Below, piece by piece: positions 1-39,062 of a stretch of DNA of 39,062 nt (positions within the stretch are counted from its first letter, which is position 1; each line of letters begins with the position of its first letter). The notes beneath the pieces were generated by a model. It did no database searches, was not told where the DNA came from, and worked only from the letters and a program-made list of their open reading frames with translations. The position numbers were made by a program, and so were the translations under genes. Source of the stretch: Psychromonas hadalis ATCC BAA-638 (GTDB taxonomy: Bacteria > Pseudomonadota > Gammaproteobacteria > Enterobacterales > Psychromonadaceae); assembly GCF_000420245.1 (NCBI RefSeq), contig NZ_ATUO01000013.1, positions 1 to 39,062 on the forward strand, read 5' to 3'.

Positions 1-166
1 AAGCAGTTTCAAACTCTTGATTTTTGGCTTTGGTCGTCCATGTACAAAGTGTTGATACACCAACACCTAAAGACGCTGCAATTTCTGTCAATGTAGTATT
101 ATCATTTCGATTAAGCGCCTTTTCTACTGCTTGTATTTTAAATGATGTTGAATAACTTCTCTTCAT
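1..166 (-). CDS. Transposase OrfA-like N-terminal fragment (partial)
   Basis: This reading frame starts at an ATG at 166 on the minus strand, with AGAGG about 8 bases upstream, and runs off the left edge after 55 codons. It begins MKRSYSTSFKIQAVEKAL and continues into a helix-turn-helix (LTEIAASLGVGVSTLCTWT, about residues 26-44). This is the layout of the DNA-binding OrfA subunit of IS3/IS911-type transposases, which recognises the IS ends. The catalytic DDE part would lie in a downstream gene outside the window. The family is inferred from the fold pattern; other HTH_Tnp_1 proteins are possible. Confidence 0.55.
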   Translation of the reverse strand, partial: MKRSYSTSFKIQAVEKALNRNDNTTLTEIAASLGVGVSTLCTWTTKAKNQEFETA

Positions 167-217
167 TATTATTACCTCTAATTAAATTTAGAGGCGACAA
201 CTATCCTGACACAGGGG
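1..217 (-). mobile_element. Terminal part of an insertion sequence (IS3-like), cut by the window edge
   Basis: The stretch holds the start of a transposase-like gene on the minus strand and about 50 bases of non-coding end before it. Read on the minus strand, the presumed tip begins near 217 with TGTGTCAGGATAGTTGTCGC and leads into AGAGG and the start codon. The exact boundary is a guess because the other end lies outside the window and no target duplication can be checked. IS family assignment rests only on the short helix-turn-helix fragment. Confidence 0.5.
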
Positions 218-349
218 GCTCTGTATCGTTTTATGCAATTCAAAAAATGCCTCGTCGATGGCACTCGCATGCCCAATCACCTCTTGATGCTCTTTTATCG
301 GTTTCCCTGATATTTTTCGTTTACATAAACCCCACCCTGAAAATTTCAT
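188..349 (-). pseudogene. Possible short ORF cut by the IS end, function unknown
   Basis: A 53-codon minus-strand frame starts at 349 (MKFSGWGLCKRKISGKPIKE) and has a protein-like middle (IGHASAIDEAFFELHK). Its last dozen codons and its stop lie in the presumed IS terminus, so the insertion may have truncated an older gene. There is no convincing Shine-Dalgarno sequence. I do not recognise the product and the frame may be chance. Confidence 0.25.
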
Positions 350-412
350 TAAAGGTGATGCATTAAAAAATACTCGTCATACATTACGTGCGGAGAGATC
401 TTATTATCACTT

Positions 413-514
413 ATGTTAGAACATAATGATTATCAAGGTGCTATTGAAGCAGAATTAAAAACGGGTAAGTTATATGGAAAAATAGCATTTATACGTGACT
501 TACGAAGAAGCTAA
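413..514 (+). pseudogene. Remnant of an unidentified coding sequence
   Basis: The plus strand has a short open frame ending at 514 with a protein-like tail (LEHNDYQGAIEAELKTGK, ending FIRDLRRS). In a different frame just upstream (about 325-415) there is another protein-like stretch (HPENFIKGDALKNTRH). A single frameshift near 410 would join them, which suggests a decayed gene. No family is recognised and there is no good ribosome binding site. Confidence 0.25.
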
Positions 515-588
515 AAAATATTTACACACATATTTTTACACCCATCCTCCCCACGGAATTACCTAAAAAATAGCTAACTCTTTCTACA

Positions 589-627
589 CACAACAATACT
601 TAGGTTAATTTCCTAAGTATCGTTGTG
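589..627. repeat. 16-bp inverted repeat (hairpin) in intergenic DNA
   Basis: CACAACAATACTTAGG (589-604) pairs with CCTAAGTATCGTTGTG (612-627) with one mismatch around a 7-base loop. No T-run follows on either strand, so it is not a typical intrinsic terminator. It lies between the remnant ending at 514 and the 3' end of the DeoR-type gene. It could be a bidirectional transcription barrier or an old mobile-element end. The rest of 515-788 shows nothing else recognisable. Confidence 0.5.
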
Positions 628-788
628 CCTAAAATTTAATAGCTTGAATTAACCTGTTTATTTGGTTGTGTCACACTATGTTGCCGTAAGCTCACAACAA
701 TTGGAACTTCCTATTCAGTTTTATCCGTTCTAGCTTATTTTAAAAACTATTATTTGTATGCTTTATTAAGTATTTTCGTACGCTTTCA

Positions 789-1547
789 TTACTGGTAATA
801 AACTTCAATTCCTTGCTCTCTAAGCTCTGAAATTATATTGTCTGCTAGGCCTGAATCTGTGATAACACCGTTTAACTTATTGATATCTAATGCGTGAAAG
901 GTAGCAACCTTTCCATATTTACTTGAATCAGAAATCAAATAAGTAATTTGGGATGATTTTGCAATGGCATCTTTTACCTGTATTTTATCTGCAGTGGGGG
1001 TTGATAGCCCTTTTAAATTCCATGAAGAGGTAGAGATAAACGCAATATCTATATTCATACTAAGTAGAAACATGGAAACTTTTCCGCCAATAGCAGACTG
1101 GTTTTTACGATCAACCTTCCCCCCCGTATGATAAACTTCACATTGACTATGATTAATTAGATAAGCCGTTATTGCAAAGTCATTGGTAATAATGCGCAAG
1201 TCATCCCGATGTGAGAGTTGATGTGCTATTTTCAGTGAAGTAGTTCCCGCATCAAGATAAATTGTTGAATTTGCACTGATCAATTTAACTGCAATCTGAG
1301 CAATTAACATTTTTTGCTCTGCTTGATGTTCTATCTTCACATCGTGTGAAGGTTCACTATAAATGGCCTTGGTAAGTTGTACACCACCAGAGACCGACAT
1401 TACCTTTCCTGAGAGTTCAAGTTTTATAATGTCACGGCGAATCGTCATGTGTGATACGTTAAGTTGCTTCACCAACTCTGAAATGCTAATGACCTCCTGT
1501 TGAGATAATAGCGATAAAATTGTTCTTTGGCGTTCAACGGGTATCAT
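789..1547 (-). CDS. DeoR/GlpR-family transcriptional regulator of the tetronate operon
   Basis: The 252-residue protein has the DeoR layout. An N-terminal winged helix-turn-helix covers about residues 5-58 (ISELVKQLNVSHMTIRRDI). A C-terminal DeoRC sugar-phosphate sensor domain follows, with the typical DAGTTS (99-104), TNDF (121-124) and TGGKV (141-145) segments. It is transcribed divergently from ltnD, 391 bp away, as in the enteric ygb and Haemophilus clusters that pair a DeoR regulator with otn genes. It is therefore probably the local repressor, released by a phosphorylated pathway intermediate; effector and sign of control are inferred. The ATG at 1547 has AGAGAG just upstream. Its likely operator is the phased TTTTG array at 1781-1833. 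Confidence 0.85.
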   Translation of the reverse strand: MIPVERQRTILSLLSQQEVISISELVKQLNVSHMTIRRDIIKLELSGKVMSVSGGVQLTKAIYSEPSHDVKIEHQAEQKMLIAQIAVKLISANSTIYLDAGTTSLKIAHQLSHRDDLRIITNDFAITAYLINHSQCEVYHTGGKVDRKNQSAIGGKVSMFLLSMNIDIAFISTSSWNLKGLSTPTADKIQVKDAIAKSSQITYLISDSSKYGKVATFHALDINKLNGVITDSGLADNIISELREQGIEVYYQ

Positions 1548-1780
1548 AAGCTCTCTTCTATTATCTATTTATTTCCAACATTCTAACAATTTCCTCTATT
1601 TTTGTGAATAAATGTTATCAATGTTTTGCTAACAGTGTGCTTCTGATTGATTTTTTACTTATACCTACGTGGCATTCAATCACAATAATCCGCTATTACT
1701 CAATAGCACTTTAATTTAAACAACTCCCCTACATAAACCTCATCTATTACTAACTAGGCAATGCCATTTACCTAAACTTG

Positions 1781-1833
1781 CTTTATTTTGTTATGTTTTG
1801 TTGTATTTTGTTTTCTTTTGTTGTTAATTGTTA
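1781..1833 (+). promoter_or_regulatory. 10-bp phased TTTTG repeat array, candidate DeoR operator
   Basis: Consecutive decamers CTTTATTTTG, TTATGTTTTG, TTGTATTTTG, TTTTCTTTTG and TTGTTAATTG put TTTTG or ATTG at exactly 10-bp steps, about one helical turn. DeoR-family repressors often bind several short T-rich direct repeats phased on one face of the helix. The array sits between the divergent regulator and operon, about 40 bp upstream of the -10 at 1874. A related ATGTTTTG lies nearer the regulator start (1621-1628). Binding by the adjacent regulator is inferred. Confidence 0.5.
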
Positions 1834-1835
1834 AA

Positions 1836-1855
1836 TGTGTGACTAATCGCTCATT
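1836..1855 (+). promoter_or_regulatory. Weak CRP-like site in class II position
   Basis: TGTGA at 1838-1842, a 6-base spacer and GCTCA at 1849-1853 form an imperfect CRP-like site; the second half matches TCACA in only three of five positions. Its centre lies about 40 bp upstream of the start point expected from the TATAAT at 1874. Catabolite control would suit a sugar-acid operon, but the match is poor. Confidence 0.25.
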
Positions 1856-1873
1856 ATTGATGATTTTTTCACA

Positions 1874-1879
1874 TATAAT
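1874..1879 (+). promoter_or_regulatory. -10 element of the ltnD operon
   Basis: A perfect TATAAT lies 60 bp upstream of the ltnD start codon. No good -35 hexamer is seen 16-18 bp upstream (TCATTA or similar), which suggests an activator-dependent promoter. Transcription would start near 1886, just before the dyad at 1892. Confidence 0.5.
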
Positions 1880-1891
1880 CACAAGCCTTAA

Positions 1892-1912
1892 TTAATACAT
1901 TAAATGTATTAA
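1892..1912. promoter_or_regulatory. Perfect 9-bp dyad at the start of the ltnD leader
   Basis: TTAATACAT (1892-1900) and ATGTATTAA (1904-1912) are perfect inverted repeats with a 3-bp spacer. The dyad lies just downstream of the expected start point, a place where a bound repressor would block transcription. It could instead be only an AT-rich hairpin in the leader RNA. Confidence 0.4.
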
Positions 1913-1938
1913 AAATTTAATACTTGAGGTGAAATTAA

Positions 1939-2838
1939 ATGTCTGAGATTCAATCGGTAGGAGTTATTGGATTAGGCTCAATGGGAATGGGTGCTGCTAA
2001 GTCGTGTGTCCGTGCGGGCTTGGATGTATACGGCGTTGATCTAAACGAACAAGCGCTAAAAACAATTAAAGAGTTTGGTGCAAAAGCAACATCAAGCAAT
2101 GCGTTAGATTTTGCAGACCAATTAGACTCTGTATTAGTGCTATTGGTAAATGCACAGCAAGTTAACAACGTATTATTTGACTCTGGTTTTGCTGCTGCGT
2201 TAAAGCCAAATACACCAGTGATGATATCTGCCACCGTTTCTGCAGAAGATGCAAAGCAGTTTGAACTTAAATTAAAAGAGCATCAACTGATCATGCTAGA
2301 TGCACCTGTTTCAGGCGGTGCGATAAAAGCTGAAGCCGGCGAGATGACTGTTATGGCTTCTGGCTCTACGCAAGCCTTCAGCGCTCTTGCTCCCATTTTA
2401 GATGCGATATCAGCACAGGTATACAACGTGGGTGAAGCCATTGGTTTAGGTGCAACAATTAAGATTATTCATCAATTACTCGCGGGTGTGCATATTGCGG
2501 CAGGAGCTGAAGCAATGGCACTTGCAGCTCGTGCTGATATTCCACTTGATCTTATGTACGAGATTGTGACCAACTCTGCAGGTAACTCTTGGATGTTTGA
2601 AAATAGAATGAAACATGTTGTAGATGGTGATTATACACCAATGTCTACAGTTGATGTTTTTGTTAAAGATTTAAATTTGGTCGCTGATACTGCTAAATGT
2701 TTAAAATTCCCTCTACCTTTGTCAAGCGCAGCATTAAACATGTTCGTGAGTGCAAGTAATACGGGTTTTGGTAAAGAAGATGACAGTGCTGTCATCAAAG
2801 TATTTAACGGTATTAACCTTCCCGGTATGGAGAAATAA
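1939..2838 (+). CDS. ltnD: L-threonate dehydrogenase
   Basis: The 299-residue protein belongs to the 3-hydroxyisobutyrate (beta-hydroxyacid) dehydrogenase family and should oxidise L-threonate to 2-oxo-tetronate with NAD in the cytoplasm. It has an N-terminal Rossmann fold (GVIGLGSMGMG, residues 8-18), the substrate loop DAPVSGG (121-127) and the catalytic Lys175 in GATIKIIHQLLAGVHIA. The KIIHQLL variant of the lysine motif is usual for LtnD rather than for classic hydroxyisobutyrate enzymes. GAGGTGA lies 8 bases before the ATG. It is the first gene of the operon and is followed after 2 bases by otnK. The specific substrate is inferred from the otn genes beside it. Confidence 0.85.
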   Translation: MSEIQSVGVIGLGSMGMGAAKSCVRAGLDVYGVDLNEQALKTIKEFGAKATSSNALDFADQLDSVLVLLVNAQQVNNVLFDSGFAAALKPNTPVMISATVSAEDAKQFELKLKEHQLIMLDAPVSGGAIKAEAGEMTVMASGSTQAFSALAPILDAISAQVYNVGEAIGLGATIKIIHQLLAGVHIAAGAEAMALAARADIPLDLMYEIVTNSAGNSWMFENRMKHVVDGDYTPMSTVDVFVKDLNLVADTAKCLKFPLPLSSAALNMFVSASNTGFGKEDDSAVIKVFNGINLPGMEK

Positions 2839-2840
2839 AC

Positions 2841-4097
2841 ATGTTATTAGGTGTTATTGCGGATGATTTTACTGGTGCTACCGATATTGCAGGTTTTCTT
2901 GTCGATAATGGTATGTGCACAATTCAATTAAATGGTGTTCCAACAACTGCGATTAATGCATCAGCCGATGCTGTTGTTATTAGCTTAAAGTCTCGTTCTT
3001 GCCCTGTCGATGAAGCAATTGCAGATTCTATTTCTGCACTTAACTGGCTTAAATCACAAGGATGCCAGCAATTTTACTTTAAGTATTGCTCTACGTTTGA
3101 CAGCACAGCTGATGGTAACATCGGGCCTGTGACAGATGCTTTATTAGCGGAATTAGGCGAAAATTTCACAATAATATGCCCTGCATTACCTGTGAACGGA
3201 CGTACTGTTTACAACGGACATCTATTCGTATTCAGTGATTTGCTGAGTGATTCTGGCATGCGTAATCACCCTGTTACCCCGATGAAAGATTCAAACTTAA
3301 TGCGCTTGATGGATGCGCAATCAAAAGGTACTTCTGGTTTAGTTAATTACAACACAATTGAACTAGGTACAACTGCCATTTCGGCGCGTTTCGACGAGCT
3401 AAAAACACAAGGTCACCGTTATGCCATTGTGGATGCATTTAATACTGCACATTTAGTGAAACTGGCCGAAGCAGTAAAGTCATTAAAATTAATTACTGGT
3501 GGCTCTGGATTAGCGGCTGGTATTGCAAAAAACTGGGCTGGTCATCTTAAAGAGCCACACAATGCAAAACACACGGGCAGTCCTGTAAAAGGATCTACGG
3601 TAATACTTTCAGGTTCTTGCTCTGAAATGACAAATCAGCAGGTCTCTATTTATAAACAACAAGCCCCACACTTTGCTATAGATGTGGAGTCATGCCTAAC
3701 TAATGACAAATATGTGAATGAAGTGTCTAACTGGGTAACAGCCAATAATCAAGGTAGCTTAGCACCGATTATTTACGCTACCGCAGACGCTAAAATGCTT
3801 AAAGTCATCCAAGAAAAATTTGGTGCGCACACTTCAAGCCATGCTGTTGAGGCTTTCTTTAGTGAGCTAGCGATTAACTTACGTCAAAAAGGAGTGAAAA
3901 ACTTTATTATTGCAGGGGGAGAAACGTCGGGTGTTGTAACACAAAGTTTAGCGATTAAAGGCTTTTATATCGGCCCTCAAATTGCTCCGGGTGTTCCTTG
4001 GGTTAAATCAATTGACAATGAGTTATCACTAGCACTGAAATCTGGCAATTTTGGGGATGAAAATTTCTTCGCAAAAGCACAAGGATTCTTTCTATGA
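2841..4097 (+). CDS. otnK: 3-oxo-tetronate kinase (DUF1537 / four-carbon acid sugar kinase)
   Basis: This 418-residue protein is a two-domain DUF1537 kinase that phosphorylates 3-oxo-tetronate at C4 with ATP. The N-terminal substrate domain opens with the family signature ADDFTGATD (residues 7-15). The C-terminal nucleotide-binding domain carries GGETSG (359-364) and APGVPW (383-388). The length is normal for the family. The gene overlaps otnC by four bases (ATGA) and follows ltnD by two, so the three are surely co-transcribed and probably translationally coupled. The neighbours LtnD, OtnC, OtnI and DenD fix the assignment to the tetronate branch rather than to other DUF1537 pathways. Confidence 0.9.
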   Translation: MLLGVIADDFTGATDIAGFLVDNGMCTIQLNGVPTTAINASADAVVISLKSRSCPVDEAIADSISALNWLKSQGCQQFYFKYCSTFDSTADGNIGPVTDALLAELGENFTIICPALPVNGRTVYNGHLFVFSDLLSDSGMRNHPVTPMKDSNLMRLMDAQSKGTSGLVNYNTIELGTTAISARFDELKTQGHRYAIVDAFNTAHLVKLAEAVKSLKLITGGSGLAAGIAKNWAGHLKEPHNAKHTGSPVKGSTVILSGSCSEMTNQQVSIYKQQAPHFAIDVESCLTNDKYVNEVSNWVTANNQGSLAPIIYATADAKMLKVIQEKFGAHTSSHAVEAFFSELAINLRQKGVKNFIIAGGETSGVVTQSLAIKGFYIGPQIAPGVPWVKSIDNELSLALKSGNFGDENFFAKAQGFFL

Positions 4098-4744
4098 CTG
4101 CACAACAAGTTATAACTGAGCAACAGTTAAGATCACAAATGGTAACTCTTGCGCTCTCCATGTTTGAACGAGGTTACGCGACAGGCGCTGCTGGTAACCT
4201 TTCTTTAAAATTACCTGATGGCAATTATCTAACTACGCCGACAGGATCTTCATTTGGACGCTTGGTGGCTGAAGAACTCTCTGTGGTTAATATTGACGGG
4301 GAGCATATTTCTGGCAATAAACCTTCAAAAGAGGTGGCCTTCCATCTTGCTCTTTATCGTAACAAACCTGACTGCAATGCAATTGTTCACTTGCACTCCA
4401 CATATCTAACCGCACTTTCATGCCTTGAAGGGCTTGATGTTAATAATGCGATCAAAGCATTTACACCTTACTTTGTGATGCGCATTGGGGAGTTACCAGT
4501 GATCCCTTATTTACGCCCTGGTGATCCGAAGATCGTTGAAGAACTCGTAAAACGTGTGGCTAACCATCGTGCATTTTTACTCGCAAATCATGGTTCAGTG
4601 ATCACTGGAACAGACTTTATTGATGCAGTAGATAACGCAGAAGAGTTAGAAGAAACAGCCAAACTAATTTTTTTATTAGAAAACAAAGCTGTTCGCTATC
4701 TAAGCCACGATGAAATTACAGATTTAAAAGGAAGGGGCAAGTAA
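4094..4744 (+). CDS. otnC: 3-oxo-tetronate 4-phosphate decarboxylase (class II aldolase fold)
   Basis: The 216-residue protein has the class II aldolase/adducin fold. It should decarboxylate 3-oxo-tetronate 4-phosphate to dihydroxyacetone phosphate and CO2 using a divalent metal. The metal and catalytic residues are visible: Glu80 in PSKEVAFH, His99 and His101 in VHLHSTY, and His166 in LANHGSV. The length matches enteric YgbL/OtnC. Its start overlaps the otnK stop (ATGA), and its stop overlaps the otnI start (TAATG). This step delivers the operon's carbon to glycolysis. Confidence 0.9.
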   Translation: MTAQQVITEQQLRSQMVTLALSMFERGYATGAAGNLSLKLPDGNYLTTPTGSSFGRLVAEELSVVNIDGEHISGNKPSKEVAFHLALYRNKPDCNAIVHLHSTYLTALSCLEGLDVNNAIKAFTPYFVMRIGELPVIPYLRPGDPKIVEELVKRVANHRAFLLANHGSVITGTDFIDAVDNAEELEETAKLIFLLENKAVRYLSHDEITDLKGRGK

Positions 4745-5520
4745 TGGTTAAATTTGCAGCAAACCTCACCATGTTATTTACAGAAGTACCCTTTTTAGCG
4801 CGTTTCGAGAAAGCACATCAAGCTGGCTTTAAAGCTATCGAGTATCTATTTCCTTATGCTTTTGAGGTAAAAGATCTTGCTGAAAAAATGCAACAGTATC
4901 AATTTGAACAAGCACTTTTCAATATGCCTCCAGGTAATTGGGATAAAGGAGAGCGTGGGTTTGCCGCTATCCCTGGACGTGAAGAGGAGTTTAAAGAAAG
5001 TGTCATTACAGCAATAACATATGCTCAAGCACTCAATTGTAAAAAAGTACATGCAATGTCGGGATTAATTGATGGACGTTTTACGCAAGCACAGCACGTC
5101 GCTACATTTATTTCAAATATTCGTTATGCCGCTGACAAGTTTGCAGAGCAAGGTATCGAGTTGATGATTGAACCTCTCAATGATCGAGACGTACCAAATT
5201 ATTTTATTAGCCATCAACGTGATGCTGTTGAGTTAATCAAGCAAGTTAATCGTCCTAATGTGAAGTTGCAATTAGATTTATATCACGCCCAAATTATGGA
5301 TGGTGATTTAAGCACTCTTATTAAGGAGGTCGCACCATTTATTGGACATGTTCAAATCGCTTCTATTCCCGAAAGACACGAGCCTTTTGAGGGTGAACTA
5401 AATTATCCACATCTCTTTAATGTTTTAGAAGAAGCGGGTTATCACGGTTGGATTGGTTGTGAATACAATCCTAAAAAAACAACTGAAGAGGGCCTAAGCT
5501 GGGTTCATCCCTACTTATAA
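4744..5520 (+). CDS. otnI: 2-oxo-tetronate isomerase (hydroxypyruvate-isomerase family)
   Basis: The 258-residue TIM-barrel protein belongs to the xylose-isomerase-like/Hyi family and is the same length as YgbM. It should interconvert 2-oxo-tetronate and 3-oxo-tetronate, linking the dehydrogenase products to OtnK. Metal ligands of the family are in place: Glu143 (MIEPLND), Asp178 (QLDLYH), Gln204 (HVQIA) and Glu240 (GCEYNP). It is translationally coupled to otnC through TAATG. A 140-bp gap with a strong hairpin separates it from denD. True hydroxypyruvate isomerase is an alternative, but the context favours OtnI. Confidence 0.88.
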   Translation: MVKFAANLTMLFTEVPFLARFEKAHQAGFKAIEYLFPYAFEVKDLAEKMQQYQFEQALFNMPPGNWDKGERGFAAIPGREEEFKESVITAITYAQALNCKKVHAMSGLIDGRFTQAQHVATFISNIRYAADKFAEQGIELMIEPLNDRDVPNYFISHQRDAVELIKQVNRPNVKLQLDLYHAQIMDGDLSTLIKEVAPFIGHVQIASIPERHEPFEGELNYPHLFNVLEEAGYHGWIGCEYNPKKTTEEGLSWVHPYL

Positions 5521-5608
5521 GAAGAAGTAGAAATATCAATGTAAATCTATCGCTATTAACGCCAGAAAATCGATAGGCAGTAGATTCTCGTGATGAATGA
5601 TAACGAAT

Positions 5609-5632
5609 ATAGGTGGCAATGATGCCACCTAT
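5609..5632 (+). repeat. Perfect 10-bp hairpin between otnI and denD
   Basis: ATAGGTGGCA (5609-5618) and TGCCACCTAT (5623-5632) form a perfect stem with an ATGA loop. No T-run follows, so it is more likely to protect or process mRNA than to end transcription. A weaker CTATCG/CGATAG pair lies upstream in the same 140-bp gap (about 5548-5576). It ends 28 bases before the denD start. Confidence 0.55.
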
Positions 5633-5660
5633 CATGAACATAATAGTAAAGGATATGAAT

Positions 5661-6629
5661 ATGAAGGTATTAATTACTGGTGGGGCTGGTTTTATAGGAA
5701 CAAAGCTTACAGAAGCATTACTCAAGCGTACTGATGTTGAAAAAATCACGTTAGTTGATATACACGAATCAACATTAACGGGTAGTGACCCTCGCATCGA
5801 GTCTCTTAAAATTGATATGACTATCCAGCAAAATATAGAGCAAGTGATCACCGCAGATATTACCCATGTATTCCACCTTGCAGCTATTGTATCAAGTCAT
5901 GCAGAGAGTGATTTTGATTTAGGTATGGTAATTAATCTCACAACGACTCAACTTCTACTAGAGCAATGTCGCAAAACAAACCCTAATATTCGCTTTATTT
6001 TTTCTAGTTCACTAGCCGTATTTGGTGGGCAGTTACCCGCTGAAATAATGCCGATGACAGCGATGCAACCCTCTTCAAGCTATGGTACTCAAAAAGCAAT
6101 ATGTGAACTTTTGGTTAACGATTATAGCCGTAAAGGCTTTGTTAATGGAATTACTGTTCGCTTACCAACCATTTGTATCCGACCAGGAAAGCCAAATAAA
6201 GCGGCCAGTTCATTCGTGAGTGGGATTATACGTGAGCCTTTAAACGGAGAAAAATCTAACTGCCCTGTGGATTCAAGCTTAAAACTTTGGATCTCAAGCC
6301 CTGAAAAAGTAATTGCAAATATTTTACATGCAGGGCTAATTAGCACAGAAAAACTTGCACTGCTTAATTTCAAATCCTTAAATTTACCAGGAATTCAAGT
6401 GACACCCGCAGAGATGATCAAGACAATGAATAGCGTATCAGGACAAGACCTTTCCTCATTCATTTCATATGAACATGATCCACAAATATCTCAAATTGTA
6501 GGTAGCTGGCCTCAGTGTATTAATAACGACATTGAACTGAGCATGGGGTTTATTGCTGACAGTAGTTTTACTGACATTTTTAAATCATTTGAGGTTAACA
6601 ATACAAATCAAAAGGGGTGTGAATTATGA
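5661..6629 (+). CDS. denD: D-erythronate dehydrogenase (SDR/epimerase family)
   Basis: From the ATG at 5661 the product is 322 residues; a start at GTG 5613 would add 16 residues made by the hairpin and lacks a ribosome binding site, whereas AAAGGA precedes 5661. The protein is an extended short-chain dehydrogenase with NAD-binding GGAGFIG (7-13), a serine cluster at 115-117 and the catalytic pair Tyr141/Lys145 (YGTQK). In otn operons this family oxidises D-erythronate to 2-oxo-tetronate, which OtnI then isomerises. With ltnD also present, the operon appears to take in both four-carbon acid diastereomers. Its stop overlaps the permease start (ATGA). Confidence 0.85.
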   Translation: MKVLITGGAGFIGTKLTEALLKRTDVEKITLVDIHESTLTGSDPRIESLKIDMTIQQNIEQVITADITHVFHLAAIVSSHAESDFDLGMVINLTTTQLLLEQCRKTNPNIRFIFSSSLAVFGGQLPAEIMPMTAMQPSSSYGTQKAICELLVNDYSRKGFVNGITVRLPTICIRPGKPNKAASSFVSGIIREPLNGEKSNCPVDSSLKLWISSPEKVIANILHAGLISTEKLALLNFKSLNLPGIQVTPAEMIKTMNSVSGQDLSSFISYEHDPQISQIVGSWPQCINNDIELSMGFIADSSFTDIFKSFEVNNTNQKGCEL

Positions 6630-8098
6630 TGCTACCTACTTCTGTAATAGGATTAATGGTCGCTGTTGCCGTTCTAATTTTTCTTGTACTCAGAACAAAA
6701 GTTCATGTACTCATTGCAATGCTTATCGCTGCGTGTATAGCGGGCCTTATTGGGGGACTAAGTGTTAATGACACCATGTCAGCAATTAGTGGTGGTTTTG
6801 GTAGTACCCTAGGTAGCATTGGTATCGTCATCGGCCTTGGTGTAATGATGGGGGCGATCCTCGAATCTTCAGGTGCTGGTGAATCAATTGCTTATAATAT
6901 TGTTAAATGGCTAGGTAAGAAAAAAGAAGAGGTCGCATTAGCGATAACAGGTTATATTGTTTCTATTCCTATCTTTGTTGATAGCGCACTTATTATTCTT
7001 TTTCCAATTGCAAAATCGTTATCTAAATCATCACAACGTTCAATTGTTACTTTAACCGTTGCTTTAGCTGGTGGTCTTGTTGTTGCACATCATGCAATTC
7101 CTCCGACCCCCGGTCCACTCGGTGTAGCAAGTATTTTTGGGGTTGGTTTAGCTTCGATGCTTGGCTTAGGGCTTCTTGTTGCAGTGCCTTCTATCATGGG
7201 TATTATCTGGTATGCACGTTGGTTAGAAAAACGTTTTCCTGAGTATATTCCTGTTGAACACCTTAATAAGAGTAAAGAGCAACTTCGACGCGAACATTCA
7301 GATTACTTAGCAAGTAAGGAAGCAAAAGTATTACCTTCATTAACTAAGTCTATCGCACCAATTGCTGTGCCTATTATACTTATTTTATTTAAATCTTTGA
7401 TGGGATTGTTTGAAAGTATTTTTGGTTTAGAAAGACTCTCTAGCAGCGTGTTAGGACAGACCATCGAGTTCTTGGGCACTCCTGTTATTGCACTTTCAGT
7501 TTCAACTTTATTGGCTGTTTACACACTAGGTAAGCACCTGAATAAGGAAGAGGTTAACACTAAGCTTGAAGAAGGTATTTCTACTTGCGGCATCATTCTT
7601 CTGGTCACAGGTGCAGGTGGAGCATTAGGTGCGGTATTACGTGAAACAGGCGCGGGTGCAGAAATTGCAGTTCAAGTTGCTTCAATGCCGATATCGCCAA
7701 TCATGATTCCGTTTATTATTGCAACATTGGTACGTATTATTCAGGGGAGTGGGACTGTCTCAATGATCACCGCAGCGTCAATATCTGCACCTGTGTTAAT
7801 GGAAATTCCAGATATTAATCTTTTATATGCAGCAACAGCAGCGACAATGGGAAGCCTATTTGCTGGTTACTTTAACGATTCATTATTTCACATTGTTAAC
7901 CGTTTAATGGGTGTTACTGAAGTTAAAAAGCAATTGATTATGTGGACAGTACCCACCACTATTGCTTGGGGAATTGGTGGAACATTCGTGATGATATTAA
8001 ATCTCCTATTTGGTAGTCAGGGTTCACTATTAGATCCCGTTATTCCATTAGCGGTTTTAGCAGGCTGTTATATGTTTGTTAGATCATATGATAGTTAA
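6626..8098 (+). CDS. GntP-family gluconate/tetronate permease
   Basis: The 490-residue, very hydrophobic protein is an inner-membrane GntP-family symporter with about a dozen membrane segments. Family motifs include PPTPGPLGVASIFGVGL in the first half and LVRIIQGSGTVSMITAAS in the second. GntP proteins import gluconate and related sugar acids with protons. As the last gene of the ltnD-otn-denD operon, overlapping denD by four bases, this one most likely imports threonate and erythronate, like YgbN and its Haemophilus counterpart. Substrate is inferred from context. It is slightly longer than the usual 440-460 residues. A hairpin with a T-rich tail follows the stop. Confidence 0.85.
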   Translation: MMLPTSVIGLMVAVAVLIFLVLRTKVHVLIAMLIAACIAGLIGGLSVNDTMSAISGGFGSTLGSIGIVIGLGVMMGAILESSGAGESIAYNIVKWLGKKKEEVALAITGYIVSIPIFVDSALIILFPIAKSLSKSSQRSIVTLTVALAGGLVVAHHAIPPTPGPLGVASIFGVGLASMLGLGLLVAVPSIMGIIWYARWLEKRFPEYIPVEHLNKSKEQLRREHSDYLASKEAKVLPSLTKSIAPIAVPIILILFKSLMGLFESIFGLERLSSSVLGQTIEFLGTPVIALSVSTLLAVYTLGKHLNKEEVNTKLEEGISTCGIILLVTGAGGALGAVLRETGAGAEIAVQVASMPISPIMIPFIIATLVRIIQGSGTVSMITAASISAPVLMEIPDINLLYAATAATMGSLFAGYFNDSLFHIVNRLMGVTEVKKQLIMWTVPTTIAWGIGGTFVMILNLLFGSQGSLLDPVIPLAVLAGCYMFVRSYDS

Positions 8099-8102
8099 AT
8101 AT

Positions 8103-8132
8103 CCACCTTCTTAGAAGGTGGCTTTGCTTTTT
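8103..8132 (+). terminator. Intrinsic terminator of the tetronate operon
   Basis: CCACCTTC (8103-8110) pairs with GAAGGTGG (8114-8121), followed by the T-rich tail CTTTGCTTTTTA. It begins four bases after the permease stop. Similar hairpins follow immediately, so it may also belong to the hairpin cluster of the IS200-like remnant. Confidence 0.65.
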
Positions 8133-8176
8133 ACCCCCTAGAAGGGGGCTGTGGTTTGCCTTCATAGAAGGCAAAC
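8133..8176. repeat. Two further tandem hairpins beside the IS200-like remnant
   Basis: CCCCCT/AGGGGG (8133-8147) and GTTTGCCTTC/GAAGGCAAAC (8154-8176) follow the terminator hairpin within a few bases. All three have three-base loops and share a TAGAAGG-like apex. IS200/IS605 elements are recognised by single-stranded hairpins near their ends, so these may mark the right end of the adjacent transposase remnant. Confidence 0.45.
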
Positions 8177-8202
8177 TTTACTGTCCCATTATATCTAAAT
8201 TA

Positions 8203-8514
8203 TTAAAATTTTAATTCATGTTGCTTTTCAAGTTTTTCTTGATACTTTACATACTTTCTTATCATTTCAGCATCAACTCCAACTGTGTCTACACAATATC
8301 CCTTCGCCCAAAAATGGTTACCCCAATATGGCTTTTTCTTTAAGTATGGGAATTGCTTAAAGACCCTTATTGCGGTCCGCCTTTTTACTGCTCCAAGAAC
8401 TTCTGAAATAGATCTTTCGGGGGGGGTACCAATAAGTGTACATGATTTGGCTGTACGTTTAGCTCTACAACAGAGCCTAATAAGAATAGATTGCCATAGA
8501 TTTGCTTTTTGTGC
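8203..8514 (-). pseudogene. IS200/IS605-family transposase TnpA, frameshifted and lacking its N-terminus
   Basis: On the minus strand one frame reads GSVVELNVQPNHVHLLV (about 8484-8434), which contains the HUH metal motif His-Val-His. The frame then breaks at a run of eight C (eight G on the plus strand, 8419-8426). A second frame continues with PERSISEVLGAVKRRTAIRV, GNHFWAKGYCVDTVGVD and IRKYVKYQEK, where the nucleophilic Tyr of Y1 transposases should lie. It ends at 8203. One more or three fewer C residues would approximately restore the gene. Upstream of the HUH motif, stop codons and unrelated sequence replace the usual N-terminal strand, so the element is probably dead even without the C-run. 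Confidence 0.75.
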
Positions 8515-8817
8515 TTCTTTCATTATTCGTAAGTACTCCATAGGTGGGAAAGTCGGAGTGTGCCATAATATGTCCCTCTCCAATTTTCTCCTATACTCCG
8601 TGCTGGGTCGCTCTAGTTTTGATTCCTACAGGGTGTAGGCGAGAATACATTCAATTACTGTTTACTTATGCAAGTAGCTAGTGGACTTTTTATGCCTGAC
8701 ACTGGTTTTTGTTTATACAAAGATAAGTTGCAATAGTTCGCAACCTTTTGTCAACGTTGTTATCAATCAATATTGGGTATTGTGAAAGCCGTTAAATAGT
8801 TAAAGGCCTTCCTTACT

Positions 8818-9079
8818 TATACCCATGTTACTTCAGGTGCTTTGCCAGGCACAAGCTCGGCAATCAGAGCAAGGCGCAGCATGAGGTAATGGTTACTCCC
8901 TTTTCGATTGTTGTAATGCAGGGCTGATTTTAGAGCTTGCGCCCCGCAGGACAAGAAAATTTGCACCAATCTACGTCGTTATAAAATTTCGGCTTAGATT
9001 AACTAGGCTTCAATTTTATGCCTAGTATCTAGGCACAATTTTATTTGCTGACTTGGCACCTTGAAGTATCATGGGTATA
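8818..9079. mobile_element. 262-bp MITE-like element with imperfect terminal inverted repeats
   Basis: The left end TATACCCATGTTACTTCAGG (8818-8837) and the right end, read on the minus strand, TATACCCATGATACTTCAAG (9079-9060) are near-perfect inverted repeats, and both continue into GGTGC. The interior has no gene. It contains a TGCCTAG/CTAGGCA hairpin (9019-9035). Flanking TA dinucleotides would fit a TA target duplication. Small, geneless elements with matched ends are typical MITEs. It sits about 70 bp upstream of the predicted S10 operon promoter. The rest of 8641-8817 shows nothing recognisable. Confidence 0.65.
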
Positions 9080-9145
9080 TACTCCATTTATATAAATTTA
9101 GTTCACCTTCTTTGTTTGCTTTTTAAACAAATCAGCAACAAAAGC

Positions 9146-9173
9146 TTGCTATGTCACACCATTACTGTATTAT
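9146..9173 (+). promoter_or_regulatory. Predicted S10 operon promoter
   Basis: TTGCTA (9146-9151) and TATTAT (9168-9173) are separated by 16 bp and resemble sigma-70 hexamers. Transcription would start near 9180, giving a leader of about 178 bases. That is close to the roughly 170-base S10 leader of E. coli, which supports the choice. Confidence 0.5.
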
Positions 9174-9179
9174 GCACGC

Positions 9180-9669
<490 letters not shown>

Positions 9670-9683
9670 AAGGAGTTACAACA

Positions 9684-10322
9684 ATGACAATCGGTCTAGT
9701 AGGTCGTAAAATTGGTATGACTCGCATCTTCACTGAAGATGGTGTTTCTATCCCAGTTACAGTTCTTGAATGTACACCTAACCGCGTTACTCAAGTTAAA
9801 ACACTTGATACTGATGGCTACCAAGCTATCCAAGTAACAACTGGCACTAAGAAAGCTAGTCGTGTAACTAAACCTGAAGCTGGACACTTTGCGAAAGCAG
9901 GTGTTGAGGCAGGTCGTGGTCTTTGGGAATTCCGTTTGGATGAGAACGAAGGTACAGATATCAAAGTTGGCGCTGAGCTTAGTGTTGCAATTTTCAATGA
10001 TATTACGAAAGTAGATGTAACAGGTCAGTCAAAAGGTAAAGGTTTCCAAGGCGGTATTAAGCGTTGGAACTTCTCTATGCAAGACGCAACTCACGGTAAC
10101 TCACTATCACATCGTTCTAATGGTTCGATTGGTATGTGTCAAACACCGGGTCGTGTTTTCAAGGGCAAAAAAATGTCTGGTCACATGGGTGATGAGCGTG
10201 TAACGACTCAGAATCTTGATGTTGTTCGTGTTGATGTTGAACGTAACTTACTGCTCGTTAAAGGTGCAGTACCAGGTGCGAAAAACGGCAATGTGTTCAT
10301 TAAACCTGCTGTTAAAGCATAA
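9684..10322 (+). CDS. rplC: Ribosomal protein L3 (uL3)
   Basis: The 212-residue protein opens with [14 protein letters not shown] and contains the long loop that reaches the peptidyl-transferase centre ([18 protein letters not shown]). Gln153 in that loop corresponds to the glutamine methylated by PrmB in E. coli. L3 is an early 23S rRNA-binding assembly protein. The gene lies 14 bases after rpsJ and 14 before rplD. Length is a few residues above the E. coli protein, with no sign of disruption. Confidence 0.98.
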
Positions 10323-10336
10323 CCAAGGATTTAGTA

Positions 10337-10942
10337 ATGGAATTGGTATTGAAAGATGCACAAAGTGCACTTGAAGTTTCTGACGCTACCTTTGGACGCG
10401 AATTCAACGAGGCCCTAGTACATCAGGTAGTCGTTGCGTATGCAGCTGGCGCTCGTCAAGGCACTCGTGCTCAAAAGAACCGTTCTGATGTTCGCGGTGG
10501 TGGTAAGAAGCCATGGCGTCAAAAAGGAACTGGTCGAGCTCGTGCTGGTACTATCCGTAGCCCTATTTGGGTTGGTGGTGGTGTTACTTTTGCTGCGCGT
10601 CCACAGGACCACAGCCACAAAGTAAACAAAAAAATGTACCGTGGCGCAGTGAGAAGCATTCTGTCTGAACTTGTTCGTCAGGATCGTCTGATCGTTGTAG
10701 AGAATTTTAGTGTTTCATCTCCGAAAACCAAAGAGTTGAAAGCTAAATTAAAAGAAATGGATCTGAAAGACGTTCTAATCATTACTGAAGAGTTAGATGA
10801 AAATCTATTCTTAGCAGCGCGTAACCTCTACAAAGTAGACGTTCGTGATGTGCAAGGTATTGATCCAGTAAGTCTTATCGCATTTGATAAAGTAGTGGTA
10901 ACTGCTAACGCAGTTAAAAAGATTGAGGAGAGCTTAGCATGA
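10337..10942 (+). CDS. rplD: Ribosomal protein L4 (uL4), S10 operon autoregulator
   Basis: The 201-residue protein has the family's usual length. The basic loop that lines the peptide exit tunnel ([18 protein letters not shown], about residues 54-71) is intact. In E. coli L4 also represses its own operon by binding the S10 leader, and the matching leader is present at 9180-9357. The gene overlaps rplW by four bases (ATGA), which couples their translation. The basic loop is also where macrolide-resistance changes arise in the family; nothing odd is seen there. Confidence 0.98.
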
Positions 10943-11238
10943 TCAGTGAACAACGTTTATTACAAGTTATCCTAGCACCGCATATCTCTGAAAAGGGTAC
11001 TTTATCTGCTGAAAACCATAATACTATGGTCTTCAAAGTTGCTGGAAATGCAACTAAAGCAGAAATCAAAGCCGCAGTTCAAAAACTATTTGAAGTTGAA
11101 GTGACTGGTGTTCGTACACTTAACGTGAAGGGTAAAACCAAGCGTACAGGTCAACGTGTGGGTCGCCGTAGCGACTGGAAAAAAGCATACGTTACTCTGG
11201 TTGAAGGTGCAGACATCGATTTCGCTGGCGCTGAGTAG
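10939..11238 (+). CDS. rplW: Ribosomal protein L23 (uL23)
   Basis: The 99-residue protein ([16 protein letters not shown] at the start) has the normal bacterial length. L23 lies at the exit of the peptide tunnel and is the docking site for trigger factor and SRP. The rRNA-binding loop with [20 protein letters not shown] (about 56-75) is present. The start lies inside the rplD stop region (ATGA overlap), and rplB follows after 11 bases. Confidence 0.97.
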
Positions 11239-11249
11239 AGGAATTAATA

Positions 11250-12077
11250 ATGGCTATTGTAAAATGTAAACCTACCTCGCCAGGTCGTCGCCACGTTGTT
11301 AAAGTGGTAAATCACGAACTGCACAAAGGTAAGCCATACGCACCACTTTTAGAGGCTAAATCTAAATCTGGTGGTCGTAATAATGGCGGTCGTATTACGG
11401 TTCGTCATATCGGTGGTGGTCACAAACAACACTACCGTATAGTCGACTTTAAGCGTAATAAAGACGGTATCCCAGCAAAAGTTGAGCGTTTGGAATATGA
11501 TCCAAACCGCAGTGCAAATATTGCACTTGTACTTTATGCTGATGGTGAACGTCGCTACATTCTAGCTCCTAAAGGGCTACATGCTGGTGATGTTATCCAA
11601 TCTGGTGAAGATGCAGCAATCAAAGTGGGTAACACTTTGCCAATGCGTAACATCCCAGTAGGTACAACGGTACACGCTGTAGAAATGAAACCTGCTAAAG
11701 GTGCACAAATTGCACGTTCAGCTGGCTCATACAGTCAAATCGTAGCTCGTGATGGTGCTTATGTAACTCTACGTTTACGTAGTGGTGAAATGCGCAAAAT
11801 CCTTTCTGAGTGTCGTGCAACAATCGGTGAAGTTGGTAATGCAGAACATATGCTACGCCAATTAGGTAAAGCTGGTGCTACGCGTTGGCGTGGTATTCGT
11901 CCTACCGTTCGTGGTGTTGTAATGAACCCAGTTGACCATCCACATGGTGGTGGTGAAGGTAAAACATCGGGTGGTCGTCATCCTGTTTCTCCTTGGGGTG
12001 TGCCAACGAAAGGCTACAAAACTCGTAAGAACAAGAGTACTGATCAGTACATTGTTCGTCGTCGTAATAAGAAATAA
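11250..12077 (+). CDS. rplB: Ribosomal protein L2 (uL2)
   Basis: The 275-residue protein has the OB and SH3-like body and the C-terminal extension [20 protein letters not shown] (about 228-247). The histidine in this extension lies near the peptidyl-transferase centre and is important for it. L2 binds 23S rRNA and is needed for subunit joining. The length is two residues above E. coli. A Shine-Dalgarno GAGGAA precedes the ATG, and rpsS follows after 14 bases. Confidence 0.98.
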
Positions 12078-12091
12078 GCAGAGGTATCGCC

Positions 12092-12367
12092 ATGCCACGT
12101 TCTCTCAAGAAGGGTCCTTTCATTGACCTACACTTGCTGAAGAAGGTAGAGAAAGCGATGGAAAGCGGAGAGAAGAAGCCGATTAAGACTTGGTCTCGCC
12201 GTTCAATGATCATTCCAGATATGATTGGTTTGACCATCGCTGTCCATAACGGGCGTCAACACGTGCCAGTATTTGTAACTGACGAAATGGTCGGTCAAAA
12301 ACTGGGTGAATTTGCACCAACTCGTACTTTCCGTGGCCATGTCGCGGATAAGAAAGCGAAGAAATAG
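12092..12367 (+). CDS. rpsS: Ribosomal protein S19 (uS19)
   Basis: The 91-residue protein ([20 protein letters not shown]) shows the conserved [13 protein letters not shown] and [10 protein letters not shown] segments. S19 forms a pair with S13 in the head of the 30S subunit and contacts the A-site tRNA region. AGAGGT precedes the start. It is the fifth internal gene of the S10 operon order and is followed after eight bases by rplV. Confidence 0.97.
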
Positions 12368-12375
12368 AGGTAATT

Positions 12376-12711
12376 ATGGAAGCTTTAGCTAAACATTTAT
12401 ACGCTCGTTCTTCTGCTCAGAAAGCGCGTTTGGTTGCGGATCAAATTCGTGGTCTTTCAGTAGAAAAAGCACTAGAACTTTTATCATACAGCCCTAAGAA
12501 AGCCGCTGTTTTGATTAAAAAAGTTGTAGATTCTGCAATTGCAAACGCTGAGCATAATGAAGGCGCTGACGTTGATGAACTCGTTATCACAAGTATTTGT
12601 GTTAACGAAGGTCCAACAATGAAGCGCATCATGCCGCGTGCGAAAGGCCGTGCCGATCGTATAATGAAGCGTTCTTGCCATATCACAGTAGTGGTATCAG
12701 ACAGGGGTTAA
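12376..12711 (+). CDS. rplV: Ribosomal protein L22 (uL22)
   Basis: The 111-residue protein has the globular domain and the long beta-hairpin that lines the peptide exit tunnel ([17 protein letters not shown], about 84-100). L22 binds 23S rRNA early in assembly. The loop is intact, with no insertion or deletion of the sort linked to macrolide resistance. It starts eight bases after rpsS, and rpsC begins three bases after its stop. Confidence 0.97.
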
Positions 12712-12714
12712 ACA

Positions 12715-13401
12715 ATGGGACAGAAAGTTCATCCTAACGGTATTCGCCTAGGTATCACTAAAGCATTTAGCTCTACTTGGTATGCAGGCACAAAAGATTT
12801 TGCAGATAACTTATTTAGTGATCACGAAATCCGTAAATTTTTAACAGAGAAATTGAAAAATGCTTCTTTGTCTAAAATTACCATTGAACGTCCAGCGAAA
12901 AGTGTACGTGTGACTATTCACACAGCACGTCCTGGTGTTGTAATTGGTAAAAAAGGCGAAGATGTTGAAAAGCTACGCACCGCTATTGCTAAAATGGCCG
13001 GTGTTCCAGCTCAAATCAATATTTCTGAAGTTCGTAAACCTGAACTTGACGCAAAACTAGTAGCCGATTCTATCGCTTCTCAGTTAGAACGTCGTGTAAT
13101 GTTCCGTCGTGCTATGAAGCGTGCGGTACAAAATGCTATGCGTCTTGGCGCTCTAGGCATTAAAGTTCAAGTGAGTGGACGTTTAGGTGGAGCAGAAATC
13201 GCTCGTTATGAATGGTATCGTGAAGGTCGTGTACCTCTACATACTCTTCGTGCGGATATCGATTACTCAACATCTGAAGCGTTAACTGTTTACGGTATCA
13301 TCGGCGTTAAAGTTTGGATATTTAAAGGTGAAGTTCTAGGTGGTTTACCACTAGCTGTAGAACCACAACCTTCTAAACCAAAACGCAAAGGTCGCAAGTA
13401 G
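12715..13401 (+). CDS. rpsC: Ribosomal protein S3 (uS3)
   Basis: The 228-residue protein starts [16 protein letters not shown] and has a type II KH domain with the GxxG loop in [14 protein letters not shown] (about 75-88). The C-terminal domain contains [17 protein letters not shown]3 helps form the mRNA entry site and contributes to the ribosome's helicase activity. A basic tail (KPKRKGRK) ends the protein. Spacing is three bases from rplV and 12 to rplP. Confidence 0.98.
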
Positions 13402-13413
13402 GAGTAATATCTA

Positions 13414-13824
13414 ATGATGCAACCCAAACGTATGAAGTTCCGCAAAATGTTCAAGGGCCGCAACCGTGGTCTTTCGAAAGGCGCGGAAGTAAGCTTTGGT
13501 GAATTCGGACTGAAAGCTGTCGGTCGTGGTCGAATTACTGCTCGTCAAATCGAAGCAGCACGTCGTGCAATGACTCGTCATGTGAAACGTCAAGGCAAAA
13601 TCTGGATCCGAGTATTTCCTGATAAACCGATTACCGGCAAACCGTTAGAAGTTCGTCAAGGTAAAGGTAAAGGTAATGTTGAGTACTACGTTGCTCAAAC
13701 TCAGCCAGGCAAAGTTCTTTATGAAATGGAAGGTGTTCCTGAAGCATTAGCTCGCGAAGCGTTTGCTTTAGCAGCCGCTAAACTTCCTATAGCAACAACT
13801 TTTGTAACTCGTAAGGTGATGTAA
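13414..13824 (+). CDS. rplP: Ribosomal protein L16 (uL16)
   Basis: The 136-residue protein starts at the first of two ATG codons ([19 protein letters not shown]), which gives exactly the E. coli length. Arg81 in [10 protein letters not shown] matches the arginine hydroxylated by the oxygenase RoxA in E. coli. L16 helps place tRNA in the A site. The stop overlaps the rpmC start by one base (TAATG), so the two are translationally coupled. Confidence 0.97.
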
Positions 13825-14015
13825 TGAAAGCTAACGAACTTAAAGATAAAAGTGTTGAAGCGCTAAATGTTGAACTTCTAGACTTATTACGTGAGCAATT
13901 TAACTTACGTATACAGTTAAGCACTGGTCAGTTAGAAAAGCCGCACTCAGTTAAACAAGTGCGTCGTGACATTGCCCGTGTTAAAACTGTACTAACTCAG
14001 AAGGCAGGTGCGTAA
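13824..14015 (+). CDS. rpmC: Ribosomal protein L29 (uL29)
   Basis: The 63-residue all-helical protein ([20 protein letters not shown]) has the typical [16 protein letters not shown] segment. L29 sits near the tunnel exit beside L23. It overlaps its neighbours on both sides by one base (TAATG at 13824 and again at 14015), which makes rplP-rpmC-rpsQ a tightly coupled unit. Length equals E. coli L29. Confidence 0.97.
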
Positions 14016-14266
14016 TGAGCGAAAAAAATACTCGTACTCTTCAAGGTAAAGTAATCAGTGCAAAGATGGATAAATCTATCGTTGTAGCTATCGAACGTAA
14101 AGTGAAGCACCCGTTATACGGTAAATTCATGAAGCGTACGACTAAGCTACATGCACATGATGAAACAAACCAATGTAATGAAGGTGATGTTGTGCTAATT
14201 AGCGAATGTCGTCCTATATCTAAGAATAAATCTTGGACATTGGCATCAATCGTAATTAAAGCTTAA
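14015..14266 (+). CDS. rpsQ: Ribosomal protein S17 (uS17), last gene of the S10 operon
   Basis: The 83-residue OB-fold protein ([20 protein letters not shown]) is of normal length and shows the conserved [13 protein letters not shown] region. S17 is a primary 16S rRNA-binding protein of the 30S body. It is the last gene of the S10 operon. An intrinsic terminator follows at 14305, and the spc operon starts 174 bases downstream. Confidence 0.97.
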
Positions 14267-14304
14267 TTTAATTTTATTAAATTTTAGCCTAGTTACATAT
14301 GTAT

Positions 14305-14337
14305 AAACGGCGCTCCTTTAAAGAGTGCCGTTTTTTT
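14305..14337 (+). terminator. Intrinsic terminator at the end of the S10 operon
   Basis: AAACGGCGCTC (14305-14315) pairs with GAGTGCCGTTT (14323-14333) through 11 positions including one G-T pair, and a run of seven T follows. It separates the S10 and spc operons. Confidence 0.9.
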
Positions 14338-14364
14338 AAACTATCTTTCTCTAAAAGTTGGTGG

Positions 14365-14392
14365 TATATTACCGCACCCATAAAGATATGGG
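14365..14392 (+). promoter_or_regulatory. Predicted spc promoter -10 and leader hairpin
   Basis: TATATT (14365-14370) is the best -10 candidate between the S10 terminator and rplN; the -35 region is weak. A perfect hairpin CCCATA/TATGGG (14377-14392) lies at or just after the expected transcription start. It may stabilise or regulate the leader RNA. In E. coli spc is controlled by S8 at the rplE start, not here. Confidence 0.35.
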
Positions 14393-14440
14393 TAAGCAAC
14401 TCGAGAGAGTTTAGTTAATTAAAAATAGCGGAGCACTGTA

Positions 14441-14809
14441 ATGATCCAGATGCAAAGTGTGCTTGACGTAGCCGATAATTCCGGCGCTCGACGCGTAATG
14501 TGTATTAAGGTCCTTGGTGGCTCGCATCGCCGTTATGCAGCAATCGGTGACCTCATCAAAGTTTCTGTAAAAGAAGCTATTCCTCGCGGAAAAGTGAAGA
14601 AAGGTGATGTTCACACAGCTGTGGTTGTGCGTACCAGAAAAGGTGTACGTCGTCCCGATGGTTCTGTAATTCGTTTTGACCGCAACGCTGCGGTTATGTT
14701 GAATGCAAATAACCAGCCAATCGGTACACGTATCTTTGGCCCTGTAACTCGTGAACTTCGTAATGATAATTTCATGAAGATTGTTTCACTGGCGCCAGAA
14801 GTACTGTAA
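14441..14809 (+). CDS. rplN: Ribosomal protein L14 (uL14), first gene of the spc operon
   Basis: The 122-residue protein ([20 protein letters not shown]) is a beta-barrel 23S rRNA-binding protein at the subunit interface, where it forms bridges to 16S rRNA. The conserved [20 protein letters not shown] segment is present. Length is standard. It opens the spc operon after a 174-base gap holding the S10 terminator and a predicted promoter. The next gene, rplX, starts nine bases after the stop. Confidence 0.97.
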
Positions 14810-14818
14810 GGAATCGAA

Positions 14819-15133
14819 ATGGCAGCAAAATTAAAGCGTAACGATGAAGTAATTGTTATTGCCGGTAAAGATAAAGGTAAAACTGGTAAAATTTCTACAG
14901 TTTTAGCGAACGGTAAAATAATTATTGAAGGTGTAAATACTGTTAAGAAACACCAAAAGCCAAACCCGCAAGCGGGCGTAACTGGTGGTATTATTGAACA
15001 GGAAGCACCACTCGAAGTATCAAATGTTGCGATCCTTAACTCGGAAACGGGTAAAGCAGATCGTGTTGGATTTAGACTAGAAGACGGCAAAAAAGTACGT
15101 TTCTTCAAATCTAATAATGAACTTGTGAAGTAA
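14819..15133 (+). CDS. rplX: Ribosomal protein L24 (uL24)
   Basis: The 104-residue protein has the N-terminal KOW motif ([20 protein letters not shown], about residues 7-26) typical of L24. L24 starts 50S assembly by binding the 5' domain of 23S rRNA and later lies near the tunnel exit. Length matches E. coli within a residue. It lies 12 bases before rplE. Confidence 0.97.
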
Positions 15134-15145
15134 CTGGAGTTTACG

Positions 15146-15685
15146 ATGGCGAAACTGCATAATTTCTATAAAGACAACGTAGTGTCTGATTTGCAAAAGC
15201 AATTCGGCTATACGTCTGTTATGCAAGTCCCTCGAATAGAGAAAATCACCCTTAACATGGGTGTTGGTGAAGCACTGGCTGATAAAAAAGTCCTTGAGCA
15301 CGCAGCGTCAGATATGGCTGCAATCTCAGGTCAAAAGCCAATGATCACCAAAGCACGCCGCTCAGTGGCAGGCTTCAAAATTCGTGAAGGCTACCCTATT
15401 GGTTGTAAAGTAACATTGCGTGGAGCACGCATGTGGGATTTCTTTGAGCGTTTGGTAACAATCGCTATCCCTCGTGTACGTGACTTCCGTGGCCTGAATG
15501 CGAAATCATTCGACGGTCGTGGTAACTACTCTATGGGTGTTCGTGAGCAGATCATTTTCCCTGAAATTGATTACGATAAAGTTGATAAGATTCGTGGTTT
15601 AGACATCACAATCACTACATCAGCTAAGACTGACGAAGAAGGACGTGCTTTATTAGCGGCGTTTAACTTCCCATTCCGTAAGTAA
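15146..15685 (+). CDS. rplE: Ribosomal protein L5 (uL5)
   Basis: The 179-residue protein has the L5 signature ([14 protein letters not shown], about 30-43) and the conserved [20 protein letters not shown] stretch. L5 binds 5S rRNA with L18 and L25 and contacts the P-site tRNA. Length equals E. coli. In E. coli the start region of rplE is the target of S8 repression; a similar structure was not worked out here. Confidence 0.97.
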
Positions 15686-15695
15686 GGTGTAAATA

Positions 15696-16001
15696 ATGGC
15701 TAAACAATCAATGAAAGCGCGTGAAGTAAAACGTACGAAGCTTGTTGCTAAGTTCGCGGAAAAACGCGCATCTTTAAAAGCAATCATTAGTGGTGTTAAT
15801 TCTAGCGATGAAGATCGTTGGGATGCAGTACTACAGCTTCAAACGCTACCTCGTGATTCAAGCCCTGCACGTCAACGTAATCGTTGTCGCGTGACGGGAC
15901 GTCCACATGGTTTTCTTCGTAAATTTGGCATGAGCCGTATTAAGGTTCGTGAGCATATGATGCGCGGAGAAATCCCTGGCCTTAAGAAAGCCAGCTGGTA
16001 A
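15696..16001 (+). CDS. rpsN: Ribosomal protein S14 (uS14), long zinc-free form
   Basis: The 101-residue protein is the long form of S14. It has a single cysteine (in [12 protein letters not shown]), so it lacks the paired CxxC motifs of the short zinc-binding form. S14 binds 16S rRNA in the 30S head next to S10 and S19. The gene lies 10 bases after rplE and 25 before rpsH. By contrast rpmJ in the same operon keeps its zinc ligands. Confidence 0.97.
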
Positions 16002-16026
16002 TCAATCAATCACGGAGTAAATAGTT

Positions 16027-16419
16027 ATGAGCATGCAAGATCCTATTTCGGATATGCTTACGCGTATTCGTAACGGTCAAGCAGCAAGCAAAGTATCTGT
16101 AAAGATGCCTTCTTCTAAGCAAAAAGTTGCAATTGCAGCTGTGCTTAAAGCAGAAGGTTATGTTTCAGAATACGTTGTTTCTGGTGACACAAAGCCTGAA
16201 TTAGAAGTTACGTTAAAGTACTTCGAAGGCAAAAAAGTTATCGATACCATTAAACGAGTTTCTCGTCCTGGCTTACGTATCTATAAAGGTGCGTCTAACT
16301 TACCAAAAGTTATGGCTGGTTTAGGTATCGCAATCGTTTCAACTTCTCACGGTGTTATGACTGATCGTGCTGCGCGTAAAGCGAGCATCGGCGGTGAAAT
16401 CATCTGTTACGTATCTTAA
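16027..16419 (+). CDS. rpsH: Ribosomal protein S8 (uS8), spc operon autoregulator
   Basis: The 130-residue protein ([20 protein letters not shown]) has the C-terminal 16S rRNA-binding signature [13 protein letters not shown] with STSHGVMTD before it. S8 organises the central domain of 16S rRNA, and in E. coli it represses the spc operon by binding mRNA at rplE. The ATG giving MSMQ matches the E. coli start. It is followed after 10 bases by rplF. Confidence 0.97.
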
Positions 16420-16429
16420 GGAGTAATCT

Positions 16430-16963
16430 ATGTCTCGTATAGCTAAGGCACCGATTACTACTCCTGCTGGCGTAGAAGTTAAAGTAAACGGTCAAGAGGT
16501 TACTGTTAAAGGTAACAAAGGCGAATTAGTTCGTACTCTTAATGATGCAGTTGTTGTTGAACTGAATGAAGGTGTGGTTACATTCGCACCTGCTGAAGGT
16601 TTCAAAGACGGTTGGGCACAAGCAGGTACTGCGCGTGCTAACGTTAACAACATGATTCAAGGTGTAACTGAAGGCTTCAAGAAGACACTTCTTCTTCAAG
16701 GTGTTGGTTACCGTACTCAAGTTAAAGGTCAAGATGTAAACCTAACATTAGGTTTCTCTCATCCTGTTGTTTATACATTACCTAAAGGTATTACTGCGAC
16801 GGCGCCTAGCCAAACAGAAATTATCATTGAAGGTTGTGACAAACAACAAGTTGGCCAAGTAGCTGCTGAGATTCGTGCATTTCGTCCACCAGAGCCTTAT
16901 AAAGGCAAAGGTGTTCGTTACGCTGATGAAAACGTGCGTCGTAAAGAAGCGAAGAAAAAGTAA
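16430..16963 (+). CDS. rplF: Ribosomal protein L6 (uL6)
   Basis: The 177-residue protein has two repeated alpha/beta domains and the C-terminal signature [20 protein letters not shown] (about 151-170). L6 lies near the sarcin-ricin loop and the factor-binding site. Length equals E. coli. The gene begins 10 bases after rpsH with GGAG at good distance, and rplR follows after nine bases. Confidence 0.97.
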
Positions 16964-16972
16964 GGTAAGAAC

Positions 16973-17323
16973 ATGGATAAGAAATCATCTCGTCTTCGTC
17001 GTGCAACTCGCACACGTAAGAAGTTACAAGAGCTTGGTGCTACTCGTCTAGTGATCAACCGTACACCTCGCCATATTTACGCGCAGGTAATTACAGCTGA
17101 CGCATTAGTCGTAGTAAGTGCTTCTACTTTAGAGAAAGAAGTACGCGCTCAAGTGAGCAACGGTGGCAACAAAGAAGCAGCTCAACTAATTGGAAAATTA
17201 GTTGCAGAACGCGCAGTTGAAAAAGGAATTACTAAAATTTCTTTCGACCGTAGCGGTTTCCGGTACCACGGTCGTGTAGCAGCATTAGCTGAAGCAGCTC
17301 GTGAAGCTGGTCTTCAGTTCTAA
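16973..17323 (+). CDS. rplR: Ribosomal protein L18 (uL18)
   Basis: The 116-residue protein ([20 protein letters not shown]) begins with the basic tail that wraps 5S rRNA. The conserved [21 protein letters not shown] segment lies near the C-terminus. L18 carries 5S rRNA into the central protuberance with L5. Length is one residue short of E. coli. It starts nine bases after rplF and ends 11 before rpsE. Confidence 0.97.
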
Positions 17324-17334
17324 GGGTAAAGATT

Positions 17335-17835
17335 ATGTCTAAAGTAGAATCTCAAACCGGTGATCTGAATGAAAAGCTAATCGCAGTGAACCGAGTTTCA
17401 AAAGTAGTTAAAGGTGGTCGTATCTTTAGCTTCACAGCACTAACAGTAGTTGGTGATGGTAGTGGTCGTGTTGGTTTTGGTTACGGTAAAGCACGTGAAG
17501 TTCCTGCGGCTATTCAAAAAGCTATGGAAAAAGCACGTCGCAATATCAGCGAAATCAAACTTAAAGGTAACACTCTGCAACATCCGATCAAGGGTCGTCA
17601 CTCTGGATCTAAGGTGTACATGCAACCAGCATCGGAAGGTACTGGTATCATCGCAGGTGGTGCAATGCGTGCCGTATTAGAAGTGGTTGGCGTACAAAAT
17701 GTACTTGCTAAAGCTTACGGCTCAACTAACCCAATTAACGTAGTTCGCGCTACGCTTGATGCACTTGAGAACATGAACTCTCCTGAGCAGATAGCAGCTA
17801 AGCGTGGCCTAAGTGTTAATGAATTACTGGGGTAA
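17335..17835 (+). CDS. rpsE: Ribosomal protein S5 (uS5)
   Basis: The 166-residue protein has the N-terminal double-stranded-RNA-like domain with [18 protein letters not shown] (about 40-57) and the C-terminal domain ending SVNELLG. S5 affects decoding accuracy and, with S3 and S4, lines the mRNA entry channel. Length equals E. coli. The gene lies six bases upstream of rpmD. Confidence 0.97.
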
Positions 17836-17841
17836 TTAAGC

Positions 17842-18024
17842 ATGGCTACTAAAACAATTAAAGTAACCCAAACCAAAAGTGCAATTGGCCGTTTACCAAA
17901 ACACCGTGCAACGATCAAAGGTCTAGGCCTGCGTCGCATCGGTCACACAGTCGAGTTGGAAGATACTCCCTGTGTACGTGGTATGGTTAATAAAGTTTTC
18001 TATATGGTTAAGGTTGAGGGGTAA
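17842..18024 (+). CDS. rpmD: Ribosomal protein L30 (uL30)
   Basis: The 60-residue protein ([20 protein letters not shown]) is of bacterial L30 length and shows the conserved [15 protein letters not shown] segment. L30 binds 23S and 5S rRNA in the large subunit. Only six bases separate it from rpsE and two from rplO, which fits translational coupling. Confidence 0.97.
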
Positions 18025-18026
18025 TT

Positions 18027-18461
18027 ATGAAATTAAATACTCTATCTCCAGCAGCAGGTTCGAAGCATGCTGCTAAACGTGTTGGTCGTGGTATCGGCTC
18101 TGGAACAGGCAAAACTTGTGGTCGCGGCCATAAAGGTTTGAAATCTCGTTCAGGCGGTAAAGTACGTCCAGGTTTTGAAGGCGGTCAAATGCCTTTAAAA
18201 CAACGTTTACCAAAATTCGGTTTTACATCTCGTAAATCTCTTGTTAGCGGTGAAGTTCGTTTGAACGAAATTGCTAAAGTTGATGGCGAAGTTGTAACAC
18301 TTGAAACGTTGAAACAGGCAGGTCTACTTGTAAACACAATTAAGTTTGCAAAAGTAGTTCTTTCTGGTGAAATCTCTCGTTCAGTAACAGTTAAGGGTCT
18401 TCGTGTAACGAAGGGTGCTCGTGCTGCTATTGAAGCTGCGGGCGGAAAAATCGAGGAATAA
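18027..18461 (+). CDS. rplO: Ribosomal protein L15 (uL15)
   Basis: The 144-residue protein has the glycine- and arginine-rich N-terminal extension [20 protein letters not shown] (about 18-37) that reaches deep into 23S rRNA, followed by the globular domain. L15 joins late in 50S assembly. Length equals E. coli. The gene starts two bases after rpmD, and secY begins six bases after its stop. Confidence 0.97.
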
Positions 18462-18467
18462 TAGGTA

Positions 18468-19796
18468 ATGGCTAAGAAACCAGGATTAGACCCTAAAGCA
18501 GGTCAGGGCAGTAATTTAAGTGAGCTTAAAACACGACTTTTGTTTGTTTTGGGCGCTATTTTAGTGTTCCGTATGGGCTCTTTTGTTCCGATTCCTGGTA
18601 TTGACGCCGCTGTCCTAGCTGACCTCTTTAACCAGCAGAAGGGTACCATCATAGAGATGTTTAACATGTTCTCTGGTGGTGCGCTTGAACGTGCATCTAT
18701 ATTTGCACTGGGTATTATGCCGTATATTTCGGCCTCTATTATTATCCAGTTGATGACTGTTGTTCATCCTCCTTTAGCTGAGCTAAAGAAAGAGGGTGAG
18801 TCAGGTCGTCGTAAAATAAATCAATATACACGTTACGGTACTTTGGTTTTAGGTACGTTCCAAGCAATTGGTATTGCGACCGGTTTGCCAACGATGATGC
18901 CAGGTCTGGTTGAAAATCCAGGCATGGCATTTTATATCACGGCAGTTGTGAGTCTAGTAACAGGAACAATGTTCCTTATGTGGCTAGGTGAGCAAATTAC
19001 TGAACGCGGTATCGGTAATGGTATCTCTATCATTATCTTTGTCGGTATTATTGCTGGATTGCCAAGTGCAATCGGGCAAACAGCTGAGCAAGCACGCCAA
19101 GGTGAAATTCATCTTCTTGTGTTATTAGCATTAACTGTTATCGTTTTTGCAACTACTGCGTTTGTAGTCTTTGTAGAGCGTGGTCAACGACGTATCGTTG
19201 TTAACTACGCAAAACGTCAACAGGGCCGTAAGGTTTTTGCTGCGCAAAGCACCCACTTGCCATTGAAATTAAATATGGCGGGTGTTATCCCTGCAATTTT
19301 TGCCTCGAGTGTTATCCTATTTCCTGGTACAATCGCTGCTTGGTTTGGTCAGACTGAAGGTTTAGGTTGGTTATCCGATGTTTCTTTGGCGTTACAGCCA
19401 GGGCAACCGTTGCATATGATGTTATATGCAGCTGCTATTATCTTCTTTTGCTTCTTTTATACAGCACTCACGTTTAATCCACGTGAAACAGCTGATAATT
19501 TGAAGAAAAGCGGTGCCTTTATTCCAGGTATACGTCCCGGAGAACAAACATCACGTTACATTGATAAAGTGATGACACGCCTAACATTAGCTGGCGCGTT
19601 ATATATCACCTTTATCTGTTTGATTCCCGAGTTTATGATGGTTGCAATGAATACGCAGTTCTACTTTGGTGGTACTTCGCTATTAATTATCGTTGTTGTT
19701 ATCATGGACTTTATGGCACAGGTACAGACTCATTTGATGTCTAATCAATATGATTCTGTCTTGAAAAAAGCTAACTTAAAGGATTATGGCAAATAG
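18468..19796 (+). CDS. secY: Protein translocase subunit SecY
   Basis: The 442-residue integral membrane protein is the channel of the SecYEG translocon, through which proteins cross or enter the inner membrane. The family's ten membrane segments are visible as hydrophobic stretches. The motifs [10 protein letters not shown] near TM1, the plug-like [19 protein letters not shown], and the SecA/ribosome-binding cytoplasmic loops with [19 protein letters not shown] and [14 protein letters not shown] are present. Length is one residue below E. coli. It is co-transcribed with ribosomal genes, as is usual, and rpmJ follows 39 bases later. Confidence 0.98.
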
Positions 19797-19835
19797 CCTA
19801 ATCTAGAAAAGTTATACTAACTACGGAGTGTTGCA

Positions 19836-19949
19836 ATGAAAGTTCGTGCATCCGTTAAAAAAATCTGTCGTAACTGCAAAGTTATCAAGCGCCACGGTGT
19901 GGTGCGTGTTATCTGTGTAGAGCCAAAGCATAAACAACGCCAAGGCTAA
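19836..19949 (+). CDS. rpmJ: Ribosomal protein L36 (bL36), zinc-binding form
   Basis: This 37-codon gene reads [20 protein letters not shown] and ends KHKQRQG. It has the complete zinc site Cys11, Cys14, Cys27 and His32 (the C+ form of L36). L36 is the smallest 50S protein and lies near the factor-binding region. CGGAGTG precedes the ATG. It ends the spc operon, and a hairpin terminator follows at 19966. It is one residue shorter than E. coli L36. Confidence 0.97.
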
Positions 19950-19965
19950 TCCAGATTTTGGATCA

Positions 19966-20000
19966 AACGGTTAGGTAGAGTTCTATCTAACCGTTATTTT
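19966..20000 (+). terminator. Terminator or attenuator after rpmJ
   Basis: AACGGTTAGGTAGA (19966-19979) pairs with TCTATCTAACCGTT (19982-19995), one G-T pair included, followed by ATTTTGTTT. The stem is long but the T-run is broken, so some read-through into the alpha operon is possible. Confidence 0.75.
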
Positions 20001-20002
20001 GT

Positions 20003-20031
20003 TTGATAAATCGTCATTTGTAGAGTATCCT
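20003..20031 (+). promoter_or_regulatory. Predicted alpha operon promoter
   Basis: TTGATA (20003-20008) and TATCCT (20026-20031) are spaced by 17 bp. Transcription would start near 20038, giving a short leader of about 40 bases before the GTG of rpsM. In E. coli S4 binds a pseudoknot at this start site; such a fold was not confirmed here. Confidence 0.55.
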
Positions 20032-20078
20032 ACCGGGCTTTTCGCAAATGAATTTTAATTAATATTAAGGAGTGCATA

Positions 20079-20435
20079 GTGGCCCGTATCGCTGGCATTA
20101 ACGTTCCTGATCATAAGCATATCGTAATTGCATTAACTGCAGTTTTTGGTATTGGTAAAACTAGCGCACAAAAAATCTGTGCTGCAACTGGTTTTGCTGA
20201 ATCAACGAAGCTTAGCGATCTGGAAGAATCACAAATCGAAGCTCTTCGTAAAGAAGTAGCTAATTTCACCGTTGAAGGTGATCTACGTCGTGAAGTATCT
20301 ATGAACATCAAACGTCTTATGGATGTTGGTTGTTATCGTGGACTTCGTCATCGTCGCAACTTGCCTGTCCGTGGACAGCGTTCTAAAACGAATGCTCGTA
20401 CACGTAAAGGTCCGCGTAAAGCAATTCGTAAATAA
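20079..20435 (+). CDS. rpsM: Ribosomal protein S13 (uS13), GTG start
   Basis: The 118-residue protein ([20 protein letters not shown]) has a helix-hairpin-helix-like N-terminal domain and a basic C-terminal tail with [21 protein letters not shown]13 contacts the P-site tRNA and forms bridges to the 50S. It starts with GTG after TAAGGAG; E. coli rpsM also starts with GTG, inside the S4-regulated pseudoknot. It is the first gene of the alpha operon, 15 bases before rpsK. Confidence 0.97.
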
Positions 20436-20450
20436 AAAGGGTAAGAGATT

Positions 20451-20840
20451 ATGGCTAAGACTCCAACTCGTGCTCGCAAGCGCGTAAAAAAACAAGTTGC
20501 TGATGGTATGGCTCATATCCATGCGTCTTTCAACAACACAATCGTCACTATTACAGACCGTCAAGGTAATGCTCTTTCTTGGGCAACTGCCGGTGGTTCT
20601 GGTTTCCGTGGTTCTCGTAAATCTACTCCGTTCGCTGCACAGGTTGCTGCTGAACGTGCTGCTGAAGCAGCGAAAGAGTATGGTCTTAAAAACATAGAAG
20701 TTTTTGTAAATGGACCAGGACCTGGTCGTGAATCTTCGATTCGCGCACTAAACGCGGCGGGTTTCCGTGTAACTAATATTACTGACGTTACACCAATCCC
20801 TCATAATGGTTGTCGTCCACCAAAGAAACGTCGCGTTTAA
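20451..20840 (+). CDS. rpsK: Ribosomal protein S11 (uS11)
   Basis: The 129-residue protein ([20 protein letters not shown]) has the usual length and the C-terminal signature with [19 protein letters not shown]11 lies on the platform of the 30S subunit near the mRNA exit. The segment [19 protein letters not shown] is fully conserved. It follows rpsM by 15 bases and precedes rpsD by 33. Confidence 0.97.
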
Positions 20841-20873
20841 TCGCAACGTTTTTAGGTAATTGGAGAAAGAACA

Positions 20874-21494
20874 ATGGCAAGATATTTAGGTCCTAAGCTT
20901 AAGCTTAGCCGTCGTGAAGGCACAGATTTATTCCTTAAATCTGGTGTTCGTGCGATTGAATCTAAGTGTAAGATTGACAATGCACCTGGTGTGCATGGTG
21001 CACGTAAACCACGTCTATCTGACTACGGTTTACAATTACGTGAAAAGCAAAAAGTGCGTCGTATGTACGGTGTACTTGAAAAGCAATTCCGTAACTACTA
21101 TAAAGAAGCAGCTCGTTTACAGGGCAACACTGGCGAAAACTTACTTCAACTTCTTGAAGGTCGTTTAGACAATGTTGTTTACCGTATGGGTTTTGGTGCT
21201 ACTCGCGCTGAATCTCGCCAATTAGTTAGCCACAAAGCGCTAATGGTGAACGGTGTTGTTGTAAACATTCCATCTTTCAATGTGAAAGCTGGTGATGTGA
21301 TCGCTATTCGTGAAAAAGCTAAAAAGCAAGCACGTATCGGCGCTGCACTAGAGATTGCTGGTCAACGTGAAACCCTTGGTTGGGTGAGTGTTGATACAAC
21401 GAAGATGGAAGGCGCATTTGTACGTCAACCTGAACGTTCAGATTTATCTGCTGAGATTAACGAACAGTTAATCATCGAACTTTACTCTAAGTAA
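20874..21494 (+). CDS. rpsD: Ribosomal protein S4 (uS4), alpha operon autoregulator
   Basis: The 206-residue protein is the same length as E. coli S4. It has the S4 RNA-binding domain ([20 protein letters not shown], about 95-114). S4 nucleates 30S assembly and can act as an antiterminator. In E. coli it represses the alpha operon by binding the rpsM start. The protein carries a single cysteine in its N-terminal region (SKCKIDN), not the zinc-binding set found in some other bacteria. rpoA starts 25 bases downstream. Confidence 0.97.
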
Positions 21495-21519
21495 AGTTAA
21501 CTGCTAAGAGAGGACACAA

Positions 21520-22509
21520 ATGCAGGGTTCTGTAATTGATTTTCTAAAACCAAGATTAGTTGATATCGAACAAGTCAGCGCAACGAGAGCAAAAGTGACT
21601 TTAGAGCCACTTGAGCGTGGTTTCGGCCACACACTAGGTAACGCACTTCGTCGTATCTTATTATCGTCTATGCCTGGCACAGCGGTAACGGAAGTCGAAA
21701 TTGATGGTGTACAACATGAGTACAGCACCAAAGAAGGCGTACAAGAGGATATCCTTGAGATTCTTCTTAACCTGAAAGGTCTGGCTGTTAAGCTTGAAGG
21801 TAAAAACGAAGTCCTAGTTAGTTTAACTAAATCTGGCGCTGGTCCTGTTACTGCAGGTGACATCATCCATGATGGTGATGTTGAGATAGTCAACCCAGAA
21901 CATGTGATCTGTAATTTAACGGGCAACAATGCTGAAATTAGCATGCGCATTAAAATTGAATCAGGTCGCGGTTATGTTCCAGCTTCATCACGTATTCATA
22001 CTGAAGAAGATGAGCGTCCAATTGGTCGTCTATTAGTAGACGCGACTTTCAGTCCTGTTGAGCGTATCGCTTACAGTGTTGAATCAGCTCGTGTTGAACA
22101 GCGCACCGATTTAGACAAGCTTGTCATTGATATGGAAACGGATGGTACGCTTGATCCGGAAGAAGCAATTCGTCGCGCAGCTACAATTTTAGCTGAGCAA
22201 TTAGACGCATTTGTTGATTTACGTGAAGCAAGTACACCGGTAGTTGAAGACGACAAACCTGAGTTTGATCCAATTCTCTTGCGCCCAGTAGATGATTTAG
22301 AGTTAACTGTTCGTTCTGCTAACTGTTTGAAAGCAGAAACGATTCACTATATCGGTGATCTGGTACAACGCACAGAAGTTGAACTTCTTAAAACGCCTAA
22401 TTTAGGCAAGAAGTCACTAACTGAAATCAAAGATGTTCTTGCATCACGTGGACTTTCTCTAGGCATGCGTCTAGAAAACTGGCCACCTGCAAGCCTAATC
22501 GAAGATTAA
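21520..22509 (+). CDS. rpoA: RNA polymerase alpha subunit
   Basis: The 329-residue protein has the E. coli length. The N-terminal dimerisation domain contains [18 protein letters not shown], which binds beta and beta-prime. A flexible linker follows around 235-248, then the C-terminal domain ([20 protein letters not shown] and [16 protein letters not shown]). This domain binds UP elements and activators such as CRP. Its DNA- and activator-contact residues look identical to E. coli. Its position between rpsD and rplQ is the standard alpha operon order. Confidence 0.98.
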
Positions 22510-22548
22510 TAGACCAATCATCGACTAACGAATAATAAGGATTAAGTC

Positions 22549-22929
22549 ATGCGTCATCGTCACAGTGGACGTCAACTTAACCGAAACAGTAGCCATCGTC
22601 AGGCTATGTTTCGCAATATGGCAAGTTCAATTGTTGAACATGAAGTAATTAAGACTACTTTACCTAAAGCAAAAGAACTTCGTCGTGTAGTTGAACCTTT
22701 AATTACATTAGCTAAAACGGATAGCGTCGCTAACCGTCGTTTAGCTTTTGCTCGCACCCGTGATGCAGCGGTTGTAGCTAAACTATTTAATGAATTAGGA
22801 CCTCGCTATGCGAACCGTCCTGGTGGTTACACACGTATCATTAAATGTGGTTTCCGTACTGGTGATAAAGCTCCTATGGCTTACATCGAGTTCGTTGACC
22901 GTCCAGTCGTTGCTGACGAAGAAGATTAG
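22549..22929 (+). CDS. rplQ: Ribosomal protein L17 (bL17)
   Basis: The 126-residue protein ([20 protein letters not shown]) is a bacteria-specific large-subunit protein near the tunnel exit. The conserved [18 protein letters not shown] is present. It ends the alpha operon, 39 bases after rpoA. An intrinsic terminator follows 21 bases after the stop codon. Confidence 0.97.
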
Positions 22930-22950
22930 TCTTCTTTCTAAGTAACATTA

Positions 22951-22979
22951 AAAAAGCCGAACTTATGTTCGGCTTTTTT
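22951..22979 (+). terminator. Intrinsic terminator of the alpha operon
   Basis: AAAAAGCCGAAC (22951-22962) pairs with GTTCGGCTTTTT (22967-22978) around a TTAT loop, ending in a T-run. The A-rich upstream arm makes it bidirectional, but oxyR, which runs towards it, ends 130 bases away, so it may serve both. Confidence 0.92.
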
Positions 22980-22990
22980 GTGTCTATAAA

Positions 22991-23134
22991 TAAAGTCGGG
23001 TCAGATCAAACTTTATTGTCTGCCAAGTCATTTTTCATCGAATCACTCATTAGCCCTTTGTTTATGGGGTCATAGAATGAAAAATTGAAGTTATTATAAA
23101 AGATGAAATTTAACTTTGATCTGACCCGACTTTA
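22991..23134. mobile_element. 144-bp element with perfect 20-bp terminal inverted repeats
   Basis: TAAAGTCGGGTCAGATCAAA at 22991-23010 is exactly the reverse complement of 23115-23134. The 104-bp interior has no gene but contains a weaker CATTTTTCAT/ATGAAAAA pairing. The size, perfect ends and lack of coding capacity fit a non-autonomous mobile element. Ends of the GTCGGGTCAGATC type are, from memory, often seen beside REP-associated tyrosine transposases; this link is unverified. The right end overlaps the last codons of oxyR. Confidence 0.7.
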
Positions 23135-24036
23135 ATATATTGCTTGAGGCGACGGTTAACCGTGGTTGTAATAAGTGTTGAGAGTTGTTCAAAACAGATC
23201 TTACGCACACTCTTTTTTCTACAAACTAGTCCGATCGTTCTACTCGGAATCGGCTCTTTGAACGGAATATATTTAATCCCTGCTTGATGACGGCTGGTTG
23301 GAATGGCTAATTGTGGCAGTAGTGTTAAACCATTGTCAGCGCTGATCATATGGCGTAACGTTTCTAAACTGGTTGCTTTAAAACTATTGTCTTCGATTGC
23401 CCCCGCTGCAAAACAGAATCCCATTGCTTGATCACGCAGGCAGTGTCCGTCAGCAAGCATTAATAGGTGTTCACCTGAGAGCTTATTAATATCAATATCG
23501 CTTTTATTCGCCCACGGATGTGACTCTGAGAGCGCTAGTTCTAGTGGTTCATCGTAGAGAGAATACTGCTGTAAAGATTCCATACTAGGCAGTAGTGCTA
23601 GCATAAGACAATCTAATTCACCCTCTTCAAGCTGTTTTATAAGTACATCCGTTTGGTTTTCATGTAGATAGAGCTCTAAATCTGGAAAATGTTGTTTCAT
23701 CGTCGGAATGATCAGGGGCAGAAGGTAGGGAGCCACGGTGGGTATCAAACCAATATGCAACGTACCTTGCATCGGTTCAGTATGGCTTTTTGCTATCTCT
23801 TTTAAGGATTTTGCCTCCAGTAAAATTATTTTTGCTTTGGCAACAATATCTAGCCCTGCTTGTGTGAATATCACCTTACGTGATGAACGCTCCATCAATT
23901 GAACATTTAGCTCATCTTCAAGTTTACGTATTTGCCCACTTAATGTTGGTTGGCTGACAAAGCATTTTTCAGCTGCTTTGCGAAAATGTTTTAACTCTTC
24001 AAGGGCGATTAAATATTCTAAATCTCTAAAATTCAT
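23110..24036 (-). CDS. oxyR: Hydrogen-peroxide sensor/regulator OxyR
   Basis: The 308-residue LysR-type protein has an N-terminal winged helix-turn-helix (FRKAAEKCFVSQPTLSGQIR, about 18-37) and a LysR substrate domain. The redox pair Cys199 and Cys208 lies in GHCLRDQAMGFCFAAGA, just as in E. coli OxyR. Peroxide or nitrosative stress forms the disulphide, and the protein then activates catalase, peroxidase and related genes. The last seven codons (KVGSDQS) and the stop are encoded by the right end of the 144-bp inverted-repeat element. The native C-terminus has therefore been replaced, although total length stays near the usual 305. This tail is poorly conserved, so function is probably retained. 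Confidence 0.92.
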   Translation of the reverse strand: MNFRDLEYLIALEELKHFRKAAEKCFVSQPTLSGQIRKLEDELNVQLMERSSRKVIFTQAGLDIVAKAKIILLEAKSLKEIAKSHTEPMQGTLHIGLIPTVAPYLLPLIIPTMKQHFPDLELYLHENQTDVLIKQLEEGELDCLMLALLPSMESLQQYSLYDEPLELALSESHPWANKSDIDINKLSGEHLLMLADGHCLRDQAMGFCFAAGAIEDNSFKATSLETLRHMISADNGLTLLPQLAIPTSRHQAGIKYIPFKEPIPSRTIGLVCRKKSVRKICFEQLSTLITTTVNRRLKQYIKVGSDQS

Positions 24037-24118
24037 TTTATTTTCCTTATGAAATTACTTTGGCATAGCTTTTGCTTTATACACCCTGTAACAACATTTT
24101 TTTGGCAAGGAGCTTATT

Positions 24119-24706
24119 ATGATGCAATTAATTCAACGTGTAAAAGATCAGCAAGGTCTTACACTGACAATCGCTTGGATGTGCCTTGCATGTGCGACTT
24201 TACTGGTTGTGCCTGTTTCCATTATGCAGATGTCGGGGGCTGCCGAGTGGTCACATATATATACACCTTATGTTTGGATTTTGGCACTATTAACAGGATC
24301 TTTTCTTATTACACAATGGGTTAATTGGTTATTTGGCTACTTTAAAGCTGAGTTTTGTAAGCGTAAAGCAATAGCGAGTCGTAATATGATGATCCGTCGT
24401 TTAGATTTTGAAGAAAAAGCAGTATTACGTGAATTTATCATCCAGCGTAAAAATGTACTCGCATTACCGATGCGTGAACTAGCCGTTAGTAATCTATTAG
24501 AAGCGGGGGTTTTATTACCTGCTTTTGAAACACAAGAGATTAAAGGCAGTGCCCGTATTATCAAACTTTCAATTGCGGTTGATGCACGTGAGCAACTGAC
24601 CCACAAAGTACTCGGGTTGCCTGTCGGAAAATTGACGAAAGAAGAGGCAGAACTACTCAAAGCCGCACGACCTGACTATGCACGCAGTAATTATATTGCT
24701 TTGTAG
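24119..24706 (+). CDS. Two-pass membrane protein, superinfection-exclusion B (SieB)-like
   Basis: The 195-residue protein has two membrane segments (about residues 16-38 and 51-74). A cytoplasmic domain of about 115 residues follows, with RRLDFEEKAVLREFIIQRKN and then a winged-helix-like stretch (VSNLLEAGVLLPA). This layout resembles the SieB family, whose phage members block superinfection. The resemblance is from pattern memory and is not strong proof. AAGGAG precedes the ATG at 24119; a second ATG follows directly. It is divergent from oxyR across 82 bp, so it could share oxyR promoter DNA. The 282 bases after it hold only the upstream region of trmH. Confidence 0.45.
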   Translation: MMQLIQRVKDQQGLTLTIAWMCLACATLLVVPVSIMQMSGAAEWSHIYTPYVWILALLTGSFLITQWVNWLFGYFKAEFCKRKAIASRNMMIRRLDFEEKAVLREFIIQRKNVLALPMRELAVSNLLEAGVLLPAFETQEIKGSARIIKLSIAVDAREQLTHKVLGLPVGKLTKEEAELLKAARPDYARSNYIAL

Positions 24707-24973
24707 TTCAGACTATTGCTAGTTATTAATAATTAGTCATATTAATAATAATGGTGGAACGTAAAAAAGGGTTTGCAGAGCCAACCCATTCTTATGTCCA
24801 TAAAATTATTATAAATTTAGTGGAATGACTTATTCAAACAGAGCAAGTCGTTGCTTTGTACCTATCTTACCTTCGCTCTGTTCGTTCTTTCTGCACTTTA
24901 TTACCATATACTGAGTCCAGCATCGTTAAATAGGGACTGCCCAATAGTATTTTCGGTTTTTTCTCTCTACTGT

Positions 24974-24979
24974 TATAAT
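24974..24979 (+). promoter_or_regulatory. -10 element of the trmH operon
   Basis: A perfect TATAAT lies 40 bases upstream of the trmH ATG at 25019. The -35 region (TTTCGG, 17 bp away) is weak. Confidence 0.4.
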
Positions 24980-25018
24980 ACTGAATAATTGTTTGTTCCT
25001 ATTACTCAGAGAAATTTT

Positions 25019-25705
25019 ATGTCCCCTGAACGTTTTACTCGTATTACAACCATGCTAAATCATCGTCAACCAGAACTAACCGTATTACTTGAAGACGTGC
25101 ATAAGTCACATAATCTTGCCGCGATTGTGCGTACTGCGGATGCAGTGGGGGTCAGTGATGTACATGCAACCCGTTCAACAAAAACAACACGGGTTTGTGG
25201 CATGACGGCGACGGGCAGTCAAAATTGGATAAATGTACATACTCACGACAATATTGCGGATGCGGTTGCTATTTTACGTCAGCAAGGGATGCAGATCATT
25301 GCTACCAACCTTTCCGATAGCGCGATTGATTTTAGAGAAGTAGATTACACCAAGCCCACTGCTATTTTGATGGGGCAAGAGAAAACGGGGATCAGTGCTG
25401 AAGCACTTGCGCTTGCTGATCAAGATGTCATCATTCCAATGGTGGGTATGTGTCAATCTCTCAATGTTTCCGTTGCTTCTGCACTTATTTTGTATGAAGC
25501 ACAACGCCAACGGGAAGCTGCTGGTATGTATGGTCAGTGTCGCTTATCAAAGGATGAACAACATAAAATTCTCTTTGAAGGAGGTCATCCTATTTTTACT
25601 AAATTATGCAAACAGAAGAACCTCCCTTATCCTCCACTTGATGAAGAGGGACAAATTGATGCGTCTAATGAGTGGTGGCAAGCTGTTCGTGGCACTAAAA
25701 AGTAG
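25019..25705 (+). CDS. trmH: tRNA (guanosine-18-2'-O)-methyltransferase
   Basis: From the ATG at 25019 the product is 228 residues, one less than E. coli TrmH; a start at 24989 would add ten residues with no family counterpart. The SPOUT knot motifs are all present: HNLAAIVRTADAVG with the catalytic Arg38, ILMGQEKTGIS, and IPMVGMCQSLNVSVASALIL, which binds S-adenosylmethionine. The enzyme methylates the ribose of G18 in the D-loop of tRNAs. Its stop codon overlaps the GTG start of the next gene by one base, so the methylase and the DUF2868/DUF3482 pair may be one transcript. Confidence 0.93.
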   Translation: MSPERFTRITTMLNHRQPELTVLLEDVHKSHNLAAIVRTADAVGVSDVHATRSTKTTRVCGMTATGSQNWINVHTHDNIADAVAILRQQGMQIIATNLSDSAIDFREVDYTKPTAILMGQEKTGISAEALALADQDVIIPMVGMCQSLNVSVASALILYEAQRQREAAGMYGQCRLSKDEQHKILFEGGHPIFTKLCKQKNLPYPPLDEEGQIDASNEWWQAVRGTKK

Positions 25706-27135
25706 TGACTTTATTTGAGTCTCGTTTATTAGCGGAGGGGCTACGTGCAATTGAGGGCGAGTCACCCACTCTGTCTACTTGCATTACTGAGAACAACGGA
25801 TCAGGTTTTGAGACGTTATTACTTGATCGCGCTAAGCTACACGATAAAAAATTACAAATTAGTATACGTTTCACGCATTTTAAAAAAATAACTAAAAACC
25901 TCTATACCTTACTGGCATTACTCTTATTTATGCTCGGTACATTAGGGGTCAAAACGATATTGTTTAGTGAGCAATCCACCGAAATAAACTTCTTTTGGGC
26001 ATTTTCTCTATTTTTTGTTCCTAATGTTTTTATGTTGTTGGTTTGGTTGTTTGTTTTTTTTAAAGAAAATCTTGTCCAAAATAGTAGTTTAGCTCGATTT
26101 AGCTTGGCTATTATTAAACAGTTTGAACATCGATTTAATTCAGGATTAACAGAGCAGAAAAATTATGGGTTACTCTTTCATTGCTATTTTGACCTGCATT
26201 TCTCTAAACCCCTTGGGCGTTATCAACTTTCAAAATTAACCCACCTGTTATGGCTTAGCTATTTTATCGGGGCGACTTTGATGTCTGTTGTAATGCTTGC
26301 TACGCATCAAGTCGATTTTATTTGGCAGACCAGCATATTATCCAGTGACTCTTTTCAAACGTTAACACAATTACTCGCTTACCTCCCACAGAAACTCGGA
26401 TTTCCTGTACCCTCTATGCTGCAGATACAGCAAAGCCATTTAGGTGTTGAAAGCATTATGGATGCTGAAAATAGGCGCTTAGCTTGGTCAAGCCTGTTGA
26501 TTAGCAGCTTATTTTTATATGGTTTATTACCACGTTTATTGCTGTTTTTGTTGTTGTCGAAACAACTGAAGCGGAAAATGCAACGATATCGACTTGATCT
26601 TAGCTCACTCTATTACGTACAACTACGACAATTATTAAAACCCAACAAAACAACCTTAGGTATCATTGATGCTGATGCGACAAGTGAGGGAATTAAAAAA
26701 GAGAGCCACTTGCCTGATCCCGCACATAAAGTGACCGCTTTACCTGAAAACTATTATCCGATTGCCATTGAACTCTCAAGTAGACAGTTCAGTCTCGCAG
26801 AAAAACATCTACAACAATATAATATAGATGCCGGTCTCTCTCTGATTAATGTCTGTGATTATCAAAGGCAGCAACAGTTATTGGCAGGTCTAAAAAATAG
26901 TCAAAGTAGAACCGTCTGTCTGTATGTGTCATTAGAACGCTTACCTGATCGTGGTTTAAAGCGTTTTATTAGCCAGTTAACCTCATTACCTAATAAACAG
27001 TTTCAATTACTGTTACTGATTGAAAAACAACAGAGTAAACAGCGTGATAGTGATTGGTATCAGTTAGCCAGTGAGGTCGGCATTAAGTTAGATAATATCT
27101 TACACATTGAAGTGAAGGAGTCTAAAAATGAATGA
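25705..27135 (+). CDS. DUF2868-family membrane protein
   Basis: The 476-residue protein starts with GTG directly on the trmH stop (TAGTG). It has four predicted membrane segments (about residues 67-87, 96-119, 180-200 and 260-285), with a large loop between the third and fourth, and a long cytoplasmic C-terminal region (about 290-476). This matches DUF2868 proteins, which are found next to DUF3482 GTPases. It overlaps the GTPase gene by eight bases. The function is unknown. By position it is likely the membrane partner or anchor of the GTPase. Nothing suggests decay. Confidence 0.7.
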   Translation: MTLFESRLLAEGLRAIEGESPTLSTCITENNGSGFETLLLDRAKLHDKKLQISIRFTHFKKITKNLYTLLALLLFMLGTLGVKTILFSEQSTEINFFWAFSLFFVPNVFMLLVWLFVFFKENLVQNSSLARFSLAIIKQFEHRFNSGLTEQKNYGLLFHCYFDLHFSKPLGRYQLSKLTHLLWLSYFIGATLMSVVMLATHQVDFIWQTSILSSDSFQTLTQLLAYLPQKLGFPVPSMLQIQQSHLGVESIMDAENRRLAWSSLLISSLFLYGLLPRLLLFLLLSKQLKRKMQRYRLDLSSLYYVQLRQLLKPNKTTLGIIDADATSEGIKKESHLPDPAHKVTALPENYYPIAIELSSRQFSLAEKHLQQYNIDAGLSLINVCDYQRQQQLLAGLKNSQSRTVCLYVSLERLPDRGLKRFISQLTSLPNKQFQLLLLIEKQQSKQRDSDWYQLASEVGIKLDNILHIEVKESKNE

Positions 27136-28498
27136 TCTGTCCGTTGCCGTGGTTGGTCATGCTAACGCAGGTAAAACCTCCTTAATGCGCACGTTACTGC
27201 GTGACAGCGAGTTTGGTGAGGTTGCTGATCAAGCAGGTACAACCCGTCATGTTGAAGGTGGGGCATTACTGATTGACGAAAGTAAACGTTTAGCACTGTT
27301 TGATACACCGGGTTTAGAAGACTCCATTGCATTATTACATATATTGCGTAGCTACTTTAGTGATCAAAATGTTGATGGTATCGAGCGCTTACAATACTTT
27401 TTAGCACATCTAAGTGATTACCCTGAGTTGCAACAGGAAGCGAAAGTATTACGCGCTTTGTTGAATAATGATCTTATATTTTATGTCATTGACCTGCGTG
27501 AGCCTGTTTTGGGTAAATATCACGATGAGTTAAAAATTCTCAGTTATGCCACCAAACCTGTTATCCCTGTACTTAATTTTACCCAGCAAGGGCAAGACAA
27601 CATTCAGCTTTGGAAAGAGCAGTTAGCGCGTCTTAATTTCCACGCTTATGTAAGTTTTGATAACGTGCATTTTAAATTTTCTGATGAACTAAAAATTTAT
27701 CAAAAGATGCAAACGTTATTAACCGATAAAGAAGATTTTTTAGCAGAATTAATCACACTACGCCAACAACAATGGACAGAAACGTTTAACAGTGCCAAGC
27801 AGTTAGTCGCAAACCTTTTTATCGAAGCCGCCTCTGTGCGTTATCAGGCAGACGATAATGAAGCGTCAATCAGTGCGCAAATACAGTTATTACAAAGTTC
27901 GGTACGCCAAGCAGAAGCGCATTGTGTTAAACAGCTTTTACAGTTATATCAATTTCGCCAAGCTGATCTGCAAAATAGTGAGTTACCTGTACAGCAGGGA
28001 GCATGGGAACTGGATCTCTTTTCTGCTGATAACTTGCAAGCGTTTGGTATTAAACTCGGTGGTCATATTGCCAAAGGGGCTGGGGTTGGTATTGCCATTG
28101 ATCTTGCTGTTGGGGGAATTACGCTTGGTGTCGCCGCATTAAGTGGTGGCGTAGTGGGTGCATTGTGGAGCGTCAAACAGCGTTATTACAATGAGATACA
28201 AGCTAAAATAAAAGGCAAACGCTATCTTTGTGTTGATGATGCTACGCTTCAAGTTTTATGGTTAAGGCAATTAACGCTATTAACGACATTACAACAACGT
28301 GGTCACGCAAGCTTAGATAAAATAGCCCTTAAAAATGCCATTGAGATAAGTGCAGATAACCTGCCCAACAAATGGAATAGCTACCTGCGTAAATGTCGTG
28401 CTTATCCACAATGGTCAGCGCTGAATCTGCAGCAGAGAGGAGTGGCTGGTCCTAACAAACGAGATCAGCTTTTAGAACAACTCATGAGTGAAATATAA
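27128..28498 (+). CDS. Era-like GTPase with DUF3482 domain
   Basis: The 456-residue protein has an N-terminal P-loop GTPase domain: G1 GHANAGKTS (10-18), a switch-I-like GTTRHVEGG (37-45) and G3 DTPG (59-62). The usual NKxD base-recognition motif is replaced by NFTQ (150-153), so guanine specificity may be reduced or altered. A long helical region (about 200-290) follows. A glycine-rich hydrophobic stretch (about 311-349, with GAGVGIAIDLAVGGITLGVA) comes next, perhaps a membrane-inserting hairpin. It starts inside the end of the DUF2868 gene (eight-base overlap). The pair is conserved in proteobacteria but has no established role. The MATE pseudogene lies convergent just past its stop. Confidence 0.75.
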   Translation: MNDLSVAVVGHANAGKTSLMRTLLRDSEFGEVADQAGTTRHVEGGALLIDESKRLALFDTPGLEDSIALLHILRSYFSDQNVDGIERLQYFLAHLSDYPELQQEAKVLRALLNNDLIFYVIDLREPVLGKYHDELKILSYATKPVIPVLNFTQQGQDNIQLWKEQLARLNFHAYVSFDNVHFKFSDELKIYQKMQTLLTDKEDFLAELITLRQQQWTETFNSAKQLVANLFIEAASVRYQADDNEASISAQIQLLQSSVRQAEAHCVKQLLQLYQFRQADLQNSELPVQQGAWELDLFSADNLQAFGIKLGGHIAKGAGVGIAIDLAVGGITLGVAALSGGVVGALWSVKQRYYNEIQAKIKGKRYLCVDDATLQVLWLRQLTLLTTLQQRGHASLDKIALKNAIEISADNLPNKWNSYLRKCRAYPQWSALNLQQRGVAGPNKRDQLLEQLMSEI

Positions 28499-28499
28499 G

Positions 28500-29906
28500 T
28501 TACCTTGGTTCTGTGAGCAGATTATATTTCAAATAATAACCTGTAAAGAGCAGTGCTAATGTTACCCCGATTACATCGGTTATTGGAAATGCCCACCAGA
28601 TCCCTTCAACACCTAACCATTTGGGTAGTATTAAAATCAGTGGCACTAATAACAGATAGGTGCGTGTAGACTCTAGCAACATGGCGGGCAGGGCTTTGCC
28701 CATCGCTTAGAAAATAGTGCTACACATCATGCCGCTGCCACGGTGATAAATCCGATAAAGATGATGGACGAGATATTACTGGCTGCGTTAATTAACAGCA
28801 TTTCATCGCTGAACAGTTGTAATAACCACTGTGGTTTGAAGATCAATAACAGTGAGACTAACGAAGTCCACATAGTGCCGATTAACATAGCGGTAAACAG
28901 TGATTGCTTAACACGTTTAAGTTGCCCTGCGCCAAAGTTAAAAGCCGCTAAGGTTTGTAATGCGATGGTCATGCCTAACAAGGGTAAAAACAGCAACATA
29001 AAGCTACGAATGATTAACCCGTGTGCGCTAATCAGTAAACTGGCATCTTCTCCTGCATATTGGTTGATGCTAAAAATGATCAGTGCAATGGTAATCGCAA
29101 AACCACTGTGCGACAGAAAGATAGGAAACCCTAAACTGACCACCTGTTTATGAATGTTGACATCAAAATGGCATTGCTCACGTAATAGCTGTAAGCGATC
29201 TGATCCATCCATTTGTAAACGTACTGCAAGGCTAAATGAACACACCATGGCTAATACCGTTGCCCATGCTGCACCAGCAACTCCCAATTTAAAAACGAAA
29301 ATAAACAGCGCATCAAGGCAAACATTTAATAGCGATCCTAATAGCATCACTTTCATCATATCTTGTGCTTTTCCTGCTGCGCGAAAGCTTTCAGTGAGTG
29401 TGCCAGATGCAAAACTAATGGTTGAGATCAATAGAATAGGGATAAGGTAGGCTTCAGCATCAATTAACAGTGCTTGTGGTAATGCTAATAATTGATAAAT
29501 CTTAAAGCGTAATAGATTAGATCAGTAGGCTGACACTAAAACCGATGACAGTGGCAAACAATAAGCTACAACTGAAAACGTGGTCTGCTCCCTGTTTATC
29601 ACCTGCATCTAATCGCTGTGAAATAATGGCTGCCATACCACTGCCAAGCATGGCGCTAATGCTGATGATGATCATATTGATTGGAAATACCGCAGATACC
29701 GATGCCATGGCATTAATACCCACGCCTCGGGTAATAAAAATAGCATCCACAAAGCTGTACAATCCATTGATCATTAGAGCAATAATAATGGGTAGAGCGA
29801 GTTTAATAAACTGCTCTGGAATAGCGCCACTTAACAGGGGGTTGATATTCTGTATTTGTTTCGTTGAGCTGCCTATTTCTAGGGTTAATTCGGCACTGTT
29901 CATCAT
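28500..29906 (-). pseudogene. MATE-family efflux transporter, broken by two frameshifts and a stop
   Basis: The pieces on the minus strand together make a full MATE (multidrug/toxin extrusion) antiporter. The N-terminal piece (29906-29517) has IKLALPIIIALMINGLYSF and VDAIFITRGVG. The middle piece (about 29518-28727) has the SISFASGTLTESFRAAGKAQ-like core and several membrane segments. The C-terminal piece (28703-28500) starts at MGKALPAMLLESTRTYLLL. One frameshift lies near 29515-29521 and another near 28737-28741. A TAA at 28707-28709 stands where relatives have Gln (IFQAMGKALPA). Membrane segments are otherwise well preserved, so decay is recent. It may have been controlled by the neighbouring regulator remnant. 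Confidence 0.85.
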
Positions 29907-29945
29907 AGATTCCTTTATTTTAAAAAAACAGAGCAGTGAGTTAAG

Positions 29946-30568
29946 TTAATGTACTTTAATCAATATGTCTAAGTGAAAAATATCATTGTTATAATCAACC
30001 TTGATATAACGTTCAATAACATACTGATAGGTAACAATTAATTGAGTATTGGTTAAATAATCACTTAATATCCACAAGTATAGTTGTTGAATTTCACTCA
30101 CTTTTCCACAATATTCAATGAGTAAATAACGCCTAGCAGGTTGTGTTCTTACGCACATTCCCGATTTTTTTACCCCGTTAATATCATCAATCACATAAGC
30201 TGATTCGTAACGGCACATTTGCTTGGGGTAAGCCAAGCATTATCAAAACAAAAACCTGCACTTTTTCCTGACTCAAGCGGGATATTTTTTATCGCTAACC
30301 ACTCTCGTATCAATAATTCCACTTGTCTCATAACCTTGGGTGCTGGCAATGGTGCAATAGTGAGTTTCGGTGAGCGTGACCACTTCAATACGTTTTATTT
30401 TTGACGTAATCTCTTTGCTCTGCTGCTCTGAGAGGGTGCCATTGTAAAGAAGCGCAGGGCAGATCTCTTTTCCGTATTTGCTACTTCGGCAATGGTTAAC
30501 GAGGCGGTGATATTCTCTAATACATAATTAATAGTATGGTGTACGCGTTGTTGATCCCTAAGTTGCAT
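29946..30568 (-). pseudogene. AraC-family regulator with GyrI-like domain, broken
   Basis: On the minus strand from an ATG at 30568 (MQLRDQQRVHHTINYVLENI) comes the first AraC helix-turn-helix. The second half of the DNA-binding domain is mostly missing, and a stop occurs at 30395. The same frame then continues into a GyrI-like effector domain (WSRSPKLTIAPLPAPKVMRQ, then ESGKSAGFCFDNAW). A frameshift near 30220-30235 moves the reading into CRYESAYVIDD and QPARRYLLIEYCGKVSEI, ending at 29946. The full protein would be a Rob/SoxS-like drug- or stress-sensing regulator. It lies just upstream of the broken MATE gene in the same direction, and the two probably formed an efflux operon. Confidence 0.75.
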
Positions 30569-30731
30569 CGACTCTCTTCTTGTGAGGTTTTCCTTTCTTT
30601 TTATCTTAACAACTAAGTAGAGAGACTGGTTAACGGTTTTTATACCATATGGCAGTAACACTTTATTTATACCTGTAACGTTGGCAACGTCTACTATCAA
30701 TTGACGACTGATGCGCTAATAACAAAAAAGG

Positions 30732-31060
30732 ATGACGAACTTGAATGCCTTAAAAACGGATACGGTCGTGTCTCACCTTGGTATCCAAAGTCGTATGAGG
30801 GAATATCTCTGTAGTGGTGATACTTCTTTCATCTATATCCACAAAAATTGTGGAATAAGCTCTGATTCAACTTTTTGAAACGTACTGCTGATTTTGTTGT
30901 TCGATAGTGGGCAAGATTGTAAATACTGTCCTTCAGTAAAGATCATTTTCCACAACTTTGCCCGTTTTATGCGGATGGAAAAGGCTTAACTAAAGAGCAG
31001 TGGAGGCGGTATTATGATCAACGTGCAGTAAAAGTAATTATGCATGTATATTCACTATTT
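30732..31060 (+). pseudogene. Cys-containing gene remnant, unidentified
   Basis: A 48-codon frame starts at ATG 30732 (MTNLNALKTDTVVSHLGIQS) and stops at 30876-30878. Further protein-like pieces follow in other frames. GQDCKYCPS (about 30911-30937) is one, and SKDHFPQLCPFYADGKGLTK followed by EQWRRYYDQRAVKV (about 30935-31036) is another. Two frameshifts would join them into one protein of about 100 residues with CxxC and other cysteines. I do not recognise the family. The remaining parts of the gap 30569-31303 are AT-rich and hold the oppA upstream region, with no promoter I can place confidently. Confidence 0.35.
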
Positions 31061-31303
31061 ATAGGTAACTATTCATTTTTTTGTTTTTTTAATTACCTCT
31101 TTTTTTTAAAAAAGTAGCTTTAAAATTAATGCTTGTAGCTTTTTTTGCTTAAATATTCCTCTTTATTGTTACTTTTAATTTTACAATTGTTAAGTCATAT
31201 CACTTATTACCTAATTAATTGATTCATAATTGGACCTGTATTGTCTCAACTGTTAATTTTATATCGCGTTATAACTGGATAAAACTATAAAAAGGAGATA
31301 TTT

Positions 31304-32932
31304 ATGCATTTTAAGAGATCACTACTGAGCACTGCTTTATTAACAACAGCACTAATGGGCGCAAGTTTTGTGGCACAGGCTGCCGTCGTGCCAGAGGGCG
31401 TTATATTAGCAGCAAAGCAGGAGTTGGTTCGTGGTAATGGTACAGAGGTCGCTTCACTTGACCCACATAAAACAGAGGGCGTGCCAGAATCGCATGTTAT
31501 CCGTGATCTGCTAGAGGGATTAGTAAATCAAGATGCTAACGGCAAAACCATTCCTGGCATGGCTGAGTCTTGGGAAACAACAGATAACAAAACGTTTATA
31601 TTCCATCTGCGTAAAGATGCAAAATGGTCCAATGGTGACCCAGTTACCGCACATGACTTTGTTTATAGTTTTCAACGTGCTGTTGATCCAAGTACCGCAT
31701 CACCTTACTCGTGGTACTACGAAATGACTACTATGGTGAACGCTTCTGAGATTATTGCGGGCAAAAAAGACAAGTCTACGTTAGGCGTAAAAGCGCTTGA
31801 TGATTTTACCTTTGAGGTAAAGCTACAGAATGCGTTACCTTACTTTGTGATGATGATGGGTCACACTACGGTAAAACCTGTACATAAAGCAACCGTTGAA
31901 AAGTTTGGTGATAAGTGGACTAAGCCAGAGAACTTTGTGGGTAATGGTGCGTTTGTAGTGAGCAAATGGGTGGTTAATGAACGTATTGAATTAACACCGA
32001 ATAAACACTATTGGGATAATAAAAACACGGTATTAACCAAAGTGACTTTCCTACCGATAGAGAACCAAGTAGCTGAGATGAACCGTTTTCTTTCTGGTGA
32101 ATTACATATGACTAATGAGTTGCCCAATGAGCATTTTAGACGTTTAAAGAAAAAATATCCTGAGTCGGTGGCGATTAAAGGTAACCTATGCACCTACTAT
32201 TACAGCTTTAATACTAAAAAACCGCCTTTTGATGATGTGCGTGTACGTAAAGCGGTCTCTTATGCGATTGACCGTAATATTATCGCTAACGCTATTTTAG
32301 GCCAAGGGCAAAAACCCGCTTACTTCTTAACACCAGAGATCGTTGCTAATTTTAGCCCTGAACTGCCTGCCTACGGTAAGTTGTCGCAAAAAGAGCGTAA
32401 TGCTCAAGCAAAACAGTTATTAGAGGAGGCGGGGTATAACCAAGCCAATCCCCTTAAATTTACCCTGTTATACAATACCAGTGAAAACCATAAAAAATTA
32501 GCGGTGGCGATTGGTTCAATGTGGAAGAAAAACTTAGGTGTTGAGGTAGTGCTTGAAAACCAAGAGTGGAAAACTTACCTCGATACTAAAAAACAGGGTG
32601 ATTTTGAAGCTGCACGTGCAGGTTGGTGTGGTGATTATAATGAAGCCTCTACTTTTACTTCACTAATGGAAGGCAAAAATACCACGGGTGGTATCCATTA
32701 CCAAAGTGCAGCTTACGATAAGCTAATTAAAGATGCAATTGAAACAACGGATGAGGCTAAGCGCCAGCAGTTGTATTACGCACAAGAGGCGTTACTTGCA
32801 GAAGATATGCCACTTGCACCTATCTATCAGTATGTGAAAGCACGGCTACTTAGCCCTGCTGTGGGTGGTTATGCGGCAAATAATGCAGAAGATAAACTCT
32901 ACTCAAAAGATATGTATATCATTGCGCAGTAG
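31304..32932 (+). CDS. oppA: Periplasmic oligopeptide-binding protein
   Basis: The 542-residue protein is an SBP family 5 substrate-binding protein. A signal peptide of about 26 residues (MHFKRSLLSTALLTTALMGA, cleaved after AQA) sends it to the periplasm. The family start ASLDPHKTEGVPESHVIRDL and the SYAIDRN and YNTSENHKKLA segments are like enteric OppA. It captures peptides for the OppBCDF transporter encoded next. AAGGAGA precedes the ATG. A strong hairpin after oppA separates it from oppB and likely lets the binding protein be made in excess of the membrane parts. Confidence 0.93.
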   Translation: MHFKRSLLSTALLTTALMGASFVAQAAVVPEGVILAAKQELVRGNGTEVASLDPHKTEGVPESHVIRDLLEGLVNQDANGKTIPGMAESWETTDNKTFIFHLRKDAKWSNGDPVTAHDFVYSFQRAVDPSTASPYSWYYEMTTMVNASEIIAGKKDKSTLGVKALDDFTFEVKLQNALPYFVMMMGHTTVKPVHKATVEKFGDKWTKPENFVGNGAFVVSKWVVNERIELTPNKHYWDNKNTVLTKVTFLPIENQVAEMNRFLSGELHMTNELPNEHFRRLKKKYPESVAIKGNLCTYYYSFNTKKPPFDDVRVRKAVSYAIDRNIIANAILGQGQKPAYFLTPEIVANFSPELPAYGKLSQKERNAQAKQLLEEAGYNQANPLKFTLLYNTSENHKKLAVAIGSMWKKNLGVEVVLENQEWKTYLDTKKQGDFEAARAGWCGDYNEASTFTSLMEGKNTTGGIHYQSAAYDKLIKDAIETTDEAKRQQLYYAQEALLAEDMPLAPIYQYVKARLLSPAVGGYAANNAEDKLYSKDMYIIAQ

Positions 32933-32975
32933 TTTTGTAATTGCTCAGGCTTAGCTCTGAGCCGTTATCTCTTGC

Positions 32976-33009
32976 TTGCTGATACAGGAAGAAACGCCTG
33001 TATCAGCAA
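32976..33009 (+). repeat. Perfect 13-bp hairpin between oppA and oppB
   Basis: TTGCTGATACAGG (32976-32988) and CCTGTATCAGCAA (32997-33009) pair perfectly around an eight-base loop. A smaller GCTCAG/CTGAGC hairpin lies just upstream (about 32943-32962). There is no T-run, so partial termination or 3'-end protection of oppA mRNA is more likely than full termination. Confidence 0.65.
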
Positions 33010-33050
33010 ACGTTATTTACCACTTTTACAAATCACACACTGAGTTAAAC

Positions 33051-33971
33051 ATGTTTAAATTTATTTTTAAACGGATATTAGAAGCGATTCCAACCATGCT
33101 GATTCTAATTACCGTTTCCTTCTTTTTAATGCGTTTTGCACCGGGTAACCCCTTCTCTAGCGAACGTACTCTCCCCCCGCAAGTGATGGAAAACATCAAT
33201 GCTAAATATGGGTTAGATAAACCTGTTTTTGTGCAATACACCACCTATTTGGGTAACGTACTGCAAGGCGATTTGGGTCCCTCTTTTAAATACAAAGATT
33301 TTACCGTTAATGAACTGGTTGCAGATGCACTGCCTGTTTCTGCAAAAATTGGTGTTGTGGCATTTGTATTTTCGCTGATATTTGGTGTCTCTGTTGGCAC
33401 GTTGGCTGCGTTACGGCAAAATAGTTGGTTAGATTATGCTGTGATGTCCACCGCAATGCTCGGTATTGTGATGCCCTCATTTGTACTCGCCCCAGTGCTT
33501 ATTTATATCTTCTCCATTGGACTCGGTTGGTTTCCTGCGGGTGGCTGGATGGATGGCTCTTGGCATTATATGGTGTTGCCCGTGCTGGCTATGGCGATGA
33601 TGTATGTCGCTACGTTTGCGCGTATTACCCGTGGTAGCATGATAGAAGTATTAAACAGTAATTTTATCCGTACTGCGCGTGCTAAAGGGTTGAGTTACCG
33701 TTATATCGTTTTGAAACATGCACTTAAACCTGCAATGTTACCTGTTGTCTCTTATATGGGTCCCGCATTTGTGGGTATCATCACCGGCTCAGTGGTCATT
33801 GAAACTATTTTTGGTCTGCCGGGCATTGGCAAGTTATTTGTTAATGCAGCCTTTAACCGTGATTATTCGCTGGTAATGGGGGTGACTATTTTAATCGGCT
33901 TCCTGTTCATTCTATTCAACGCCATTGTTGATATTCTGCTGGCTTATGTTGATCCCAAAATTCGCTATTAA
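33051..33971 (+). CDS. oppB: Oligopeptide ABC transporter permease OppB
   Basis: The ATG at 33051 gives 306 residues (MFKFIFKRILEAIPTMLILI), the E. coli OppB length; an earlier in-frame ATG at 32976 would place the intergenic hairpin inside the gene. The protein has six membrane segments and the EAA-type loop that docks with the ATPases (ARAKGLSYRYIVLKHALKPA). GPSFKYKD is diagnostic of OppB. It forms half of the peptide channel with OppC. The Shine-Dalgarno sequence is weak, which would lower its expression relative to oppA. Confidence 0.95.
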   Translation: MFKFIFKRILEAIPTMLILITVSFFLMRFAPGNPFSSERTLPPQVMENINAKYGLDKPVFVQYTTYLGNVLQGDLGPSFKYKDFTVNELVADALPVSAKIGVVAFVFSLIFGVSVGTLAALRQNSWLDYAVMSTAMLGIVMPSFVLAPVLIYIFSIGLGWFPAGGWMDGSWHYMVLPVLAMAMMYVATFARITRGSMIEVLNSNFIRTARAKGLSYRYIVLKHALKPAMLPVVSYMGPAFVGIITGSVVIETIFGLPGIGKLFVNAAFNRDYSLVMGVTILIGFLFILFNAIVDILLAYVDPKIRY

Positions 33972-33983
33972 AGGACTGCTCCT

Positions 33984-34886
33984 ATGATAACTAAAAAAGA
34001 AAATGTAGACGCGCTGGAGAAGTTTTCAGAGAACCTTGAAATAGAGGGGCGTAGTTTATGGCAAGATGCCGCTATCCGTTTCAAACGTAATAAAGCGGCC
34101 ATGGTGAGTCTGGTCATTTTAGCTTTGATCATTCTCTCGGTGATTTTTGCGCCGATGTTAAGTCAGTATGCGTTTGATGATACTGATTGGTACGCAATGC
34201 ATGTTGCTCCCTCATCGGAGCATCTGTTTGGCACCGATAGCTTAGGGCGTGATCTATTTGTGCGAACCTTGATTGGTGGTCGAATCTCACTGATGGTCGG
34301 TGTATTAGGTGCATTCGTTGCTGTGGTGATTGGTACTGTTTATGGCGCGACATCAGGGTTTATTGGTGGCCGTACTGACCGTATTATGATGCGTATATTG
34401 GAGATCCTTTACTCTATTCCCTTTATGTTCTTAGTGATTGTTTTGGTGACTTTTTTCGGCCGAAATATCTACCTTATTTTTGTCGCAATTGGCGCAATCG
34501 CTTGGCTGGACATGGCACGTATTGTACGTGGACAAACTTTAAGTTTACGTAATAAAGAGTTTATCGAAGCTGCGCATGTTTCGGGGGTTAGTCAGTGGAA
34601 CATCATTCGTCGTCATATCATCCCAAATGTATTAGGTATTGTGGCGGTTTATTCCACCCTATTAGTACCAAGTATGATTTTGACCGAGTCTTTCCTGAGT
34701 TTCTTAGGTTTAGGTGTGCAAGAGCCGATGACTAGTTGGGGGGCATTATTACAAGAGGGCGCACAAACAATGGAATTAGCAATTTGGCAACTCATTTTTC
34801 CCGCCACTTTTATGGTACTAACACTATTTTGCTTTAACTATATTGGTGATGGTCTGCGTGATGCGCTAGATCCTAAAGACAGATAA
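33984..34886 (+). CDS. oppC: Oligopeptide ABC transporter permease OppC
   Basis: The 300-residue inner-membrane protein has the N-terminal OppC segment ([20 protein letters not shown]) and the [12 protein letters not shown] motif typical of OppC/DppC. Its membrane segments include an EAA loop ([20 protein letters not shown]) for ATPase docking. The C-terminus [16 protein letters not shown] is characteristic. It lies 12 bases after oppB and 17 before oppD. It pairs with OppB to form the channel. Confidence 0.95.
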
Positions 34887-34903
34887 GGCACAAGGAACAG
34901 ATC

Positions 34904-35875
34904 ATGAATTTATTAGATGTTAAAGATTTACGTGTCGAATTTAGTACACAAGATGGTACCGTCACCGCAGTAAACGACCTGACATTTTCGTTAAACCCGG
35001 GTGAAACCTTAGGCATTGTTGGCGAGTCAGGCTCCGGTAAATCACAAACTGTGTTTGCGATTATGGGAATATTAGCTAAAAACGGCACGACCACGGGCAG
35101 TGCAAAATTTGAAGGTAACGAGATATTAAACCTGCCTGAAAAAGCGCTTAACAAGGTACGCGCAGAGCAGATAGCGATGATTTTCCAAGATCCAATGACC
35201 TCACTTAACCCTTATATGAAGGTCAGTGAGCAGTTAATGGAGGTGCTTATTGTGCATAAAGGCATGAGTCGCAAGCAAGCGTTTGAAGAGTCTGTGGCCA
35301 TGCTTGAAGCCGTTAAAATTCCAGATGCACGTGCACGTATTACTATGTATCCGCATGAGTTTTCCGGTGGTATGCGTCAACGTGTGATGATAGCGATGGC
35401 ATTGTTATGCTCACCTAAACTACTGATTGCCGATGAACCCACGACCGCACTGGATGTAACCGTGCAAGCGCAAATAATGGATCTATTAAACGAATTAAAA
35501 GATAAATTCAATACCGCCATTATTATGATCACCCATGATTTAGGCGTGGTTGCAGGCTCGTGTGACAAAGTATTAGTGATGTATGCAGGACGTACCATGG
35601 AATATGGCACAGTTGATGAAATATTTTATCAACCGAGTCACCCTTACACTGAAGGGTTATTAAAAGCGATTCCGCGTCTAGATACGGTGTGTGAGGTACT
35701 GCCGACCATTCCAGGCAATCCACCTAACCTATTATGTTTACCACCTGGCTGTCCCTATCAAGATCGTTGTCATCGTGTTTTAGAGCGTTGTGCAACAGAT
35801 ACACCACCACTCGAGATGTTTGCAGATGGCAGACAACGCGCGTGTTTCTCAGATTGGGAGCGTTGGACAAAATGA
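34904..35875 (+). CDS. oppD: Oligopeptide ABC transporter ATPase OppD
   Basis: The 323-residue ABC ATPase has Walker A GESGSGKS (40-47), the Q-loop in [12 protein letters not shown], the signature FSGGMRQR (153-160) and Walker [10 protein letters not shown] (173-181). The C-terminal oligopeptide-transporter extension carries the cysteine-rich [19 protein letters not shown]. In some relatives of this family such cysteines bind an iron-sulphur cluster. It works as a heterodimer with OppF. It is about 14 residues shorter than the E. coli protein, at the N-terminus. Its stop overlaps the oppF start (ATGA). Confidence 0.95.
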
Positions 35876-36876
35876 GTACAGATATGAACAATCAAAAAGA
35901 GCTATTACTTGAGGTTAAAAACCTAAAAGTGCATTTTGATATCCCCTCTAAATCACTTTGGCCGTGGGCAAAACCAAGTCGACTTAAAGCGGTTGATGGC
36001 ATCGATATTCAGCTTTATCAGGGTGAAACATTAGGGGTAGTAGGTGAATCGGGTTGTGGTAAATCCACCTTTGCGCGTGCAATTATCGGTTTAGTGGAAG
36101 CGACCGAAGGACAAGTTATATGGTTAGGGGATGATCTCACCCAACTTTCAAAATCAGCCCGCCGTGAAACACGTAAAGATATGCAGATGATTTTTCAAGA
36201 TCCATTAGCCTCACTCAACCCACGTATGAGCGTCGGTGATATTATCGCAGAGCCACTTAAAACCTTTTATCCTGAACTGTCCAAAGATGAAGTGAAAGCA
36301 CAGGTAAAAGAGATGATGGACAAGGTAGGTTTGTTGCCGAATATGATCAACCGTTATCCGCATGAATTTTCAGGTGGTCAGTGTCAGCGTATTGGTATTG
36401 CCCGTGCGCTGATTTTAAAACCCAAAATGATTATTTGTGATGAACCCGTTTCAGCATTAGATGTGTCGATTCAAGCGCAAGTGGTTAACCTACTTAAAGA
36501 GTTACAAAACGAACTGGGTTTAAGTTTGGTCTTTATTGCCCATGATCTCTCCGTGGTAAAACATATCTCGGATCGTGTTTTAGTGATGTATCTGGGTAAT
36601 GAAGTGGAGATGGGGGAAACCGCCTCACTGTTTAGCGATCCCAAACATCCCTATACTCGTGCTTTGATGTCAGCCGTGCCGATCCCTGATCCGCATTTAG
36701 AGCGTGCCAAGAAGATAGAGATGTTAGAGGGGGAGTTACCTTCACCCATTAATCCACCATCAGGTTGTGTTTTCAGAACCCGTTGCCCGCTTGCAGATGC
36801 AGATTGTGCCCAAACGAAACCTAAGCGACAGGGAAACCACGTACATGCAGTTTCCTGTTTAAAAGTGCAGGTTTAA
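35872..36876 (+). CDS. oppF: Oligopeptide ABC transporter ATPase OppF
   Basis: The ATG at 35872, overlapping the oppD stop, gives 334 residues, exactly the E. coli length; the frame is open further upstream, but only inside oppD. Walker A is GESGCGKST (58-66), the signature is FSGGQCQR (166-173) and Walker B ends [11 protein letters not shown]. The C-terminal part with [12 protein letters not shown] and [20 protein letters not shown] is nearly identical to enteric OppF. Together with OppD it powers peptide import. A long hairpin follows 13 bases after the stop. Confidence 0.96.
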
Positions 36877-36889
36877 GGCTCTGTTTATC

Positions 36890-36924
36890 GATTTATGCTG
36901 TTGCTGTAAGCAGCAGTATAAATC
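36890..36924 (+). terminator. Hairpin after oppF, possible terminator
   Basis: GATTTATGCTGTTGCT (36890-36905) pairs with AGCAGCAGTATAAATC (36909-36924), including two G-T pairs, around a three-base loop. The T-tract is poor (TGTTTATC). The nine bases CTGTTTATC occur directly before and directly after the hairpin (36881-36889 and 36924-36932). Confidence 0.5.
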
Positions 36925-36931
36925 TGTTTAT

Positions 36932-37052
36932 CAATACCTTTGCCCATTTTGATTTGAACCAAAAATAGCACTTTTAGTCCTATATAAATCAACCACTTGC
37001 ATTGATTAAATTCTAAAAAATGAGATGTTTTTCATTTTGGCGAAGGTATTGG
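36932..37052. repeat. About 120-bp palindromic unit with AATACCTT-type ends
   Basis: CAATACCTTTGCC (36932-36944) is matched in inverted orientation by GGCGAAGGTATTGG (37039-37052) with one mismatch. The interior is AT-rich and contains AAAATGA/TCATTTT. It may be a small MITE or an intergenic repeat. The rest of the 435-bp gap (36877-37311) is the hcp upstream region. Confidence 0.35.
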
Positions 37053-37134
37053 TTTATCTTTGGTTATTTAAACTAGAAAGCCAAAATAACCACGTTAATT
37101 ATAATGTTACATTGTGATTTAGCGCCTCAAACAA

Positions 37135-37149
37135 TAGTGATTATCACTA
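37135..37149. promoter_or_regulatory. Dyad TAGTGAT-T-ATCACTA upstream of hcp
   Basis: This perfect 7-1-7 inverted repeat lies about 165 bp before the hcp start. It resembles binding sites of dimeric regulators in general but does not match a clear FNR (TTGAT-N4-ATCAA) or NsrR consensus. A role in hcp control is only inferred. Confidence 0.3.
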
Positions 37150-37263
37150 CATGTATAAATATATCCTCTTTAAAGCACAACCCAACAAAAGCTAATCTAG
37201 ATCAATAGTTGACTGTTTTAGTGTGGTATTTTCCTGCCTGAAATTTTGATTTAACATTCCATT

Positions 37264-37284
37264 AACCTTGTTTGCTACAAGGTT
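37264..37284. promoter_or_regulatory. Dyad AACCTTG-N7-CAAGGTT just upstream of hcp
   Basis: AACCTTG (37264-37270) and CAAGGTT (37278-37284) are perfect inverted repeats with a 7-bp spacer, 27 bases before the hcp ATG. It could be an operator over the promoter or a leader hairpin. TATAAA (37292-37297) right after it could be a -10 element, but then the leader would be extremely short. Confidence 0.35.
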
Positions 37285-37311
37285 TCTAGACTATAAATAA
37301 GGAAAATTATT

Positions 37312-38973
37312 ATGTTTTGTATTCAATGTGAGCAAACAATCCGCACGCCAGTTTCAGATGGCTGTTCTTATTCTCAAGGTATGTGTGGTAAAACAGAAGA
37401 GGTTTCAGACCTGCAAGATCTGCTTGTTTATGCGTTGCAAGGCACCTCTTTTTATGCTGAAAAAGCACGTGAATTTGGCATTGTTGATGCTGAGATTGAT
37501 GCGTTTGTACCGAAAGCTTTCTTTGCTACATTAACCAATGTGAACTTTGAAGCTGCTCGTATCGAGGGTTACGCTTACCAAGCACAAACTTACCGTGAAC
37601 AGCTAAAAGAAAAATATGAAGCAGCCTGTTTAGTCGCGGGTAAAAAACCAGTTTCCGATACAAAAGTGACGGCTTTTATTTTAGCGAATAGCCGTGAAGC
37701 GTTACTTGAGCAAGCTATCAATGTGGCTGTTAACCGTGGTAAAGATCTTGTTTCTGAAGATATCATGGGCTTACGTTTACTTTGCTTATATGGCCTTAAA
37801 GGTGCTGCTGCTTACATGGAACATGCTCATATTCTTGATCAAAATAATGAAGAGATTAATGCTGAATTCCATAAGATTTTTGCATGGCTTGCAACAGACT
37901 CTGATGATCTTGGACAACTACTTGAAACAAGCATGGCCATTGGCATCATGAACTATAAAGTGATGGAGATGTTAGATCATGGTGAAACCACTAAATATGG
38001 CCATCCAGTCCCAACGACGGTTAATGTAAAACCGGTAGCGGGTAAAGCAATTTTGGTTTCAGGTCATGATTTGTGTGATTTAGAGTTAATTCTAGAGCAA
38101 ACAGAAGGTACGGGTATTAATGTTTACACTAATGGCGAGATGCTACCTGCTCATGGTTATCCGGGCCTGAAGAAATACACTCACCTTGTTGCTAACTATG
38201 GTACTGCGTGGCAGAACCAACAGAAAGAGTTTGCTGCTTTTCCTGGGCCAATTGTGATGACATCAAACTGTATTATTGATCCGAATGTAGGGGATTATGG
38301 CGATCGGATTTTCACCCGTAGCATTGTTGGTTGGCCGGGTGTTAAGCATATCGAAGATGATGATTTTAGCGCGGTGATTGAATCTGCTCTTGCGCAAGAT
38401 GGTTTTAAATATTCTGAAATTCCACATGATATTACTGTTGGATTTGGTCGTAATGCATTAATGGATGCGGCTCCTGCGGTTATTGAGCAGGTACGAGCGG
38501 GTAATATTAAACACATCTTCTTGATCGGTGGTTGTGATGGAGAGAAAACAGAACGCAGTTATTATACTGACTTGGCTAAAGCAGTACCTGAAGATTGTTT
38601 AATTTTAACATTGGCTTGCGGTAAGTTTAAATTTAACAAATTAAACTTTGGTGAGATTAATGGTATTCCACGTCTCTTAGATGTGGGCCAATGTAATGAC
38701 TCTTATGCTGCCATTCAACTTGCTCTTGAGCTGGCTAAAGAGTTTGACTGTGGTGTGAACGATTTACCGTTGAGTTTGGTGATCAGTTGGTTTGAGCAAA
38801 AAGCGATTGTGGTCTTATTAACATTATTAGCATTGGGCATTAAAGATATCCGTGTTGGACCGAGTAAACCTGCTTTCTTGACGGATAACCTTCTTGATAT
38901 ATTAAATGAAAAATTTGCCCTAAAACTGATCACTGATGTTGAATCTGATCTAAAAGCAATGTTAGCAAAGTAA
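37312..38973 (+). CDS. hcp: Hydroxylamine reductase (hybrid-cluster protein, class II)
   Basis: The 553-residue cytoplasmic protein carries an N-terminal iron-sulphur site Cys3, Cys6, Cys18 and Cys25 with CX2C-X11-C-X6-C spacing, that of class II Hcp from facultative anaerobes. Ligands of the hybrid 4Fe-2S-2O cluster are all visible: His252, Glu276, Cys320, Cys408, Cys436, Cys461, Glu495 and Lys497. Hcp reduces hydroxylamine in vitro; in E. coli it acts as a nitric-oxide reductase and protein S-nitrosylase under nitrosative stress. AAGGAAAA precedes the ATG. Its usual partner, the reductase hcr, would lie beyond the window; the 89 bases after the stop contain only a CAAAATAAC/GTTATTTTG inverted repeat. 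Confidence 0.96.
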
Positions 38974-39062
38974 TCGTTACAAAATAACTTGCTCTAAATT
39001 ATTTCCAAAAAACCTTAACGACTGGTTATTTTGAAAACAAAAGATTAAGTAATTTTGAAGCC

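Follow-up and report, generated by a model that had tools for sequence, protein, structure and literature searches.

In Psychromonas hadalis ATCC BAA-638, the last seven codons and the stop codon of oxyR are supplied by a 144-bp inverted-repeat element. The best explanation, to which we assign a probability of roughly 85%, is a lineage-specific insertion of the TIRYT family, mobilised in trans, that has added a near-neutral seven-residue tail to a complete OxyR. As a non-autonomous element, it would belong to a family of palindromes and terminal inverted repeats (TIRs) specific to this species, and would probably be moved by a Y1 tyrosine transposase of the TIR-associated type (TIRYT) whose gene lies at another place in the genome. 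Its landing site would be the end of oxyR, no more than one or two codons from the native stop, between the gene and the terminator of the alpha operon. In a frame set by chance, translation would enter an arm and halt at a TAA inside the element, adding KVGSDQS to an otherwise complete protein. The tail would then be kept by tolerance rather than by selection for a new function, with the possible side effect that a strong mRNA stem over the last codons and stop may slow termination.

Structure of the element at the oxyR 3′ end

An earlier note on the window (the whole 39,062-nt stretch analysed) had described a 144-bp element with perfect 20-bp ends, and this description holds to the base (Table 1). 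The arms are inverted-complementary at 100% over 20 bp and at 87% over 30 bp, and a single strand of the element folds with z = -6.75 against shuffles. Its right end does encode the C-terminus of OxyR on the minus strand, as had been proposed: the codons read into the arm are AAA GTC GGG TCA GAT CAA AGT TAA, and the protein ends ...RLKQYIKVGSDQS, i.e. ...RLKQYI-KVGSDQS, then stop. The alpha-operon terminator likewise lies at the claimed distance from the other end.

Table 1 Coordinates of the oxyR element, its neighbours and the related copies
Feature	Location	Strand	Size	Comment
Whole inverted-repeat element, long form	window 22991..23134	.	144 bp	arm, unique interior, arm
Left arm, TAAAGTCGGGTCAGATCAAA	window 22991..23010	+	20 bp	
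Right arm	window 23115..23134	-		the left arm's 20 bp on the minus strand; codes for OxyR KVGSDQ
Interior with imperfect inner arm ends	window 23011..23114	.		interior unmatched elsewhere in genome or genus
Final seven OxyR codons (KVGSDQS) and TAA	window 23110..23133	-		element-supplied
oxyR	window 23110..24036	-	308 aa	native 1-300/301 plus seven-residue element-encoded tail
Alpha operon/oxyR bidirectional terminator	window, stem 22950..22979	.		11 bp from element; kept in congeners
Long copy	C28 L057:990-1147		158 bp	
Long copy	C71 L059:965-1110		146 bp	
Single hairpins	C12, C19, C67, C120			stem ~25 bp, loop ~10 nt
Transposase unit	C2			single hairpin at either end
Y1_Tnp gene of the unit	C2 L053:1986-2711			
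Lone arm	C10			no recognisable partner

A palindromic repeat family in the genome

Within the 3.98 Mb of the genome, the arm 15-mer TCGGGTCAGATCAAA has 17 perfect matches, and 23 when up to two mismatches are admitted, compared with 4 for the reversed control. Altogether 19 arms lie at nine loci of this 351-contig draft, which represents one strain of the species, and the earlier note's search for further copies of the 20-bp end is thereby answered in the positive. The 16-mer GTCGGGTCAGATCAAA is present in 0 of 23 congeners, even when one mismatch is tolerated. A scan of GTDB genomes for the exact arm returned only four single matches, in unrelated phyla, taken as chance (~7 expected, by a rough estimate of our own for an 18-mer). 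A related TIR, GGGGTCAGAGTAAA, occurs among the congeners at 5 sites in 2 genomes only, too few for testing generality.

Arms in the family begin (T)AAAGTCGGG, and the foot of the stem carries no GTAG/GTGG tetranucleotide. When read inward in the OxyR frame, 14 of the 19 encode KVGSDQ[T/S/I] followed by a stop, which makes the tail a property of the element; only one change, ACT to AGT (T to S), is private to the oxyR copy. The TIRs of the three long copies (144, 158 and 146 bp) are about 20 bp or more, placing these copies within the MITE range of 70-300 bp, with no capacity to encode a transposase.

These three copies share arms and are similar in size, and their interiors are mutually unrelated. 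The interior of the window element gave only weak AT-rich matches in its own genome and the genus, and searches with the C28 and C71 interiors found no further copies; the conservation of the interior among copies that characterises MITEs is thus absent from these three unrelated, unique interiors. Such interiors are not expected of a MITE family that simply copies itself, a point that counts against the best explanation given above. Two routes would fit them: DNA may be captured between two palindrome halves, or the loop may repeatedly decay and be replaced. Relatives with empty C71 sites indicate that the arms and interior there arrived together or that the interior arose inside the element. 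That the TIRYT family mobilises or captures arbitrary stretches of ~85-105 nt between palindrome halves, and targets gene ends as well, is a tentative and rather unlikely proposal; if true, the family would generate new 3′ ends and C-terminal tails.

A TIR-associated tyrosine transposase

The candidate source of mobility is a Y1_Tnp gene on C2, located 3′ of glnE between two full hairpins of the family (PF01797, 51.3 bits against a cut-off of 23). The motifs NHVHLL (HUH) and YRYIELNPVRAKM (catalytic Tyr) are evident in its sequence. The gene is bounded by 29-bp inverted repeats, not GTAG REPs, whose outer ends span ~850 bp. Its product ends ...GRPKVGSDQT, with the last seven residues and the stop provided by the right hairpin. 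The tails of OxyR and the transposase are in the same frame and differ only in the last residue, a near identity that follows from the same element DNA encoding both ends.

The TIR core here, CGGGTCAG, matches GGGGWSAS, a motif of some but not all TIRYTs, at 7/8 positions. The closest homolog, encoded on an Iodobacter plasmid and 60% identical, has a TIR with the same core, ACTGGGGTCAGAGCAAA; a homolog on a P. aeruginosa plasmid has the TIR AAAGGGGACAGATTT, which shares this core and contains the transposase stop codon. The cores of these plasmid TIRs, GGGGTCAG and GGGGACAG, correspond to GGGGWSAS. The Iodobacter transposase ends ahead of its TIR, at GRPVGWRKKSEE, so the ancestor of the transposase family probably had no KVGSDQT tail. 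Searches found no relatives of the C2 transposase in viral contigs and, by sequence, no solved structures.

The earlier note had anticipated a matching REP-associated tyrosine transposase (RAYT). A Y1 gene flanked by the same palindromes is indeed present, but it is of the TIR-associated type rather than a canonical RAYT: it scores 66.5 bits against the curated RAYT model NF047646, below the cut-off of 80, and lacks GTAG repeats. Judged by these sequence features, the unit would best be filed as TIRYT-type, and membership of the canonical GTAG-REP RAYTs fails. A separate remnant of an IS200/IS605-type Y1 transposase lies in the window at 8203-8583 on the minus strand (PF01797, 58.5 bits, covering only profile positions 56-121); its reading frame seems to be broken close to a G run.

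Comparison with known systems

The unit resembles the TIRYT/TIRtron elements (Di Nocera et al. 2013, PMC3733652) in having a Y1/HUH gene bounded by long TIRs unrelated to GTAG REPs, a TIR core that may correspond to the GGGGWSAS reported for TIRYTs (PMC3733652), and a moderate family of scattered TIR copies, some of which overlap the transposase 3′ end. It differs in its imperfect match to that core, in having a full hairpin (stem 25 bp) at either end of the unit in place of one TIR, and in a family of ~10 copies, the long ones with unrelated interiors. GTAG REPs and REPINs with their RAYTs share with this family palindromes that cluster no further than 20 bp from the 3′ ends of genes, in many cases where two genes converge, the occasional provision of a stop codon and a Y1 transposase placed between inverted copies. 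Here, however, the GTAG head is missing, the palindrome is near-perfect, copies number ~10, where REPs usually occur in dozens to hundreds, and the transposase falls under the NCBIfam RAYT threshold given above.

The outcome at oxyR has a close counterpart in Coxiella QMITE1 and QMITE2 (PMC5896051), small inverted-repeat elements at the 3′ ends of functional genes that provide a few C-terminal residues and a stop, as in the mutT tail LQQDIITQ-stop (PMC5896051). The sequences are unrelated, QMITEs have direct repeats, and the gene affected here encodes a global stress regulator. The palindromic elements of Rickettsia (RPEs) are also palindromic repeats translated within host proteins, but unlike the present element they occur inside ORFs as well (PMC3733652). 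Donation of C-termini and stop codons by REPs and MITEs is already published; less usual is the sharing of arms by three long copies with unrelated interiors.

Insertion at gene ends

At the eight other insertion loci, an ORF stop lies within 12 nt of one edge in 8/8 cases, and insertions between divergent genes were found at 0 of these 8. As a background, 400 kb of the same genome was annotated with a crude gene caller, and 7.2% of the intergenic positions in it are no more than 12 nt away from a stop. Eight of eight would then arise by chance with a probability of ~7.5e-10, under a rough null in which insertions are independent of one another and are not selected against at other places. For REPs, positions closer than 20 bp to the 3′ end of a gene, often with the stop supplied by the repeat, have been published (PMC3733652).

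Comparison with relatives identifies the sites prior to insertion. The flank beyond the oxyR element, TATAGACACAAAAAAGCC, resembles that 3′ of oxyR in G008, the closest relative, where the oxyR stop is followed by CTATAGAAACAAAAAAGCCGAAC; its likeness to the sequence past the element here, TTATAGACACAAAAAAGCCGAAC, marks the empty site. Empty sites of the other two long copies (C71 and C28), also found in relatives, show insertion adjoining a stop codon. At C28 the element is flush with a native TAA: with the junction marked by a slash, the empty site in G014 reads GAATAA/TATTG and the occupied one GAATAA/AGTCGGG. The C28 helicase was considered as a second gene with an element-supplied stop and dropped, since the same TAA in G014 means that its stop is native or shared. 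Near C71, at L059 ~1108-1122, the sequence AAAGTGGAGTCA between the gluQ stop and the element looks like a second arm in a degenerate state; the C-terminus of GluQ is IQIEK in this genome and IQI or IQV in several relatives.

Without a mobile element, the structure would be an inverted repeat formed by chance, or the product of a local rearrangement around the terminator. Such an origin would accord with the unique interior and with a count of only nine loci, but it can be given almost no weight against the 17 exact 15-mers, absent from congeners, the link to a transposase and the empty sites in relatives.

Consequences for OxyR and its transcript

The protein is an OxyR-type LysR regulator (NF008361, 440.6 bits against a cut-off of 329), and the earlier note's statement that the remainder is intact stands, with Cys199 and Cys208 at exactly those positions. 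The note had also turned to relatives lacking the element for the same C-terminal residues: KVGSDQS is in none of the 21 congeners with a readable OxyR, where the protein ends at residue 300 or 301 (e.g. ...LKQYx, ...LDEY) with the stop directly after. Ile301 here may be an altered native codon or may have arrived with the element. OxyR of more distant relatives in the order has 296-305 aa and unrelated ends, and the E. coli regulatory domain continues ~nine residues past the aligned part; by this comparison of sequences, 308 aa appears only slightly over the usual range. An AlphaFold model from an 18-sequence alignment keeps the fold and extends the last helix to residue 305, with pLDDT <50 for residues 304-308, and the tail is predicted to be disordered. 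Measured against G001, dN is 0.102 both for the window species and for G008, which gives no sign of extra amino-acid substitution in OxyR on this lineage; synonymous sites are saturated, so that this comparison says little on the time since insertion. The tail is probably harmless.

The further suggestion that a mobile element has been "tamed" as the C-terminus of OxyR is not borne out. That KVGSDQS is selected since it alters OxyR stability, oligomerisation or redox response is very improbable: OxyR is complete and conserved, has both redox cysteines and continues in frame into the tail, but the tail is the consensus of the element in one frame and nearly the transposase's own tail, with only T to S private. 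Its predicted disorder, the variable C-terminus of the OxyR family and a length near that of relatives also make domestication unlikely. Comparable additions are published, with neutrality given as a possibility (PMC5896051). The oxyR insertion alone is no demonstration of domestication. Taken as a near-neutral insertion, it is a recent, clean case of a mobile palindrome editing a protein end, in which a regulator and a transposase carry nearly the same tail, and it suits a test of whether C-terminal tails donated by REPs or TIRs are neutral or whether a stem over the last codons affects expression.

Such a stem might act on the RNA, the 20 bp over the last codons slowing termination or stabilising the oxyR mRNA 3′ end and thereby changing the level of OxyR. 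In folding calculations the oxyR-sense RNA reaches -46.4 kcal/mol (z = -6.2) and the single hairpins -31 to -45 kcal/mol, and other copies lie 0-12 nt after stops. Liang, Rudd and Deutscher reportedly found in 2015 that E. coli REPs within ~15 nt of the stop codon lower translation. This effect is nonetheless doubtful here, as the terminator hairpin already ends the oxyR transcript and the long loop would let the stem form more slowly than in short hairpins.

Most congeners have the terminator stem, AAAAAAGCCGAAC...GTTCGGCTTTTTT, 3′ of oxyR, and with its A- and T-runs it can end transcription of the alpha operon as well as of oxyR, which converge on it. The alpha operon ribosome binding site is found at 20006-20111 on the plus strand (RF00140, 91.4 bits), as expected upstream of the operon. 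Short tandem repeats (TAGTGGT; GGAAGCT) occupy the gap between oxyR and the terminator in G010, G014 and G021 (L074, L070 and L080), indicating repeated gains of sequence at this place within the genus.
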